DNA of 64,000 nucleotides from Edaphobacter flagellatus (GTDB taxonomy: Bacteria > Acidobacteriota > Terriglobia > Terriglobales > Acidobacteriaceae): the NCBI RefSeq assembly GCF_025264665.1, contig NZ_CP073697.1:3100001-3164000 (forward strand), written 5' to 3'. Positions 1 to 64,000 of this stretch are shown in pieces. Positions within the stretch are counted from its first letter, which is position 1, and the number at the start of each line of letters is the position of its first letter. A model generated the notes under the pieces. That model was not told where the DNA came from, did not search any database, and saw only the letters and a list, made by a program, of their open reading frames with translations. Both the position numbers and the translations under genes were made by a program.

Positions 1-808
1 TGATGACAGATCCAAGCACGGCGCGTGGGATCGTGCGCTGCGGATCGCGTACTTCGGCGCCCATAAAACATGCGCTGTAATATCCGCCGTAGTCATAAGC
101 TGCGACCAGCAGACCTGCTCCCAGCCCCATAAAGAAGGCACTGTTCAATGCAAAGGCCCCAGGAGGGAAGTCGAAGGCAATCTTCGGGTCGAAGTGTGTG
201 AACCCTGCAAAGATGATGAACACCAGCGTCAGGACGACGACGAAGCCCAACCAGCGTACGATCTTGTCGATCGCAACAATGCTGCGATATAGAACCAGCA
301 GCGCCAGCGCACAGGCTCCCATAGCAATCAGTGTCTGTCCGCTCCACACGAAAGGAACGCCAAGTAACTTCACTGAAACGATCGGCTGCGATGCGTTCGG
401 AACAAAGAACGAAACATACTGAGAAAACCCGATGCAGCCCGATGCAATAGATAGTGGGCTGCTGAAAAGAATCTGCCACGCATACAAAAAAGAGAAGACT
501 CGCCCCAGCCCACGCTCACCATAAAGATGTTTCAGGTAAGCGTACGATCCACCTGCCTCCGGATACGTAGTGCCTAATTCGCTCCACACCATGCCATCGC
601 ACAGTGAGAGCGCAGCACCCAGTACCCAGCCCAGCATGGCCTGCGGTCCGCCCATCGCCGCGACGATCAGCGATAGTGTGACAAACGGGCCCACACCCAC
701 CATGCCGATCACGTTCAGCCCCAGAGCGGACATTGTCGAAAGACCACGTTGCAACTCTGGCTTCGCTGGCTTTATGGGTTCAGTCAAAGGGAGACGATCA
801 GTTTTCAT
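1..808 (-). CDS. APC-family amino-acid permease, C-terminus cut by window edge
   Basis: Inner-membrane amino-acid transporter of the APC superfamily. Reading leftwards from an ATG at 808-806 gives about 269 residues without a stop to the window edge. The N-terminus has the LNVIGMVGVGPF stretch typical of TM1 in these carriers (unwound Gly-rich helix), followed by GGPQAMLGWVLGA, the SELGTTYPEAGGSYAYL motif between TM2 and TM3, and several further hydrophobic helices. The start overlaps the end of the ArgH-like lyase by 11 bp, so the two are translationally close and probably co-transcribed, suggesting import of the lyase's substrate or a related amino acid. No strong Shine-Dalgarno is seen; GGCGGA lies just upstream. 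Substrate cannot be told from sequence. Confidence 0.88.
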   Translation of the reverse strand, partial: MKTDRLPLTEPIKPAKPELQRGLSTMSALGLNVIGMVGVGPFVTLSLIVAAMGGPQAMLGWVLGAALSLCDGMVWSELGTTYPEAGGSYAYLKHLYGERGLGRVFSFLYAWQILFSSPLSIASGCIGFSQYVSFFVPNASQPIVSVKLLGVPFVWSGQTLIAMGACALALLVLYRSIVAIDKIVRWLGFVVVLTLVFIIFAGFTHFDPKIAFDFPPGAFALNSAFFMGLGAGLLVAAYDYGGYYSACFMGAEVRDPQRTIPRAVLGSVI

Positions 809-2303
809 GTATCCGCCGCAACAGAGAATCGTATTGCTGCTTCATCTTCACCTTTGCTTCTGCCAGATGCTGTTCCGTATCACTCAACCATTGTGTATCT
901 GCCTGAAGCTGCGTCTTCGCGCGCTCTATCTCCGGTTGAAGTGCCTCGGCTGCTGGGCCGCCTGGAATTCGGCGCACTGCAACGAAGTTTGCTGCGCTCA
1001 GGGCGCCACGAATCTGGTCGGAAGAAATCAAAGCAGCTTTGTCGGTTTCTCTTAGTTCGCGTTCTACGATCTGCGCCATCGTATCGGCATCGTAGCCGCG
1101 ATCTCGTAACTCGCGTACGGCCTTACTGACGATCGTATGCGATGCATGAAAACTCATTCCGGTCACACGCACCAATGTATCGGCAAGCTCGGTGACGGGT
1201 AAGAAATTTCCATCAGCGGCTGCTGCCATGCGCGCAGTATTGAATTCAGCTTCGCCAAGGGTACCGGTTAGCAAGCGGACACTTCTGTCGGCATCATCGA
1301 ACGCGGTGTACACCAACGGCTGCAGATCGTCCTCGGCGTCGTTCATATCGGCGAACGGAGTATTATGCAGACTGCCCAGCACGCCTTGTGCCTCTACTAG
1401 CGCGCGGCTCGCAAGGACGCGCACATGCTCTAGAGGGACAGGATTCCGCTTCTGCGGCATGATGCTTGAGATCTGCACATAAGCATCGCTTAGCCGTAAA
1501 TATCCAAACTCAGCTGTGCTCCAGAAGAGCAGATCCTGCGTAAACCGCCCCAGGCTTAGCATCGCAGTCGCCAGCACACTGCAGCTCTCCGCGACATAAT
1601 CCACGGCGGCTATCGCTCCATACGAGTTCACCTGCAGGCCATCGAATCCAAGCAGTGATTCCGTAAAGCCTCTGTCGATCGGGAATCCAGTCGTCGTAAT
1701 CGCACACGCGCCCAGCGGGTTGCGATTCACACGCGCATAAGCCTGGCGAAGCCGCTCGGCATCGCGCTCAAGGATCTCAATATAGGCCATCAGATAATGG
1801 CCAAGCGTCGTGGGCTGAGCCGGCTGATTGTGTGTATAGGCCGGCATTAACGCCGCGCGATATTCCCAGGCCAGATCGATCAACAGTCGCCGTAACGCGA
1901 GCAGTGAAGTCAGCATGCCAAGCAGGCGGCCTCGCAGCACCATCCGGTACATCGTCAGGTCGATATCGTTCCGGCTACGGGCCGTGTGCATCTTGCCGGC
2001 TACTTCTTCGCCACATGCAGCGGCAAGCTTCTTCTCGATATAGAAGAAGAGATCCTCAAATGTTCCATCGTACTCGGCGCGCTCAATTTCGCCGCGATCC
2101 AGCGCGTCCAATGCGCGCAGGCACTGGGCTGCCTCACCTGCGGGCATGATGCCCTGCCGCGCCAACATCAGCGTGTGCGCGTATTCAATCTCCAGCAGTG
2201 GCCCTAGAAAATAACGCTTTGCATCCACAAATACCGGAGCCAGCACCGTATCGCGGTACACCGGTGCCGGAAATTTTGTCGTCGACTTCGACGTTGTCAT
2301 CAT
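798..2303 (-). CDS. argH: Argininosuccinate lyase-type enzyme (ArgH-like)
   Basis: Member of the fumarase/aspartase superfamily, ArgH branch; ArgH cleaves argininosuccinate to arginine and fumarate in the cytosol. Visible motifs: HTARSRNDI near residue 110, THNQPAQPTTLGHY near 160, and the superfamily signature SSIMPQKRNP with the catalytic Ser loop. The ATG at 2303 (501 aa) is preferred because AAAGGA lies six bases upstream; an in-frame ATG at 2321 would add six residues. The family is usually about 460 residues, so this is slightly long, with a C-terminal helical tail rich in Gln/Lys/Glu. It overlaps an amino-acid permease rather than other arginine-biosynthesis genes, so it may be a second, specialised or catabolic lyase. 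Biosynthetic role is therefore not certain. Confidence 0.85.
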   Translation of the reverse strand: MMTTSKSTTKFPAPVYRDTVLAPVFVDAKRYFLGPLLEIEYAHTLMLARQGIMPAGEAAQCLRALDALDRGEIERAEYDGTFEDLFFYIEKKLAAACGEEVAGKMHTARSRNDIDLTMYRMVLRGRLLGMLTSLLALRRLLIDLAWEYRAALMPAYTHNQPAQPTTLGHYLMAYIEILERDAERLRQAYARVNRNPLGACAITTTGFPIDRGFTESLLGFDGLQVNSYGAIAAVDYVAESCSVLATAMLSLGRFTQDLLFWSTAEFGYLRLSDAYVQISSIMPQKRNPVPLEHVRVLASRALVEAQGVLGSLHNTPFADMNDAEDDLQPLVYTAFDDADRSVRLLTGTLGEAEFNTARMAAAADGNFLPVTELADTLVRVTGMSFHASHTIVSKAVRELRDRGYDADTMAQIVERELRETDKAALISSDQIRGALSAANFVAVRRIPGGPAAEALQPEIERAKTQLQADTQWLSDTEQHLAEAKVKMKQQYDSLLRRIHEN

Positions 2304-2380
2304 TTGTCCTTTACTGCACATGCACGAAGACAGAAAAATGGCGGCGCAAACCTATTATCGGTTCACGCCGCCGTTGTTGA

Positions 2381-5284
2381 CTACCAGCGAACCGCAAGGC
2401 CGAACTGCACAATGCGCGCTTCCAGCACCGATCCACGAGTGATCGTTGGCGTGCCGATCGAGGTTCCAATCGGGCCCAGTGGCGAATTGCCTGCCTGCAC
2501 GATGGCTTGTACAGGCGAAAGGGTTGTAACGTTCGTGTGGTTGAAGAGGTTGTTCGCCTCGAGGAGGAACGAAGGCGCGATGCGATCAAACAGCTTCGGG
2601 AAGGTCCTCGTGTAACGCCCATCGAACTGGTAAACATTCGGGGACCGCAACGAATTTCTTCCTACGTACAGCGGGCGTGTAACCGAGGCAACCGACGAGT
2701 CGCCATTGATAGAGACATTGGTGATGATGTTCTGCTGATCGCCCGAGCTGACGTTCGCCAGCAGCGCGACCATGTTGTGATTAGCCAATGTATTTAGGAA
2801 TCCATGGCTCAGGCTGAACGTCGGTTCCATGACCGCCGTCAGGTTGAAGGCATTCGGATGATTGACGATGCTGTTGCCACGATCGCGCTTCCGGTTCGTC
2901 GTATCCATGATCGCAACGCTCTGCTCGAAGGTATTTACCTCTGGAGCATCGGAGATCGAATGTGACCATGTGTAGTTGGCATTGATCTGAATGCCGTGAG
3001 CCAGTGACCGCGTATAGTTCAGCACCAACGCATTGAAGCTCGTGTTCGCACCCGACTCTACCTGGTTAATCTGATTGAATCGAGTATCCAGACGGGTCGA
3101 AGCATTAGCCGCTGAGCTGAAAACAGGACGTCCGTCTGCCAGTTGCCCAGTCGGATTGATGGGGTTGATATTGTGCAGGTACATGAGGTTGCGGCCATTC
3201 GCCAGAATGTAGCCGATCATGAATGTGTCATAGCGGCTGAACTCGTGCGAGAGCTGCAAGGTTGCATTCCACGTGTACTCGTTCTTGAACTTCGGCGAAA
3301 TCGTCGTCACGTTCTGAAGTGACGTCGCGCCGGCGGCGGGAATATTGGGAAAGGCAAGTGTTCCAGTGGTTGCACCCGCCGGTTGCGTAATCGTAAAGCT
3401 GTTGACGCGATTCGATCCATCCAGGTTGAGCGCATTAAACCAGAGGTTCGTCGGCGTGGATTGATAGAAGACACCGCCCGAAGCCTTAAGAACAGTGTGG
3501 TCGTCTAGGCGATAGGTCACACCAACGCGAGGCGCGAAGTTAAGGCTCGGCGTATTGAAGCTTCTCGAGTTGATAAAAGGAGCATTCGGATTTGATTGCG
3601 GTCCTTTGAAGCGGTCATAGCGGCCGCCATAGACCAGCAAAAGCTTCGGCGTTACCTGCCAGGTATCCTGCACGTAGGCTCCGAAGAAGAGCGAAGCATA
3701 ACCGATGCCGGTGAGATCCTGCTGGCTGCGGAACTGGCTGTATCCGTAAGGATTGGTTCCGTTCTTAGCTGCGAGGTAAGACGCGAGAGACGTGAACGTA
3801 TATTCGTTGAAGCTGACCAGCCGCTGACGGTTGATTAACTCTGCAAGACTGAACCCGCCTTTGATCGTATGAGCTCCGCGAATATAGGTAACGTTGTCGC
3901 TTCCGCTTGGAACTTTATCGGTGTACTGATCGCCAGCATTGCTGGATGCTCCAATATTGGCCACACCGGAGATAACAATGGCAGGATCGGCGCCTGCCGA
4001 TGGCCCACGGAAGTGCGTGTTGTTACGAAATGGCCATGAGAAGCGAAGCTCATTCAGTAGATGATCATTGACGGTTGATGTCAGCTGAGCGCCGATGACA
4101 TGAGCGCGATCCAGAAAGTCTGCCGCTGTGCTGCGTGCATTCAGGCCGCCAACCTGTGTGTTGAAGGGAAAGTTGTTCTTGAAGTAGTTGTAACGAACAA
4201 ACATTGAGTTCTTGCTATTGATTGTCCAGTCGCCTCGTCCTGTGGCGAAGTTACCATGTAGCATGCCAGGAGTTGCACTGACCTGATCAGGAGATAACCC
4301 CAGAGCAGCAACGTTTGCTGCGGTAATGGTAACTGGCGCAGGTTGTCCGCGCGTCACATGCTCGTATGCGCCAAAGAAGAACAGCTTATCCTTGATGATC
4401 TTTCCGCCAGCGTTTACAGCGAAATCCTGGAGTTGTAGATTCGGCTTTGCCTGTGACTTGTTCGCGAAGAATGGATATGCTGTTGCATCCTGCCAGCGGC
4501 GAATCCACTGAAACATGCCGTGATAGCTGTTCGTGCCGTTGTTCGAGATCACGTTATAAACGTCGCCCGAGGTCCAGCCATACTCCGGGTTGAAGCTGTT
4601 CGAGACTGTCTGTACTTCCTTCAGAAAGCTGTCGGCAATGGGAAACAAACGCAGACCAATGCGGTCACTCTCCGTATTCACCATACCGTCCATCTGGTAG
4701 TTGATACGGTCCAGAAGTCCATTGGTGTTCAGCGTACGCGGAATACCAAGCTCCGGGTTCGGATGGCCGCTCACGCCAGGCTGAAAAAGGATGAAGTTGT
4801 AGGGGTTCCTCGAGGTCAGAGGAAGATTCTCGATCTCGCGGCTATCCAGCGTGCGCTGTACGCTCAACGTAGTCGGATCGATGTTCGTAATCGTTGCGCT
4901 TACATCGATCTGCTCCGATGCATTGCCAACCTTCAGAGAAGGATCAAGCACGGCTTCTTTACCGGCCGTCAGAATAATCTGATCGAAGCGTGCCGTCGAA
5001 AAACCATCCTTGCTCACCGAGACGCTATACGTTCCCAGCGGAAGGTTCACCAGCACAAAGTAGCCATTGCCTTCCGACACGATCGTGCGGGCAAAGCCAA
5101 GCTCGGCATTGGTTACGGTTATGCTGGCATTTGGAATGGCAGCTCCGCTCGCATCGGTCACTTGACCGCGAATGGTGCCGTTGATGGACTGCGATTGACT
5201 CCACGATGGGAGTGTTGTCACGAAACCTGGGAGCGCTGCAAGCAGCGCGGCGCTAAGGAGAGAAGAACGAAGACGGGTCAACAA
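2381..5284 (-). CDS. Oar-type TonB-dependent receptor with carboxypeptidase-regulatory-like domain
   Basis: Outer-membrane receptor of about 967 residues. A signal peptide (about 1-32, ending at SQSQS) is followed by a carboxypeptidase-regulatory-like Ig domain (about 36-110: GTIRGQVTDASGAAIPNA, GNGYFVLVNLPLGTYSVSV), a plug-like region (NLPLTSRNPYNFILFQPGVS, NYQMDGMVN) and a beta-barrel ending in an aromatic residue (ARIVQFGLAVRW), as barrel proteins do. Initiation is at a TTG with an excellent AGGAGG seven bases upstream; no ATG fits better. The neighbouring ROK regulator, PIG-L protein and SIS deaminase suggest uptake of an amino-sugar-containing glycan, but the ligand is inferred only from context. 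An imperfect inverted repeat lies about 60-80 bp upstream of the start. Confidence 0.9.
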   Translation of the reverse strand: MLTRLRSSLLSAALLAALPGFVTTLPSWSQSQSINGTIRGQVTDASGAAIPNASITVTNAELGFARTIVSEGNGYFVLVNLPLGTYSVSVSKDGFSTARFDQIILTAGKEAVLDPSLKVGNASEQIDVSATITNIDPTTLSVQRTLDSREIENLPLTSRNPYNFILFQPGVSGHPNPELGIPRTLNTNGLLDRINYQMDGMVNTESDRIGLRLFPIADSFLKEVQTVSNSFNPEYGWTSGDVYNVISNNGTNSYHGMFQWIRRWQDATAYPFFANKSQAKPNLQLQDFAVNAGGKIIKDKLFFFGAYEHVTRGQPAPVTITAANVAALGLSPDQVSATPGMLHGNFATGRGDWTINSKNSMFVRYNYFKNNFPFNTQVGGLNARSTAADFLDRAHVIGAQLTSTVNDHLLNELRFSWPFRNNTHFRGPSAGADPAIVISGVANIGASSNAGDQYTDKVPSGSDNVTYIRGAHTIKGGFSLAELINRQRLVSFNEYTFTSLASYLAAKNGTNPYGYSQFRSQQDLTGIGYASLFFGAYVQDTWQVTPKLLLVYGGRYDRFKGPQSNPNAPFINSRSFNTPSLNFAPRVGVTYRLDDHTVLKASGGVFYQSTPTNLWFNALNLDGSNRVNSFTITQPAGATTGTLAFPNIPAAGATSLQNVTTISPKFKNEYTWNATLQLSHEFSRYDTFMIGYILANGRNLMYLHNINPINPTGQLADGRPVFSSAANASTRLDTRFNQINQVESGANTSFNALVLNYTRSLAHGIQINANYTWSHSISDAPEVNTFEQSVAIMDTTNRKRDRGNSIVNHPNAFNLTAVMEPTFSLSHGFLNTLANHNMVALLANVSSGDQQNIITNVSINGDSSVASVTRPLYVGRNSLRSPNVYQFDGRYTRTFPKLFDRIAPSFLLEANNLFNHTNVTTLSPVQAIVQAGNSPLGPIGTSIGTPTITRGSVLEARIVQFGLAVRW

Positions 5285-5344
5285 AATGTGCCTCCTGAAG
5301 TGCTGAAGCTTTTCCTGTGAGATCGCAAAGCCTTTCGGCTTAAA

Positions 5345-5365
5345 ACTTAGTAAAACCTGTTAAGT
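5345..5365. promoter_or_regulatory. Imperfect inverted repeat upstream of receptor (candidate operator)
   Basis: Arms ACTTA (5345-5349) and TAAGT (5361-5365) flank an 11-base centre. The site lies between the ROK-type regulator gene and the receptor start at 5284. ROK repressors often bind such AT-rich inverted repeats, so a link to the adjacent ROK gene is plausible but is an inference only; arms are short. Confidence 0.3.
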
Positions 5366-5431
5366 AAGTCGTGAGGTGCCCTGAGACTAGTGAAAAACTA
5401 GCCGGCTTGTCAATGAAAATTCTCGGCCTGT

Positions 5432-6661
5432 TTACGCCAGCAGTTGCGCTTCTGTGGCAGAAAGACTCAGAGAAATCGCACCGTGAAGCTGGGCCTGGGT
5501 TGCCAGTGAGCTCGACCGAACCTGCGGTTTGGCGAACTCATTGCGCGCCAACAGCTTCTCGGTGACTCTACAAAGCTCCGGGTGAGAGCCGACGCCGCCG
5601 CCCAGAATGACGACTCCGGGGTCGAGCACCAGCGATAGCCCGGTAATGCAATCCACCAGGATTTGTGCCGTGTAATGCACCACCTGGCAAGCCAGACGGT
5701 CCCCATCCACAGCAAGGTCGAAAATTTCCGTCGCGCGCAGCTTTTCCAGCGCACCTGTGTCCGTTCGCCGTTCCCGGGCAAGCAGACGACGCCACTCCGC
5801 TTCAATTCCATGGCCGCCGATCGAACGCTCCAGCTGACCGGGCGAATAAACCTGCAGTGCCTCGCGCGGCTGGCCCAATACAGCGGCGTAACCAATTTCG
5901 CCCGCACTCCACTTCGCGCCATGGTGCAGCCGGCCATGCAGAAAGATACCTGCGCCAACACCCGTTCCCAGTGCCATGAAGACAAAGTCGTCGACGCCTG
6001 TGGCCGATCCGCGCCAGTATTCGCCTACGGCGGCAAGGTTCGTATCGTTCTCCACCATCGCAGAGATGCCGAGTTCGCGCTCGATCATCTCGCGCAGAGG
6101 AACGCCCGTCCATTCCTTCAGATTCGGTGCCGAAACGACAACACCTGCATTGACATTCGTGATGCCGGGAGCACCCGCCGTAATGTGCATCACCTTGCGA
6201 ATCGAGGTGGATTCTTCCTGGCACATGATCTTCAGGCCATCGTGAATCAGTGCGCACACGGCCTTCGGCGTTCTCTGCTTGTCGGTGAATTGCGTCGCCC
6301 ATTGTGCAACGACGCGGCCATTCAGGTCGGCAAGAATCATGCGCAGCCGAGTGCCGCCAATATCGGCTCCCGCGACATAGCCGTGGCTTGCATTGAAGCG
6401 CAGCATCTCGGGTGGACGTCCGCCGCTCGATTCACCATCGCCCAGATTCTCTACCAGTCCCAGCGACTCCAGGTATCCCACCGCGCTCGATACCGTAGGT
6501 GCGCTCAACCCCGACAGTCGGACAAGGTCTGCCTTCGAGCACGGATTATGCTCCTTCAGCAGCCGCAGCAGAACGCGAGCATTTGCCTGGCGAAGATGGG
6601 ATGGCCGCGACGGGGTGGCCTCAACGTCATGCAGTACTTGTGGGGGGAAATTAACTCGCAT
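5432..6661 (-). CDS. ROK-family transcriptional regulator
   Basis: NagC/XylR-type repressor of 409 residues. An N-terminal winged helix-turn-helix (about 20-75: RQANARVLLRLLKEHNPCSKADLVRLSGLSAPTVSSAVGYLE) precedes a ROK sugar-kinase-like domain with ADIGGTRL at 99-106 (phosphate-binding loop) and ALGTGVGAGIFLHGRL further on. The usual zinc-binding CxCGxxGC element after the GEIGY motif is absent: the equivalent segment reads VYSPGQLERSIGG, so no metal site is expected. The gene lies between an Oar-type receptor (same strand) and a divergent PIG-L protein, with a SIS-type amino-sugar enzyme beyond, so control of amino-sugar genes is likely. The effector is unknown. Confidence 0.88.
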   Translation of the reverse strand: MRVNFPPQVLHDVEATPSRPSHLRQANARVLLRLLKEHNPCSKADLVRLSGLSAPTVSSAVGYLESLGLVENLGDGESSGGRPPEMLRFNASHGYVAGADIGGTRLRMILADLNGRVVAQWATQFTDKQRTPKAVCALIHDGLKIMCQEESTSIRKVMHITAGAPGITNVNAGVVVSAPNLKEWTGVPLREMIERELGISAMVENDTNLAAVGEYWRGSATGVDDFVFMALGTGVGAGIFLHGRLHHGAKWSAGEIGYAAVLGQPREALQVYSPGQLERSIGGHGIEAEWRRLLARERRTDTGALEKLRATEIFDLAVDGDRLACQVVHYTAQILVDCITGLSLVLDPGVVILGGGVGSHPELCRVTEKLLARNEFAKPQVRSSSLATQAQLHGAISLSLSATEAQLLA

Positions 6662-6859
6662 TCGCTTCCAGTGTCGTAGGACACATCATACTCTACATTT
6701 CTTAATAATCTTTACAAAGTTAAAAGTATCGTGATATCCAATTAGCCAGCTAAAGAACATTCGAGGGAAGAGCACCCAAAAAATAAAGCAGTGTCTGCAC
6801 TGTTTTGTCCGCTCTGTCCATCAACTATACGGACGCACCAAGAAGGAGTCCTTTCGTTC

Positions 6860-9724
6860 ATGAGATCTGACGTCTGCCGCGGGACCATCGCTTCGCTTCT
6901 CACCCTCTGCCTTTCGCTCAACGCCTCTCCCGTGTTTGCGCAACAGCCGGAGTCCGTCACTTCGTATCGCTCTGCTTATGCAAGGCCTCTGCCGATCGAC
7001 AGTGGCTCTGCTGGTCTTTCGCAAACCCTTCAGAAGTTGCACACGCGCGCCTCGCTCGCGATGGTCACAGCACACCCTGACGACGAAGACGGCGGAATGC
7101 TGACTTACGAAAGTCGCGGCCAGGGCGTCGACACCACTCTGCTCACGCTTAACCGAGGCGAGGGCGGACAGAACGTCATGACCTCCGACTACTGGGACCA
7201 GCTCGGCACCCTCCGCACGCAGGAGCTGCTCGGCGCAGGCAACTACTATGGTGTCCATCAGTACTGGACACGCGTCGCCGACTTCGGCTTCTCGAAGACC
7301 ATCGAAGAAGCGCTCAAGACCTGGGGCGAAGACCGCGTCCTTTATGACGCCGTCCGCGCTATCCGTATTCAACGCCCTCTCGTCGTCACCAGCGTCTTCG
7401 CAGGCAACGTCTCCGACGGACACGGCCACCACCAGGTTGCCGGCTACACCGCGCAGAAGGTCTACGTCATGGCTGGCGACCCCAAGGTCTTCCCCGACCA
7501 GATCAAAGCTGGCCTGCTGCCCTGGACGCCGCTTAAGGTCTACGCGCGCGTCCCCTTCGCCCGTGTCACCGAAAAAGGCATCTACGATTACGCCACCGGT
7601 CACTGGGAACCCGTACGCTTCCGCAACTACGTCGATAACACCTGGATCGAAGGTGTGCCTAAGGCAACACTCGAAGTTCCCATCGGAGAATACAACCCGA
7701 TGCTTGGCAGCTCCTACATGCAAACCTCGCGTGAGGGACTCAACCAGCAGAAGACGCAGATGGGCGGTATCGGCATTCCGCTTCCGCGCTCTATCTCCAG
7801 CGGCTATCACCTCTACGCCTCGCGTGTGCCTGTAGCCGATCACGAGAAGACATTCTTCGACGGCATCGACGTCACCCTCGCCGGTATTGCTTCCTACGCA
7901 CCGAAGAATGAACAGGCTCCGTGGGTTGAAAAGCTCAACGCGCTCAACGCCACCGTCGAATCCGCCATCTCCTCCTTCAATGCGGCAAATCCGGCGACGA
8001 TCGCGCCTGTTCTAGCGAAGGGCCTTGCGCAGACCAACGCGCTTGTCGACGAGGTTGCCAAGAGCAAGCTGCCTGCTGAAGCTCGTTACAACATGACACA
8101 CGAGCTCAAGATCAAGCAGGAGCAGTTCAACCTTGCGCTGCAGCAGTCGCTCGGCCTTGCCCTGCTGGCCAACACCAGCGATGGTCCCGCCGCTGGTGGC
8201 CGCATGGGGCCCATGGGCGATATGTCCACGCAGACACCCACCTCGCAAACTGTAGTCCCGGGCGACAAAGTCTCCGTTGCCGTCCACGTCGCCAATCAAG
8301 GTACGGAAGCCGTTGCCATCTCTGCCGTCGATGTTGTCTCCGAAGCTGGAACTGGCTTCGGCATAACTCCCAAAGCCTCTATTACCGGCGAACTCGCATC
8401 CGGAGCTGCGCGCGACGAATCCTTCGAGGTGGCTGTCCCACGCGCCGCCGAACTCACCAAGCCCTACTTCAGCCGCCCCACGCTCGAGCAGTCGTACTAC
8501 GACATCAACGACCCGCGTTATCTCAATCTCCCAACGCGGCCTTATCCATTACTTGCAACGGCAACCGTTACATATAAAGACGTGGCGATCAAGCTCGCAG
8601 GAGTCGTCCAGACTGTGCATCGCGTCAATGGCGAAGGCCCTGTCCTTGAGCCTCTGCTTGTAGCTCCGGCAATTTCGCTCAACGTCTCTCCTTATGCGGG
8701 AGTTGTTCCCGTCGCCAGTAGTACGTTCGAACTGAACATTTCTCTGCACAGCTCCGTCAAGGGGCCAGCAAAGGGAATTGTTCGTCTCGATCTTCCTAAG
8801 GGCTGGAAGTCCATTCCTGAGTCCGCCGATTTCGCAACCATGCGCGAAGGCGAAGACCAGAATCTCAGTTTCAAGGTTCAGCCCGAGCACGTCGAAACCA
8901 AGCCCTACATCATTACCGCCGTCGCCGAGTACAACGGCGAAAAATTCACTCAGGGCTTTGAAACCGTCGGCTATCCTGGTCTTCGTCCCTATCCGCACTA
9001 TCGTCCCGCCACTTACCGCACCACCGGCGTCGACGTGAAGACAGCGCCCAACCTCAACATCGGCTACATCATGGGGACCGGGGACGATGTCGCTACATCG
9101 CTTCAGGACATCGGCATCCATCCCACCATGTTGTCTGCGGGCGAGATCGCATCCGCAGACCTCTCGCACTACGACGCCATCGTTCTCGGCATCCGCGCTT
9201 ACGCCGCTCGTCCCGAGCTCAAGACCTTCAACAATCGTCTTCTCGAGTATGCGCGCAACGGCGGCACCGTCATTGTCCAGTACCAGACGCAGGAGTACGA
9301 CCACAACTACGGCCCCTACCCGCTCACCCTCTCCGGCGACCCCGAGAAGGTCGTCGAAGAGGACAACAAGGTCACCATCCTCGCTCCCAACGATCCCGTG
9401 CTCAACTGGCCCAACAAGATCAATACCTCCGACTTCGATAACTGGGTTGAGGAGCGCGGTCACGGCTTCATGCGTGGGTGGGATTCACACTACACCGCAC
9501 TCACCGAGATGCACGACAAAGACCAGGACCCGCAGAAGGGCGGCCTGCTCTACGCTCGCTACGGCAAGGGAGCCTATGTTTACCTGGCCTATGCCTTCTT
9601 CCGCCAGATGCCCGACGGAGTTCCCGGCTCCTTCCGCATCATGGCCAACCTCATCAGCATGGGCAAAAACCCATCGCTTGCTCTAGGCAAAGAAGCTCCC
9701 GCAACACCTGCGGGAACGAAGTAA
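6860..9724 (+). CDS. Secreted PIG-L family deacetylase-like protein with C-terminal NEW3-like and GATase-like domains
   Basis: About 954 residues. The ATG at 6860 is chosen because it begins a clean signal peptide (cleavage near ASPVFAQQ) and follows AGAAGGAG at 6841-6848; an upstream in-frame ATG at 6791 would hide the signal. The PIG-L/LmbE zinc motif AHPDDE sits at 71-76 with a downstream GHGHHQ near 187-192, as in N-acetylglucosaminyl deacetylases. The middle part resembles NEW3-type Ig-like modules (VPGDKVSVAVHVANQG). The last third (from about residue 730, NIGYIMGTGDDV) resembles a class-I amidotransferase-like fold (YDAIVLGIRAYAARPEL, NGGTVIVQYQT). It probably acts in the periplasm on an N-acetylated glycan. 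The substrate is not known. Neighbours on both sides suit amino-sugar metabolism. Confidence 0.85.
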   Translation: MRSDVCRGTIASLLTLCLSLNASPVFAQQPESVTSYRSAYARPLPIDSGSAGLSQTLQKLHTRASLAMVTAHPDDEDGGMLTYESRGQGVDTTLLTLNRGEGGQNVMTSDYWDQLGTLRTQELLGAGNYYGVHQYWTRVADFGFSKTIEEALKTWGEDRVLYDAVRAIRIQRPLVVTSVFAGNVSDGHGHHQVAGYTAQKVYVMAGDPKVFPDQIKAGLLPWTPLKVYARVPFARVTEKGIYDYATGHWEPVRFRNYVDNTWIEGVPKATLEVPIGEYNPMLGSSYMQTSREGLNQQKTQMGGIGIPLPRSISSGYHLYASRVPVADHEKTFFDGIDVTLAGIASYAPKNEQAPWVEKLNALNATVESAISSFNAANPATIAPVLAKGLAQTNALVDEVAKSKLPAEARYNMTHELKIKQEQFNLALQQSLGLALLANTSDGPAAGGRMGPMGDMSTQTPTSQTVVPGDKVSVAVHVANQGTEAVAISAVDVVSEAGTGFGITPKASITGELASGAARDESFEVAVPRAAELTKPYFSRPTLEQSYYDINDPRYLNLPTRPYPLLATATVTYKDVAIKLAGVVQTVHRVNGEGPVLEPLLVAPAISLNVSPYAGVVPVASSTFELNISLHSSVKGPAKGIVRLDLPKGWKSIPESADFATMREGEDQNLSFKVQPEHVETKPYIITAVAEYNGEKFTQGFETVGYPGLRPYPHYRPATYRTTGVDVKTAPNLNIGYIMGTGDDVATSLQDIGIHPTMLSAGEIASADLSHYDAIVLGIRAYAARPELKTFNNRLLEYARNGGTVIVQYQTQEYDHNYGPYPLTLSGDPEKVVEEDNKVTILAPNDPVLNWPNKINTSDFDNWVEERGHGFMRGWDSHYTALTEMHDKDQDPQKGGLLYARYGKGAYVYLAYAFFRQMPDGVPGSFRIMANLISMGKNPSLALGKEAPATPAGTK

Positions 9725-10015
9725 ACCTTTCTCCATAGCGGCGCGTAGGTGATCTCACGCGCCGCATTTTTTGCAATCAAAAATCAGATTTACATCAAGA
9801 CAATAGGTCATTCCGACCGGAGTGGCACAGTCACGCTCTGCAGGAATTCGCCTCTCGACAACAGACATCCTTCGGGCATGTTCATCCCGGGACAAATCGA
9901 AAGATCCGCGCTCGATCTCCCGTCCAGCCACCCCCGCGATACCATAATCACCAGCCAGTGCCGAGCATTCACCGATCCACCAGCTAAACTGGTATAGAGG
10001 TATAGACAAGGCCCC
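9725..10015. other. Intergenic region between PIG-L and SIS genes
   Basis: Besides the terminator it holds a diverged relative of the GTCATTCCGAGCGA dispersed repeat (near 9808) and, just before the SIS gene, two head-to-tail copies of GGTATAGA (9991-9998 and 9999-10006). Each copy contains TATAGA, which could be a -10 box or a regulator site. No gene of its own is supported. Confidence 0.5.
9738..9772 (+). terminator. Rho-independent terminator after PIG-L gene
   Basis: A perfect nine-base stem (GCGGCGCGT at 9738-9746 with ACGCGCCGC at 9757-9765), ten-base loop and six T residues (9767-9772), 14 bp after the stop codon. Confidence 0.9.
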
Positions 10016-11143
10016 ATGACCACTCCAGCACGCAACTTCCCCCACGCCATGATCCGCGAGATCTTCGAGCAGCCCGCGGCCATCTCCCAGACCCTCGCCG
10101 CGTACGCCGATGGCACCAGTCTTCGTGAGGATGTCTTCCTCGCCGCCCGTCAGGCGCTCGTCGGCCGCGACTCCATTCTTATCTCGGCCTCTGGCTCCAG
10201 CCGCCACGCCGGCCTCTCCGGCGAGATCCTCTTCGAAGACCTCGCTGGCATCGCTGTCGACGTCGAATACGCCAGCGAGTACATCTATCGCTCCACGCAG
10301 ACGCTCAGAAATCCCTGCTTCGTCGTCATCTCGCAATCCGGCGAGACCGCCGACACCTCCGAGGCTCTCCGCGAGGCGATTGCCCGCGGCTCCTCCACCA
10401 TCGCGATCACCAACAAGCCTGAATCCTCGATGGCCAAACTCGCTGGATGTTCGCTGCCCACCTACGCCGGGATCGAGCGCGCCGTGCCCGCTACCAAAAG
10501 CTTTACCACGCAGCTCGTCGTCCTCCAGTTGCTTGCTCTCTACGCGGCACGCATCCGTGGCCGTATGACGCGCGCCGTCGTCGAATCGCACCTCGCGCAT
10601 CTCTACCAGGTTCCCGCCGCGCTTGAGGCCGTGCTCCCGCGCTGGGAAAAGCAGGTCGCCCAGCTCGCCGACACCTTGCAAACCTCCGAGACCTTCCTCT
10701 TCCTTGGCCGCGGCGTCCACTATCCCATCGCCCGCGAAGGCGCGCTCAAGCTTAAGGAATCCGCCTACATTCAGGCCGAGGGCTACCCCACCGGCGAGCT
10801 CAAGCACGGCCCTAACGCGCTCGTCAGCCGCCACAATCCGCTCATCGCACTGGCCACCTGCGATCCTTCCTCACCCGACTCCGTCCTGCGTTATGAGAAG
10901 ACCTTCAACCTCGTTCGCGACATGAACAAACAGGGAGCCGATATCATCTCCATCGTCAACGAGGGCGACACCCGCGTCGCCGGACTCAGCCGTGTTGCTA
11001 TCGAAGTTCCGAAGGCCGCCGAGTTCATCTCCCCGTTGTATGAAGTCGTGCCGCTCCAGCTCCTCGCCTACTTCATGGCCATCGCCCGCCATATCGATGT
11101 CGACAACCCCCGCAATCTCGTAAAAGCCGTCGTCCAGGAGTAA
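10016..11143 (+). CDS. SIS-domain glucosamine-6-phosphate deaminase/isomerase (NagB-II type)
   Basis: 375 residues corresponding to the isomerase half of GlmS without its glutaminase domain. It begins with MIREIFEQP, as the GlmS isomerase half does, carries the SIS phosphosugar motifs SASGSSRHAG and VISQSGETADT, a second SIS domain (FLFLGRGVHYPIAREGALKLKESAYIQAEGYPTGELKHGP), and ends VDNPRNLVKAV like GlmS. Lacking the Cys1 amidotransferase, such proteins usually run in the deaminating direction (glucosamine-6-P to fructose-6-P plus ammonia), so it probably feeds amino sugars to glycolysis. This agrees with the ROK regulator and deacetylase-like gene upstream. A related AgaS/frlB-like activity is possible. 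Confidence 0.87.
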   Translation: MTTPARNFPHAMIREIFEQPAAISQTLAAYADGTSLREDVFLAARQALVGRDSILISASGSSRHAGLSGEILFEDLAGIAVDVEYASEYIYRSTQTLRNPCFVVISQSGETADTSEALREAIARGSSTIAITNKPESSMAKLAGCSLPTYAGIERAVPATKSFTTQLVVLQLLALYAARIRGRMTRAVVESHLAHLYQVPAALEAVLPRWEKQVAQLADTLQTSETFLFLGRGVHYPIAREGALKLKESAYIQAEGYPTGELKHGPNALVSRHNPLIALATCDPSSPDSVLRYEKTFNLVRDMNKQGADIISIVNEGDTRVAGLSRVAIEVPKAAEFISPLYEVVPLQLLAYFMAIARHIDVDNPRNLVKAVVQE

Positions 11144-11167
11144 TCGCAGGGGCACTCTTCAAGGGGT

Positions 11168-11202
11168 GTCATTCCGAGCGAAGTCGAGGAACCCCCGCAT
11201 TT
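11168..11202. repeat. Dispersed GTCATTCCGAGCGA repeat, copy 1
   Basis: Starts GTCATTCCGAGCGAAGTCGA and ends in CCCCCGCATTT. A second copy is at 20847-20890 with the same ends but a longer centre, and a diverged relative lies near 9808. All are intergenic. Confidence 0.6.
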
Positions 11203-11231
11203 CTCATCCCGGTCACGAATGCATACAAAAA

Positions 11232-11265
11232 GCCCACACCTCCAAACCTGAGATGTGGGCCTTTT
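11232..11265. terminator. Bidirectional terminator between convergent genes
   Basis: Arms GCCCACA (11232-11238) and TGTGGGC (11254-11260), extended by two more pairs around a mismatch, flanked by A5 on the left and TTTT on the right. It sits between the stops of the SIS gene (+) and glpF (-), so it can serve both. Confidence 0.8.
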
Positions 11266-11285
11266 GCATCTACACCACCAGAGAG

Positions 11286-12029
11286 CTACGCCATCCCCAA
11301 CCCGCGAATCGCCGCCACAGCCAACGCCGCACCAATCACGGGCCCCAGCACCGGCACCCACGCATACTTCCAACCTGAATCACCCTTCCCCGTGATTGGC
11401 AGAATGGCATGGGCGATGCGCGGACCTAGATCGCGCGCAGGATTGATCGCATAGCCCGTCGTCCCGCCCAGCGATAGCCCGATACCCCATACCAGCGCAC
11501 CTACCAGCACCGGCCCCAGCCCAGGAGCAACGCCCGCCGGAGCGATTCGCTTCGAGAACAACGCCGTCGCCACCAGCACCAGCACAAACGTGCCGATGAT
11601 CTCGCTCAGCAGATTCCACCCCGGGCTGTAAACCGCAGGAGCCGTGCAGAAGCAGCCTAGCTTCGCATCCTTATCCTCCGTCAACTCCCAATGCGGCCTG
11701 TAGTGCAGCCACACGGCAATGCCTCCACACAACGCGCCAAGCACCTGCGCCGGAATGTAATAGAGCAGTCGCTCCGCATGACCGGTCATCATCACCGAAG
11801 CCACCGTGAATGCCGGGTTCAAATGCCCGTCCGCATCGCCCAGCGCCGCGCTCACCGCGACACCGGCAAACACCGCAATCGCCCATCCGGCCGTGATCGA
11901 AATCCATCCGGCATTCTCGGCCTTCGACTTCTTCAGCAACGCGCCCGCAACCACACCGTTGCCCAGCACGATCAACACAAACGTGCCGACAAACTCACCC
12001 ATCACAGCCGCAAGAGAAGGACTAACCAT
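11286..12029 (-). CDS. glpF: Glycerol uptake facilitator (MIP/aquaporin family)
   Basis: Inner-membrane channel of 247 residues. Both NPA half-helix motifs are present: HLNPAFT (first) and INPARDLGPR (second). The Asp after the second NPAR is the hallmark of glycerol-conducting GlpF rather than water-only aquaporins. Six hydrophobic helices can be seen. It is the last gene of the glpK-glpD-glpF run, 12 bp after glpD, which supports glycerol as substrate. A terminator hairpin follows at 11232-11265. Confidence 0.93.
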   Translation of the reverse strand: MVSPSLAAVMGEFVGTFVLIVLGNGVVAGALLKKSKAENAGWISITAGWAIAVFAGVAVSAALGDADGHLNPAFTVASVMMTGHAERLLYYIPAQVLGALCGGIAVWLHYRPHWELTEDKDAKLGCFCTAPAVYSPGWNLLSEIIGTFVLVLVATALFSKRIAPAGVAPGLGPVLVGALVWGIGLSLGGTTGYAINPARDLGPRIAHAILPITGKGDSGWKYAWVPVLGPVIGAALAVAAIRGLGMA

Positions 12030-12041
12030 AGACTCGAACCC

Positions 12042-13601
12042 TCACATACCCTCGTACACATATCCGCGAGCAACTGCGGTAAACATCGCAAGATCGCGCG
12101 CCTTCCATTCCTCGCTGCGGCCCAGTTCACGCGCCAGTATATCGGCAACCTTCGGTGCGGCCTCAATCGCAGCACGCGAATCCAGAAACAGCGCCCGCGT
12201 CCGTCGCGCCAGCACATCCTCCACCGTCCGAGCCATCTCATGCCGCGCAGCCCACACAACCTCACGCGCCCGGTAGGGGAGCCGCGGATGCAGCAGCTCA
12301 TTCAGCGAAGCATCCTCTTCCGAAAACTTCACGATCTCCGGCAGATCCGACCCATACACACGCTCCGACTCAACCGGAGCTACCTCACGCGTCCAGCCAT
12401 GCAGATGCAGCGCCCGCGTCCGCGAGGGCTCTTTCTTCAGTCCCGCTACAGCGGCGGCTTTATTGATCGTGTCCTCACCCATGCGTCGATACGTTGTCCA
12501 CTTGCCGCCTGTCACCGTAACCAGTCCCGTCGGCGAAACGATGATCGTGTGATCGCGCGACAGCTTCGACGTCGCTCCACCGCCCTTGCGTACCAGCGGC
12601 CGCAGTCCCGACCACATGCTCCGTATCTCCTCGCGCTCCGGGCGCCGGCCAAGATATTTGCCAATGTGATCCAGCAGAAAGCTGCGTTCCTTCTCCATCA
12701 TGTGCGGCTCGACAGAGGCATGATCCACAGCCTCATCCGTTGTGCCGACAACCGTTGCTCTATGCCACGGAATCGCAAACAGAACGCGGCCATCCGATGT
12801 CTTAGGAATCATCATCGCGCGGTCCCCAGGCAGGAAATCGCGCGGCAGAACAAAGTGCGATCCCTGACTCACCGACAGCAACGTCTCGTTGTCCTTGTCC
12901 ATCTTCAGAATATTTTCGGTAAAGACACCCGTCGCATTGATCGTCACCTTCGCACGAAGATCGAACGTCTCCCCGCTCTCGATATCACGCGCACGGACAC
13001 CTGCTGTCCTGCCGTTTCTTTCAATCAATCCGGCCGCTTCGACGTAGTTGATCGCAACCCCGCCAAGGCCCTCAAGCGTTCGCATCAGCGAAACCGCATA
13101 GCGCGAATCGTCAAACTGCCCATCGTGATACAGCACGCCACCACGCAGTCCATCCGACTTCACGCCTTTCAGCATCGCCAGCGTCTTCTCGCGCGAAAGC
13201 ATCTTCGAAGCGCCAAATGAAAGCTTGCCCGAGAGCAGCTCATACACCTTCAGCCCAAAGCCGTAGTAAGGAAGCCCGACCAGATCGTAGACCGGCACAA
13301 CAAACGACAAATTGTGGACGATGTGCGGAGCGTTCTCCAACATATGCCCGCGCTCCTGCAGAGCATCCAGGACCAGCGTGATGTTCATCTGCTCCAGGTA
13401 GCGCACCCCGCCGTGCACCAGCTTCGTGCTGCGGCTCGATGTCCCCTTGGCAAAATCCGCGCGTTCGATCAACGCCGTCTTATACCCACGCGAGGCAGCC
13501 TCAACCGCGGCGCCCAGCCCGGTTGCACCGCCGCCAATCACCAGCACGTCCCACTCTGCCTGTGCCCCCAGCCTGCGCAAAATCTCAGCGCGATCACTCA
13601 A
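12042..13601 (-). CDS. glpD: FAD-dependent glycerol-3-phosphate dehydrogenase
   Basis: 519 residues. It oxidises glycerol-3-phosphate to dihydroxyacetone phosphate, passing electrons to quinone at the inner membrane. The N-terminal Rossmann motif [27 protein letters not shown] binds [20 protein letters not shown] is the family signature; [16 protein letters not shown] lies in the C-terminal half. Its start ATG overlaps the glpK stop by four bases (13598-13601), so translation is coupled. Same operon as glpK and glpF. Confidence 0.96.
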
Positions 13602-15100
13602 GCTTGCTTCTCCTCTTCACGCGCCCAGTCGCCCGCGCGCTCCAACGCTCTGCGCCACGTCGCGCGAACCTTATCGCGATCGCGCGCCTCCATTGCGGGT
13701 TTAAAGACGCGATCCATCTGCCACTGTCGCGCAATCGTGTCCTTATCGGGCCAGTATCCGACAGCAAGTCCCGCAAGATATGCTGCCCCAAACACCGTCG
13801 CCTCCGCATTCTTCGGACGCACCACTTCAATGCCCAGCACATCCGACTGAATTTGCATCAGCATATTGTTGGCAGCGGCTCCGCCATCCACGCGAAGCTG
13901 CGCCAGCGGCAATCCCGAATCCGCCTGCATCGCTTCCAGTACATCGGTGGCCTGCAGCGCAATCCCTTCCAGCGCCGCACGCGCAATATGCGCCCGCGAC
14001 GTCCCGCGTGTAAGCCCCAGCAGCGATCCCCGCGCATAGGGGTCCCAGTGCGGAGCGCCAAGCCCCGCAAACGCAGGTACCAGCACGACGCCATTCGAGC
14101 TCGTCACCGTAGCTGCCAGCTGCTCCACCTCGGCCGAGGTACGAATCATCTGCAGCTCATCACGCAGCCACTGCACCACGGCACCCGCCATCAGCATGCT
14201 GCCCTCAAGCGCATACTCCACCGTGTCGCCAATCTTCCACGCTACCGTCGTCAGCAGACGATTCTTCGAGGCCACCGGCTTCGTGCCCGTATTCAGCAGC
14301 ATGAAGGCGCCCGTGCCATACGTGCACTTCGCCATCCCCGCCGACGTACACATCTGTCCAAACAGAGCCGCCTGTTGATCGCCAGCAATTCCGGCAATCG
14401 GCACACCCTGAAGCAAACCGCTCGTCGTTCCGCACACGCCGCTCGAAGCCACCACCTCCGGCAGCATCGAATGCGGCACGCCCAGCAGCTTCAGCAGCTC
14501 CTCATCCCACGCCATCGTGTGGATGTTGAACAGCATCGTGCGCGAAGCATTCGTCGCGTCCGTAACGTGCCGCGCGCCGTTCGTCAGCTTCCAGATCAGC
14601 CAGCTATCCACCGTGCCAAAGGCCAGCTTGCCTGCTTCTGCCTTCGCCCAAGCGCCATCGACATTCGCAAGAATCCAGTTCACCTTGCTGCCCGAAAAAT
14701 ACGCATCCGGAATCAGCCCCGTCTTCTGCTGGATAGCACTGCCCGCTTCCGCGCGCAGCCGGTCGCAAAACTCCGCCGTCCTCCGGTCCTGCCACACAAT
14801 CGCGTTGTAGACCGGCTCGCCCGTCTCACGGTCCCACACAATCGTCGTCTCGCGCTGGTTCGTAATGCCGATCGCGGCAATCGCGCGGTCCGTCAGGTCG
14901 GCCTTCGCCAACGCCTCGCTGGCCACGCCGCTTTGCGACGACCATATCTCCGTCGGCGAGTGCTCCACCCACCCCGGCTTCGGAAAGATCTGTTTAAACG
15001 GATGCTGCGCAATCGAAATGACGGCTCCGCTTTCATCCACAACCATCGCCCTTGAGCTGGTCGTGCCCTGATCGAGCGCAAGAATATATCGCTTCGCCAC
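13598..15100 (-). CDS. glpK: Glycerol kinase
   Basis: 500-residue FGGY kinase that makes glycerol-3-phosphate from glycerol and ATP. Motifs: [17 protein letters not shown] at the N-terminus, [37 protein letters not shown], and the C-terminal ATPase signature [20 protein letters not shown]. The start codon is GTG at 15100-15098 with GAGGAG about ten bases upstream. A leader of roughly 270 bases, containing a terminator-like structure, separates it from a sigma70-type promoter, and the antiterminator-like gene glpP lies upstream. Confidence 0.97.
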
Positions 15101-15267
15101 TAGAAAGTTCTCCTCGTCTTCGCACTGAGAGTCATCACGCCAGTCTGCTGCTCAACCTCGAGCCACTTTACAGCAACTGCCCATACGTGTGAGCCCGCAG
15201 TTGCTGCACGTCGTAGAGGACCGTCGAATGCGTTGAAGTTCATCGTTTCCATCCCTCCATAGAGCAC

Positions 15268-15346
15268 AAAAAGCCGTCCCCGCTCCACAACAACAGACAA
15301 AGCATTCATCGCTGAATGCTGCCGGTTATTCCAGATCGGGGACGGC
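15268..15346 (-). promoter_or_regulatory. Terminator-like leader structure upstream of glpK (candidate GlpP target)
   Basis: On the minus strand, arm GCCGTCCCCG (15346-15337) and arm CGGGGACGGC (15282-15273) form a perfect ten-base stem immediately followed by TTTTT (15272-15268). The 54-base interior holds a second perfect hairpin, AGCATTCA with TGAATGCT (15301-15320). It begins about 25 bases after the predicted transcription start and lies 170 bases before the GTG of glpK. This is the layout expected of a leader terminator released by the GlpP antiterminator, whose gene is next door. Confidence 0.72.
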
Positions 15347-15376
15347 TCGTCTCTAGGCTAATGCCGTACGCTATGG

Positions 15377-15405
15377 ACACTAACAAGCCGCCAAAGCCTT
15401 GTCAA
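15377..15405 (-). promoter_or_regulatory. Sigma70-type promoter for glpKDF
   Basis: On the minus strand, -35 TTGACA (15405-15400), a 17-base spacer and -10 TAGTGT (15382-15377). The predicted start of transcription is near 15370, in the gap between glpP and glpK. Confidence 0.7.
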
Positions 15406-15429
15406 ACCATAACCGGATCTCTTCTGTCG

Positions 15430-16032
15430 CTAAACCACCCAAAGCCCCGGCCGGCTCAGCGACACTGCATCGACACCAGCCTGCACAAGGCTCTCCACCT
15501 GCTTCAGGTCGCTGATCAATCCACCCGCAATCACCTTCAACGTGGGATGCGCCTCGCGAATGCTGTCGAGAACCACCGGCGCCGCAATCGCTGGCAGCAG
15601 TTCAACGGCATCCGGCTGAAAGTGAGCAAGAAATCGCTTGGCCCCTTCGACTGCCGCCGAGTCGATCATGAAGGTTCGCAGCACCGTAATCAGGCCGTGG
15701 GTGCGCGCCGCCTGCAGCGTTCCATGATGCGTCGAGATAATGCCTGAAGCGTCGCAGTGCGCCAGATACTCCACCGCATACGCATCGCGGGAAAATCCCT
15801 GCAACAGATCCGCATTCACCAGAAGAAGTTTCTTGCGCGAGCGCGCAGCCGCAATCATCCGCTCAAGATTCATCGGATTGCCAAACAGCAGATAGACAAG
15901 GCGCACCGGAGAAGCCAGCGCACTCTCCAGCGTCTCCTCGCTGCGAACCGCAGCAATGACCGGAGACTCCTTCAGCGCCTCATCCCAAAGCGCCTTATCG
16001 CGCACAGGCTTGTTCGTCTTCTTTTCCAGCAT
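15430..16032 (-). CDS. glpP: GlpP-family glycerol-3-phosphate-responsive antiterminator
   Basis: 200 residues, close to the size of Bacillus GlpP, a TIM-barrel-like RNA-binding protein that, with glycerol-3-phosphate, lets transcription pass leader terminators of glp genes. Family-typical stretches: LLLVNADLLQGFSRDAYAVEYL, ASGIISTHHGTLQAA, TFMIDSAAVEGAKRF, VELLPAIAAPVVLDSI and VIAGGLISDLKQVESL with SLSRPGLW at the end. The gene lies directly upstream of the glpK promoter and its terminator-like leader, as expected. GAGGAG directly abuts the chosen ATG, which is poor spacing, so the start is not certain. It follows the M2 peptidase gene by 24 bp and may be transcribed with it. Confidence 0.85.
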   Translation of the reverse strand: MLEKKTNKPVRDKALWDEALKESPVIAAVRSEETLESALASPVRLVYLLFGNPMNLERMIAAARSRKKLLLVNADLLQGFSRDAYAVEYLAHCDASGIISTHHGTLQAARTHGLITVLRTFMIDSAAVEGAKRFLAHFQPDAVELLPAIAAPVVLDSIREAHPTLKVIAGGLISDLKQVESLVQAGVDAVSLSRPGLWVV

Positions 16033-16056
16033 CTCCTCAATCCATTCAGCCGGTGG

Positions 16057-17910
16057 TCAACGCTTTGGAGCAGTCCAGCCCGTCGTCACATGGTTGGCTT
16101 CGTTCTGCTGCTTCAGCCAAGTGTACAGAGGAGCGAAGTACTCCAGCATCGGACCTGCATCCAGGTGGTCCTCGCCCGTCATCGCCTTCAGCGTCTCCTG
16201 CCAGGGCTTCGACTGCCCGGCCTCCAGCATCGCATTCAGCTTCGCGCCCGCCTCCTTGCTTCCGTAGAAGCTGCAGCGGTTCAGCGGCCCTTTATAGCCC
16301 GAGGCATCGCACATCGCCTTGTAGAACTGGAACTGATAAATCCTCGCCAGGAAGTAGCGCGCATACGGCACATTGCCCGGGATATGGTATTTCGCACCCG
16401 GATCGAAGTTTGTTTCATCGCGTTCCGTCGGCGGAGCCACGCCCTGATACTTCTCTCGCAGCGCCCACCACGCCTTGTTGTAATCGGCAGGCTTCGTCTC
16501 ACCGCTGAACACCTGCCACCGCCACTTGTCGATCAGCAGGCCGAACGGAAGAAACGCAATCTTGTCCAGCGCCGTGCGCAGCTGCAGCGGAATATCCGCC
16601 TCAACCGGCGGAGCTTCATCGATCAGCTTCAACTTCTTTAGGTAGTCCGGCGTGATCGAAAGCGCAATCGCATCGCCGATCGCCTCATGAAATCCATCAT
16701 TCGCACCGTTGCGGAACAGGAACGGCTGCTTGCGGTATGCCCGCTGATAGAAGTTGTGCCCTTCCTCGTGATGCACCGTCGTGAAGTTATCCGCATCCAC
16801 CTTAATGCACATCTTGATGCGCAGGTCCTGATCGTTGTCCACATCCCACGCGCTGGCATGGCACACCACATCGCGGTCGCGCGGTTTGATGAACTGCGAA
16901 CGTTCCCAGAACGTTGCAGGCAGCGGCTCCAGTCCAAGCGAAGTAAAGAAGCCCTCCCCATACCGCGCCATCTTCTTCCCGGCTTCCAGCTCCGTCACCG
17001 GCCCGATCTGCTGCTTCAGCGCAGCCTCCAGGTCGTACATCTTGTAATTGCCCGTCGGCTCCGGAGCAACGATGTCATAGATGTTTCCCCACTCCTGCGC
17101 CCACATATTGCCCAGCAGGTAGGCAGGAATCATCCCATCCGGCCGCTCCGCCGCCGCGCCGTACTTCTGAATCAGCTTGAACCGCACATACGCATGCAGC
17201 TCTTTGTACAACGGCTCAAGCTGCGTCCACGTGCGCTCCAGCTCCGCCGAAAACTGCGCCGGAGTCATGTCGTACCCAGAGCGCCACAGATCGCCCGTGT
17301 CCTTGAACCCGAACTCTTTCGCGCCCTGGTTCGACAGCTCCACCAGCCGCGCATACTTCTCCCGCATCGGCGGCGAGATTCTGTGCCAGCCCTCCCACAA
17401 CTGCTGCAGCTCCTTCGGGTCGCGCGACTTCGCCATCAGCACATCCAGCTGCTCAATCCCTAGGCAGTCCTCGCCGGTCTTCCCCGCAGGGCAATACTTC
17501 CCCTTGCCATACATGCCATCCAGCGACGTACCCAGCTGCGTCAGCTCGGCCACCAGCTTCGGGTCCGTCGGTGAACCATTCAGCCGCAGCAGCATAAACT
17601 TGCGCGCCATCTCCGGCGGAAGCTTCATGCCGTTGAAGCGTCGAGAAGCGATCACGATCTCATTCGTCTTCGTCAACAGCCGCTCATTCGCCTTCGCCGC
17701 CAGAGCCTCTGTGTCGTCCGTGATGTAGGTCTCCTGCACCCACGCCGCCCGTTGCGCCTCATTCGACAACGCCAGCAGCTCTGCTTCAGCATGCTCAAGA
17801 AAAACCCCAGCCTCCGCCACCGTCGGCGGGCCAGCAGGAGCGGGCGAGTGAGTCTGCGCAGCGACAACCGCGCTCAAAGCGAAAACCGGCAACATCCATG
17901 AAAGCTTCAT
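16057..17910 (-). CDS. M2-family metallopeptidase (peptidyl-dipeptidase A-like)
   Basis: 617 residues with a signal peptide (about 1-18, ending AVVAAQT), so it is probably periplasmic or secreted. It belongs to the angiotensin-converting-enzyme family of zinc dipeptidyl carboxypeptidases. The zinc motif HEEGH is at 381-385 and the third ligand is Glu409 in GFHEAIGD; both are intact. DRDVVCHASAWDVDND and GEGFFTSLGLEPLP are also family-like. Two cysteines (PAGKTGEDC region) may form a disulfide. It may release dipeptides for nutrition. It reads away from the GH28 gene and toward glpP. Confidence 0.92.
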   Translation of the reverse strand: MKLSWMLPVFALSAVVAAQTHSPAPAGPPTVAEAGVFLEHAEAELLALSNEAQRAAWVQETYITDDTEALAAKANERLLTKTNEIVIASRRFNGMKLPPEMARKFMLLRLNGSPTDPKLVAELTQLGTSLDGMYGKGKYCPAGKTGEDCLGIEQLDVLMAKSRDPKELQQLWEGWHRISPPMREKYARLVELSNQGAKEFGFKDTGDLWRSGYDMTPAQFSAELERTWTQLEPLYKELHAYVRFKLIQKYGAAAERPDGMIPAYLLGNMWAQEWGNIYDIVAPEPTGNYKMYDLEAALKQQIGPVTELEAGKKMARYGEGFFTSLGLEPLPATFWERSQFIKPRDRDVVCHASAWDVDNDQDLRIKMCIKVDADNFTTVHHEEGHNFYQRAYRKQPFLFRNGANDGFHEAIGDAIALSITPDYLKKLKLIDEAPPVEADIPLQLRTALDKIAFLPFGLLIDKWRWQVFSGETKPADYNKAWWALREKYQGVAPPTERDETNFDPGAKYHIPGNVPYARYFLARIYQFQFYKAMCDASGYKGPLNRCSFYGSKEAGAKLNAMLEAGQSKPWQETLKAMTGEDHLDAGPMLEYFAPLYTWLKQQNEANHVTTGWTAPKR

Positions 17911-17965
17911 GGCCGGAGTTTACCGAAATGCAGGCACCTATGTTCTTTGCGGCCATATTTCTAAA

Positions 17966-17976
17966 TGGTCATACCA
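17966..17976. promoter_or_regulatory. Palindrome upstream of GH28 gene (candidate operator)
   Basis: TGGT (17966-17969), three bases, ACCA (17973-17976), within AATGGTCATACCAAT. It resembles the TGGTATACCA-type sites bound by GntR-family hexuronate regulators (ExuR/UxuR). A TAATAT box follows at 17985-17990. It is placed 50 bp before the polygalacturonase start. Confidence 0.4.
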
Positions 17977-18026
17977 ATCTCGTGTAATATCTCGCTGAAC
18001 AGCCAGGAAGCACGGAGAAGCAAGTT

Positions 18027-19286
18027 ATGACCCGTCCCATCTCTCTATCGCTCGTCATCCTCTTCGCATCAGTAACTCTCCCCGCAAGCGCGAAGGTCTG
18101 CGACGCCATAGCCTACGGAGCCAAACCCGACGGCGCGACGAAAAACACCACCGCCATCCAGCACGCCATCGACGACTGCGCCTCAGCAGGCGGAACCGTC
18201 AAGCTCTCCGGCGGCACCTTCCTCTCCGGCCCCATCGTCCTCAAATCCAACGTCACCCTCGACCTCGCCAGGGACACCACCCTCCTCGGCTCACCCGACC
18301 ACGCCGACTACCCGAAGAAGACCGAATTCCGCGCCCCCGGCACGCAGTCACTCGTCAGCGCCACCAGCGCCGAAAACATCGCCATCACCGGCTCCGGCAC
18401 CATCGACGGCAACGGCGAATCCTGGTGGGCCGAAGCCCGCAAGACCAAAAACGCCGGAGTCGTCGGCGCCGTCGACTTCCGCCCGCGCCTCGTCGTCTTC
18501 GATCACTGCAAACATGTCCGCATCGAAGGCATCACCATCCAGAACTCGCCCTCCTGGCAGGTCGTGCCTTACTACACCGACGACACCGTCATCCGCAACG
18601 TCCGCATTCTCGCGCCCGAGCACTCGCCCAACACCGACGCCATCGATCCCTTCAGCTCCTCCAACATGGTCATCGACCATGTCCTCGCCGATGTCGGCGA
18701 CGACAACATCGCCATCAAGAGCGGCATCATCAACTCGCCTGGCCCCGACGCGCCCAGCACCAACATCACCATCACCGACTGCGAATTCCTCCACGGCCAC
18801 GGCCTCTCCATCGGCTCCGAGATCGCCGGCGGCGCCAACAACATCCACGCCGAGCGCATCCACTTCAAGGGCACCGACCAGGGCATCCGCATCAAAGCCA
18901 ACCGCGACCGCGGCAACCAGGTCTACAACATCAGCTTCAAAGACATCTCCATGGAGGACGTCAAAACCTCCATCCTCATCAGCGAGTACTACCCCAAAGT
19001 GCTCCCCGAAGGAGACGTAGCCGCCGCGCCCATCACGCGCCTCACGCCCTTCTTCCACAACATCAAAATCGAGAATGTGAACTCCGTTAAAAGTGGAACC
19101 GCAGGCATCATCGTCGGCCTTCCCGAATCTCCCGTCAAAGACGTCATCCTCAAAAACATCAACATCACCGCACAAAAGGGAATGACCATCGCCTACGCCA
19201 ACGTCGCCGCCTCCGACGTGCACCTCATCATCGCCAACGGAGAAGCCATCACCAAAGGCGCAGCCGCCAACATTGACATCAAGTAA
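18027..19286 (+). CDS. Secreted glycoside hydrolase family 28 (polygalacturonase-like)
   Basis: 419 residues with a signal peptide (about 1-22, ending LPASA). It forms a right-handed parallel beta-helix that hydrolyses galacturonan or rhamnogalacturonan in pectin. GH28 active-site motifs appear in order: NTDAID (NTD), GDDNIAIKSG (DD), GHGLSIGSE (GHG) and GIRIKAN (RIK). GGAG ten bases upstream supports the ATG. With the rhamnose and xylose genes elsewhere in the window it supports pectin and plant-polysaccharide use. No other pectin genes adjoin it. Confidence 0.94.
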   Translation: MTRPISLSLVILFASVTLPASAKVCDAIAYGAKPDGATKNTTAIQHAIDDCASAGGTVKLSGGTFLSGPIVLKSNVTLDLARDTTLLGSPDHADYPKKTEFRAPGTQSLVSATSAENIAITGSGTIDGNGESWWAEARKTKNAGVVGAVDFRPRLVVFDHCKHVRIEGITIQNSPSWQVVPYYTDDTVIRNVRILAPEHSPNTDAIDPFSSSNMVIDHVLADVGDDNIAIKSGIINSPGPDAPSTNITITDCEFLHGHGLSIGSEIAGGANNIHAERIHFKGTDQGIRIKANRDRGNQVYNISFKDISMEDVKTSILISEYYPKVLPEGDVAAAPITRLTPFFHNIKIENVNSVKSGTAGIIVGLPESPVKDVILKNINITAQKGMTIAYANVAASDVHLIIANGEAITKGAAANIDIK

Positions 19287-19314
19287 CTCAGTGAAGTGTC
19301 TGGCTTCCAGGGAG

Positions 19315-19372
19315 CCCAGGGCTTTAGCCTGGGTCTCTCAACTCATCCAAAGCAGAAGGGGGCTTTAGCCCC
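19315..19372. repeat. Paired GGCTTTAGCC palindromic repeats
   Basis: Two short hairpins sharing the core GGCTTTAGCC: CCCAGG/CCTGGG around GCTTTAG (19315-19333) and GGGGCT/AGCCCC with a two-base loop (19359-19372). They lie between the GH28 stop and the YggU stop. They may act as weak terminators or be small mobile-derived repeats. Confidence 0.6.
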
Positions 19373-19382
19373 TGGGTATACC

Positions 19383-19694
19383 TCAAGCATTCGCATCAGG
19401 CGAAAGAGCCGCCTGTATCTCCGCTGCACTCCTGCCCATGATGCGCAGTGTCTTGCTGCGACTGGCCGCACCCGCCACCAGCGAAACCTTTGTGCGCGGC
19501 ACACCCACCTTCTCCGCCACAAACGCGATCAACGTGTCATTGGCCTTCCCATCCACCGGAGGCGCATGCAACGCAATCTTCACCGCACCCGCATGCAGCC
19601 CAGTCACAGCATCGCGCTTCGCCCCCGGATGCACCCGCACACGCAATGTGCATCCATCCGCAACATCCCGCGCAAACTCACTTGCCGCATCCAT
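19383..19694 (-). CDS. yggU: DUF167/YggU family protein
   Basis: 103-residue small cytosolic protein of the YggU/DUF167 family, whose role is not established. Family motifs: LRVRVHPGAKRDAV near the N-terminus and ALHAPPVDGKANDTLIAFVAEKVGVPRTKVSLVAGAASRSKTLRI. Its start overlaps the last base of the YggS stop, and yggS-yggU adjacency is common across bacteria, supporting a link to PLP homeostasis or a shared operon. Confidence 0.9.
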   Translation of the reverse strand: MDAASEFARDVADGCTLRVRVHPGAKRDAVTGLHAGAVKIALHAPPVDGKANDTLIAFVAEKVGVPRTKVSLVAGAASRSKTLRIMGRSAAEIQAALSPDANA

Positions 19695-20392
19695 CAGGCA
19701 CCTGCCGCATACACCCGCTTACCAAAGATCGCCGTCCCCACACGCACGCAGGTGCTGCCCTCTTCAATCGCCACGGCAAAATCATTCGACATCCCCATCG
19801 AAAGCTGCGTCACCGCCGGATGCCGTTTCACCGCCTCATCGCGCAGCCGCCGCAGCTCGCGAAAGTAAGGCCGCGCCGTCTCCGCATCCTCCGACCACGG
19901 AGGAACCGTCATCAGCCCAACCGCCTTCACAAACTCGAATCCGCTCATCGCGTCCAGCAATCCGGCCAGTTCATCCGGTCCCACACCATGCTTCGACTCC
20001 TCATGGCTTAGCTTCACTTCAATCAGCACCGGCAGCCGCTTACGCAGAGCCGTTGCCGCCGTCTCCAGCCGCTGCGCAATCTTCAGCGAATCCACCGCAT
20101 CGATCGCGTCGAACAACTCTGCCGCCTTGTTTGTCTTGTTCGACTGCAGCGGCCCGATCAGGTGAAACTTCGCACCCGCCAGCTCCGCCACGCGCTCGGA
20201 CTTCTCCTGAAACTCCTGCACGCGGTTCTCGCCAAACAGCCGCTGCCCCGCTGCATAGGCCTCCACAATCGCCTCAACCGGATGCACCTTGCTGACCGCC
20301 ATCAGCTGCACCGCGCCCGCATCGCGCCCTGCCTTCGCGCATGCCTGGGCGATCTCCTCTTTCAATCGTGCAATGTTTTCTGCAATGCTCAT
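19694..20392 (-). CDS. yggS: YggS-family pyridoxal-phosphate homeostasis protein
   Basis: 232 residues, an alanine-racemase-like single TIM barrel that binds PLP. The PLP lysine is in LMAVSKVHP (near residue 36), followed by FGENRVQEFQEK, FHLIGPLQSNKT, GLMTVPPW and LSMGMSNDFAVAIEEGST with VRVGTAIFG at the C-terminus, all family signatures. Family members balance cellular B6 vitamers rather than catalyse a known reaction. First gene of a two-gene run with yggU. Confidence 0.95.
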   Translation of the reverse strand: MSIAENIARLKEEIAQACAKAGRDAGAVQLMAVSKVHPVEAIVEAYAAGQRLFGENRVQEFQEKSERVAELAGAKFHLIGPLQSNKTNKAAELFDAIDAVDSLKIAQRLETAATALRKRLPVLIEVKLSHEESKHGVGPDELAGLLDAMSGFEFVKAVGLMTVPPWSEDAETARPYFRELRRLRDEAVKRHPAVTQLSMGMSNDFAVAIEEGSTCVRVGTAIFGKRVYAAGA

Positions 20393-20444
20393 CTAGATTG
20401 CATCTTACTTCCTGAAACCACTTTTACGGAGACACGCACATCGC

Positions 20445-20774
20445 ATGTGGACCATCCTTCTGCTTATCGGCTCGAACATCTTTATGACCTTCGCCTGGTA
20501 CGGGCACCTCAAGTACAAGGAGGTGGCCTTGTGGAAGGTCATCCTCGTCAGCTGGTCCATCGCGCTTTTTGAGTACTGCCTGCAGGTTCCTGCCAACCGC
20601 ATCGGCGCACGAACCTTCACGCCCGACCAGCTCAAGGTCATTCAGGAGGTCATCACGCTCTCCGTCTTCGGCGTCTTCTCCGTCTTCTACTTCGGCGACC
20701 ATCTCCGCTGGAACCACGCCGTAGCCTTCTGCTGCCTCATCGCAGGAGCCTTCTTCATGTTCCACAAGTTTTAG
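20445..20774 (+). CDS. DMT-superfamily small membrane protein (DUF486)
   Basis: 109-residue integral membrane protein with four predicted helices. MWTILLLIGSNIFMTFAWYGHLK at the start and VFSVFYFGDHLRWNHAVAFCCLIAGAFFMF at the end match DUF486. Function is unknown; it resembles half of a DMT carrier, as small multidrug-resistance proteins do. The gene stands alone, divergent from yggS, with 52 bp between. Confidence 0.88.
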   Translation: MWTILLLIGSNIFMTFAWYGHLKYKEVALWKVILVSWSIALFEYCLQVPANRIGARTFTPDQLKVIQEVITLSVFGVFSVFYFGDHLRWNHAVAFCCLIAGAFFMFHKF

Positions 20775-20775
20775 A

Positions 20776-20823
20776 GTTCGTCATAAGCCTGGATGAGTAG
20801 TTCATCATGAGCCTGGATGAGTA
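20776..20823. repeat. 24-bp tandem duplication
   Basis: Two adjacent 24-base units (20776-20799, 20800-20823) differing at two positions, directly after the DUF486 stop. The shared core is GCCTGGATGAGTA. No function is apparent. Confidence 0.75.
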
Positions 20824-20846
20824 TGGTTGCTCGATATCGAGAAAGT

Positions 20847-20890
20847 GTCATTCCGAGCGAGCGCAGCGAGCCGAGGAACCCCCCGCATTT
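20847..20890. repeat. Dispersed GTCATTCCGAGCGA repeat, copy 2
   Basis: Same ends as copy 1 at 11168-11202 (GTCATTCCGAGCGA ... CGAGGAACCCC ... CGCATTT) with nine extra bases (GCGCAGCGA-type) in the centre. Followed by TTTTTTGCAG, so it may also end transcription. Confidence 0.6.
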
Positions 20891-21023
20891 TTTGCAGGAT
20901 GTCGGTCAGAGAAATCTGCTCGGTCAGAGAATTCTTATTTTTGGAGAAAGTACGATCGTCACAGCATAAAAACTAAGGCCAACCCCGCAGGGCTGACCTC
21001 AGAATCTCGTAGTTGGCAACGAC

Positions 21024-21977
21024 TCAGTGCCCATGCTCTTCCAGATACTTCTCCACCTCAAGCGCCGCCATGCACCCTGATCCCGCAGCCGTGATCGCCT
21101 GCCGATACCGCCGGTCCTGAATATCTCCGCATGCAAACACGCCGGGAATCACCTCGCCGTTCTTCGTCGTGAAGACATTGCTCTTCGTCAGGATGTAGCC
21201 GTCCTGATCGAGGTCCATCAGCCCCGCGAACGCCTTCGCATTCGGTTCATGCCCAATGCCCAGGAACATCGCCGAGACGGGCAGCACGGACTCCTCGCCC
21301 GTCACCGTATTCTTCAGCTTCAGGCCTTTCACGTCCTTGTCTTCAACGCCCAGCACCTCTTCCACGACGGTTGAGCTCATGAACTTAATCTGCGGATGCG
21401 CCATCGCGCGGTCCAGCATGATCTTTGAGGCGCGAAACTTCTCGCTGCGGTTGATCAGCGTCACCTTCGTCGCGAAGCGTGTCAGGAACAGAGCCTCCTC
21501 CATCGCCGAGTCGCCTCCGCCGATGACCGCAATCTCCTTGCCTGAAAAGAAGAACCCATCGCACGTTGCGCACGAGCTCACGCCATGACCAATCAGGGCC
21601 TGCTCGCTCGGCAGGTTCAGCCACCGCGCGCTCGCACCCGAAGCGATAATAATGGTCCGCGTCTTGATCGTCTCTTTCCCGATGTTCAGCTCATACGGGT
21701 GCTTCGACAGATCAATCGAATGCAGGTGAGCCATCTTCAGCTCGGCGCCAAAACGCGTCGCCTGCTTCTTCATGTTTTCGATCAGCTCCGGCCCCTGGAT
21801 GCCCTCCGGCCAGCCCGGAAAGTTCTCCACCAGGGTCGTAATCGAAAGTTGTCCGCCCGGCTCATGGCCTTCCAGCACCAGCGGCTTCAGGTTGGCGCGT
21901 GCGGTATAGATGGCGGCAGTCAGTCCGGAGCAGCCGGACCCCAAAATCACAGTGTCACGTGTCGTGTTTTCACTCAT
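21024..21977 (-). CDS. trxB: Thioredoxin reductase (NADPH)
   Basis: 317 residues from the ATG at 21977, which follows GAGGGAAC; an upstream in-frame ATG at 22022 would add 15 unlikely residues. A flavoprotein that reduces thioredoxin with NADPH in the cytosol. FAD motif ILGSGCSGLTAAIYTARANL, redox-active CATC in GVSSCATCDGFF, NADPH motif VIGGGDSAMEEALFL and the C-terminal FACGDIQDRRYRQAITAAGSGCMAALE are all intact. Monocistronic as far as can be seen. Confidence 0.97.
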   Translation of the reverse strand: MSENTTRDTVILGSGCSGLTAAIYTARANLKPLVLEGHEPGGQLSITTLVENFPGWPEGIQGPELIENMKKQATRFGAELKMAHLHSIDLSKHPYELNIGKETIKTRTIIIASGASARWLNLPSEQALIGHGVSSCATCDGFFFSGKEIAVIGGGDSAMEEALFLTRFATKVTLINRSEKFRASKIMLDRAMAHPQIKFMSSTVVEEVLGVEDKDVKGLKLKNTVTGEESVLPVSAMFLGIGHEPNAKAFAGLMDLDQDGYILTKSNVFTTKNGEVIPGVFACGDIQDRRYRQAITAAGSGCMAALEVEKYLEEHGH

Positions 21978-22022
21978 AAACGTTCCCTCAGTGTAAATGC
22001 GGCACCGGCGGAAACGATTCAA

Positions 22023-22385
22023 ATGGCCTGCGGCTGAGCCTGATGCCCGTTCGTCTCTGAGCAGCCAGTAACCGGCAAGCCCGACCCGCGCCAGCGCAGA
22101 AATCCTGTCAAGCCCCCTGAAATCGTAACCATCTCATTTCAAAGGAAATAAACCCTAAAAAATCTGCCGATTCACTCCACCCGTTTTGCTAGACTTAAAT
22201 CATCGTCAGCAAAGGAAAGCCCTCAGTCTCCCCGGCTGGGGGCTAACTCTTTTGGAATCTATATTTTTAAGGTTAAACCTTGTCGTTTGAATGTTTTGCC
22301 CTGTGCAAAACGTGCAACATATTCATTCTGGATAACTTACTCTCCGCAGGGGAAGGGGGTGGGGCCGACCTCATACAATCAGGCT
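22023..22385. other. 363-bp intergenic region with two hairpins
   Basis: It holds a nine-pair hairpin with AGCCC/GGGCT ends (22218-22244) followed by a T-rich stretch, and a perfect AAGGTT/AACCTT hairpin with a one-base loop (22269-22281). A TACAAT box lies at 22374-22379, six bases before the next start codon. An open frame here has no supporting start or composition. A structured RNA is possible but I recognise none. Confidence 0.45.
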
Positions 22386-22586
22386 ATGGCAAATCTAACG
22401 CTGGTTTATGGAATGCGGCTCCTGCCCGCAGACGAGATCGCCCGAGTCGGCGATGCGCCGATCGAGCTCAAGAACGGCAATCAGGCCCAGGTAACAATGC
22501 ATGTGCTCGAAGGCAGCCGCGAGCAGATCGAAGCCCAGCTGCGCATGAGCCTCGATGCTTTCTTCGATTTTTATCCGGAGATCTAA
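22386..22586 (+). CDS. Small hypothetical protein (66 aa)
   Basis: Starting at the ATG at 22386, the product begins MANLTLVYGMRLLPADEIARV and ends AFFDFYPEI. It has an alternating beta-like N-terminus (GDAPIELKNGNQAQVTMHV) and an amphipathic C-terminal helix (SREQIEAQLRMSLDAFF). I do not recognise the family. There is no Shine-Dalgarno; a TACAAT box six bases upstream would give a nearly leaderless message. Codon choice looks coding (G/C third positions). Longer upstream starts run into non-coding-looking sequence. Confidence 0.6.
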   Translation: MANLTLVYGMRLLPADEIARVGDAPIELKNGNQAQVTMHVLEGSREQIEAQLRMSLDAFFDFYPEI

Positions 22587-22671
22587 GGTCGCTTCCCGTT
22601 TTGGAACCAGCCATCTTCTGATCGAGCACGAATGACTCATTTTGGGTCACGCTGCGGACGAAGAAGTAAGC

Positions 22672-23340
22672 GTGATTCCCGCTCCATCGATAACGCGCTG
22701 CTTCCTGCTTGCGCTGACGGCAATAGTTTCATCGCCGCAGGCCAGTCCGGCGCAGGAAACCGCGCCGATGCCGCAAACCGTCGAGGACGCGCTGCATCAG
22801 ATGTCCGACGCAGCAGGCATCATCTTCGTCGGCGAGGTTACAGCGATCCGGCAGCGCGAAGGGCAGAACGGCTCTTCCGGCATCGTCGAGATCGACTTTC
22901 GTATCGACGATGCAATCCGCGCATGCACCACCGGAAACACCTACACGCTGCGCGAATGGGCCGGTCTCTGGTCTGCGGATGAGCCGCGCTATCGCGTAGG
23001 CCAGCGCCTGCTGATGCTGCTGCACGCTCCTGGCGCAAGCGGCATCAGCTCGCCGGTCGGCGGCATGACTGGTGTCATCCCGATTCGCGGAACAACATCT
23101 GCGCCGCTGGGAGTTTCATCGGCATCGGCTGCCACATCGCCGATGCCGGTGATCGCCGACCTGCGCTGGGTTGGCACACGGCTGGCGCGCACGATTCCAG
23201 TAGCCAGCTCTCCGATGGTGACTGCCGCAGACCAGACGAACCGCGGCAACACCGTTGGAGATAATTCCGTCGCGTCGCAGCAGGCTCCGGTTACTGTGGT
23301 CGTAAAGATGCTCCGCTCGTGGCAACAGGCCACGCCATGA
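22672..23340 (+). CDS. Secreted hypothetical protein
   Basis: About 222 residues from a GTG at 22672, chosen because it begins a signal peptide (ITRCFLLALTAIVSSPQASPAQ). An ATG at 22642 would add ten residues. The mature part has a segment like those seen in secreted Acidobacteria proteins with a beta-sandwich fold: IIFVGEVTAIRQRE, GIVEIDFRIDDAIRACTTGNTYTLREWAGLW, YRVGQRLLMLLHAPGASGISSPVGG. The Ser/Ala/Thr-rich C-terminal half looks flexible. No family is named with confidence. The stop overlaps the next gene's ATG (ATGA), so both are one operon and probably act together outside the cytoplasm. Confidence 0.75.
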   Translation: MIPAPSITRCFLLALTAIVSSPQASPAQETAPMPQTVEDALHQMSDAAGIIFVGEVTAIRQREGQNGSSGIVEIDFRIDDAIRACTTGNTYTLREWAGLWSADEPRYRVGQRLLMLLHAPGASGISSPVGGMTGVIPIRGTTSAPLGVSSASAATSPMPVIADLRWVGTRLARTIPVASSPMVTAADQTNRGNTVGDNSVASQQAPVTVVVKMLRSWQQATP

Positions 23341-26225
23341 GGAAGCCTCTATGGATCTTCCTGTTTGTTCTTGCTGCCGCAGGCAGCAGCGCCGCAAGCG
23401 GCCCTCGCTGGGTGACTGGTCCGCCGTACTTCAGCCGTCCAGGTTGGCCGATCTTCTGGTACACCGATAGCCCACAGTACTTCACCGATCCCGGCGATCT
23501 GAGCCCGTATGTCAACCACACCGCGGCCGATGCGATCGTAGCGGCCGCCGCTGATGTGTGGAACGTTCCGGTCTCCCGGCTGACGCTGGCATACGGAGGC
23601 TCTCTCGCTCAGCACGTAAGTTCAGCCAATGTCTATCCGGATACCAACGGCATCGTCTTTCCGGCCGATGTGCAGTCGTCCAACTATCAGGCAAAACAGA
23701 TTGCCGTCATCTACGACAGCGACGGCTCGGTGACGGATACCCTGCTGGGACAGGGAGCCAGCAGTCCTGGAAGTTGCAGGCAGAATGCAGTCACCGAGAG
23801 CGTGGATTCGTTCAGCACGGACGGCTATATCCGGCATGCGATCCTCATCCTGAATGGCCGTTGCACAGGACCTGCTCCGGAGCAGCAGCTGCAGCTGCAG
23901 TATCAACTCATGCGCGCCTTCGGACGCGTGATCGGGCTGGCATGGTCGCAGACCAACGATAACGTCTTTACAGGCAATCCAAGCCCGACGTATCAACAGG
24001 CGCTGTACTGGCCTGTGATGCATCCGATTGACGTGATCTGCGGGCCATATACCTATCAGTGCATGCCGCAGCCGTTTACGCTGCGCGACGACGATGTCTC
24101 GGGGCTCGCGCTGCTTTATCCCGTGCAAAGCTCTCCGGCGCCGGGAAAGACGCTCACCTTCGCGCGCGGGAGTCAGGTCAATGGCACGATCTCGTTTCCG
24201 AATGGTCAGGGCATGCAGGGCGTAAATGTCGTGGTTCATCGGCTGGAGCCTTTCTGGAACTATCCAGAGACGTGGGAGTCGGTCTCCTCGGTGTCGGGCT
24301 ATCTCTACACGCGTAACGGAGGCAATCCGGTATCCGGACCTCCATCCGGATCAGCGACGGCAGGCATGGGACTGGCGTGGGCTCCGCTTGAGGGACAGTT
24401 CAATCTCTACCGGATTCCCCTGTATGACTGGGAAGGGTGGCAGAACTTTGTCATCCAGACACAGCCTATAAACCCGCTCTACGTGGGAAGCTTCGCGGTT
24501 GGGCCCTATACCTCGAACTCGGTCGCTCCTTCGGGAAGCTTGCTGAATGACCACATTTGGCTGGTGAGGCCGGGCGACTTTTACATTTACAACAGTACGA
24601 CCGCAGATGCGGCGAACGGGTGCGACAGCTCTGGCGATGGAACGGAGAGGGCGCCAGCACCGGTTCCCTCAACCGGTTGGTGGACGGGAAACCTGTGTTC
24701 CTATGGCCACGCGGCATGGTCGGCGATGACGGTGCGGCAGAATCGCAGCTGGACGCTGGAGGTCACAGCTCAGGACGAGAGCGGCTCGCCTTCGACTGCT
24801 AAGATGCTCCCCATCATCGGAGTGTGGAATACATCGGACACCATCGGCACGCGCCCTACGGTTGCCGCTGCTCCACAGGCATTCAGCAGTCTGTCGAGCG
24901 GCATGACGAGCCTTGCGGTTCCAGGTGCGGCATCACAGCAGCAGCTTCGCCTTGTGATTGCCGACCAGCGCGGCGATGGACGGCCCGACTACGCCTACCA
25001 GGCGCGAGTGTTATATGCAGACTCTGTTGCACCGGCGACGGTCCCAGCGGGTGGCGGAGCGGTCACGATCACGGGCATGGGTTTCAGGCCGGGTAATACG
25101 GTCACGATCAACGGCATCGCGGCGAGCGTTACAAGCTGGACCGCGAACAGCATCACGGCGATGGCGCCTGCGCTTCATGCTTCGACAGCGATCACAGCCG
25201 ACGTTGCGGTACGTGACACGTTGACGGGCGCAACCTCGACGATGAGCGGAGCGCTTGCCTATGCGGCGCCGCAACCTGCGTTGGTGCTGTTCTCAGCGCC
25301 GCAGGGACAGGCGTTTACTGGAGTGGCAGCAACGCCTGCGTTTGTGGTGCAGGCAATCGCGGCCGATGGTGTCACGCCGATGGCTGGAGTAGCTGTGAAC
25401 CTGTCGACAGCAGGTGGTCAGGCACGATTTGATGTGTGTGGTGCGGTCGTGTGCACCGTGCTGACAGACGCGACAGGGAAGGTATCGAGCACGGTCACTC
25501 CGCTAACGGCGGGGACGATGACACTTTCGGCTGTGAGCAGCGTGGGAAGCGTTGCGTCGAATCTGACTGCCATCGCGCACGTGCAGACGGTGACGGCTTT
25601 GGATGCGGCGCTCTACCTTGCGGAAGGGGCGCAGGTGCAATGGACGCCTCAGGTCATGGTCGCCGACAATGCAACGACGGCTGCAGGCGTGCCCGTCGTG
25701 TGGAGCGCGGTTACGGACGGGCTGTCCTTTTCGCCAGGCGTCTCCAGCGTGGATGGGCAATCGATGGCACGGACGACGGTTCTCGCCGGACCGATTGCCG
25801 GAGGCGTCAGCGTCGCAGGTACAGCATGTGCATGGACGACGATATGCGCTGGTTTCAACGTTTATGGCGTTGCGCCGAATGCGTTGGCGCTTCAAGTAGT
25901 GAGTGGCACAGGGCAATCCGTCGTAGCGGGAGTTTCGCTGAGTCCCGTTGTGATGCGAGTGGTAGACCCAGCCGGGCATTCCGTTGCTGGTGCGCCGGTC
26001 AGTATTCATCAGGCCGTACAGCCATGGACGCTGCCATGTCCCGAGCAGGGCCGGTGCCCGATTGCTCCGATATTGAATGCAACCAGCTCTGCTCAGATCT
26101 CTGCGATCGATGGCACTGTGACGATTGCTCCGCTCGATCTTGCAGGGCAGCCAGAGGTGACACAGATAGTCGTCTCTACGGGGACGCAGGGATTTGTCTC
26201 CCTCTCGCTGCAGAGACAGCCGTGA
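23337..26225 (+). CDS. Secreted multi-domain protein: degenerate matrixin-like domain, IPT/TIG and Ig-like repeats
   Basis: About 962 residues starting at the ATG that overlaps the previous stop (ATGA); a signal peptide ends near AAAGSSAASG. Residues 22-262 have the layout of an M10 matrixin-type peptidase, including VMHP at 227-230 (Met-turn-like) and DDDVSGLALLYP at 251-262. The zinc helix, normally HExGHxxGLxHS, reads MRAFGRVIGLAWS (192-204), with every metal ligand and the catalytic Glu replaced. It is therefore probably a non-catalytic binding protein. An IPT/TIG domain follows (about 562-645: TVPAGGGAVTITGMGFRPGNTVTINGI), then three or so Ig-like modules (PMAGVAVNLSTAGG, AAGVPVVWSAVTDGLSFSPG, VAGAPVSIHQAV). 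It may be cell-surface attached. Confidence 0.78.
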   Translation: MRKPLWIFLFVLAAAGSSAASGPRWVTGPPYFSRPGWPIFWYTDSPQYFTDPGDLSPYVNHTAADAIVAAAADVWNVPVSRLTLAYGGSLAQHVSSANVYPDTNGIVFPADVQSSNYQAKQIAVIYDSDGSVTDTLLGQGASSPGSCRQNAVTESVDSFSTDGYIRHAILILNGRCTGPAPEQQLQLQYQLMRAFGRVIGLAWSQTNDNVFTGNPSPTYQQALYWPVMHPIDVICGPYTYQCMPQPFTLRDDDVSGLALLYPVQSSPAPGKTLTFARGSQVNGTISFPNGQGMQGVNVVVHRLEPFWNYPETWESVSSVSGYLYTRNGGNPVSGPPSGSATAGMGLAWAPLEGQFNLYRIPLYDWEGWQNFVIQTQPINPLYVGSFAVGPYTSNSVAPSGSLLNDHIWLVRPGDFYIYNSTTADAANGCDSSGDGTERAPAPVPSTGWWTGNLCSYGHAAWSAMTVRQNRSWTLEVTAQDESGSPSTAKMLPIIGVWNTSDTIGTRPTVAAAPQAFSSLSSGMTSLAVPGAASQQQLRLVIADQRGDGRPDYAYQARVLYADSVAPATVPAGGGAVTITGMGFRPGNTVTINGIAASVTSWTANSITAMAPALHASTAITADVAVRDTLTGATSTMSGALAYAAPQPALVLFSAPQGQAFTGVAATPAFVVQAIAADGVTPMAGVAVNLSTAGGQARFDVCGAVVCTVLTDATGKVSSTVTPLTAGTMTLSAVSSVGSVASNLTAIAHVQTVTALDAALYLAEGAQVQWTPQVMVADNATTAAGVPVVWSAVTDGLSFSPGVSSVDGQSMARTTVLAGPIAGGVSVAGTACAWTTICAGFNVYGVAPNALALQVVSGTGQSVVAGVSLSPVVMRVVDPAGHSVAGAPVSIHQAVQPWTLPCPEQGRCPIAPILNATSSAQISAIDGTVTIAPLDLAGQPEVTQIVVSTGTQGFVSLSLQRQP

Positions 26226-26346
26226 GCATCAGTGCGCGATTATAGGCTGTGTTTGCAGGGCAAATCTGTAAGAATCGTGTCGGTACCCATATCTCGGGCA
26301 TCAAAAGAGTGGAGTCGAAGTCCGGTGCGATTCGGAGGAGTCACAG

Positions 26347-27729
26347 ATGGCGAGTGCTGTGGGCGATAGCGTGCGCAAGCGGGTGATTGTTATCGGCGGT
26401 GGATTTGCGGGCATCAATGCAGCGATGCATCTTGCCAAGCTGCCGGTGGATATTACGCTGGTCGATCGCAGGAACCACCATACCTTTCAGCCGCTGCTCT
26501 ACCAGGTGGCGCTGGCGGTGCTTTCGCCGGCGGAGATCGCTCAGCCGATTCGCAGCATTCTGCGCGACTATCGCAACATGGAAGTACTCATGGACGAGGC
26601 GGTCGGCTTCGACTTGTCTGAACGGCGCGTGAAGCTGAAGACAGGTGCTGAGTTGGAGTATGACTACCTGATTGTGGCCACGGGATCGACGCACTCCTAT
26701 TTTGGGCGCGATGATTGGGCCCCGCTGGCGCCGGGTTTGAAAACGATAGAAGACGCGACAGAGATACGACGCAGAGTATTGCTGGCATTCGAACTGGCGG
26801 AGCGGCAGATGCAGGAGCAAGGCTCGCATCCTCCGCTGAACTTTGTCATTGTTGGCGGCGGCCCGACCGGGGTTGAGCTGGCGGGCGCGATCAGCGATAT
26901 TGCGCGTCTCTACATGGCTCGCGACTTCAGGCATATCGATCCGGCATCGGCGAAGGTGCTGATCCTTGAAGGATCGCCAAATGTGCTCGCGGCGTATCCG
27001 CCTGATCTGCAGAAGAAGGCCGTGGAGCAGCTGGCGAAGCTGGGTGTTGCGGTGCGCACGGGCGCACGCGTGACAGATATTCAGCCCGGGTATGTGATGA
27101 TTGGCGACGAGAAGCTGGAGTCGGCAGTAACGCTGTGGGCTGCCGGTGTACAGGCTTCGCCTTTGGGCAAGATGCTGGGCTTGCCGGTCGACCGGCGCGG
27201 TTGCGTGATGGTGGATCAATTCCTCAATCCAGAGGGGCACCCGGAGATCTTTATCTGCGGCGACCTGGCGCATGTAGAAGAGAACGGCAAATTGGTTCCC
27301 GGCGTAGCGCAGCCTGCGATGCAGATGGGAACCTATGCGGCCAAGCGCATTGGGCTGTTCCTTCGCCAGGAGACGACCGGCGACCGCACTGGACTTGATA
27401 TTCCGTTTCACTACTTTGACAAGGGTGACATGGCGACGATCGGCCGCAAAGCAGCAGTCGCGAATATCAAGTGGCCGTTTACGGCTCGTTGGAGCGGCTT
27501 GCCGGCATGGGTGACATGGCTCGTCGTCCATATCTTTTTCCTGATCGGCTTCCGCAATCGCATTGCAGTCTTCCGCCAGTGGGCGTGGACATATCTGACC
27601 TTTCAGGATGGCGCGCGTCTGATCACTGGCTCGCAGGAGCTTCCGGGCTGGGATAAGAACTGGAGTGAAGAGCAAGCTTCGCGGACGGTTGATCCTGTCG
27701 ACAATACCTTCGCGGCACCGAAGACTTAA
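26347..27729 (+). CDS. ndh: Type II NADH dehydrogenase (NDH-2)
   Basis: 460 residues. It moves electrons from NADH to quinone without pumping protons, at the inner face of the membrane. FAD motif VIVIGGGFAGINAAMHL at the N-terminus, then RRNHHTFQPLLYQVA, the NADH motif FVIVGGGPTGVELAGAI, and FICGDLAHVEENGKLVPGVAQPAMQMG. The C-terminal amphipathic/hydrophobic stretch (ARWSGLPAWVTWLVVHIFFLIGFRNRIAVF) anchors it. GGAGGAG lies before the ATG. The stop TAA overlaps the stop of the convergent MBL gene. Confidence 0.95.
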   Translation: MASAVGDSVRKRVIVIGGGFAGINAAMHLAKLPVDITLVDRRNHHTFQPLLYQVALAVLSPAEIAQPIRSILRDYRNMEVLMDEAVGFDLSERRVKLKTGAELEYDYLIVATGSTHSYFGRDDWAPLAPGLKTIEDATEIRRRVLLAFELAERQMQEQGSHPPLNFVIVGGGPTGVELAGAISDIARLYMARDFRHIDPASAKVLILEGSPNVLAAYPPDLQKKAVEQLAKLGVAVRTGARVTDIQPGYVMIGDEKLESAVTLWAAGVQASPLGKMLGLPVDRRGCVMVDQFLNPEGHPEIFICGDLAHVEENGKLVPGVAQPAMQMGTYAAKRIGLFLRQETTGDRTGLDIPFHYFDKGDMATIGRKAAVANIKWPFTARWSGLPAWVTWLVVHIFFLIGFRNRIAVFRQWAWTYLTFQDGARLITGSQELPGWDKNWSEEQASRTVDPVDNTFAAPKT

Positions 27730-28664
27730 AGGCGAAGTGTCTCGCCTTCGTTCAGCACGCGGACACGGTCAGTGATGCCGAGGCGTGCAGCCTCAGCGCG
27801 CAGGCGTTGCACAGGTTCTTCCATCGGCTCGCGACCCAGGCGAAAGGTCCCGAAATGCATAGGGACCATCCACTGGGCCTTGCAGTCGAGGAAGCCACGT
27901 ACCGCTTCCTCGGGGCTTACGTGGACGGCGCGGTAGTTGTCGGGGTAGTAGGCTCCGATGGGCAGCAGGGCAACCTGGGGTTGCAGCTGACGGCCGATCT
28001 CGGCGAAGCCGTTAAACCATGCCGTGTCGCCGGAGTGATAGACGGAGTGTCTGTCGCTGGAGATGACATAGCCGCCGTATCCGCGATGCATGTCACGGAA
28101 CATGCGAGCTCCCCAGTGACGGCAGGGCGTCATCGTGATCTGGAGGTCAACGACCTGGGCGCTCTGCCACCAGCTGAGTGTGTGTACGCTGCGGAATCCG
28201 CGGGAGGCGACGAGGTCTTCGACGCCGGTGGGAACGAGAATCTCCGGCGTTCTTCCGTACAAGCGGCGGTTGGTGCGAACGATGTAGCGCAGCGAGGCGA
28301 TGTCGAGGTGATCCATGTGGGCATGGGTTATCAGGACAAGGTCGATGGCGGGCATCAGGTCGGGGAGGCTGCCGGGGCTGCGCTGACGGCGCAAGAGAAT
28401 CAGGTTTCTGGAGAAGACCGGGTCGATAAGGATGTTGCGTCCGCCAATCTGCAGGAAGAACGACGAATGCCCGATGAAGGTGATCCCCAGCTCATTGGCG
28501 GAGACGGCTTCAGGTGGACGCGGCTGGCCGATAATTGGGTTTTCGCGGCTCTCGCGCACGAGCCGCCAAAGCTGGCCCATCTTGATTACGGCGAAGGGGC
28601 GCCTGCGCCACACTCGCCTGACGGTATCGTCAATTCGTGCCACGTTACTTATAGATGCTTTCAT
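27726..28664 (-). CDS. MBL-fold metallohydrolase, NAPE-PLD-like
   Basis: 312 residues. The dizinc motif THAHMDHLD is followed by YHSGDTAWFNGF (bridging Asp) and VPMHFGTFRLGREP (last His). GITFIGHSSFFLQIGGRNILIDPVFS and the long insertions match the N-acyl-phosphatidylethanolamine phospholipase D-like / UlaG-like branch. No signal peptide is seen, though the basic N-terminus (VRRVWRRRPF) could touch membrane lipid. Substrate unknown. Its start is divergent from the symporter gene (70 bp apart) and its stop codon overlaps that of ndh. Confidence 0.9.
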   Translation of the reverse strand: MKASISNVARIDDTVRRVWRRRPFAVIKMGQLWRLVRESRENPIIGQPRPPEAVSANELGITFIGHSSFFLQIGGRNILIDPVFSRNLILLRRQRSPGSLPDLMPAIDLVLITHAHMDHLDIASLRYIVRTNRRLYGRTPEILVPTGVEDLVASRGFRSVHTLSWWQSAQVVDLQITMTPCRHWGARMFRDMHRGYGGYVISSDRHSVYHSGDTAWFNGFAEIGRQLQPQVALLPIGAYYPDNYRAVHVSPEEAVRGFLDCKAQWMVPMHFGTFRLGREPMEEPVQRLRAEAARLGITDRVRVLNEGETLRL

Positions 28665-28734
28665 AGGGCCTGTGGTTCGGCCAATGCTTTGGGTGACCGG
28701 AGCCGTTGCTGTCAGGCTACAATCTCAGCACCTC

Positions 28735-30174
28735 ATGAATCTTTACACGGCTGTTATCGCGGCGATTGTTTTGACCCTGCTTGCTGTATCGCTTGCCCGC
28801 CTGGGCAAGGTGAAGACGAAGGCAGACTATCTGGTAGCTGGACGTTCGCTGCCTGCCTTTGTGCTGATCTTTACTCTGCTGTCGTCGTGGATCGGGTCTG
28901 GCTCGTTGCTGGGCGGCGCCGAGAATGCCTACAAACATGGCTTTGTAGCGCTGTGGCAGGCAGGAGGAGGCTGGGCTGGACTGGTGTTGATCTACTTCAT
29001 CGCACCGCGGGCGAGGAAGTTTGCGCAGTATACGATTCCAGACCTGCTGGAGGCCCGTTATAACCAGACGGCGCGTGTGCTGGGCGTGATTGCTATCCTG
29101 CTGACTTACACTGCGATCACGAGCTACCAATTTATAGGCGGCGGCGACATCCTGCACTTGATCTTTCCGGATATGATTACGCCGATCCTGGGGCGCTACA
29201 TCATCGCCTGCTTTGTGATCGTGTTTACTGCGATTGCCGGTATGTCGTCGGTGGCTTATATGGATTTGTTCATTGGCCTGCTGGCGACGACGACGATGTG
29301 TTTAGCCCTGCCCGCTCTGATTCATAAGGCGGGTGGCTGGCAGGCTGTGCACGCCGCTCTGCCTGCTTCGCACTTCACAACGTTCGACGATCTGAGCGTG
29401 ATTCAGTGCCTGGAGCTATTTCTGCCGACGTGCCTTCTGTTGATGGGGAATCAGTCGATGTATCAGAAGTTCTTCTCGGCGAAGTCTGAGAAGGATGCGC
29501 GAACGGCCGTGGTGGGATGGATCATCGGCACGATCGTTCTGGAGACGGTGATTGTGGCGATTGCGGTGACGGGATCAGCTCTGTTTCCGACAGGTGAGGT
29601 GAGCAAGGCCCCGCGCGAGATATTGGCCTACTGCGGACTGCATGGCTTCAGCGAGATGTCCGGGCCATTCCGGCTGTTGGGCGCGTTGTTGATGGGAGCG
29701 ATCTTCGCCAAGATTATTTCGACCGCGAATAACTGGTTGTTCTCTCCGGCAACGAATCTGGTCAACGATATTTATGTTCGCTATATCAATCCGCAGGCGT
29801 CGAATAAGAAGATATTGATCGTTGGGCGGCTGATGGTGGTGCTCCTGGGGCTATGGGCGTTGTTCCAGTCGCTGGGGACGGAGTCGGTGCTGAAGAAGGC
29901 GCTGTATGCGTACACGATCTACTCGGCTGCGCTGACGCCGGTGATCCTGGCGGCGTTCTTCTGGCGCAGGGCGACGGCGGCAGCGGCGGTGGCCAGTATT
30001 GCCGTCGGAACCGTGGTGACGGTTGCGTGGGACTGGGTTGCGCCTCATATGCCAACAGTGATTGGGCAGCGTGATGCGATCTTTCCGGCTCTGGTAGCGT
30101 CGCTGATCTGCCTGGTGGCGGTCAGTTTGGCCAGCGGCCCAGGCGAATCCAGGCAGGCCGAGGAAATTGCCTGA
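28735..30174 (+). CDS. Sodium:solute symporter (SSS family)
   Basis: 479 residues from the ATG at 28735; upstream in-frame codons overlap the MBL gene antisense and are not credible. About 13 membrane helices. LPAFVLIFTLLSSWIGSGSLLGGAENAYKHG and YTIPDLLEARYN are typical of SSS sodium symporters; NNWLFSPATNLVNDIY matches the TM8-TM9 region with sodium-ligand Ser/Thr. Substrate is not clear (solute uptake driven by Na+). A TACAAT box lies at 28718-28723, 11 bases before the ATG. A terminator follows at 30190-30215. Confidence 0.9.
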   Translation: MNLYTAVIAAIVLTLLAVSLARLGKVKTKADYLVAGRSLPAFVLIFTLLSSWIGSGSLLGGAENAYKHGFVALWQAGGGWAGLVLIYFIAPRARKFAQYTIPDLLEARYNQTARVLGVIAILLTYTAITSYQFIGGGDILHLIFPDMITPILGRYIIACFVIVFTAIAGMSSVAYMDLFIGLLATTTMCLALPALIHKAGGWQAVHAALPASHFTTFDDLSVIQCLELFLPTCLLLMGNQSMYQKFFSAKSEKDARTAVVGWIIGTIVLETVIVAIAVTGSALFPTGEVSKAPREILAYCGLHGFSEMSGPFRLLGALLMGAIFAKIISTANNWLFSPATNLVNDIYVRYINPQASNKKILIVGRLMVVLLGLWALFQSLGTESVLKKALYAYTIYSAALTPVILAAFFWRRATAAAAVASIAVGTVVTVAWDWVAPHMPTVIGQRDAIFPALVASLICLVAVSLASGPGESRQAEEIA

Positions 30175-30189
30175 GGGATAATAGGTTCG

Positions 30190-30215
30190 GAAGAGTTAAG
30201 AGGGCTCTTCTTTTT
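30190..30215 (+). terminator. Rho-independent terminator after symporter gene
   Basis: Stem GAAGAG (30190-30195) and CTCTTC (30205-30210), nine-base loop, TTTTT at 30211-30215, 15 bp after the stop. Confidence 0.7.
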
Positions 30216-30303
30216 CATCTTGAAGTAACAAATTCACCTAACGGTCACTCAAGACCGATAGCTACGATAGAGTGAACGGGCCCCGTTTTGCGGATAACGA
30301 TTG

Positions 30304-31581
30304 ATGAACATTCAGCTTTTGCCAGATCTGTTTGCTATGGCCACGTTGTTGACGATTCTGTACTTCCTGAGGAGGCGTCACCCTCAGGAAGGAGTCGGCA
30401 TGTGGATTGTCGGGCTTCTTTTTATCTTTCTTGAGGCCATCGCCCATGTTTTCTACATGGCCTCGGGGCCCAGACATATTCCGGCACATATCGTGGCGCT
30501 GGATTCGTATCTTGCGGCAGGAATGATTTTTCTGTGGGCGGGGGCTAAGGAGCTCTATCCAAGACGCGCGACCCTGGTCTATTTGATTGCGAACTCGCTG
30601 CCACTGGCGGCTATTGAGACGACGTATGCCCTGGATATTCGTAGGTCAGGGCCGTATCACGCGGTCGTGGTCTGCGGTCTTGTGGTGGGTTTGGCGACGC
30701 CTTTTCTGTTGTCGCGTTCGTTTCGTCTGGGCAAAGCCTGGTGGCTGGTGCTGGCACAACTGGCGATCTGGATTCCTGCATGGTCTGCTGCGTCGCAAGC
30801 GCAGTATCGGGATGCAGCCTATCTTCCCCTATTTGTGGTCTATCTCTCGGTCGCGGTCCTGTTTCAGATTAGTTTGCCGCGCAGAAGCCTGGGCAAGATC
30901 GCGATTGTGCTGGGCTTCACGGTCTGGGCGGTGGTCTTTTTGCTGCACTCCTGGGTGACGATGCGGCCGCATTTCATTCCTGTTGCCGCTGAGGTATGGG
31001 ACTGGCAGAAATTCCTGGTCACGATTGGAATGCTACTGGTGATGCTGGAACAGCGAGTCGCCAGTAATGAATGGCTGGCATTCCACGACCAGCTTACCGG
31101 GTTGCCGAACAGGAGGTTGTTCGAGGACCGGCTGGAGCAGGCTATTCGGCGCTCGATGGAGAACGGCACAAGGACAGCGCTGATTATGATCGATCTGAAT
31201 GGCTTCAAGGCGATCAACGATTCGCAGGGACATGATGCTGGCGATCTGTTGCTGCAACAGATCGCGCACAGCCTGCGGCATGCAATACGGTCACCGGATA
31301 CTCTGGCGAGGCTCGGTGGGGATGAATTCATTATTGTCGCAGTTGATCTTCCTATCGACCGTCCAGTTACTCAGATTGTGCAATCCAGCATGAGCCGCAT
31401 TCAGGATGCCTTGAAGAAGCCCTTCAAGGTGGCTGGTCAAGAGCAGTTCGTCACTGGCAGCGTGGGGGTTGCCGTGTATCCGGACGATGCCGCTGATGAA
31501 GTGTTGCTGCGGCGGCTGGCAGACCAACGTATGTACGAGCAGAAGCGTATGGCCGGAGCATTGGCCGAGACACACTCCTAG
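30304..31581 (+). CDS. Membrane-bound diguanylate cyclase (GGDEF)
   Basis: 425 residues, starting at ATG 30304 (an adjacent TTG at 30301 is less likely). The N-terminal half has about eight hydrophobic helices and no recognised sensor domain. The C-terminal GGDEF domain starts near residue 265 (AFHDQLTGLPNRRLFEDRLEQAI) and has an intact active site GGDEF at 338-342, so it should make cyclic di-GMP from GTP. An inhibitory-site RxxD (RSPD, 329-332) lies five residues before it, so product feedback is expected. The end is ALRRLADQRMYEQKR-like, as in active cyclases. The gene stands alone. Confidence 0.92.
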   Translation: MNIQLLPDLFAMATLLTILYFLRRRHPQEGVGMWIVGLLFIFLEAIAHVFYMASGPRHIPAHIVALDSYLAAGMIFLWAGAKELYPRRATLVYLIANSLPLAAIETTYALDIRRSGPYHAVVVCGLVVGLATPFLLSRSFRLGKAWWLVLAQLAIWIPAWSAASQAQYRDAAYLPLFVVYLSVAVLFQISLPRRSLGKIAIVLGFTVWAVVFLLHSWVTMRPHFIPVAAEVWDWQKFLVTIGMLLVMLEQRVASNEWLAFHDQLTGLPNRRLFEDRLEQAIRRSMENGTRTALIMIDLNGFKAINDSQGHDAGDLLLQQIAHSLRHAIRSPDTLARLGGDEFIIVAVDLPIDRPVTQIVQSSMSRIQDALKKPFKVAGQEQFVTGSVGVAVYPDDAADEVLLRRLADQRMYEQKRMAGALAETHS

Positions 31582-31706
31582 ATATTGCAGGGAGTGGCAG
31601 ACTTTCGTCTTTCTTCGCCCCAGGGCGGAAACTCAAAATTCACAGAGACCTTTGGTCTGTTTTCAGCGTCATACCCAAATACAATAGAGCCACAGGAGAC
31701 TTGTTC

Positions 31707-32081
31707 ATGGCCACAGAGCCCATCATTCAGGAAGTGATCGATTCGTTCCAGTTTTTTGTACCTTCCGTTTCAACCTCGACCGACTTGTTCTTTGCAAAGG
31801 AACTGTTCGCTATGCCCCGTAATGACGACGATAGTGACTATGACGATGACGAAGAAGACGAGGATGAGGACGACGAAGAAGAGGACGACGACTACGAAGA
31901 CGACGAGGATGATGAGTACGAAGACGAGGATGAGGACGACGAGTACGACGATGAGGACGGGGAAGAAGACGAAGACGAGGACGGCTACTACGAAGATGAC
32001 GACGAGGATGAGGAAGAGGACGAAGACGAGGACGGCTACGATGAAGACCTTCCCCGCGTACCTCGTACCCGTCGAATGTAA
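31707..32081 (+). CDS. Extremely acidic small protein
   Basis: 124 residues from ATG 31707 (AGGAG at 31694-31698, eight bases upstream). Residues about 40-114 are almost only Asp and Glu with spaced Tyr and a few Gly; the last ten residues are basic (RVPRTRRM). The first 36 residues are ordinary (MATEPIIQEVIDSFQFFVPS). A second possible start, MPRNDDDS at 31812, also has a Shine-Dalgarno-like AAAGGAA, giving 89 residues. No family recognised. Such tails can bind cations or basic proteins, or act as nucleic-acid mimics; this is speculation. The DNA is a run of GAC/GAG/GAT/GAA codons. Confidence 0.75.
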   Translation: MATEPIIQEVIDSFQFFVPSVSTSTDLFFAKELFAMPRNDDDSDYDDDEEDEDEDDEEEDDDYEDDEDDEYEDEDEDDEYDDEDGEEDEDEDGYYEDDDEDEEEDEDEDGYDEDLPRVPRTRRM

Positions 32082-32128
32082 TCGCTAATCTCTGTTGTTG
32101 GCAGAATGTCTATTTCACGAGCTAACTG

Positions 32129-32155
32129 AAAGGCCGCGCTGTCAGCGCGGCCTTT
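32129..32155. terminator. Strong bidirectional terminator
   Basis: Perfect 12-base stem (AAAGGCCGCGCT at 32129-32140, AGCGCGGCCTTT at 32144-32155) with loop GTC, between the acidic-protein stop (+) and the dehydrogenase stop (-). A/T ends suit both strands. Confidence 0.88.
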
Positions 32156-32161
32156 GTGCGT

Positions 32162-33148
32162 TTAGTAGCCGTGTTCGGAGACGAGGTTTTCGAGCGGCTG
32201 TCCGGCGATGTATCTCCTGACCTGTGCTGCACCAAATCGGAAGGCACGATGGATGAACTCCGGCGTCGATCCAGCCACGTGTGGTGTGATGAGGCAGTTA
32301 GGAGCGGACCATAAAGGGTGATCAGCAGGAAGCGGCTCTGGATCGGTAACGTCGAGCGCGGCACGGATGCGATGGGATTGGAGCGCTTCTACTAAAGCCG
32401 TAGTATCGACGACGGGGCCACGTGCGGCGTTCACTAGAAGGGCTCCTTTCTTCATCAGCTGAATTTCCGGGGTGCCGATGAGACCGCGCGTTTCGTCGGT
32501 GAGTGGAACGATGGCTACGACAACGTCTGCTTTGGGAAGCAATTGGTGGAGCGTACTGATTGGGAAGACCTCGGGAGCCTGTCTTGCGCTGCGTGCGATT
32601 CGAAGAATTTGGACTCCGAAGGGTGTTAGCCGCGCTTCAATTGCGGCTCCAATGGAGCCATAGCCGATGATGAGGACCGTCTTTCCTGCGAGATCTTCAC
32701 CAAGGATGCGATAGAGTCCTGTTTGTGGGCCGGTTTCGTTGAGGTAGCCGTCGGTCACGGCAGCCTGGCCAGCCCATTCGTGGCGCATCTGCAGGTTGCA
32801 ATAGAGAGGGATGCGCTTGACGGAAGCAAGGATGGCACTCATCACCCACTCGGAAGTGGAGATGTCGTGGATGCCGCGGCCATCGCAGAGAAGGACTCCA
32901 GGCGGCAACCAGGAAGTGATCCAGTCGACGCCGGCCATCATGGACTGTATGACCTTTACGCCACGAAGATGGGAAAAGGCCTGAGCTGCATCGCGACGAC
33001 TGAAGGGAATGATCCAGAAGTCGACATCGACTGCCGCGGTATTGTTGCGAGGGATACGAACAATCTGTGCTTCCGGAGGGAAATCCGACAACAACTCGTC
33101 TGCTACATTTTCGTCTATGCCAACACGCACCATGTTCAGAGTGTGCAT
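32162..33148 (-). CDS. D-2-hydroxyacid dehydrogenase
   Basis: 328 residues, NAD(P)-dependent oxidoreductase that interconverts 2-hydroxy and 2-oxo acids. Nucleotide motif TVLIIGYGSIGAAIEARL; catalytic Arg in VNAARGPVVDT, Glu in DVTDPEPLPADHPLW and His in NCLITPHVAGST. Substrate is not predictable; glyoxylate/hydroxypyruvate-type reduction is typical. A shorter start (ATG 33133, MVRVGIDENV) is possible since neither has a clear ribosome site. Divergent from xylulokinase with 143 bp between, so they may share control. Confidence 0.92.
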   Translation of the reverse strand: MHTLNMVRVGIDENVADELLSDFPPEAQIVRIPRNNTAAVDVDFWIIPFSRRDAAQAFSHLRGVKVIQSMMAGVDWITSWLPPGVLLCDGRGIHDISTSEWVMSAILASVKRIPLYCNLQMRHEWAGQAAVTDGYLNETGPQTGLYRILGEDLAGKTVLIIGYGSIGAAIEARLTPFGVQILRIARSARQAPEVFPISTLHQLLPKADVVVAIVPLTDETRGLIGTPEIQLMKKGALLVNAARGPVVDTTALVEALQSHRIRAALDVTDPEPLPADHPLWSAPNCLITPHVAGSTPEFIHRAFRFGAAQVRRYIAGQPLENLVSEHGY

Positions 33149-33198
33149 GAAAGTTTCTAAAAAGAAAAATCACAGATAGGGGTGATGGCATGGTCGCG

Positions 33199-33227
33199 TT
33201 GACAAGGGAAGGTGAGCCGGATATTTT
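33199..33227 (+). promoter_or_regulatory. Sigma70-type promoter for xylulokinase gene
   Basis: -35 TTGACA (33199-33204), 17-base spacer, -10 TATTTT (33222-33227), 64 bp before the ATG at 33292. Confidence 0.6.
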
Positions 33228-33291
33228 TCGTACTGAAAAGGATTGATCCTGCCCGTTTTCTTCATACTCCACAACTGAGAGATTACACAGA

Positions 33292-34770
33292 ATGTATTTA
33301 GGTATTGATTGTGGCACGCAGGGAACGAAGGCTCTACTGATCGACGTGGAGGGAACTGTTCTCGGACGGGGCTATGCCTCTCACGCTTTGATGGAGCGTG
33401 AGGATGGGACACGTGAGCAGGACCCACAATGGTGGATTGAGGCACTTTGCACTACGGCGCGGCAGGCTTTGGAGGCTGCAGGCAGCAAGGATGTCCGGGC
33501 GATTGGAGTATCGGGGCAGCAGCACGGGCTGGTGGTGCTGGATGAGCATCTTCAGGTAATCCGGCCAGCAAAGCTATGGAACGATACATCCACGGCTCGG
33601 CAGAATGCTGAGTTGATCGAGATGCTCGGCGGTGCGAACGCGTGGATGGAGCGTTTCGGCATCGTTCCGCTTACGGGATACACAGCGTCGAAGCTGTTGT
33701 GGCTAAAGCAGCATGAGCCGGAGAACTTTACGCGTATCCGCCATATTCTGCTGCCGCATGAGTATCTGAACTTTTGGCTTACAGGGGAGCTCAAGGCCGA
33801 GTATGGTGACGCGTCGGGGACGGCATTCTTCGATCCGCGCACGCGCGTGTGGGCGCGAGATGTGTTGGATGCGATCGATGGTGGCAGCGGTCAGCTTGCT
33901 GCGGCACTGCCAGAGTTAATTGCCCCGGATCAGATAGTTGGCGTGGTGAGGCCGCAGGTTGCGGATGAGCTGGGGATTTCGCGCCATTGCATTGTGGCTC
34001 CCGGCGGGGGCGACAACATGATGGGCGCTATCGGCACAGGGAACGTTCGCGATGGAGTCGTTACTCTGAGTCTGGGGACGTCGTCCACGGTGTACACCCA
34101 CGCGTCGGCTCCTTCGCGCGATCGAAGTGGAAGCGTTGCGCCGTTCTGCGCATCATCGGATGGCTGGCTTCCACTTGTGTGCACGATGAATGCGACCAAT
34201 GTGGTTACGCAGACATTGCAGGTTCTGGGGCTGACGGTGAACGATATTGATCCGGCACTCGATGCAACGGAGCCTGGTGCCGATGGACTAACGTTTCTTC
34301 CGTTCCTGAATGGAGAGCGAACGCCCGATCTTCCGGAGGCGCGTGGTTCGTTGCTGGGGATTTCGGCGAACAACTTCACACCGCAGAATCTGGTTCGCGT
34401 GGTGATTGAAGGCGTGAGCTTCGGTGTACTTGGTGGGCTTGACTTGATTCTGGAAGGAAGAAGAGCCGATGTGATTTATGTGATTGGAGGCGGTTCGCGT
34501 TCGAAGGCCTGGCGGCAGCTCCTCGCCGATGCTACGGGAGCAAGGATCGAGGTTCCTGTAGAAGGAGAGGCTGGAAGTCTGGGTGCTGCTGTTCAGGCGA
34601 TCTACGTTGATGCTGCGCAGAGTAGTAAACCGATAGGCTACGAAGAGCTTGTGGGGCGTATTGTGAAGGTGGATCCTGCGCGTTCTGTTGTTCCACAAGA
34701 TCATCAACGCGCTCTTTACATTACGGCGATAGAAAGATACCGTAGTCGGTTGCGTGAATTGTATCTATAG
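33292..34770 (+). CDS. xylB: Xylulokinase
   Basis: 492-residue FGGY carbohydrate kinase that phosphorylates D-xylulose to xylulose-5-phosphate. N-terminus MYLGIDCGTQGTKALLIDVEG; GVSGQQHGLVVLD and LWNDTSTARQNAEL are characteristic of XylB; LTGYTASKLLWLKQHEPENF and IYVIGGGSRSKAWRQLLAD follow. It would act after xylose isomerase, encoded 13 kb away at 47739. The stop lies five bases before the stop of the convergent fumarylacetoacetase gene. Confidence 0.93.
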   Translation: MYLGIDCGTQGTKALLIDVEGTVLGRGYASHALMEREDGTREQDPQWWIEALCTTARQALEAAGSKDVRAIGVSGQQHGLVVLDEHLQVIRPAKLWNDTSTARQNAELIEMLGGANAWMERFGIVPLTGYTASKLLWLKQHEPENFTRIRHILLPHEYLNFWLTGELKAEYGDASGTAFFDPRTRVWARDVLDAIDGGSGQLAAALPELIAPDQIVGVVRPQVADELGISRHCIVAPGGGDNMMGAIGTGNVRDGVVTLSLGTSSTVYTHASAPSRDRSGSVAPFCASSDGWLPLVCTMNATNVVTQTLQVLGLTVNDIDPALDATEPGADGLTFLPFLNGERTPDLPEARGSLLGISANNFTPQNLVRVVIEGVSFGVLGGLDLILEGRRADVIYVIGGGSRSKAWRQLLADATGARIEVPVEGEAGSLGAAVQAIYVDAAQSSKPIGYEELVGRIVKVDPARSVVPQDHQRALYITAIERYRSRLRELYL

Positions 34771-34775
34771 GATTG

Positions 34776-36062
34776 TCAGGTCCGCACTGGCGCATTGACT
34801 GTTCCGGAGCACTCGCCAAATCCGATTCTGGGAAAGCCGGGGCGATAGGAGTAGGCGCGAAAGACGACAGTATCTCCATCTGCGAGAAATGTGCGTGTTT
34901 CACCAGTAGGCAGACGGATTGATTGTTTGCGATGCTTCATCTCCAGCAGGCATCCCTCAGATCCTTCATCGGGGCCGGAGACTGTACCGGTAGCTATTAA
35001 ATCGCCGGGACGCAGATTGCAGCCGTTACTGGCATGGTGAGTTAGCAGCTGAGCGATCGTCCAGTACAGCGTGCGGAGATTTCCACGGCTGAGCATGATT
35101 GGTGGCTCATTATGTATGCGCATTTGTTCTGATTGCAGGTAGACCTCGAGTGTGAGGTCGATGCCGTCTCGATCTACTGATGATGAAGAGAGATACGGTA
35201 AGGTAGCAGGATCGTCAACGCTACGGATACGCGCGGGAGTACGGTAGGGAGCTAAAGCTTCCAGCGGGATAATCCACGGTGAGATGGTTGTAGCGAAATT
35301 CTTGGCAAGAAAGGGTCCCAGAGGCTGATACTCCCAGGATTGCATGTCGCGTGCTGACCAGTCGTTCACAAGGCATAGCCCGAAGATGTGTTGCTCTGCT
35401 TCCGCGATGGGAATAGTTTGTCCGAGAGCGTTACCTGTGCCTATAAAGCAGCCAACTTCTAATTCATAGTCAAGAGATTGCGTTGGCCCGAAGGCTGGAG
35501 AAGCACTATCGGCAGATTTGATCTGTCCGGATGGGCGCGTTATTTCTGTGCCGCTTATCACAATCGATGAAGCACGGCCATGATAGCCAATTGGTACATA
35601 CTTGTAGTTCGGCAGCAGAGGGTTGTCAGGACGAAGTAGAAGGCCTACGCGCGTAGCGTGGTCGATCGAAGCGTAGAAATCGGTGTAGTCACCGATCTGT
35701 GCGGGAAGCTGCATGGCGGCTTGTTGCATCGGAATCAGCAGAGTCGCGATGCGATCGATAGCAGTCTGACTAATGGAGAGGAGCTCGTTGACTTTGCGGC
35801 GCAGGACGGACCAGGATGCAGGACCGAGCGACATCAATCCGTTGAGATGCTCTGTGCGACATGCTGCGATGACTGGTTGCGGAAGTCCGGAGAGCATGTC
35901 AGACTCGGCGCAGCCACGGAGATCGAGGATTTGGTCGCCGATGGCAATGCCAATGCGGTTTCCGCCGATGTGACTAAAGACGCCATAAGGCAGATTATCC
36001 AGCGGGAAATCGCAATCAGGGTGATTGGCCGAGACAACCCAGCTCTCTTTTATAACGGCCAT
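34776..36062 (-). CDS. fahA: Fumarylacetoacetase
   Basis: 428 residues from ATG 36062, preceded by GAGAG; a longer frame to 36155 would run into the hmgA end. Last step of tyrosine breakdown: fumarylacetoacetate to fumarate and acetoacetate. Metal and catalytic residues: DYTDFYASIDHA, YHGRASSI (catalytic His), LDYELEVGCFIG (Glu ligands), NDWSARDMQSWEYQPLGPFLAKNFATTISPW (Asp and Lys). Third gene of the hppD-hmgA-fahA run. Confidence 0.96.
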   Translation of the reverse strand: MAVIKESWVVSANHPDCDFPLDNLPYGVFSHIGGNRIGIAIGDQILDLRGCAESDMLSGLPQPVIAACRTEHLNGLMSLGPASWSVLRRKVNELLSISQTAIDRIATLLIPMQQAAMQLPAQIGDYTDFYASIDHATRVGLLLRPDNPLLPNYKYVPIGYHGRASSIVISGTEITRPSGQIKSADSASPAFGPTQSLDYELEVGCFIGTGNALGQTIPIAEAEQHIFGLCLVNDWSARDMQSWEYQPLGPFLAKNFATTISPWIIPLEALAPYRTPARIRSVDDPATLPYLSSSSVDRDGIDLTLEVYLQSEQMRIHNEPPIMLSRGNLRTLYWTIAQLLTHHASNGCNLRPGDLIATGTVSGPDEGSEGCLLEMKHRKQSIRLPTGETRTFLADGDTVVFRAYSYRPGFPRIGFGECSGTVNAPVRT

Positions 36063-36112
36063 TCGTGATCTCTCATGCAGTAAGGTGTTCGGCGAGTATT
36101 CGCAGGTAGTCT

Positions 36113-37411
36113 TCAGGACTTCGAGTTGAAGTGCTTTTTGAGCCCTTGCCAGCATTCGAAGTATTCATGCTGCAGAATGCTTGTCTTCATGGCGAATTCC
36201 GTTGGACGTACGACGAGTTGCGTTTCGAACATGAAGGCCAGCGTGTTATCGAGATACTGCGGCTTCAGCTCGGCAGAGCTTGCGCGCTCGAAGGTTTCGG
36301 CGTCGGGTCCGTGGCCGGCCATGCAGTTGTGGAGGCTGGCACCCCCTGGGACGAATCCCTCGGCTTTAGCATCATATGCGCCGAAGACAAGGCCCATGAA
36401 CTCATTCATCATGTTGCGATGAAACCATGGTGGGCGGAAGGTGTGCTCGGCAACTATCCAGCGTGGAGGAAAGATGACGAAGTCGCAGTTTGCAGTGCCA
36501 TGTACGGGCGAAGGAGCCGTGAGGACGGTGTAGATCGAAGGATCAGGATGATCGAACGATACACTGTTGATGCAGTTGAAGCGTGCCATGTCGTACTTGT
36601 AAGGAACGTAGTTACCATGCCACGCAACGACATCGAGCGGCGAATGGTCGATAAATGCCGACCAGAGTCGCCCAAGAAACTTCGACGTAATGTGAAACTC
36701 ACCTTCCCGATCTTCAAAGGCTGCGGTGGGAGCCAGAAAGTCGCGGGGGTTCGCGAGGCCATTAGCTCCAATTGGGCCGAGGTCGGGTAAACGGAATGTC
36801 AGGCCGTAGTTTTCGCAGATATAGCCGCGAGCCTTTTCTTCTTTCAGTTCGACCCGAAATTTGACACCTCGCGGAATGACGCAGATCTCGCCGGGAATCA
36901 CATCGAGAATGCCGAGCTCGGTGCAGAAGCGCAACTCGCCGAGTTGCGGAACGATCAGCATCTCCCCATCGGCGTTGTAGAAGAAGCGGCCGTTCATAGA
37001 AGCGTTTGCCGCATAGAGGTGGATGCCGACGCCGGTCTGCATGGCCGGGTCGCCATTTCCGCCCAACGTAACAATGCCATCGACAAAGTCGGTTGGCTCA
37101 TCCGGGAACGGCAAGGGATTCCAGCGCAGTTGATTGGGTGAGGTGGGAACCTCTGTAAATGGCCCGCTACGAACCTGGCGTGAGGGAATCTCCTGATAGG
37201 GATGGTGTGTCACTGAAGGGCGAATGCGGTATGTCCATGTGCGTCGATTGACAGATCGCGAAGCGGTAAATGGTGTTCCGCTGAATTGCTCTGTGTAAAG
37301 CCCAAGCGGATGCTTTTGCGGCGAGTTTTGACCGACAGGCAGTGCTCCTGCAACGGCTTCGGTGGCGAACTCATTACCAAAGCCGGATTGATATTGAACT
37401 TCACTGGACAT
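36113..37411 (-). CDS. hmgA: Homogentisate 1,2-dioxygenase
   Basis: 432 residues from ATG 37411, which has GAGGAA six bases before it; the frame stays open further upstream but overlaps hppD antisense-free sequence without a start signal. Opens the ring of homogentisate to maleylacetoacetate using Fe(II) and O2. [14 protein letters not shown] at the N-terminus; iron ligands are in [12 protein letters not shown] (His and Glu) and MAGHGPDA (His). [24 protein letters not shown] is family-typical. Lies between hppD and fahA; no maleylacetoacetate isomerase gene is seen in the window. Confidence 0.97.
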
Positions 37412-37445
37412 GAATTCCTCACCTATTAACTCGCCAGAATTTTGG

Positions 37446-38588
37446 CTACATATTGCCTCGAGCCTGCTGCTCTCGCTCGATGGCTTCAAAGAGCGCTTTA
37501 AAGTTGCCCTTGCCAAAGCTTCGGCTGCCCTTACGTTGAATGATTTCGAAGAAGAGTGTGGGGCGATCTTCGACAGGTTTTGTGAAAATCTGGAGCATAT
37601 AACCCTCGTCATCGCGGTCGACGAGGATGCCGAGCTTCTCCAGTTCATGGACCGGTTCATCGATCTTGCCGACGCGTTCCTGTAATTGCGTGTAGTACGT
37701 GTGCGGCACGCGGAGGAACTCGATGCCTTGCTCCTGCAGCTTGCTGACGGTATGCAGGATGTCCTTGGTGGCAAGCGCAATATGCTGTACGCCGGGGCCA
37801 GCGTGGAAGTCGAGATATTCTTCAATCTGCGAACGGCGCTTCCCCTCGGCCGGTTCGTTGATGGGGAATTTGACGTAACCGTTTCCGTTCGCCATTACCT
37901 TCGACATGAGAGCAGAGTATTCGGTAGAGATGTCTTTATCGTCGAAGTGTTGATAGAGCGAGAAGCCCATCACTTTGGCATAGAAGTCGACCCAGGTATT
38001 CATCTCGTGCCAGCCAACATTGCCGACCATGTGATCGATGTGAAGCAGTCCGACAGGGCGAGCGATGGGATCGTTTTCGACAGCGCGGAAGCCAGGAAGA
38101 AAAGGACCGGTATAAGCGCTGCGGTCGACGAAGGTGTGAATCGTGTCGCCGTAGGTCTGGATGCTCGACAGTACGGCGGTGCCGTGTTCGTCTGAAAGCA
38201 CATACGGTTCGGCAACGCTGACTGCACCACGGCTTACGGTCTCGTTCCAGGCGGAGCGGGCGTCGTCGACCCAAAGAGCTACGGTATGTACAGCATCACC
38301 ATGCCGCTGCACATGATCTGCAATGGAGTTATTGCTGCGCAATGCGGTGGTCAATACAAAGCGAACTTTTCCCTGTTGAACTACGTAGGAGACACGGTCG
38401 CGTTGGCCAGTCTCCGGGCCGGCATAGGCAACCAGCGACATCCCCATGGCCGCACGGTAAAAATAGGCAGCTTGCCGTGCATTACCTACATAGAATTCAA
38501 CGTGATCGGTCCCTTTTAGCGGGAGGAAATCAGGCTGGATGCTGACCGAGTTTTGTTCTAAGGGATGGATGCTTGTACCAGTGCTCAT
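37446..38588 (-). CDS. hppD: 4-hydroxyphenylpyruvate dioxygenase
   Basis: 380 residues from ATG 38588, with CAGGAA upstream; an in-frame ATG at 38642 would add 18 residues. Converts 4-hydroxyphenylpyruvate to homogentisate. Fe(II) ligands: His in [11 protein letters not shown], His in [11 protein letters not shown] and Glu in [27 protein letters not shown] is the conserved C-terminal helix. First gene of the tyrosine catabolic run, 34 bp before hmgA. Confidence 0.97.
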
Positions 38589-38735
38589 AATATTCCTGTT
38601 TCTGCGGGGTGCAGATGTAATCCCCAGCAACCCAAGCAGCATAGGCTTAATCAGATATGAGAGGGAAGAGCTCTGGCGAAAAAAATGATGTTACGGGATA
38701 TTCACAAGCTTCTGAAAAGGGTTGTCAGAGAGCGG

Positions 38736-38746
38736 TGGTTCAACCA
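38736..38746. promoter_or_regulatory. Perfect palindrome upstream of hppD
   Basis: TGGTT and AACCA around one C, about 150 bp before the hppD start, with TTGACT on the minus strand close by (38758-38753). Possible regulator site; no -10 box at the right distance. Confidence 0.3.
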
Positions 38747-38786
38747 TTGCAAAGTCAACAGAGGGAAAGGCTTCATGAAGCTAAAG

Positions 38787-38818
38787 AAAAGAGAGCGGCT
38801 TGATGGCCGCTCTCTTTT
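38787..38818. terminator. Rho-independent terminator after receptor gene
   Basis: Perfect 13-base stem (AAAAGAGAGCGGC 38787-38799, GCCGCTCTCTTTT 38806-38818), loop TTGATG. It follows the receptor at 38842-42408 on the minus strand and insulates hppD. Confidence 0.9.
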
Positions 38819-38841
38819 GTTGGAATGAAAGGTTGAATTAC

Positions 38842-41800
38842 TTAGAAATCCAAGCGCATAGATATCTGCCCGCTGCGAGCTCCTCCAAAGTCGGAACCGA
38901 TGCTGCTGCTGATTAAGCCAAAGCTCGGTGACGCGATGTTCATGTTCGGGTCGCTCAGGTTGGTGTGATTAAGCACATTGGTAAATGTGCCCTCAGCTTT
39001 GAGGTTGACTCTTTCGGTGATGCGAAAGCTTTTGCTGAGGCCTGTCGAGAGGTTGACTGTTCCAGGGCCGACCACAGAACCTACGCCAGCGTTTCCGAAG
39101 CGGCCGATCGGTAGAGGTACGGGACCAGAGCCGCTACCTGTCGTGCATGAAGTTCCAGGTTGCCAGTTCGGATTGCCGGGGCATACAAACGCTCCTCGGT
39201 TGATCCATTGCATTCTTGTCTGCTGCGACGGCTTGATGCCGATTCCGGGATTTCGGTCTGCAGCCTGATTGCGATGTCCTCCATCAAAGCCAGAGGCTGT
39301 GCCATTGAGACCGGAGCCGGTGCCAGAGGGATCACCCTGACCTGAGGGGAAGTAGGGGGACTCGAACGGACCCGTCTGCCAGAGGAAGATATTCGATAGA
39401 CGCCATCCTCCGACGAACAGATCAGCGATACGGGACATATTCCCACCGTACTGGCGTCCGCGCCCGAACGGAAGGTCATACACCACGGTTGTGTTCCAGC
39501 GATGACGACGGGTGCCGTAGACGTTACCGAAGTCGGGTTTTCTGGTGAGGATAGATGTTGCGCGCGCGCCACCGCTCTCACCGGCGAAGCCTGTATTTGC
39601 AGGACCCTGGTTGTCGGCAAGAGAGCGCGAGTAGGTCCAGGAGGAGTTGAACTGCAGCCCTTTCTGGAAGCGGTGATTGAATTCTGCCTGTGCGGAATGC
39701 AGATTGGCGTTTGCGCCTGTTGCACGTGTGTTGATACGACCCCAGTTCGGGAAACGGCGAGCGCTGAGCGGCTGGTTATTGGCAGAGACTGTGCTGGAGA
39801 AGGGAAGCGTGTTTTCGTCAGGGGCCCAGACGAGTTGGTGGGTGACAGAGCCGATGTAAGAGATTCGGCCGGCATACCCAGAGCCGAAGTCATGATCGAC
39901 GCTCAGAGACCACTGCTCGGTATAAGGATCTTTCCAGTTGGTGCTATTAGCTGTTCCGAAGTAATCCTGGCCATAGCATGTTGTGCAACCGCTGCTGCCT
40001 GCTCCGGCAAAGATGTTGGGCCACTGGTATCCAATGGCATGGGTGACTTTGTCGTAGGTATTGGTGTACTGGGTTGTTTGCGCCTGTAGAGTTCCCGTGA
40101 GGGAGTAGAAGTTTGAACCCAGCATCGTGATGTTGTACATGCCAAAGCCACCACGGATAGCCGTCTTGTCATTCCCAAAGGGACGATAGGCAAATCCAAA
40201 GCGTGGCATGAAGCGGAGATGCGGGTACTTCTTTAAGCCGGCGGGATAGCCTGCCTGGCTGTTTGTCATCACTGGCATGCAAGGAGCACCGTTGATAACG
40301 GCGGAGTTTGTATTGTGGATGCCGTCGGGATTGCAGGCATTGGCGCTTGCAAGGAAGCTCTGCGCTAGCAGGCTAGCCTTTCCATCCGGGTAGATAGCGG
40401 CACCAGAGAGAGGCACAGAGGGGTCGAAGTTTCCGATGTCCCCTCCGACATCGTGATAACCGGGATGAAGTTCATAACGGATGCCATAGCTAAGGGTCAG
40501 ATTCGGCGTTGCCTTCCACTGATCCTGGGCAAAGAAGTGGTAGTGAATGGATCGGCCATCGTTGTCCTGCTGCACAACGTCATAGAAGGTCTGATAAGGC
40601 ATTCCGAGGAGAAAGTCAGCGAAGTCAACGCCTGTAAACAGGCCCGCGCTGTTGTTGGTGTTGAACTGGAAGGTTCCGTAGTTGTCTGCGCCATTGAAGC
40701 CCAAGGGGCTGGCTGCCTGCAGTGTACGGATGTCAACGCCAAACCTGAAATCGTGATGGCCTTTGGACCAGCTCAATGAATCGGTGTAGACCAAGGTGTT
40801 TGCCTTGTTGAGCGAATCGAGGCGGTCAGCATCAAGGGCGCTGATGTTATTGAAGTCGACCTCAGGAATACCGTTGTAGAAGAGATTTTGCAGTCCGTTC
40901 AGACCAAGTCCTTGTGTGAAGGACTTGCCATTGAAGCTGTTGGTCTGACCTGAGGTATACCGCGTAAAACCAAATCCACCTTCGTTGATGAGGCGTGGGG
41001 TAATTGTCCAGTTGGCGCTAATCTTCAATACGCGCGACTTATTTGTATTGAGCGCCGAGGGAACGGAAAGCGGCTCGGGGCTATTGATAGGGAAATTTTT
41101 CCATGTGAATCGTCCCCATAGGAGGAACTTCTGGTTCGAGCCAAAATATTGATCGGCGCGGATATCAAACTGATCGGAATGTCCACTCGCATCCTTATTC
41201 ACAACATAGTTTGATACACCGTCATCAGTGAATGCTGCAGGATCGCCAACGTTTGGGTCGGGGTAGAAGGAAAGCAGCTTTTGAGCCGCAGCATTGATGG
41301 AAGGTAGCTGGGTTCCATAGCTACCACCTGTATTCGGATTGATCAGGCCTGTGAAGCCAGGGGAAACATATCGTGAGAAGTCGCCTTTCTTCATAAGAGT
41401 GCTGGGGACTTTGTATTGTTTTGTCTCTTGAGATGGATGCCGCCATCCTTCATAAGCACCATAGATGAAGGTCTTATTGTGTCCGTCATAGAGGTGCGGA
41501 ATGACGACCGGACCGCCAAAACTGCCACCGTAGGTATTGCTGACGAGCTTCGGCTTCACTTTGGTCGTGGGGAATGTATACGGAATGGCATTGAAGGCAG
41601 CGTTTTGGTGATACCAAAATGCAGAACCGTGAATCGTATTGGTGCCGCCTTTGGTCGTGACGGTGATTTCACCGGGCTGCCCGAATTCGGCGTTATTCAT
41701 GACTCCTTCCGCACGCAGTTCTGCGATCGATTCAGAAGAAGGGAAGGCATCCGCAATCGGCGAGTTTCCGTTCGCGCTCTGGATTGTAATGCCATCAACG

Positions 41801-42408
41801 GAGACTTCGGTCTGGAACGGAAGGCCTCCCTGGAGCGCGAATGAGTTATGGTCGGCCTGAACGCCGGGTAGCGTGGCGACGATACCTAATGCACTGGTGC
41901 CGCTGGCGCTTGCCCGGGTGTTGACTGGCAGGTTGGCGACTTCTGTTCCCGAGTAGGTGGCTGCGATTGCGGCTGAATCGGTATCGATTGTGCTGACGGT
42001 GTCACCTGAGACCTGAATCTCTTGTTGAATATTTCCGGGGACAAGGGACGCGTCGATACGGAGCTGTTGCCGGACGACCAGGACGATGTCGGTCGCAGTC
42101 CATCTTTCAAATCCGTCGCGAGCGACTTCAAGGGTGTAGCGGCCGGCTTTTGCGTCGATGAACTGATAGGTGCCTGAGGCACTTGAGGTTGTGGAACGGG
42201 TCGTTGCTTCGTTGATGTTTTTTAGGGTAACAGTTGCTCCGGGGATGACGGCACCTGTTGCGTCCGTTACCGTTCCAAGGATGCTGCCTTGAATCGATTG
42301 CGCATGGAGGTGGCCTGCGAACAGAGATAAAGCCAGCATCGCGAAGAAATTGAAAATGTAGACAGACATGGTCCAATGTCGGGACACGAATCTAGAGGGA
42401 TTGCTCAT
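38842..42408 (-). CDS. Oar-type TonB-dependent receptor with carboxypeptidase-regulatory-like domain
   Basis: 1188 residues. Signal peptide about 1-37 (ending GHLHAQS), a regulatory-like domain (40-120: QGSILGTVTDATGAVIPGATVTLKNI, GTYQFIDAKAGRYTLEVARDGFERW), a plug with SVDGITIQSANG and NNAEFGQPGEITVTTKGGTNTIHGSAFWYH, then a long barrel ending SGQISMRLDF with terminal Phe. It is read divergently from a membrane-anchored regulator (305 bp apart), which may control it, and the regulator's operon includes an organophosphate-type transporter and phospholipase C; ligand may therefore be phosphate-containing, but this is inference. A longer or shorter start (Met14) cannot be separated. Confidence 0.92.
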   Translation of the reverse strand: MSNPSRFVSRHWTMSVYIFNFFAMLALSLFAGHLHAQSIQGSILGTVTDATGAVIPGATVTLKNINEATTRSTTSSASGTYQFIDAKAGRYTLEVARDGFERWTATDIVLVVRQQLRIDASLVPGNIQQEIQVSGDTVSTIDTDSAAIAATYSGTEVANLPVNTRASASGTSALGIVATLPGVQADHNSFALQGGLPFQTEVSVDGITIQSANGNSPIADAFPSSESIAELRAEGVMNNAEFGQPGEITVTTKGGTNTIHGSAFWYHQNAAFNAIPYTFPTTKVKPKLVSNTYGGSFGGPVVIPHLYDGHNKTFIYGAYEGWRHPSQETKQYKVPSTLMKKGDFSRYVSPGFTGLINPNTGGSYGTQLPSINAAAQKLLSFYPDPNVGDPAAFTDDGVSNYVVNKDASGHSDQFDIRADQYFGSNQKFLLWGRFTWKNFPINSPEPLSVPSALNTNKSRVLKISANWTITPRLINEGGFGFTRYTSGQTNSFNGKSFTQGLGLNGLQNLFYNGIPEVDFNNISALDADRLDSLNKANTLVYTDSLSWSKGHHDFRFGVDIRTLQAASPLGFNGADNYGTFQFNTNNSAGLFTGVDFADFLLGMPYQTFYDVVQQDNDGRSIHYHFFAQDQWKATPNLTLSYGIRYELHPGYHDVGGDIGNFDPSVPLSGAAIYPDGKASLLAQSFLASANACNPDGIHNTNSAVINGAPCMPVMTNSQAGYPAGLKKYPHLRFMPRFGFAYRPFGNDKTAIRGGFGMYNITMLGSNFYSLTGTLQAQTTQYTNTYDKVTHAIGYQWPNIFAGAGSSGCTTCYGQDYFGTANSTNWKDPYTEQWSLSVDHDFGSGYAGRISYIGSVTHQLVWAPDENTLPFSSTVSANNQPLSARRFPNWGRINTRATGANANLHSAQAEFNHRFQKGLQFNSSWTYSRSLADNQGPANTGFAGESGGARATSILTRKPDFGNVYGTRRHRWNTTVVYDLPFGRGRQYGGNMSRIADLFVGGWRLSNIFLWQTGPFESPYFPSGQGDPSGTGSGLNGTASGFDGGHRNQAADRNPGIGIKPSQQTRMQWINRGAFVCPGNPNWQPGTSCTTGSGSGPVPLPIGRFGNAGVGSVVGPGTVNLSTGLSKSFRITERVNLKAEGTFTNVLNHTNLSDPNMNIASPSFGLISSSIGSDFGGARSGQISMRLDF

Positions 42409-42713
42409 AACGTCTCGGGCTCCTGAATGCAGCGGATTCTGTGGTTGTCACTCTCAGGCGTACTGGAAAGTAGCGTTTGCCAAGAGAGAGAGATGACCTT
42501 GAGAATTTGGGGAAGCTGCAACGAACGTAGAGTGTTTCCTTGAGCCACGGAAGGTTTTTAACGGTTCAACGACGCATTGAGCGATTGAATCTAAATAGCT
42601 TAGGCAATGTTTATTTACATGAATGAAATAAATTCGTGACAAAGATCTGCCATCTTTAAAGCTGTCTATTCATTTCAAGTGAGATTAACGAACCGGGTCT
42701 ACGATCGATCTCA
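42409..42713. other. Divergent promoter region with two inverted repeats
   Basis: 305 bp between receptor and regulator. TTTATTT (42610-42616) and AAATAAA (42626-42632) form a perfect seven-base inverted repeat with nine bases between; AAAGAT (42641-42646) and ATCTTT (42652-42657) another with five between. Both suit binding by a dimeric regulator, plausibly the adjacent gene product. No further gene is supported. Confidence 0.5.
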
Positions 42714-43856
42714 ATGGCTATCGAGATGTTAGAGGTATCTGCTCGGTCAGGCCGTTCGGCGACGCAGGCTGGACCGCCAGAGCCTGAAAGCTTTGTTGAG
42801 GCGGCGCGCCTGCAGACGGCTGTGAAGGAGGAACTGGCTACAATCCTTTCTAGTACGAGCTTCAGCAGCAGCAAAAAAAGCTGCGAGTTCTTGGGCTACA
42901 TCGTGCAGGTTGCGCTTGATGGTCGCATTGACTCCCTCAAAGAGCGCAGCATTGGTTTGGATCTGCTTGGTCGCGATACCTCCTACGACCCCAGTTCCGA
43001 TGCCACGGTCAGAGTGCGGGCTAACGATGTTCGAAAACGGTTAAAGTCCTTTTATTCAACACAACCCGCGAAGAGCGGCTATCGAATCGAGTTGTTACCC
43101 GGTTCGTATAGCCCAAGGTTTGTATATGTCACGGAGCAAACTTCGGGTTCGGAGCATCCATTATCGGAGTCTGCTACGGAGCAGACAAAAACACTGGCCG
43201 AAGCGCAATCCATTGTTCCTCCGATAAGCCTTGTTGGTATCACTCGGCCAACCTTTATCGCGCTCTTTATTTGTGCATTATTCCTGCGCCAGCAAATTAT
43301 GAGTGGCGATCCATATCATCAGTTTTGGGATGCACGTTTGCAGGGAAAGACCGCAATGATTTTTGCCGACGAGAGGCCAGATCGGGAGACGGCATCGAAT
43401 GACGATCTGCAGGCGATTCTTCCATTGATATGGCTCGCTGGGCGTTACGATCTAAAGCCAGTGATGAGTGGCCACGATCCGAAAGATGAGCCTAAACCGG
43501 GTGAATTTGAGAGCTATGCGGCAATGATTCACAGCAGTTTGGCGACGCCTTACGAATTGGCAAAGGATAAGCGTCTGCGTTATCGAATCGTTGGGCTACC
43601 CAAAGCTCTGCATCTGGTCGACCAATTCAATCCGGCGCTTCCGGATGAGCATGGGGCGATCTTAACAGTGCTGCCCGAGCACCCAGCCATATTGTGGATG
43701 TGCGGAACCGATGGGGAGTCGATAAATCGGTTGGCGAAACTTATTACCAGCAAGGACACCTTTCCAGCGCAACTCAACGAAGGTGCGATGGCGGGACATG
43801 TGGTGCAGGCTGTTTTGAGGGATTCTTCTCCACAAGTGGAGTTCTACATACCGTGA
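42714..43856 (+). CDS. Membrane-anchored regulator-like protein, acidobacterial type
   Basis: 380 residues. Residues about 36-118 form a cytosolic domain seen repeatedly in Acidobacteria (LATILSSTSFSSSKKSCEFLGYIVQVALDG, LKERSIGLDLLGRDTSYDPSSDATVRVRANDVRKRLKSFY, IELLPGSYSPRFVY); I infer winged-helix-like DNA binding. One membrane helix follows (about 176-191, FIALFICALFLRQQI). The C-terminal part (FWDARLQGKTAMIFADERPD onward) would be periplasmic and ligand-sensing, giving a ToxR/CadC-like topology. It is 33 bp before the transporter and divergent from the receptor. DNA-binding role is inference, not shown. Confidence 0.7.
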   Translation: MAIEMLEVSARSGRSATQAGPPEPESFVEAARLQTAVKEELATILSSTSFSSSKKSCEFLGYIVQVALDGRIDSLKERSIGLDLLGRDTSYDPSSDATVRVRANDVRKRLKSFYSTQPAKSGYRIELLPGSYSPRFVYVTEQTSGSEHPLSESATEQTKTLAEAQSIVPPISLVGITRPTFIALFICALFLRQQIMSGDPYHQFWDARLQGKTAMIFADERPDRETASNDDLQAILPLIWLAGRYDLKPVMSGHDPKDEPKPGEFESYAAMIHSSLATPYELAKDKRLRYRIVGLPKALHLVDQFNPALPDEHGAILTVLPEHPAILWMCGTDGESINRLAKLITSKDTFPAQLNEGAMAGHVVQAVLRDSSPQVEFYIP

Positions 43857-43889
43857 TTCAGGTCTTCAAAGTCGTGGGGAAATAGTCGG

Positions 43890-45182
43890 ATGGCATCAGA
43901 GTCAGATCTGCAAGGGACAAAATATGGCCGATTGAGAAGCCGTGTATTCGGCTCCAGCTGGCTGTTATATGCAGGCTATTACTTGTGCCGCAAAGATGTC
44001 AGGCTTCTGCAGCGATTACAAGGAACGGGCACAAGCCTGATCGAAGTTGCGAACCTGCTTGTCGCTTTTAGCCTGGCTTATACGGTTGGGCATATCATCG
44101 CCGGTACGCTTGCGGATATAAAAGGGCCGCGCCGGACAGCTCTTATTGGCGGTCTCGTCTCTGCGTGCAGCACTGCAGCAATGATTCCTTTCCATTCGCA
44201 TAAATCGATTCTTGTGCTGCAGGTGCTGAATGGCTTTGGACAGGGCTTTGGTTTTCCAGCACTGGCAAAACTTCTGTCTTCATGGTTCGTGCGTAAAGAG
44301 CGGTCGGTTGTATTGGCGTGGTGGAGTTCAAGCTACTCTCTCGGTGGCATTGTTGCTACAGGGTTAGCAGCGTGGTGTGCGACAACTCCACTTCTCTTTA
44401 CTGCGGATGAATGGAAGCGTACATACTTATTGCCATCTTTGCTGCTTACGATTCTCTCGTTTTCTTTCTACAAGACAACGAAAGATGATCCGCAAGATGC
44501 GGGGTTACCGCCTCTGTCCAGCGAAGAGGGGGTATCGCCAAGCATGGGATGGAAGACGATTCTGCAGCATAAAGAAGTACAGGCTATTGCTGCTATGTAT
44601 TTCTTTCTGAAGATGACTCGTTATGCTCTTCTTTTCTGGTTGCCACTCTATCTGGTGCAGAAAGTCCATTATTCAGACTCATTAGCGGGTTCGACCTCTG
44701 CGCTGTTCGAGTTGTTCGGATTTGTGGGTGCTGTCCTGGCTACCTACATGTCGAATCGGTATTTTGAGGAGAGGCGATATCCAGTTGCGGCCATAATGCT
44801 GTTTGCTCTTGGCTTTATGTCATTGCTGGAACCTTTGGTGAGCACGCTGGGATGGTGGGCAAGTGCTGCGAGCATCTCTTTTATGGGCATCCTTATCTAT
44901 GGTCCCGATGCTCTGATGGTATCTACTGCAGTACTTGAGAGTGTGCCATCTAGTGTCTCTGGACGTGCCATCGCTTTTGTCAATGGAGTGGGGTCGGTCG
45001 GCCAGGTATTTTCGCCGTATCTGGTAACACGCTTTGCCCACCACTATGGATGGGATAATCTCTTTAATCTTCTCCTCGTGACATCTCTCATTTCAGCCGG
45101 AATCATGGCGCGCTATTGGAATTACAGTAATGCAAACCCGGGTCCTTTTCATCCGATAGAGGCATCAAGTGAGGTTGGATAG
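43890..45182 (+). CDS. MFS transporter, organophosphate:phosphate antiporter-like
   Basis: 430 residues with twelve helices. YAGYYLCRKDVRL near the N-terminus resembles the GlpT/UhpT/PgtP branch, as do ADIKGPRRTALIGG (loop 2-3) and NGFGQGFGFPALAKLLSSWF (TM4). It probably exchanges a sugar- or glycerol-phosphate for phosphate across the inner membrane. Next to a Tat-exported phospholipase C it could import the released phosphorylated head groups. Second gene after the membrane-anchored regulator. Substrate is inferred. Confidence 0.85.
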   Translation: MASESDLQGTKYGRLRSRVFGSSWLLYAGYYLCRKDVRLLQRLQGTGTSLIEVANLLVAFSLAYTVGHIIAGTLADIKGPRRTALIGGLVSACSTAAMIPFHSHKSILVLQVLNGFGQGFGFPALAKLLSSWFVRKERSVVLAWWSSSYSLGGIVATGLAAWCATTPLLFTADEWKRTYLLPSLLLTILSFSFYKTTKDDPQDAGLPPLSSEEGVSPSMGWKTILQHKEVQAIAAMYFFLKMTRYALLFWLPLYLVQKVHYSDSLAGSTSALFELFGFVGAVLATYMSNRYFEERRYPVAAIMLFALGFMSLLEPLVSTLGWWASAASISFMGILIYGPDALMVSTAVLESVPSSVSGRAIAFVNGVGSVGQVFSPYLVTRFAHHYGWDNLFNLLLVTSLISAGIMARYWNYSNANPGPFHPIEASSEVG

Positions 45183-45375
45183 GTAGATCCAAAATTTACA
45201 GTTCCGTAAACTATCCTTCTAGATAGCCCTCTCAAGTCGTTATGAGAATGCTGCTGAACTGTTAAGAACCTTCCTCAACATATATCGACACCGATAGAGT
45301 CAAGGTATTACGCATATTTCTGTGCGCGCATATTGCAAACGTCGGTAATACGACGAGGACGAGGTTTTAATTCGC

Positions 45376-47565
45376 ATGAAGAGCAGAAAAAGCCGCCGCG
45401 ATTTTCTACGTATGGCTATGACCTCGGCTGCAGGTGCCGCAGCCGGAGCAAGAGTTTTCCCAGCAAGCATTAGCAAGGCTCTATCCATTCCGGCTAATCA
45501 TGTTAGCGGTACGATCAAAGACGTAGAGCATGTTGTCATTCTGATGCAGGAGAACCGATCGTTTGATCATTATTTCGGCACTCTTAAAGGGGTGCGCGGT
45601 TTTAATGATCCCCGGCCGGTCAGGCTTCCGAATGGGAAGCCGATCTGGTATCAGCCCCCGGCCACCGTTCACACTAGTCGATATCACTCCCGAGGATTGC
45701 GTTCTGATGCTCCTTATGTGCTGCCTTTCTACTTAAATCCGAAGGCAACGACAGAGTTTTCTCCCGGTACCGATCATGGATGGAGTAGTGGACATCTGGC
45801 ATGGAATCATGGAAAGCACAATCAGTGGGTGAACCAGAAGCAGGATGTCGTGACGATGGGCTATCTCAAGCGGGAAGACGTGAGCTTCCATTACGCGCTG
45901 GCAGATGCTTTCACGATATGCGATGCATACCACTGCTCAATCCACTCCAACACAGCGCCGAACAGAATCTATTTGTGGTCGGGCACCATCGATCCGCGCA
46001 ATGTCTATGGCTCCAAACCCAATGGCCCTGGCATGGGGGAACGCGGTGAGACGAACGGATATACCTGGACAACTTATCCAGAACGGTTGGAGGCCCATGG
46101 AGTCAGTTGGAAGCTTTACCAAGGAGGCTCTGGAGAGCCGGGCACACCAACAGACAATTACACGGACAATTCTCTTGAGTTTTTTGCGCAATACCAGGTA
46201 AAAGAAGGAGCGTCGCCTTCAAGTCCCCTTGTGATGAAAGGGGTGTCAAATTACACTCTCCGCGAATTTCGCGAGGACGTCGTCAAGAACCGACTGTCTC
46301 ATGTGTCCTGGATTGTCGCGCCCTATAAATACAGCGAGCATCCTGAGGCCTGCCCATCTGACGGCGCGTACTATATCAATCTTGTGCTTGAAGCCCTGAC
46401 GGCTAATCCGGATGTTTGGAGCAAAACTGTCTTCTTCATTAACTATGACGAAAATGATGGTCAGTTTGATCACATCGTCCCTCCGATGCCTCCACTTACG
46501 AGTGAGGTGAACGCACAGGGGATGGTTTCGAAGGATCTGTTGGAGAGCCTGGGAGACGAAATACTGGATCTGGACAAGTATCCAGACAATAAGCGGCCTC
46601 TGATTCCGAATGCCGATCCTGGCGGTCTTCAGCCGATTGGCCTTGGGCCACGTGTCCCTATGTTGATTATTTCCCCGTGGACGACTGGCGGGTGGGTCTG
46701 TTCGCAGGTCTTCGACCATACCTCTGTTCTCCGATTCCTTGAGGCAAGATTTGATATTCCGGAACCCAATATCAGCACCTGGCGTCGTTCTCTCTGCGGT
46801 GATCTGACCTCAGCGTTTAACTTTTCCAGTCCGCCTGAGCCCGGTATTCCACATTTTGTGGTGCCGAAGCTGATTGTCTCGCAACATCGGCCATATCATG
46901 TGCCCGATGTCCAGTCCATGCCGAAGCAGGAGCCGGGCGTTCGTAAAGCGCGTGCTCTCCCCTACGAATTCTTTGTGCATGCACGTTTACGTGACGATGA
47001 GACAGATGCGGTAGTAGAAAAGGTCTGGATTGATTTTGCGAATACGGGAGAAGCTGGAGGAGGGTTTTATGTATACAACGGCATGAAGCCCGACGATAAC
47101 CCAAGGCGTTACTCGATTTCGGCCGGGGATAACTTTTCCGACTATTGGTCAACAAAAGAAACGAATGGAGCTTACGACCTTTCCGCCTACGGCCCGAATG
47201 GATCTCACTGTCACTTCCGAGGAAATGTCGAAGAGGTGAGAGAGCATGGGAGGGCCCACCCTGAGGTGAAGGTTCGATATGACATTACGAAGGGTAATGT
47301 GTCGCTCGCACTAACGAACTATGGCTCGTCGCCGTGTACTTTCAGGGTAATGAATACCTATACCAAGAGCGCCGTACGCACCTATAAGGTTGTCGCAGGA
47401 GCAAGCGTTGATGACCATTGGGACTTGGCTTCCAGTTCGAGTTGGTACGATCTGTCTGTTGCCGTTGCGGAGATGCCAAACTACCTGAGACGTTTTGCCG
47501 GACATATTGAGACAAGGCGACCAAGTACCAGTGACCCGGCAATTTTTGAAGAAACAACATTGTGA
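45376..47565 (+). CDS. Tat-exported phospholipase C (phosphocholine-specific type)
   Basis: 729 residues. Twin-arginine signal SRRDFLRMAMTSAAG at the N-terminus. The phosphoesterase domain starts VEHVVILMQENRSFDHYFGTLKGVRGF (metal-site Glu-Asn and nucleophile region) and continues with CDAYHCSIHSNTAPNRIYLWSGTIDP and FFINYDENDGQFDHIVPP, typical of bacterial PlcC/PlcN/PlcH. The C-terminal part carries two beta-domains of the DUF756 type (ALPYEFFVHARLRDD, VKVRYDITKGNVSLALTNYGSSPCTFRV). Cleaves phospholipid head groups in the periplasm or outside. It follows the phosphate-ester transporter by 193 bp. No Pho-box was seen. Confidence 0.93.
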   Translation: MKSRKSRRDFLRMAMTSAAGAAAGARVFPASISKALSIPANHVSGTIKDVEHVVILMQENRSFDHYFGTLKGVRGFNDPRPVRLPNGKPIWYQPPATVHTSRYHSRGLRSDAPYVLPFYLNPKATTEFSPGTDHGWSSGHLAWNHGKHNQWVNQKQDVVTMGYLKREDVSFHYALADAFTICDAYHCSIHSNTAPNRIYLWSGTIDPRNVYGSKPNGPGMGERGETNGYTWTTYPERLEAHGVSWKLYQGGSGEPGTPTDNYTDNSLEFFAQYQVKEGASPSSPLVMKGVSNYTLREFREDVVKNRLSHVSWIVAPYKYSEHPEACPSDGAYYINLVLEALTANPDVWSKTVFFINYDENDGQFDHIVPPMPPLTSEVNAQGMVSKDLLESLGDEILDLDKYPDNKRPLIPNADPGGLQPIGLGPRVPMLIISPWTTGGWVCSQVFDHTSVLRFLEARFDIPEPNISTWRRSLCGDLTSAFNFSSPPEPGIPHFVVPKLIVSQHRPYHVPDVQSMPKQEPGVRKARALPYEFFVHARLRDDETDAVVEKVWIDFANTGEAGGGFYVYNGMKPDDNPRRYSISAGDNFSDYWSTKETNGAYDLSAYGPNGSHCHFRGNVEEVREHGRAHPEVKVRYDITKGNVSLALTNYGSSPCTFRVMNTYTKSAVRTYKVVAGASVDDHWDLASSSSWYDLSVAVAEMPNYLRRFAGHIETRRPSTSDPAIFEETTL

Positions 47566-47623
47566 AGAGAGAATCATTTCCCGAAGAAAGAAGCGACAGA
47601 GTTTCTTGACATAGAAATCAATA

Positions 47624-47652
47624 AAGAGGAACAATTTTGTTGTTCTTCTTTT
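47624..47652 (+). terminator. Rho-independent terminator after phospholipase C gene
   Basis: Arms AAGAGGAACAA (47624-47634) and TTGTTCTTCTT (47640-47650) with one G-T pair, five-base loop, then TT; 59 bp after the stop and before xylA. Confidence 0.7.
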
Positions 47653-47738
47653 ACGTTATGCATGGAAGAGCATTGCCCCCCGCTCGAATTTTTTACCCAG
47701 TCATTCACTGTTCGCCATGAGATGAAAGGAAAAGCATT

Positions 47739-49061
47739 TTGTCTGAAACAATCTTTAGCCACTTTCCCGCGGTGAAATTTGAAGGTCCTTCGAGCACCAA
47801 TCCCTTAGCGTATCGGTACTATGATCCTGCCTGCGTTGTATTGGGTAAGCCGCTAAGCGAGCATCTTCGTTTTGCCGTTGCCTACTGGCACTCATTCGCC
47901 ATGACGGGTAGCGATCCATTTGGTGGCCCAACGATCGACCGTCCGTGGATGGCTCCAGGTGATCCGCTCACCCTGGCAAAGCTGAAGGCCGATGCGGCAT
48001 TTGATTTCTTCCGTGTGCTTGGCTCGCCGTTTTTTTGCTTCCATGATGCTGACATTGCTCCCGCGGAGCCAACATTAGCGGGCACTTTGAAGAACCTGCA
48101 TACCATGGTGGACTATCTGGCCGAAAAGATGACCTCGTCGCAGACGAAGTTGCTATGGGGTACGGCAAACCTGTTTTCACATCCACGTTTCATGGCGGGC
48201 GCTGCGACGAATCCTGACCCGGAGGTCTTCGCTTGGTCGGCTGCTACCGTAAAGCACTGCATGGATGCGACACAACAGCTTGGCGGCTCCAACTATGTGC
48301 TGTGGGGTGGCCGTGAAGGGTACGAGACATTATTGAATACCGACATGAAGCAGGAATTGGAGCAGATGGGACGCTTCCTTTCGCTCGTTGTCGACTATAA
48401 ACACAAGATTGGCTTCAAAGGGCAGATACTCGTCGAACCGAAACCCAAAGAACCAACTTCGCACCAGTATGACTTTGATGCAGCCACAGTCTACGGCTTC
48501 CTAAAGCGCTTTGGCTTAGAGAAGGAAGTCAAGGTCAACCTTGAAGCGAATCATGCTACCTTGGCTGGCCACAGCTTTGAACATGAGATCGCAACAGCGG
48601 GTGCGTTGGGCATTTTTGGTTCGTTAGATATCAACCGTGGCGACATGTTGCTCGGATGGGATACAGATCAGTTCCCAAATGATCTATGGACGATGACGAT
48701 GGCTATGTATCAGGTGATTAAAGCCGGAGGTCTTGGGCTTGGAGGCTGCAACTTCGATGCGAAGGTACGTCGTCAGAGCTTTATGCCAGAGGATCTTATC
48801 CATGCGCATGTTGGTGGCATTGACCTGTGTGCACGAGCCTTTCTGACTGCTGCTCATCTGATTGAAGAGGGAGAGTACGACTCCATTATCGCGGAACGTT
48901 ATGCAGGCTGGAAGACGACGGAAGCTCAGGCGATGCTTGCAGGGAAGCTCTCACTAGATGAAATTGCAGCTAAGGCGGAAAAAGATGCAATAGCGCCAAA
49001 GCCAAAATCCGGTAAGCAGGAGCGTATTGAGAATCTGCTTGTCAGGAAAATTTATTCCTAG
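47739..49061 (+). CDS. xylA: Xylose isomerase
   Basis: 440 residues. Converts D-xylose to D-xylulose with two divalent metal ions. Start codon is TTG with AAAGGA nine bases upstream. Active-site segments: [31 protein letters not shown] (His/Asp dyad), [19 protein letters not shown] (Glu ligand), [17 protein letters not shown] and [20 protein letters not shown] (Asp ligands). Belongs to the longer class II enzymes of about 440 residues. xylB is 13 kb away, so the xylose genes are not in one operon here. Confidence 0.97.
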
Positions 49062-49123
49062 TGTCTACATGCAAATGCATGAGCTTAGGTAGTGGTGATG
49101 ATGGCAATCGACGCATTTCACGG

Positions 49124-50557
49124 TTAGGAAATGTGGGCTTCAGCAAGCTTTATGGCTTTCGAAGCAATTGAGTCCAAAGACGGACTGCCCTGTGTTTGAT
49201 CGAGACGAGCCCATTGAATTGCAAAATTTCCAAGCGTCGTACTCTCCACAGAGCATCGATGCACGGGAACACCCGTTGCGACCGCCGTCAATGTATTGAG
49301 GTAATCATTACGGCTGCCGCCTCCGACGGCATATATACGCGCAGCGCGCCGTCCTGTTAAAGATTCGAGATCGTCCAGTAGTGTTGCATAACGTGCGGCA
49401 AGACTGTGAAAGATCAAATTTGCATATTGTGGCGCGGCCTCGTGCCCCTGTGGAAGCTGTTGTAGCTGACGACGGATTCTCTGATCGTTGATACGCTGCG
49501 CCATATCTCCAGTGAGACCAAGCGTGGGATCATCCAGATCAAGCAGCGAATCGGGAGGGTGTAGTCTTTCAGCCTCTGCAATCAATTCAGGAAAGTCCCA
49601 CGTACGTGCCGGATCCCAGACATTGAGGTACTGGCGCAGCAGCCACATGCCCGGAATACCGCGATGAAAGAGAATCTTTCTGCCCGCGCTACCGAGGTTG
49701 GTGAAGCCCCGCGCGCAGGCGTCAGAAGTTCTAAGTGGAGTTGCAAGCAACTGGCCCAGCAGCGACCAGGTTCCAGAACTGAGATAGGCCCAGGGCTCGC
49801 TGCTCATTACCGGTATTCCTGCCACGGCTGAAGCCGTATCATGGCAGGCCGGGGCAATGAGTTGCGTATTGGCGAATGCGGGAAGGCTGCGCAAGTCGCA
49901 GTTCAGCGTGCCCAGAATCATTCCGGTTTCTACGAGCTCGGGTGCTGCCTCCAAGGAAAGTCCGAGAGCCGCGAAAAGCGGAGCGGACCATGCACGCTTC
50001 TCCAGATCAACTAGCCCGGTGTGTGTCGCATTCGTGTATTCCGCTATACGAGGTGCGCCGAGTCGATGAAGCACATACTCTGGCAGATTGACCCACGGAG
50101 TCGAAGCAGAGATTCCAGCCAGCTTGTCCGCATAAAGTTGATAGATCGTATTGATCGTTTGTATTTGCGTTCCAGCAATCGCATATAACTCTGTTTCTGG
50201 AATCAGCGCATGCACGGCTTTCAGGGCTTTTTGATTGCGCTCATCCCGATAACAGAATGGCTGCGACAGTGGCTTGCTTGCCGAATTGAGACGCACATAG
50301 TCCACAGCCCAACCCGTCACGCCAATCGCATCGATCGGTTTGCTCGCTAATGCTGCACACTCGCGAAGTCCCGCATCGACTTCGTTGCAAATCCGGTCCA
50401 GATTCCAGCGCAGGCCGCCTGCTCCGTCGTCCTGTGGCTGATTGTTCGTCCGCCGCACGATCGAGATTTTCGGTCGACAGTTGTCCCATTCGAGCAGAGA
50501 GATTCTGCAGCTTTCTGCGCCGAGATCAATTGCTACCAGAGTTGGCTGCAAACTCAC
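49124..50557 (-). CDS. rhaB: L-rhamnulokinase
   Basis: 477-residue FGGY kinase that phosphorylates L-rhamnulose. MSLQPTLVAIDLGAESCRISLLEWD at the N-terminus, VTGWAVDYVRLN, CYRDERNQKAL and LPEYVLHRLGAPRIAEYTNATHTGLVD, as in RhaB. HDTASAVAGIPVMSSEPWAYLSSGTWSLLG carries the ATPase region; IYAVGGGSRNDYLNTL is at the C-terminus. Start overlaps the aldolase-dehydrogenase stop by four bases. Final gene of the rhamnose run. Confidence 0.95.
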   Translation of the reverse strand: MSLQPTLVAIDLGAESCRISLLEWDNCRPKISIVRRTNNQPQDDGAGGLRWNLDRICNEVDAGLRECAALASKPIDAIGVTGWAVDYVRLNSASKPLSQPFCYRDERNQKALKAVHALIPETELYAIAGTQIQTINTIYQLYADKLAGISASTPWVNLPEYVLHRLGAPRIAEYTNATHTGLVDLEKRAWSAPLFAALGLSLEAAPELVETGMILGTLNCDLRSLPAFANTQLIAPACHDTASAVAGIPVMSSEPWAYLSSGTWSLLGQLLATPLRTSDACARGFTNLGSAGRKILFHRGIPGMWLLRQYLNVWDPARTWDFPELIAEAERLHPPDSLLDLDDPTLGLTGDMAQRINDQRIRRQLQQLPQGHEAAPQYANLIFHSLAARYATLLDDLESLTGRRAARIYAVGGGSRNDYLNTLTAVATGVPVHRCSVESTTLGNFAIQWARLDQTQGSPSLDSIASKAIKLAEAHIS

Positions 50558-52761
50558 CGCAGGAAGGCCTCAGGCAGGCCACCATCAACGGGAATTAAGT
50601 GGCCGCTTGTGCAGCGTGTGTGCGGTCCGGCAAGAAACAAAATCGCCTGTGCGCAGTCCACGGGGTCAATGGGTTGGTGGGTCAGGGTACGTCTTGCGTA
50701 GAACGTAGCGAGTGATTCGCGAAGCTGGTCGTCGCTGGCAGCATTGTCAAAGTCTATATCGTATTTTTTTAAGGATGCGATCACTCGGTCGCGCGGAAAC
50801 ATCGTTGACCCTTTGACCACTGTGGCCGGACTGATGCCATTTACCCTTACATGTGGTGCCAACGCTACAGCCAGCTCTCGTACCAAGTGGCTCAATGCCG
50901 CCTTGCTTACATCGTAAGCCTCACTGCCTCGTTTGGGCACTACCGCATTCGCTGAACTGGTTAGTACGATGACTCCATTAAGGGCCTGCGTAGCGAAGAG
51001 TTTGGCCGCCTCATCGGCAAGCAGATAGTTCGCTGTCACATTTAGATCAAGCGTGGTTCCCCAAGTGCTATCGTCAATCACGCCTGTGGGAGAAGATGGG
51101 AAGATCGCTGCCGTATTGATCAGAATATCCAGGCCGCCGAACTGCGCCACGGAGGCCTTCATGGCGCTCTCAATCGCAGTCCGGCTGCGAATGTCAATCT
51201 CGGTAATACCAATAGCGTCCTTTCCGGCAATCTCGCGGGCTTCTTTCGCTACTGCTTCTGCGCCAACCAGATCGCGGTCCGCGATCATAATGTGTGCGCC
51301 GCGTTGAGCTGCGAGCAACACAGACGCTTTACCTATGCCGCTTGCTCCGCCAACAACCAACACAACCCGTCTGCTGAGTTCTTTTTCCGGAGGCTGCCTG
51401 CGAATCTTTGCTTCTTCAAGAGCCCAATATTCGATGCGGAATGCCTCTGATGGGGGCAGCGACACATAATTAGCATGAACTTTGAATGCATCTCTTGGGG
51501 CTGCGGGTCCCGCCTGAGGCAGTTCGTGCATCGGTTCATTCCCGTTCAGCGCCGTTGCGCCTTCCATGACATGAATCGCATTGACGTAGAACTCGCCGGT
51601 GATTCGTGCCTCCGCTTTGGTCTTGCCAAAGGAGAACATGCCGAGGCCAGGAATCAGCACGACCGTTGGATTTGGATCGCGCATGGCTGGGGAAACGGGT
51701 TCCGCATGTTGCTTGTAATAGGATTCATATTCTGCTCGATAATTGGCTAACGCCGATTCAAGCTTCTTTTTTAGGACGGCAACATCATCTTCCGCGCTTG
51801 CGGCCACAAACATTGGGCGGATTTTTGTTCGGATAAAGTGGTCCGGACAGCTGGTGCCCAGATGTGCCAGTGCTGCCGCATCGTGCGCATTTACAAATTG
51901 CATAACATCCGGAATATCTGTCCAGCTTCCGATCAAAGGTTTCTGCTGGGAGACATGCCCACGCAGAAAGGGCAGGAGCTCGAGAGCGAGATCTTTGCTA
52001 TTTGCGCGTGTTTTAGTAACTTCTCCACCAAATATCGCGCCCTGCTTGCGGAACTGATGTTCTTGCACAAATTGCCCTAGGTGATCGATGACTGCCAGCG
52101 TATTCAGGTAGCACTCACGTTGTGTGTTGCCCCATGTGAACAGGCCGTGTCCACCCAGCACCACGCCATCGGCGTTCGGATTCTGTTCTATAACCTGCCG
52201 CAGCATCATCCCCAATTCAAATCCGGGTCTCTGCCATGGAAGCCAGACAAGAGAGTGTCCAAATTGCTGGTTGAATTCCTGCATCTTCTCCTTGCCATTG
52301 GCAGAAGCGGCCAACGCAATGGCCCAATCCGGATGGAGGTGGTCGATATGGGGGTAGGGAAGAAATCCGTGCAAGGGCGTATCAATCGAGGCTGCAATTG
52401 GATTCTGGTCAAACGTGCACAGAGGATACTTCTCAACCATCAGGTCTTCTACGGCTACTCCACCGTATTGCTTCTCCAGTGCGCGTAGTTTGTTGAGATA
52501 GAGCGTAGCAAAGCCCTTACGCTGGATACTGCCAAGATCACCGCCACTGCCCTTGATCCATAACACTTCAATTGGTTCACCGGTCAGGGGATCAGGCTGC
52601 AGGAGCTTCGAACTGGTATTACCGCCGCCAAAATTTGTGATTCGCAGGTCAGCTCCAAGAAGGTTGGAGCGGTAACGCAATAGCTCGGGTTCATCGAGCG
52701 TGGAAGCTACTTTTTCGTCCCACAGATCTTTTAAAAGCCGCAGATTAGCAAGAGCCTTCAT
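50554..52761 (-). CDS. rhaD: Bifunctional rhamnulose-1-phosphate aldolase / short-chain alcohol dehydrogenase
   Basis: 735 residues from ATG 52761 (AGGGGA seven bases upstream); earlier in-frame ATGs at 52779 and 52881 are less supported. N-terminal class II aldolase domain (RSNLLGADLRITNFGGGNTSSKL, WIKGSGGDLGSIQRKGF, LGGHGLFTWG) and C-terminal short-chain dehydrogenase (RVVLVVGGASGIGKASVLLAAQRGAHIMIADRD, catalytic Tyr-Lys in GSEAYDVSKAALSHLV). It splits rhamnulose-1-phosphate to DHAP and lactaldehyde and oxidises or reduces the lactaldehyde, as in Rhizobium/Bacillus RhaD (YuxG). Followed by rhaB with a four-base overlap. Confidence 0.95.
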   Translation of the reverse strand: MKALANLRLLKDLWDEKVASTLDEPELLRYRSNLLGADLRITNFGGGNTSSKLLQPDPLTGEPIEVLWIKGSGGDLGSIQRKGFATLYLNKLRALEKQYGGVAVEDLMVEKYPLCTFDQNPIAASIDTPLHGFLPYPHIDHLHPDWAIALAASANGKEKMQEFNQQFGHSLVWLPWQRPGFELGMMLRQVIEQNPNADGVVLGGHGLFTWGNTQRECYLNTLAVIDHLGQFVQEHQFRKQGAIFGGEVTKTRANSKDLALELLPFLRGHVSQQKPLIGSWTDIPDVMQFVNAHDAAALAHLGTSCPDHFIRTKIRPMFVAASAEDDVAVLKKKLESALANYRAEYESYYKQHAEPVSPAMRDPNPTVVLIPGLGMFSFGKTKAEARITGEFYVNAIHVMEGATALNGNEPMHELPQAGPAAPRDAFKVHANYVSLPPSEAFRIEYWALEEAKIRRQPPEKELSRRVVLVVGGASGIGKASVLLAAQRGAHIMIADRDLVGAEAVAKEAREIAGKDAIGITEIDIRSRTAIESAMKASVAQFGGLDILINTAAIFPSSPTGVIDDSTWGTTLDLNVTANYLLADEAAKLFATQALNGVIVLTSSANAVVPKRGSEAYDVSKAALSHLVRELAVALAPHVRVNGISPATVVKGSTMFPRDRVIASLKKYDIDFDNAASDDQLRESLATFYARRTLTHQPIDPVDCAQAILFLAGPHTRCTSGHLIPVDGGLPEAFLR

Positions 52762-52797
52762 CTCGTTTCCCCTGTCCATGCTGGCAGCATATACCAA

Positions 52798-52815
52798 TAG
52801 GAAAAATATTTCTAT
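52798..52815. promoter_or_regulatory. Candidate rhamnose operator, copy 2
   Basis: TAGGAA (52798-52803), six bases, then TTCTAT-like right half (52810-52815), followed by ATTGA. It matches the better copy at 55264-55281 and lies 37-54 bp upstream of rhaD, after the regulator gene. The right half has mismatches to the palindrome. Confidence 0.45.
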
Positions 52816-52887
52816 ATTGATATATGCTCCAAAACAAACCTTTAGGTCGTCGATGAAAAACGATGGATTGAGAGAGCACACTACTAT

Positions 52888-53985
52888 TTAAAGATGACGG
52901 TTGTGCAATGATTCAGCTGTTACCAGCTTGTGTTCAACAAAGTTATATGGGGCAACAGTCTGTCCTTGAAGTAGGGACAGTCCTAGCTGTATGAGCATCG
53001 GACCGTAGCTTGCTGCTTCATGAGAGACGGAGGCCACCCAAGGACTGCCTGGGCGTCGCATCTCCTCGAGGACTTCAGGAATGCAATCCTGTCCCACAAT
53101 GGCAACATGTTTTTCACGTTTCAGGCTGCGCGCAGCTTCTAGGGCACCCAATGCGCTCGTGTCTGTAGCGCCTGCAACCAATATGTGCCGATCTTTAGGA
53201 TGCCTGTTCAGAAAGTCAGTGACCAGCCGGGCGCTTTTTTCGCGGATGCCTCTGCAATCCATGCGGACAAAAGACTCCACCGGAAGGTCCGGCAACTGTG
53301 CGCGTATGCCTTCGAACGCACCAGTGATGCGACTTTGCACCAGCGGCCCAGCATCTTCAATATCGAGTCCGAGCACCCAATTCACCTTCCCACCCCAGTT
53401 CGCAACTGCATGCTCGGCTAAAGACTGCCCTGCCACCATTCCAACGCGAAAATTATCTACGCCGAAGTATGTTGCGTGTGGATGCGGAATATCAATCGCA
53501 ATCAGTGGGATGCCTGCGGTGGCGATTTTATCCGCAATAATGGGTGCAACCTTCTGGTCAATCTGAAATTCAATGACTAGATCCACGCGGTTCTTTACGA
53601 ACTCTTCCGCTGCTTTCACCGCAGTCTCTGCATCATAGCAATTGTCCAGAATAGTTAGATCTACCCCAGCTTGCGCTGCGGCATCCTGAAGACTGGCTGT
53701 GACAGCCTCTGAAAACGGCATGTCTCCACTCTGCTTACCGAACCCAAAGCGTACCTTGCGAGGGCGGCTGATCAGCCGATACTGCCCATCCTGTGACTGC
53801 GCCACGTACCCGCGATGCACAAAGGTTTTGAGCACACGATATACGGTGGTTTTTGAGATGTGAGTGCGTTGGTAGATCGCCTCAAGCGACATAGGGCGAT
53901 CCTCACGCTGCAATAGTTCCAGGATGTCTAAAGCTTTAGAGAGAAGAGGAACCAGGTATAGTCGTTTCGTCGTAGAGATAGGCAA
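52888..53985 (-). CDS. Chimeric regulator: IclR-type HTH plus periplasmic-sugar-binding-like domain
   Basis: 365 residues. Residues about 9-76 form an IclR-type winged helix (VPLLSKALDILELLQREDRPMSLEAIYQRTHISKTTVYRVLKTFVHRGYVAQSQDGQYRL). Instead of the usual IclR effector domain, residues about 88-355 have the type I periplasmic binding fold (MPFSEAVTASLQDAAAQAGVDL, NRVDLVIEFQIDQKVAPIIADKIATAGIPLIAIDIPHP, VLGLDIEDAGPLVQSRITGAFEGI, ILVAGATDTSALGALEA). LacI proteins share this fold but have another HTH. It sits between rhaI and rhaD, so it probably senses rhamnose or rhamnulose. A repeated palindrome upstream of both flanking genes is a candidate site. Confidence 0.85.
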   Translation of the reverse strand: MPISTTKRLYLVPLLSKALDILELLQREDRPMSLEAIYQRTHISKTTVYRVLKTFVHRGYVAQSQDGQYRLISRPRKVRFGFGKQSGDMPFSEAVTASLQDAAAQAGVDLTILDNCYDAETAVKAAEEFVKNRVDLVIEFQIDQKVAPIIADKIATAGIPLIAIDIPHPHATYFGVDNFRVGMVAGQSLAEHAVANWGGKVNWVLGLDIEDAGPLVQSRITGAFEGIRAQLPDLPVESFVRMDCRGIREKSARLVTDFLNRHPKDRHILVAGATDTSALGALEAARSLKREKHVAIVGQDCIPEVLEEMRRPGSPWVASVSHEAASYGPMLIQLGLSLLQGQTVAPYNFVEHKLVTAESLHNRHL

Positions 53986-54068
53986 AGCAGGCCTCGAATG
54001 AGCTTACAGTCAGCCTTATCATAAAGGGTTGCTATCGGAATTCTCTGGTGCAATTCGATATTGCGACA

Positions 54069-55247
54069 TTATGCATACGATGAGGCAGACTGTGCATTCG
54101 CGGCTTTTCTCTCAGCGCGAATGCGTTCCACGTACCCACTCTGGCGTAACGCTGCCATCGGCTCTTCTGGCAGTTCACGCTGTTTTCTCCATTCACGGAC
54201 CATAGGGCGCACATCAAGCCAGAAGGCCCGACGCAGGCATTCTTCCGCATCTACTAGGCGGCATTGCTTTTGGTATTCGACCAATTCCTGACGGTCAACA
54301 CATGCAGCCTTCGCAAATATCTCCTGCGCGGTGCATACAGTTTGAACCATCGCCTCCAATTTGCCTTTCATGTTGTGGCTCTGGTCGACCATAAAGGCGA
54401 CCTGGTCAAACCCGTTTTCAGAAGAAAGCAATTCGTGGAAAATACGGAATACCTGGTATGGGTCAATCGACCCTAATGTCAGATCATCATCCGCGTATCG
54501 GCGATCATTGAAGTGGAACCCTCCAAGCTGGCCTTCCCGGAGCAACCAGGCGACGATCTGTTCAATGTTTTGCCCCTGGTAGTGATGTCCCGTATCGACC
54601 AACACCGCCGCCTGCAGGCCTGCCTGTCGCGCCAGCAGCAGAGCCATGCCCCAGTCTGCAATATCGGTGTGATAAAAGGCTGGCTCAAACGGCTTGTATT
54701 CAATCAGCATGCGCTGTTCCAACCCTAGTTCGGCATGTGTTGCAGCGAGCGCGTCAGCCATCCATTCGATCCGCTTTCGAATACTCTGCGTCCCGGGATA
54801 GTTCGATCCGTCCGCTATCCATAAGGAAATGTCTCGTGACTCAAGTCTTTTGCCGATCCTCACCGATTCCAGCAGGTGGTCTAAGGCAAGTTGGCGGATT
54901 ACCGAGTCAGGATTGCAGATAGATCCGAATTTATATTCCTGCCGCTCAAAAAGATTGGGATTGATAGAGCCAGGGCGGATGCCGTGCTTCGTTGCCAAGT
55001 CGCGGATTTTTGTCGTGTCCGCTTCGCCGCCTGGAAGATCCCACAGAACATGCAATGCGAGCGTAGGGCAACATCCGGTCAGCGAATGTACCTCTCCAGC
55101 ATCGGCAAACTTTTCCTCAATGCAAGTTGCAGCCTCAGACTGTAAATACTTACCGAATCGCGTGCCGGTGTTGGCGAACCCCCAGGACGGCAGTTCGATT
55201 TGAAAAACATCGAGAGCCTTGCCAATCCGCTCTTCTATGTTGTGCAA
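54069..55247 (-). CDS. rhaI: L-rhamnose isomerase
   Basis: 392 residues, related to the RhaI (Pseudomonas-type) isomerases rather than the RhaA type of E. coli. TIM-barrel metal enzyme converting L-rhamnose to L-rhamnulose. GEVHSLTGCCPTLALHVLWDLPGG, HGIRPGSINPNLFERQEYKFGSICNPD, LWIADGSNYPGTQSIRKRIEW, IEYKPFEPAFYHTDIADWG (Glu ligand), AVLVDTGHHYQGQNIEQIVAWLL and GFHFNDRRYADDDLTLGSIDP (Asp ligands) are seen. First gene of the run on the minus strand, with an operator-like palindrome 17-34 bp before it. Confidence 0.94.
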   Translation of the reverse strand: MHNIEERIGKALDVFQIELPSWGFANTGTRFGKYLQSEAATCIEEKFADAGEVHSLTGCCPTLALHVLWDLPGGEADTTKIRDLATKHGIRPGSINPNLFERQEYKFGSICNPDSVIRQLALDHLLESVRIGKRLESRDISLWIADGSNYPGTQSIRKRIEWMADALAATHAELGLEQRMLIEYKPFEPAFYHTDIADWGMALLLARQAGLQAAVLVDTGHHYQGQNIEQIVAWLLREGQLGGFHFNDRRYADDDLTLGSIDPYQVFRIFHELLSSENGFDQVAFMVDQSHNMKGKLEAMVQTVCTAQEIFAKAACVDRQELVEYQKQCRLVDAEECLRRAFWLDVRPMVREWRKQRELPEEPMAALRQSGYVERIRAERKAANAQSASSYA

Positions 55248-55263
55248 GTCCCCTCCACTTGAG

Positions 55264-55281
55264 TAGGAATAAAGTTTCCTA
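55264..55281. promoter_or_regulatory. Candidate rhamnose operator, copy 1
   Basis: TAGGAA (55264-55269), six bases, TTCCTA (55276-55281): a perfect inverted repeat, followed by TTGAAAT. It lies between rhaI (-) and the TPR gene (+). Confidence 0.55.
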
Positions 55282-55406
55282 TTGAAATGACCCTGATAAT
55301 ATCACGCTGCGGGAGTTCGTCCGAGAGAGCGTCGCTATGTGTTTCTCGACTGACGTGAGAGATGCTAATGCGTCTATCCAAATCTCCAGAGTACAATTCG
55401 GAAATT

Positions 55407-57020
55407 ATGGCACGCTTTCTCGCCTTCCAGAAGATCACGCGAAATTTTTGTAGGGGGAGAGCCAGTCTATTGCTGATATCTACTTTTCTCCCCGGAATCA
55501 GTGAGTGGGGCATTGCGCAACAGACAAAACCGGCTGCAATTTATGGTGTCGTAAATGATGCGAGTGGCAACCTGATTCCAGATGCTGTTGTACGGTTGCG
55601 GCAAGCTGAAACTATCATTGCTACGACACGAACAGACTTGCACGGTAGTTTTGCATTCGCGACAGTGGGATCTGGAAATTATCGAGTGGATGCAGAAAAG
55701 GAGAATAAGCACGCGTCTGCGATGTTATCGACTCGCGCAACGACGACCTCCGTCGTTCTGACGATCGTTACAAGTGCCACTGGCGCTGAGAACATAGATT
55801 TTGCCGATAAGCCCAACTTTACAGTCGCAGGCATTACTGATTGGACTGCTGTTGGAGGACACGGATCGGATGCAGTTCTTAGGACAAGTGAAACGCTTGC
55901 GCGTGCGACGGAAACGCTAAAGCAAAATAAAGTTGTTGTACTTACTCAATCGGATGAAAAGGAGAGGGCATTACGTGATGCTGTGGTAGCCTCACCGCTA
56001 AGCTTCACTGCGAATCACGAACTTGGAAGATTTTATTTGCAAAAAACTTCCTATCGTGAGGCGAAGCCTTTACTGGAGGCCGCGTATCACATTGATCCGG
56101 CAGATCGCAGTAATGAATATGATCTTGCGCTTGCTTATAAAGAAACGGGCGACCTGAAGAATGCACATGCGCATGTGAATTACCTACTTGCCAGTGGAGA
56201 CACCGCTGATTTTCATCGCCTTGCAGGTGATGTGGATGAGGCGCAAGGGGATGCGCTCTCAGCAGAGCGAGAATATGAAGCAGCTGTGCGCTTGGACCCA
56301 GGTGAGCTCAATGAATTTACCTGGGGCACTGAACTTTTACTGCATCGTGCTATATGGCCGGCGATCGAAGTTTTCAGAAAAGGAGCTATTGCCTATCCAA
56401 AATCAGCAAGAATGAGATCTGCTTGGGGGGCCGCACTTTTTGCCAGTGCGCAGTATGAAGAAGCAGCCCAGCATTTGTGTGAAGCTTCCGACTTGAATCC
56501 TAAAGACAGTGAACCATATATTTTCCTTGGTGAGATCGAGATGACGGCCCCTTTGCCGCTGGCCTGCGCCGAGTCTAAATTGGCACGATTCATTCAGGTG
56601 CAACCAGAAGATAGCCGTGCTTATTATTACTATGCGGAGGCGATCCTGAAACGCCAAGATGTTTCTGCGAATCTCTTAGATGTAGAGAGAGCACGGTTGT
56701 TGTTGATTCGGTCTATTGAGATCAATCCGAAATATGGAGAAGCCTATCTGCAACTCGGGATTTTGAATGCGAATAAGAAAAATTTTACCGAGGCGATCCA
56801 TTATTTCACCAAGGCGATCGAGGTTGAGCCGCAGCTAGCAGATGCGTATTATCGTCTTGGAGTCGCATACCAAAGAATCGGTGCAGAAGAGAAGGCAAAA
56901 CGGGAGTTTGATCAGCACCGTGAAGTTGAAAGGGCTCAGGCTGAAACCGTTGATCAGCAGCGACACAAAGTGAAACAATTTCTTGTTGTGTTGCAGGGAC
57001 AGCCATCCAATTTAAATTGA
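55407..57020 (+). CDS. Secreted TPR protein with carboxypeptidase-regulatory-like domain
   Basis: About 537 residues from ATG 55407 (CGGAAA upstream); an ATG at 55362 adds 15 residues. Signal peptide (about 1-38, ending GISEWGIAQQ), then a regulatory-like domain (42-110: IYGVVNDASGNLIPDAVVRLR, DLHGSFAFATVGSGNYRVDAEKE), then TPR repeats from about 190 onward (SFTANHELGRFYLQKTSYREAKPLLEAAYHI, FHRLAGDVDEAQGD, GEAYLQLGILNANKKNFTEAIHYFTKAIEVEP, ADAYYRLGVAYQRIGAEEKAKREF). It is a probable periplasmic or outer-membrane scaffold. It heads the CRTAC1/receptor cluster that follows; the TACAAT at 55392 is a possible -10 box. Confidence 0.85.
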   Translation: MARFLAFQKITRNFCRGRASLLLISTFLPGISEWGIAQQTKPAAIYGVVNDASGNLIPDAVVRLRQAETIIATTRTDLHGSFAFATVGSGNYRVDAEKENKHASAMLSTRATTTSVVLTIVTSATGAENIDFADKPNFTVAGITDWTAVGGHGSDAVLRTSETLARATETLKQNKVVVLTQSDEKERALRDAVVASPLSFTANHELGRFYLQKTSYREAKPLLEAAYHIDPADRSNEYDLALAYKETGDLKNAHAHVNYLLASGDTADFHRLAGDVDEAQGDALSAEREYEAAVRLDPGELNEFTWGTELLLHRAIWPAIEVFRKGAIAYPKSARMRSAWGAALFASAQYEEAAQHLCEASDLNPKDSEPYIFLGEIEMTAPLPLACAESKLARFIQVQPEDSRAYYYYAEAILKRQDVSANLLDVERARLLLIRSIEINPKYGEAYLQLGILNANKKNFTEAIHYFTKAIEVEPQLADAYYRLGVAYQRIGAEEKAKREFDQHREVERAQAETVDQQRHKVKQFLVVLQGQPSNLN

Positions 57021-57037
57021 TGCAGGACGTAGTCTGT

Positions 57038-58816
57038 TCAAGACTTTTTCGGTTTGTAGGTCGAGATAATGCCCTCACCTTCTCGAATAGTGAGTATCTG
57101 ATTCGGTGAGATATTCGTAAATTTCTCGACTTTTTGCGTTGTTGGCCATTTCACTTCGACAGTGTCAATCGTCTCTGACTTGCCCAGGCCAAAGTGCAGG
57201 CGCAGATCGCTCTGTGACATCACGCTGGTGCCACTGTGGACTTCGTCCATCTGTACGTGTTTTCCAGTTGTGACATGGACTCGCGCCCCAATAGCGGTAC
57301 GGTTACATTTGGTCCCTATAAGCTTCAGCTTTATCCAATTTTGCTGATTGCCTCCGTCGTTGCGGAGCAACGACGGCACATCATTCATGTTGAAAATAAG
57401 GGCATCGATGTCGCCATCATTGTCATAGTCTCCGAACGCCGCACCGCGACTCGAAAAATGTTCGGCAACACCTGGTCCTAGCTCTGTGGAGACATCCTTA
57501 AAGCGACCATTCCCCATATTCTTATAGACGAGCCGAGGATTTTTGAAGGTTTGGCCGAAGTGATATCTGTCGATTTCCGGATAGACATGACCATTAGCCT
57601 GAAAGATGTCTGTCCATCCGTCATTATCGTAATCGGCAAAACCGCAGCCCCAGGCGACGTATCCGTTATTGACCGCGGTACCAGCTTCAGCAGTTACATC
57701 AGTGAACGTACCATCTCCGTTATTGTGGTAGAGGTTGCAGGTGTCGTCGGCGAAGTTGGTTTTGAAGATATCGAACCAGCCATCGCAATCGTAATCTGCA
57801 ACGGCGACGCCCATGCCAGCCTGCTCGTGTCCATCTTCGTTGTAGGCGCAGCCAGCCGTAACAGCAATATCGGTAAAGGTGCCATCATGGTTGTTCTTCA
57901 ATAAAACACTTGGTTGTGAGTCTACAGCGACATAGATGTCAGGCCATCCATCATTATCGAAGTCGTAGGAGACGGCAGTGATGGAGTAACGTGGCCCGAC
58001 TTTGAGGATGCCGGATTTCTCGGATACGTCCACAAACGTACCATCGCCGCGATTGTGATACAGAATGTTCGTGTCGGCAGGCAGGCCACGCGGGCCGCAC
58101 ATGACTGGCACGCCTTTCCATTGGCAGAATTTAGTGGTGGTATCCGATGGAGTATCCTTGGTATCGAGCTTGAGGTAGTTGCAAACAAACAGGTCAAGAT
58201 AGCCATCGCGGTCATAGTCCAGAAATGTACAACCGGCGCCCAAGCGTACTTGTTTTTGATTGAGCCCAGACTTTTGAGTGACGTCACTAAAAGTGCCGTC
58301 GCCATTATTGTGGAAGAGAATATTTTGGCCCCAGAAGCAGCAGAAGAGATCGTCCCAGCCGTCATTATCGTAGTCTCCGATACAAACGCCTGTTTGCCAC
58401 CCTGTGCGTGCTAGTCCAGACTTCTCCGTGACATCAGTAAAAGTGCCGTCGCGGTTGTTCTTATAAAGATGCGTCGTAGGAGCTTGCCCCGCAGGCCACT
58501 GTGTATCGAACCGAGTGCCGTTTGTGAGATATATATCCAGCCAGCCGTCATTGTCGTAGTCAAAGAAGGCAATACCGCATCCTTTTGCTTCGATAATGGA
58601 GCGCTTGTGATCAACGCCTCCCCATACATTTGGAATTGTGAGTCCCGCCTGCTTTGCCACATTTGTAAACTGTACGGGTGATGTGGGAGTTGCGACTGCA
58701 GCATGAACAAGATCGGGATTATGCCACCTCCAGAGCGGAGTGGTAAGAACATCAAGAAGGGTTCCGCCAAATAAAAAGAGCGATGACCCGAGAAAGCGTC
58801 GGCGTGGGATGTTCAC
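57038..58816 (-). CDS. CRTAC1 family protein (FG-GAP/VCBS repeats, ASPIC/UnbV)
   Basis: 592 residues. A Tat-like signal (IPRRRFLGSSLFLFGGTLLDVL) leads to repeated calcium-binding FG-GAP/VCBS blades: GIAFFDYDNDGWLDIYLTNGTRF, GVCIGDYDNDGWDDLFCCFWGQN, GCTFLDYDRDGYLDLFVCN and others, forming a beta-propeller with DxDxDG loops. The C-terminal ASPIC/UnbV domain has RTAIGARVHVTTGKHVQMDEVHSGTSVMSQSDLRLHFGLG. Function in bacteria is unknown; such proteins are often next to receptors in Acidobacteria. It ends 18 bases after the TPR gene's stop on the opposite strand. Confidence 0.9.
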   Translation of the reverse strand: MNIPRRRFLGSSLFLFGGTLLDVLTTPLWRWHNPDLVHAAVATPTSPVQFTNVAKQAGLTIPNVWGGVDHKRSIIEAKGCGIAFFDYDNDGWLDIYLTNGTRFDTQWPAGQAPTTHLYKNNRDGTFTDVTEKSGLARTGWQTGVCIGDYDNDGWDDLFCCFWGQNILFHNNGDGTFSDVTQKSGLNQKQVRLGAGCTFLDYDRDGYLDLFVCNYLKLDTKDTPSDTTTKFCQWKGVPVMCGPRGLPADTNILYHNRGDGTFVDVSEKSGILKVGPRYSITAVSYDFDNDGWPDIYVAVDSQPSVLLKNNHDGTFTDIAVTAGCAYNEDGHEQAGMGVAVADYDCDGWFDIFKTNFADDTCNLYHNNGDGTFTDVTAEAGTAVNNGYVAWGCGFADYDNDGWTDIFQANGHVYPEIDRYHFGQTFKNPRLVYKNMGNGRFKDVSTELGPGVAEHFSSRGAAFGDYDNDGDIDALIFNMNDVPSLLRNDGGNQQNWIKLKLIGTKCNRTAIGARVHVTTGKHVQMDEVHSGTSVMSQSDLRLHFGLGKSETIDTVEVKWPTTQKVEKFTNISPNQILTIREGEGIISTYKPKKS

Positions 58817-58842
58817 GGTCAGAGTCTACACGAAGCATTTTG

Positions 58843-61800
58843 CTATGGAAGTGATGATTTCAGCATCTCTATCGCCTGCTGTGCCGTACGGTTTTCCGGT
58901 TGTAATGCCAGCAATTGCTGTAGGGTTTGAATGGCCTGCTGTTTGTCATGACGGATTGCATAGACTCGTGCAAGGTTGAGATAGGACTGATCGAATGAAG
59001 GCACTAGACGAATGCAGGTCTTGAATTGTTCTTCTGCGCGGTTATAGTCTCCGTTCCGGACATAGAGCACCCCGAGATTGTTCAAGGCCTCAGGGTAGGC
59101 AGGGCGCAGTGCGATAGCTTTTTGCAGATAATCGGCTGCTTGTTGTGATCGTCCTTGCTGCGCGTACAGCATGCCGAAGTTGTAGTGGAGCTCCGGATCT
59201 TCGGGTTGAAGCTCAAGTGCCCGATTGAATAGGTCTTGCGCTTTATCGAATGCTCCCTGGCGACGATAGAGATTGCCGAGGTTGACTAGAGCGACAACGT
59301 AGTCGGGGCGAAGATTTAATGATTGTTCGAAATTCCGAACGGCTTCCTTTGGTAAGCCTTGCTGCGCGGCGGTCATGCCGAGGTTGTTCCATGCCTCTGG
59401 GTAGTTCGGTCGCATTTTTACCGTCTGTTCGAGGTATTTGCGCGCTTGCAAAAGGTCATTGCGATGCAGGTTCAGCGTGCCAAGATTATAGTAAGCCTCT
59501 GGATCGTTGGGTTTTTGCTCGATGACCTGCAGGAATGATTCTGCAGCCGCATTAAGATAGCCGTGCTGGAACATGGCCACGCCATAGGTGAAGTCATTGC
59601 GTTGGAAGGCATCCTGATAGACCTTTCCGGGAAAGGGGAGAGCCTGCAAAAGACGCTGCGCTGCCGAAGTTGGCACCGACCGTATGTCTTTAAGGATTTG
59701 CTGACTATCTATGAGTCCCTGATAGACCTTGACGATCATCCCATCTGTATTGATGAGGAACGAGCTGGGAAGCACAAGATCCCGACGGCGATCATATAAG
59801 TAGCGGAAGGTGATGTTGTAGATTCCTGTAGTCTCGGAGTTTGCGAAAAGGATTGCAACATTAGGACCGAGATGCTTGGCCAGAGATTTTCCTGCCGACG
59901 CATCTGCATCCCCATCTGTGTTGATAGCAAGAATATTTACACTGGCGGTATTGAATGCCTCACCATGTTGATGCAGGTGTTCCAACAAATCAGTGCATTG
60001 TGGTGACTGAGCTGTCCAGAAAGTGAGCAGTACATATTTACCGCGGAGGGAACTTAGGCTATGTGTGCCGCCGGAAATATCAGGTAAGGAAAATTCAGGT
60101 GCCTTCAGCGGCTCGATAAGCCATGTGCTGAAGGATTCAGGAATTTGATCAACTGGGGGCACCAGAGATGGGGAAGAAAAGATGGCGGGTGAAACGGCAA
60201 AAGGCTTTGCCACGAAATCCGTTCTGCCTTCTTCTATCTCAATGCGATGATCGTTGGGGATGTCCTCGAAGGACTGATTGAATCCGCTGGGCCAGTGAAT
60301 GATTGCGCGCATTTTTTCGGAATGGACACCCGTTCCAAAAAAGATCTCTTTGGAGTGTTGTGCGAGGAACCCGGAACCAGCTTGAACTGATTTTGTTTGC
60401 CGCAGCGTTCCCACTTCCAGATGAATTATGGCTCCGATGGCGTCACGGTTGCTCTTCGTTCCAGATAAGCGGAAAGAGATTGAATTGCCAATATTTTGCA
60501 AGGCATTGTGCACGATGCGAAGTTGGGGGGCATTACGATTCTTCAGAATGATTTCCAGACGGCCATCGTGATCGATATCAGCGAGAGCAAACGAGCGGCA
60601 GTCCTCTGTGAAGTCGAGCCCAATTGCTCCTGAAATCTCTGTAAATGTTCCATCGCGGTTGTTTGCGAACATCACATTGCGCTCATACCCGCTCCACGAG
60701 TTATCGGAACGAATGAGCTCATTGAGCGCATTCCATCCTCGCTCATAGACTTGAGATGGAGTCGAATCCTCGGGCGACTTGCCAACGACCTGACGCCAGA
60801 AAAAACTAGCAAGATCATTGTTTTCCGGCCCGGAAATATAACCGTTCGTGATGTAGAGGTCCGAGTAGCCGTCATGATCGAAATCCAAAAAATCCGAGCT
60901 CCACGACCATCTCCCCATCTCGACGCCAGTTTTGTCGCTCACATTTTGAAAGGTGCTGTCGCCATTGTTGCGATAGAGGGAATTGCCATGAGCGTGGCGG
61001 CGATAAAGTGCACGAATATTCTCAGGAGCCTTTTTGTGAAAGATCGCTTGCTGAGTAATTCTTTGCCCTGCGGCTGACCACATATTGGCGGCATACACAT
61101 CTGGATGTCCGTCGTTGTCAATATCAGACCACGAAGCACTCATGCCTGCCCCTACATCTTCTACGCGAGCGCTTGTTGAGACATCGGTGAACGTGCCGTC
61201 GCCATTATTGCGATAAAGATTACTGCGGCCGAAATCATTTGCAACATAAATATCGGGAAACCCACTCGATCGGGAATCTTGCCAGGCGCAAGCGAAGCTA
61301 TAGCGGTTATTGTTTTTGTTTAGCCCAGCGGCTTCTGTGTGATCTGTGAATGTGCCGTCGCCTTCATTATGCAGCAAGAAGTTGGGCGGTCCGTTACGGG
61401 CATCGAAGTAGGGCACAGGGTAGTGATACTGATCGAGACCAAGGTAGTAGCTGTAAAGGCAGAAATAGATATCGAGTCGTCCATCCTGATCGTAGTCAGC
61501 TAGAGCTGCATGAGTGAACGTTCCCTGCGGAGCCTGTGCGAATTTAAAGGCATCCTGTTTGATTGTGAATAAGCCATTGCCTTGATTGAGGAATAGCAAA
61601 GGGCCGCTGCCGCAAACGACGAGCAAATCCTGCAGCCCGCTATTGCGAAAATCGGCAAATAGCGCACATGCCGTATTGTCGAGTACACCTACACCTGCCC
61701 GTTCGGTAACGTCTTCAAATGTTCCATCACCGCGGTTGCGATAGAGCCGATTGGGTAATCCTGCCGGTTGGCAGATATAGAGATCATCAAAACCATCGTT

Positions 61801-62703
61801 ATCATAATCGCCAGCTGCGATACCATTGTTGCCGTAGACATCGATCCCACAGGATGCATCTAGAACAGTGCGCCAGTAATCGGTACCACGTAGCATCTGA
61901 GAGTGATATGAATCAATCGATCCGAACACATGGTGCGTAACATCGATGAAAGCCGATGCGGAAGCGATGCTTCGCGATTCTTCGTCACCCTCCCATCGGA
62001 GTATCTTCCACGCGTTGGAAGAATCGTGGCTCCATCTCGTATTCCATTGTCCTATGCGCTCTTCGCGACGCGCACCGACGGTTTCGAATACGAAATCGTA
62101 GCGAATATCAATAGATAGTACTAGTGGGGTCGTAGAGATTTCTTCAAGTCCAATAACATCGAACTGCGCCGTCACGATACGGCTTGCTGGTTGAAGGTAG
62201 TCACGAAGATGCTTTAGAAAATTATCGCTCCCTGTAACAATTTCCCGAGAGAACCTTATTCTTAATGTCTCGACTCCATGTCCACTGCGTAGTGTTGTCT
62301 GTTGTGCTGGCTTTAAAGATGTGGCCTCAATTGTGGTATCGAGTAACGGGCCAATAATTTTGAAGTCACCAGTAGAAACCAGCGCGGTGCTCCATTGCTT
62401 CAGTTCAAACTCGATTTCGGCGGCATATTTTTCGGAGACAAATTCATCAGTCCCCGGTGCCATATAGCGAAGCACATCTTCCAGTGGAGATTTTGCCGGG
62501 TAATTGGGTTTGAGATGAAACTCCGGAAGAGGCAGGGCAAGATGGCTGGCCTGAGAAAAAGAGCTGCGGAAAAATGGCCAGCCCATGAAAGGCGCACTGT
62601 GCAGAAGAGTTGGAACCATACCCATCTTTTGCAGAAATGCGCGGCGGGAGAGAGACGGTCTAGGCACGTGGCAATACAACATCCTTGAAGTAGTTACAGC
62701 CAA
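58843..62703 (-). CDS. Giant fusion: Tat signal, FG-GAP/VCBS, ASPIC/UnbV, redoxin-like, TPR
   Basis: 1286 residues (Met8 at 62682 is another possible start). Tat-like SRRAFLQKMG near residue 19. A novel N-terminal region to about 290, then FG-GAP blades (IAAGDYDNDGFDDLYICQP, CALFADFRNSGLQDLLVVCGSG, SDIDNDGHPDVYAANMWSA), an ASPIC/UnbV domain (AIGAIIHLEVGTLRQTKSVQAGSGFLAQHSKEIFFG), a peroxiredoxin/TlpA-like domain (about 865-1020: FSLPDISGGTHSLSSLRGKYVLLTFWTAQSPQC) and a C-terminal TPR array (from about 1055). The thioredoxin motif is SPQC (900-903), so only one Cys is left. It may form a periplasmic assembly or sensor. It lies 26 bp upstream of the smaller CRTAC1 gene, which suggests one operon. 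Confidence 0.88.
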   Translation of the reverse strand: MAVTTSRMLYCHVPRPSLSRRAFLQKMGMVPTLLHSAPFMGWPFFRSSFSQASHLALPLPEFHLKPNYPAKSPLEDVLRYMAPGTDEFVSEKYAAEIEFELKQWSTALVSTGDFKIIGPLLDTTIEATSLKPAQQTTLRSGHGVETLRIRFSREIVTGSDNFLKHLRDYLQPASRIVTAQFDVIGLEEISTTPLVLSIDIRYDFVFETVGARREERIGQWNTRWSHDSSNAWKILRWEGDEESRSIASASAFIDVTHHVFGSIDSYHSQMLRGTDYWRTVLDASCGIDVYGNNGIAAGDYDNDGFDDLYICQPAGLPNRLYRNRGDGTFEDVTERAGVGVLDNTACALFADFRNSGLQDLLVVCGSGPLLFLNQGNGLFTIKQDAFKFAQAPQGTFTHAALADYDQDGRLDIYFCLYSYYLGLDQYHYPVPYFDARNGPPNFLLHNEGDGTFTDHTEAAGLNKNNNRYSFACAWQDSRSSGFPDIYVANDFGRSNLYRNNGDGTFTDVSTSARVEDVGAGMSASWSDIDNDGHPDVYAANMWSAAGQRITQQAIFHKKAPENIRALYRRHAHGNSLYRNNGDSTFQNVSDKTGVEMGRWSWSSDFLDFDHDGYSDLYITNGYISGPENNDLASFFWRQVVGKSPEDSTPSQVYERGWNALNELIRSDNSWSGYERNVMFANNRDGTFTEISGAIGLDFTEDCRSFALADIDHDGRLEIILKNRNAPQLRIVHNALQNIGNSISFRLSGTKSNRDAIGAIIHLEVGTLRQTKSVQAGSGFLAQHSKEIFFGTGVHSEKMRAIIHWPSGFNQSFEDIPNDHRIEIEEGRTDFVAKPFAVSPAIFSSPSLVPPVDQIPESFSTWLIEPLKAPEFSLPDISGGTHSLSSLRGKYVLLTFWTAQSPQCTDLLEHLHQHGEAFNTASVNILAINTDGDADASAGKSLAKHLGPNVAILFANSETTGIYNITFRYLYDRRRDLVLPSSFLINTDGMIVKVYQGLIDSQQILKDIRSVPTSAAQRLLQALPFPGKVYQDAFQRNDFTYGVAMFQHGYLNAAAESFLQVIEQKPNDPEAYYNLGTLNLHRNDLLQARKYLEQTVKMRPNYPEAWNNLGMTAAQQGLPKEAVRNFEQSLNLRPDYVVALVNLGNLYRRQGAFDKAQDLFNRALELQPEDPELHYNFGMLYAQQGRSQQAADYLQKAIALRPAYPEALNNLGVLYVRNGDYNRAEEQFKTCIRLVPSFDQSYLNLARVYAIRHDKQQAIQTLQQLLALQPENRTAQQAIEMLKSSLP

Positions 62704-62999
62704 TGAAATCGGGTTCGTAAGCCAACAAAATGCATCCTAGCATCAATGCGGAGCCGGCCCAATGAAGGGCCCTTAGCCCTCACCGAATTTGACAATAAGA
62801 TTCGGCTCTAGATCGCTAATTGAGGGAGAAATAACGGGGGTTGAACATTTTGTTTGACAAAGAGGAGCGGGAAGACTAAATTTCGTGCGAAATAAAAGTA
62901 ACCGGTTACATCGATGTGAGTGCTGTCGACTTTATTGGCACCAATGATATGTAGCGGAAATGTAATACCTGACTTGTATCAATTGCGGAGGTTCACGGG
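62704..62999. other. Divergent region before the third receptor
   Basis: 296 bp. It contains the GTAACCGGTTAC palindrome listed separately and a Shine-Dalgarno (GGAGG at 62987-62991) eight bases before the receptor ATG. Otherwise A/T-rich and featureless. Confidence 0.5.
62898..62909. promoter_or_regulatory. Perfect 12-bp palindrome resembling a LacI-family operator
   Basis: GTAACCGGTTAC, extended by A/T on either side. The core CG centre and arms are typical of LacI/GalR-type sites. It lies 91 bp before the receptor ATG at 63000. No LacI gene is in the window. Confidence 0.55.
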
Positions 63000-64000
63000 A
63001 TGAGTTCTAGAAATAGTTTCTTCGGGCGTTTCCATGCCTTCAGTCTGACAACAATTGCGTGTGTGTGTCTCCTGCTTATCCAGAGCCAGTGTTTGTTCGG
63101 TCAGGTTGATCAGGGTGCGATCACTGGCATTGTTACCGATCAGTCGGGCGCTGTGGTTCCTAACGCTCACGTCACGCTGCAGAATACCGATATCGGTCTA
63201 ACCTTGGAAACCACGACGGGCGGTAGCGGGCAATATACCTTTTCACCGGTCAGGATTGGCCACTACTCCGTTAAAGCGTCCGCATCAGGTTTTTCGTCGA
63301 CAACCCAGGAAAACTTGCAGGTAAATGTGCAAGAGCGTTTGCAAGTCAACATCCAGCTACAGGTTGGAGCTGCGACTGAATCGGTCACAGTCACCGGCGC
63401 TCCTCCACAGCTCCAGACGACTGAGGGTTCTGTTGGTCAGGTGATTGGCAGTGAGACCCTGAACAATCTGCCATTGAATGGCCGCAATTTTACGTTTCTG
63501 GCCCAACTCTCTGCCGGAGTCAATACGCCTCAGGCAGACACTCGCGGCAATGCGGCGTCAGGTGCATTTTCCGCTAATGGACTACGCCCCGCGCAGAACA
63601 ATTATCTGCTTGATGGTATCGATAACAATTCGAATGCAGTCGATTTCTTGAACGGTACCAACTTCGTCATTCTCCCCCCACTGGATGCGATCCAGGAGTT
63701 CAAGGTCCAGACTGCGCAGTTCAGCGCCGAACAAGGACGTTCGGCAGGGGCCGTTCTGAACGCGACGATCAAATCCGGAACCAACAATATTCACGGCGCA
63801 GTCTGGGAGTTCTTCCGCAACGACAAACTGGATGCTGCTGACTGGTTTGAGAACAATAATCATGTAAAGAAGGGTAAACTTCGCTGGAACCAATTCGGAG
63901 CATCAATTGGCGGCCCCATAATTAAGAATAAGCTGTTCTATTTTGGGGACTATCAAGGCTTCCGTCGTGTACAGGGGACGGTGCTGAACGGTACGGTCCC
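63000..64000 (+). CDS. Oar-type TonB-dependent receptor, C-terminus cut by window edge
   Basis: Open frame of about 333 residues running off the right edge. Signal peptide (about 1-35, ending QSQCLFGQ), regulatory-like domain (39-110: GAITGIVTDQSGAVVPNAHVTLQNTDIG, SGQYTFSPVRIGHYSVKASASGF), plug region (NLPLNGRNFTFLAQLSAGVNTPQADTRG, NYLLDGIDNNSNAV, EQGRSAGAVLNATIKSGTNNIHGAVWEFFRNDKLDA) and start of the barrel (WNQFGASIGGPIIKNKLFYFGDYQGFRR). GGAGG eight bases before the ATG. Divergent from the large CRTAC1 fusion. Confidence 0.92.
   Translation, partial: MSSRNSFFGRFHAFSLTTIACVCLLLIQSQCLFGQVDQGAITGIVTDQSGAVVPNAHVTLQNTDIGLTLETTTGGSGQYTFSPVRIGHYSVKASASGFSSTTQENLQVNVQERLQVNIQLQVGAATESVTVTGAPPQLQTTEGSVGQVIGSETLNNLPLNGRNFTFLAQLSAGVNTPQADTRGNAASGAFSANGLRPAQNNYLLDGIDNNSNAVDFLNGTNFVILPPLDAIQEFKVQTAQFSAEQGRSAGAVLNATIKSGTNNIHGAVWEFFRNDKLDAADWFENNNHVKKGKLRWNQFGASIGGPIIKNKLFYFGDYQGFRRVQGTVLNGTV

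Follow-up and report, generated by a model that had tools for sequence, protein, structure and literature searches.

GlpP is a long-known antiterminator, and the primary papers on its binding and on the glpD leader are reportedly those of Glatz (1996, 1998). In the portions of the sources consulted, the three Bacillus subtilis promoters of glpD, glpFK and glpTQ are described as having a GlpP binding site and a terminator in the 5' UTR, with no induction in strains without glpP (PMC9604022), and the binding of GlpP to an antiterminator is mentioned (PMC7430163). A Thermotoga maritima study by its own statement left the GlpP regulon out of its comparative genomics (PMC3750489), while the "GlpP" of another paper is part of a transporter name (PMC11542873). 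The open-access literature on GlpP, in the portions consulted, gives no sequence for its RNA target, and within that scope, which the Glatz papers lie outside, we recognised no paper with the repeat element described below or with GlpP control in acidobacteria. GlpP antitermination is thus the part already known, and the candidate novelties from our sequence comparison are a repeat element shared between phyla and acidobacterial GlpP control.

The window (the whole stretch of DNA analysed, 64,000 nucleotides) carries on its minus strand, in this order, a Peptidase_M2 gene, glpP, a leader, glpK, glpD and glpF:

17910-16057, minus strand: Peptidase_M2 gene, first in the order and followed by glpP
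15430-16032, minus strand: glpP, 200 aa, glycerol-3-phosphate responsive antiterminator (Pfam PF04309)
13598-15100, minus strand: glpK, glycerol kinase with a GTG start (TIGR01311, 708.9 bits, cut-off 590.35)
12042-13601, minus strand: glpD-like glycerol-3-phosphate dehydrogenase/oxidase (PF01266, PF16901)
11286-12029, minus strand: glpF-like MIP channel (PF00230, 122.7 bits)

There are 329 intergenic bases between glpP and glpK, whereas glpK and glpD overlap by 4 bases and glpD and glpF are 12 bases apart on the same strand. NCBIfam GlpD models matched the window glpD below their cut-offs. The description of glpP as GlpP-like in an initial annotation of this DNA is borne out, the product falling inside the PF04309 family with a match over the full domain (model positions 1–173 of 173, E 1.1e-50, 171.9 bits against a cut-off of 27). 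No model was matched in an NCBIfam search, and a phmmer search against PDB returned 3kts_A (4e-23) and 1vkf_A (1.9e-12), structures named glycerol uptake operon antiterminator or related.

In the window's family, Acidobacteriaceae, GlpP is uncommon and scattered (28 of 398 genomes), and a draw of 396 genomes from the phylum yielded nine matches above the Pfam cut-off, all within this family, and three weaker ones. A tree of 53 GlpP proteins, midpoint-rooted and with several long branches flagged, separates acidobacterial from Bacillota sequences (support 100/99) and groups the window protein with those of L005, L008, L010, L006 and L018 (99/96). Two proteobacterial MAG sequences fall within the acidobacterial side; these come from contigs titled Proteobacteria MAG (L044, L046) that carry glpP, leader and glpK in a row with a GlpP inside the acidobacterial clade, which would reflect either horizontal transfer or wrong binning.

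Two features define the leader:

15377-15405, minus strand: promoter P1, TTGACA (15405-15400), a 17-base spacer and TAGTGT (15382-15377), read directly
15268-15348, minus strand: intrinsic terminator of the leader, a 12-pair base stem with a structured interior and a U run (15272-15268), from reading and folding

The TTGACA-N17-TAGTGT motif is present beside glpP as initially annotated, just after the glpP stop. A promoter scan of 11000-18100 listed no promoter, and TAGTGT matches TATAAT at 3 of 6 positions, a weak -10 box below the scanner's threshold; the leaders of L005, L010 and L006 have TTGACA followed 17–18 bases further by a TACnnT box. With a promoter motif and an intrinsic terminator before a glp gene beside glpP, the window has one part of the make-up expected of a GlpP-controlled leader. 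The terminator hairpin, GAGCCGUCCCCG...CGGGGACGGCUU(UUU) at 15348-15268, is formed by 12 consecutive pairs, of which the outermost is G-U, and folds at -49.0 kcal/mol (z -8.5, none of 200 shuffles as good); the perfect ten-base stem ending in a T run that was reported earlier is thus contained in the longer stem and its U run at 15272-15268.

The second perfect hairpin that had been noticed in the interior, AGCATTCA-GCGA-TGAATGCT at 15320-15301, also exists; folding places it at the tip of a single continuous rod that contains small internal loops. It was suggested at the time that this nested hairpin might be the GlpP recognition element, and a folded interior was indeed found in all 12 leaders tested (z -2.3 to -8.5; 12 of the 14 aligned below, two near-duplicates being left out). 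However, the interior varies from 24 to 73 bases among leaders (24–28 in some) and has no shared sequence, while the segment that is conserved, with a purine loop, lies upstream of the interior. Since the interior folds everywhere without a common sequence, the nested hairpin is best read as the tip of the rod and no conserved recognition site, and the suggestion that GlpP recognizes it is very improbable. Between the terminator and glpK lies a frame of 50 codons (15252-15100), the stop codon of which, TAG, shares its G with the GTG start of glpK; it was considered as a leader peptide and set aside, the leaders of G096 and G010 reading differently there in an informal comparison.

The conserved upstream segment comprises three features:

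15363-15367, minus strand: ACGGC, 5' arm of the proposed antiterminator, pairing with columns 15346-15342
15350-15354, minus strand: AGAGA, the one purine repeat left in the loop (15362-15347) that GlpP is proposed to recognize, from alignment A3 and the Bacilli repeats
15346-15342, minus strand: GCCGT, 5' arm of the terminator, shared with the proposed antiterminator

Alignment A3 contains 14 leaders, 12 of them acidobacterial and two from proteobacterial MAGs, which align with small variations as CGG(C/U)-loop-GCCG(C/U)CCC...GGG(G/A)CGGC-UUUU. It supplies the comparison of glpP-linked leaders that had been proposed as a check, and the terminator does recur in it with matched changes: its 9-pair helix is 98.4% paired, and four of the nine pairs have changed on both sides. 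Neither the covariation score nor the paired-cell count was equalled in 500 shuffles, but 38 of the 500 had as many doubly changed pairs, and 471 of the 500 as many types of pair. What is conserved upstream is a purine loop ending in (A/G)GAGA and enclosed as CGGC-(purine loop)-GCCG. Because a second copy of the terminator's 3' arm lies next to the loop, the hairpin that encloses it and the terminator are mutually exclusive. The arms of this proposed antiterminator pair in 68 of 70 cells (97.1%) across the 14 leaders, and the stem hardly varies among them, with no covariation signal beyond that of shuffles. Folded alone, the window hairpin is no better than shuffles in two cuts (z 0.60 and -0.39), and those of L005 and L044 reach z about -2.

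Two covariance models were used to examine how closely this element follows glpP. The R1 model (E ≤ 1e-5) matched 11 of 28 family genomes with glpP and none of 28 without it, a comparison that is circular on the glpP-positive side because all 11 genomes had supplied training sequences; R2 was therefore built, leaving out the window and its two closest glpK siblings. At E ≤ 1e-3, R2 matches 18 of the 28 glpP-positive genomes, nine of which gave training sequences, and thus nine of 19 untrained glpP-positive genomes compared to none of 36 glpP-negative ones; by eye seven of these nine look genuine and two (G067, G777) resemble ordinary terminators. The other ten glpP-positive genomes, that of the window included, have no match at this threshold. 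The best match among glpP-negative genomes has E 1.5e-3, and E ≤ 0.1 is reached in 18 of the 36, for which reason weak R2 scores are to be taken as noise. Besides the window site (E 0.0036, 27.2 bits), R2 finds nothing at E ≤ 0.1 in the 4.45 Mb genome, but the score of this site falls within this noise range and the case for it therefore rests on its position and its siblings.

Genomes that lack glpP do not generally lack glpK, which is present in 33 of the 36 glpP-negative genomes. In 20 glpK loci from glpP-negative genomes R1 found no match at E ≤ 1, and the recurrence of the glpP-linked leader in relatives, together with the element's absence from these 20 loci, supports the initial annotation of GlpP antitermination control. 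Six of the 20 do carry, in the 450 bases preceding glpK, a terminator-like hairpin that lacks the element, and a hairpin in this position is therefore not telling by itself; the loose pattern CGGY-N8-18-GCCG occurs in five, without a purine loop. Four glpP-less relatives (L221, L223, L224, L228) keep an otherwise identical neighbourhood in which the peptidase gene directly precedes glpK, with no glpP match between them, and for this reason glpP, promoter and leader seem, at the level of sequence, to behave as one cassette that is gained or lost together.

One further feature lies between the terminator and glpK:

15159-15171, minus strand: GTAAAGTGGCTCG box, kept before glpK whether or not glpP is present

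An exact copy of these 13 bases is found at a single place in the window, past the terminator (15171-15159), and G096 and G010 have them too. Among the four glpP-less relatives with the peptidase–glpK order, three (L221, L223, L228) have the box with one mismatch, 56–79 bases before glpK, and L224 has it with four mismatches. It is possible that the box is a second, maybe older glpK promoter downstream of the terminator, in which case the switch would add to it and would not govern the whole run. The earlier proposal that one switch governs glpK-glpD-glpF is thus doubtful, since a box that is conserved before glpK in some glpP-less relatives lies past the terminator here. This box, and the terminator-like hairpins in six of the 20 glpP-less loci, could also be explained if the window hairpin simply terminated glpP and glpK were driven mainly from its own promoter at GTAAAGTGGCTCG. 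We consider this improbable, as several relatives have TTGACA-type promoters between glpP and the hairpin, and the element also stands at sites not next to glpP, in front of glpD and of genes for receptors and surface proteins.

We regard it as highly likely that the leader is a protein-controlled transcription attenuator, in which GlpP lifts the terminator before glpKDF. The basis for this is the gene order, the family membership of GlpP, the terminator, the conserved mutually exclusive arms and the absence of the element where glpP is absent. By analogy with the work on Bacillus, we infer that GlpP binds the window RNA and that glycerol-3-phosphate is the signal, and the conserved arms lead us to favour an antiterminator hairpin rather than plain steric blocking. 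RNA polymerase starting at P1 would soon make ACGGC, the purine loop and GCCGU. With no inducer, the stable GCCGUCCCC/GGGGACGGC rod and the U run would form and transcription would stop before glpK. Once glycerol is phosphorylated, GlpP with glycerol-3-phosphate would bind the purine loop, including its AGAGA repeat, and would hold the ACGGC/GCCGU hairpin or simply cover the junction; the 5' arm of the terminator would then be kept from pairing and glpKDF would be read.

The same arrangement is found well beyond the family. Rfam at gathering score gave no match in the window or in 10 glpP loci, and most of the hairpins from our first broad structure scans were due to chance. Neighbourhoods of glpP from a genome-collection search and from Bacilli contain a small purine-loop hairpin whose 3' arm opens the terminator, for example GCGGC-AGAGAAUGAGAGAA-GCCGC in the proteobacterial MAG contigs L044 and L046, UGGGG-UAGAGAUAAGGAGAA-CCCCA in L048, GGGC-CGGAGAUGAUGAGA-GCCC in L055 (Alicyclobacillaceae), CCUU-UGAGACGAGAGAGU-AAGG in Lachnospiraceae and Clostridium loci, and UAAUGG-GGAGACACGGAGAU-CCAUUA in L084. 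The stems vary by group (GCGGC/GCCGC, TGGGG/CCCCA, GGGC/GCCC, CCTT/AAGG, AATGG/CCATT, GGTC/GACC) while the loop is kept, typically as GGAGA-N3/4-GGAGA in Bacilli. Compared with the Bacilli type, the window has one repeat, abutting the terminator arm, and the other, first repeat is degenerate (AUUAGCC).

In 30 Bacilli loci, repeat pairs number 16 in 15,000 bases downstream of glpP compared to one in 196,134 bases elsewhere, and 15 of the 30 have no repeat pair in the stretch searched downstream of glpP. To these were added 25 of 40 further loci, the other 15 being left out as no GlpP frame was found, and a repeat pair was present in 10 of the 25. The sole criterion for choosing elements was a pair of (A/G)GAGA repeats no more than 500 bases downstream of glpP, which gave 24 distinct elements from 26 instances, a set that includes a second L086 instance resembling a ribosome-binding site and the doubtful L094. 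In 20 of the 24 a terminator of at least nine pairs begins at the repeat, compared to 3.1 expected from shuffled downstream sequence, and their flanks pair better with their own partners than with swapped ones (4 of 20,000 permutations as good). An earlier swap test on 39 distinct of 40 elements gave 0 of 20,000, but this set includes elements found by pairing and the repeat-only set is therefore the fairer test.

In Bacilli the terminator arm starts inside the second repeat (AGA-UCCAC...GUGGA-UCU) and many stems have just 3–4 pairs. Together with the weakness of the window hairpin when folded alone, these short stems make steric blocking the main rival to the antiterminator reading: GlpP would cover the purine repeats and the start of the terminator 5' arm, no antiterminator hairpin would be needed, and the 5' copy of CGGC would be incidental or a docking aid. 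We think this unlikely, though clearly less so than the other alternatives, since the 5' arm, a copy of the terminator's 3' arm, is retained in 97.1% of cells and the stems change in a matched way between phyla, albeit with one set partly chosen for pairing. Comparison with distant bacteria suggests which short RNA motif is read by GlpP.

Within the family the element precedes genes of several kinds. It lies before glpK-glpD-glpF in the window, G096 and G010, and before glpD in G026, G186, G524 and, with a weaker score, G354. In G354, G573 and G705 it precedes large outer-membrane receptor-type proteins with OMP_b-brl_4 and CarboxypepD_reg domains; the domain scan covered these three, and the frame behind the element in G734 has the same length and a similar start. 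It also precedes choice-of-anchor X domain proteins, with NF041940 above cut-off in all four scanned (G354, G573, G716, G096) and a lamin-tail match above cut-off in G573 only. One G354 locus (L138) contains three R1 matches to the element; its consecutive genes are glpP, a pair of outer-membrane receptor genes, glpD and then a gene for a phosphocholine-specific phospholipase C (TIGR03396). In three genomes of genus g18 (L203, L205, L120) a variant leader was seen, as CGCGGAAAAAGACTAAGAGAAATCCACCGCC in L205, and its product in L120 has CarboxypepD_reg and Plug domains.

The element is further found before an MFS-like transporter gene in G740, G291, G330 and G661 (loci among L151 and L196-L199), the G740 transporter belonging to TIGR00897 (RbtT/DalT/CsbX). 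A second GlpP type was observed in L142 (G716) beside an RbtT-type transporter, two FGGY kinases, a phosphatase and a 2-hydroxyacid dehydrogenase. This second GlpP type, or the transporter-linked element, may answer to another polyol phosphate. In L151 (G291) the element ACGGC-AGAGATCAGAGA-GCCGT (4534-4607) stands before a type I phosphodiesterase gene (PF01663), the frame of which runs into glpP, and this suggests an autoregulated glpP operon.

We lean, with little more than even confidence, towards a general reading in which a single RNA element is recognized by the GlpP proteins of Bacillota and Acidobacteriota as well as by those of some proteobacterial MAGs: a pair of (A/G)GAGA-like repeats in the loop of a short hairpin, the 3' arm of which doubles as the 5' arm of the terminator. 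In Acidobacteriaceae this element would have been mobile as a cassette of glpP and leader, and would have spread to genes for outer-membrane receptors and surface proteins and to an operon with an RbtT-type polyol transporter and FGGY kinases, associated with a paralogue of GlpP that may sense another polyol phosphate. A short element common to distant phyla, with a named loop, would make GlpP recognition directly testable and allow prediction of GlpP regulons, and it draws attention to paralogues of GlpP for which the signal may be a polyol phosphate other than glycerol-3-phosphate.

The window resembles the GlpP system of Bacillus subtilis in having a GlpP-family protein, a promoter and a leader with an inherent terminator before glycerol genes, but differs from it in its GC-rich stem, long-rod terminator, degenerate first purine repeat and the order glpK-glpD-glpF. 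In antiterminators of the RAT type (SacY/LicT/BglG) a protein stabilises a hairpin that has its 3' arm in common with the 5' arm of the terminator, and the hairpin proposed for the window shares this property. TRAP acts on short purine repeats beside a terminator, and the proteins and signals of HutP and TRAP differ from those of GlpP. The RAT-type proteins form a family unrelated to GlpP, and the target of LicT, which according to the part of the source consulted recognizes a pair of bulges together with the groove that separates them (PMC7430163), is not a loop of purine repeats. HutP, in the same portion of that source, recognizes NAG repeats (PMC7430163); the GlpP element is like those of HutP and TRAP in placing short purine repeats next to a terminator, but unlike them it has just two GGAGA-like repeats.
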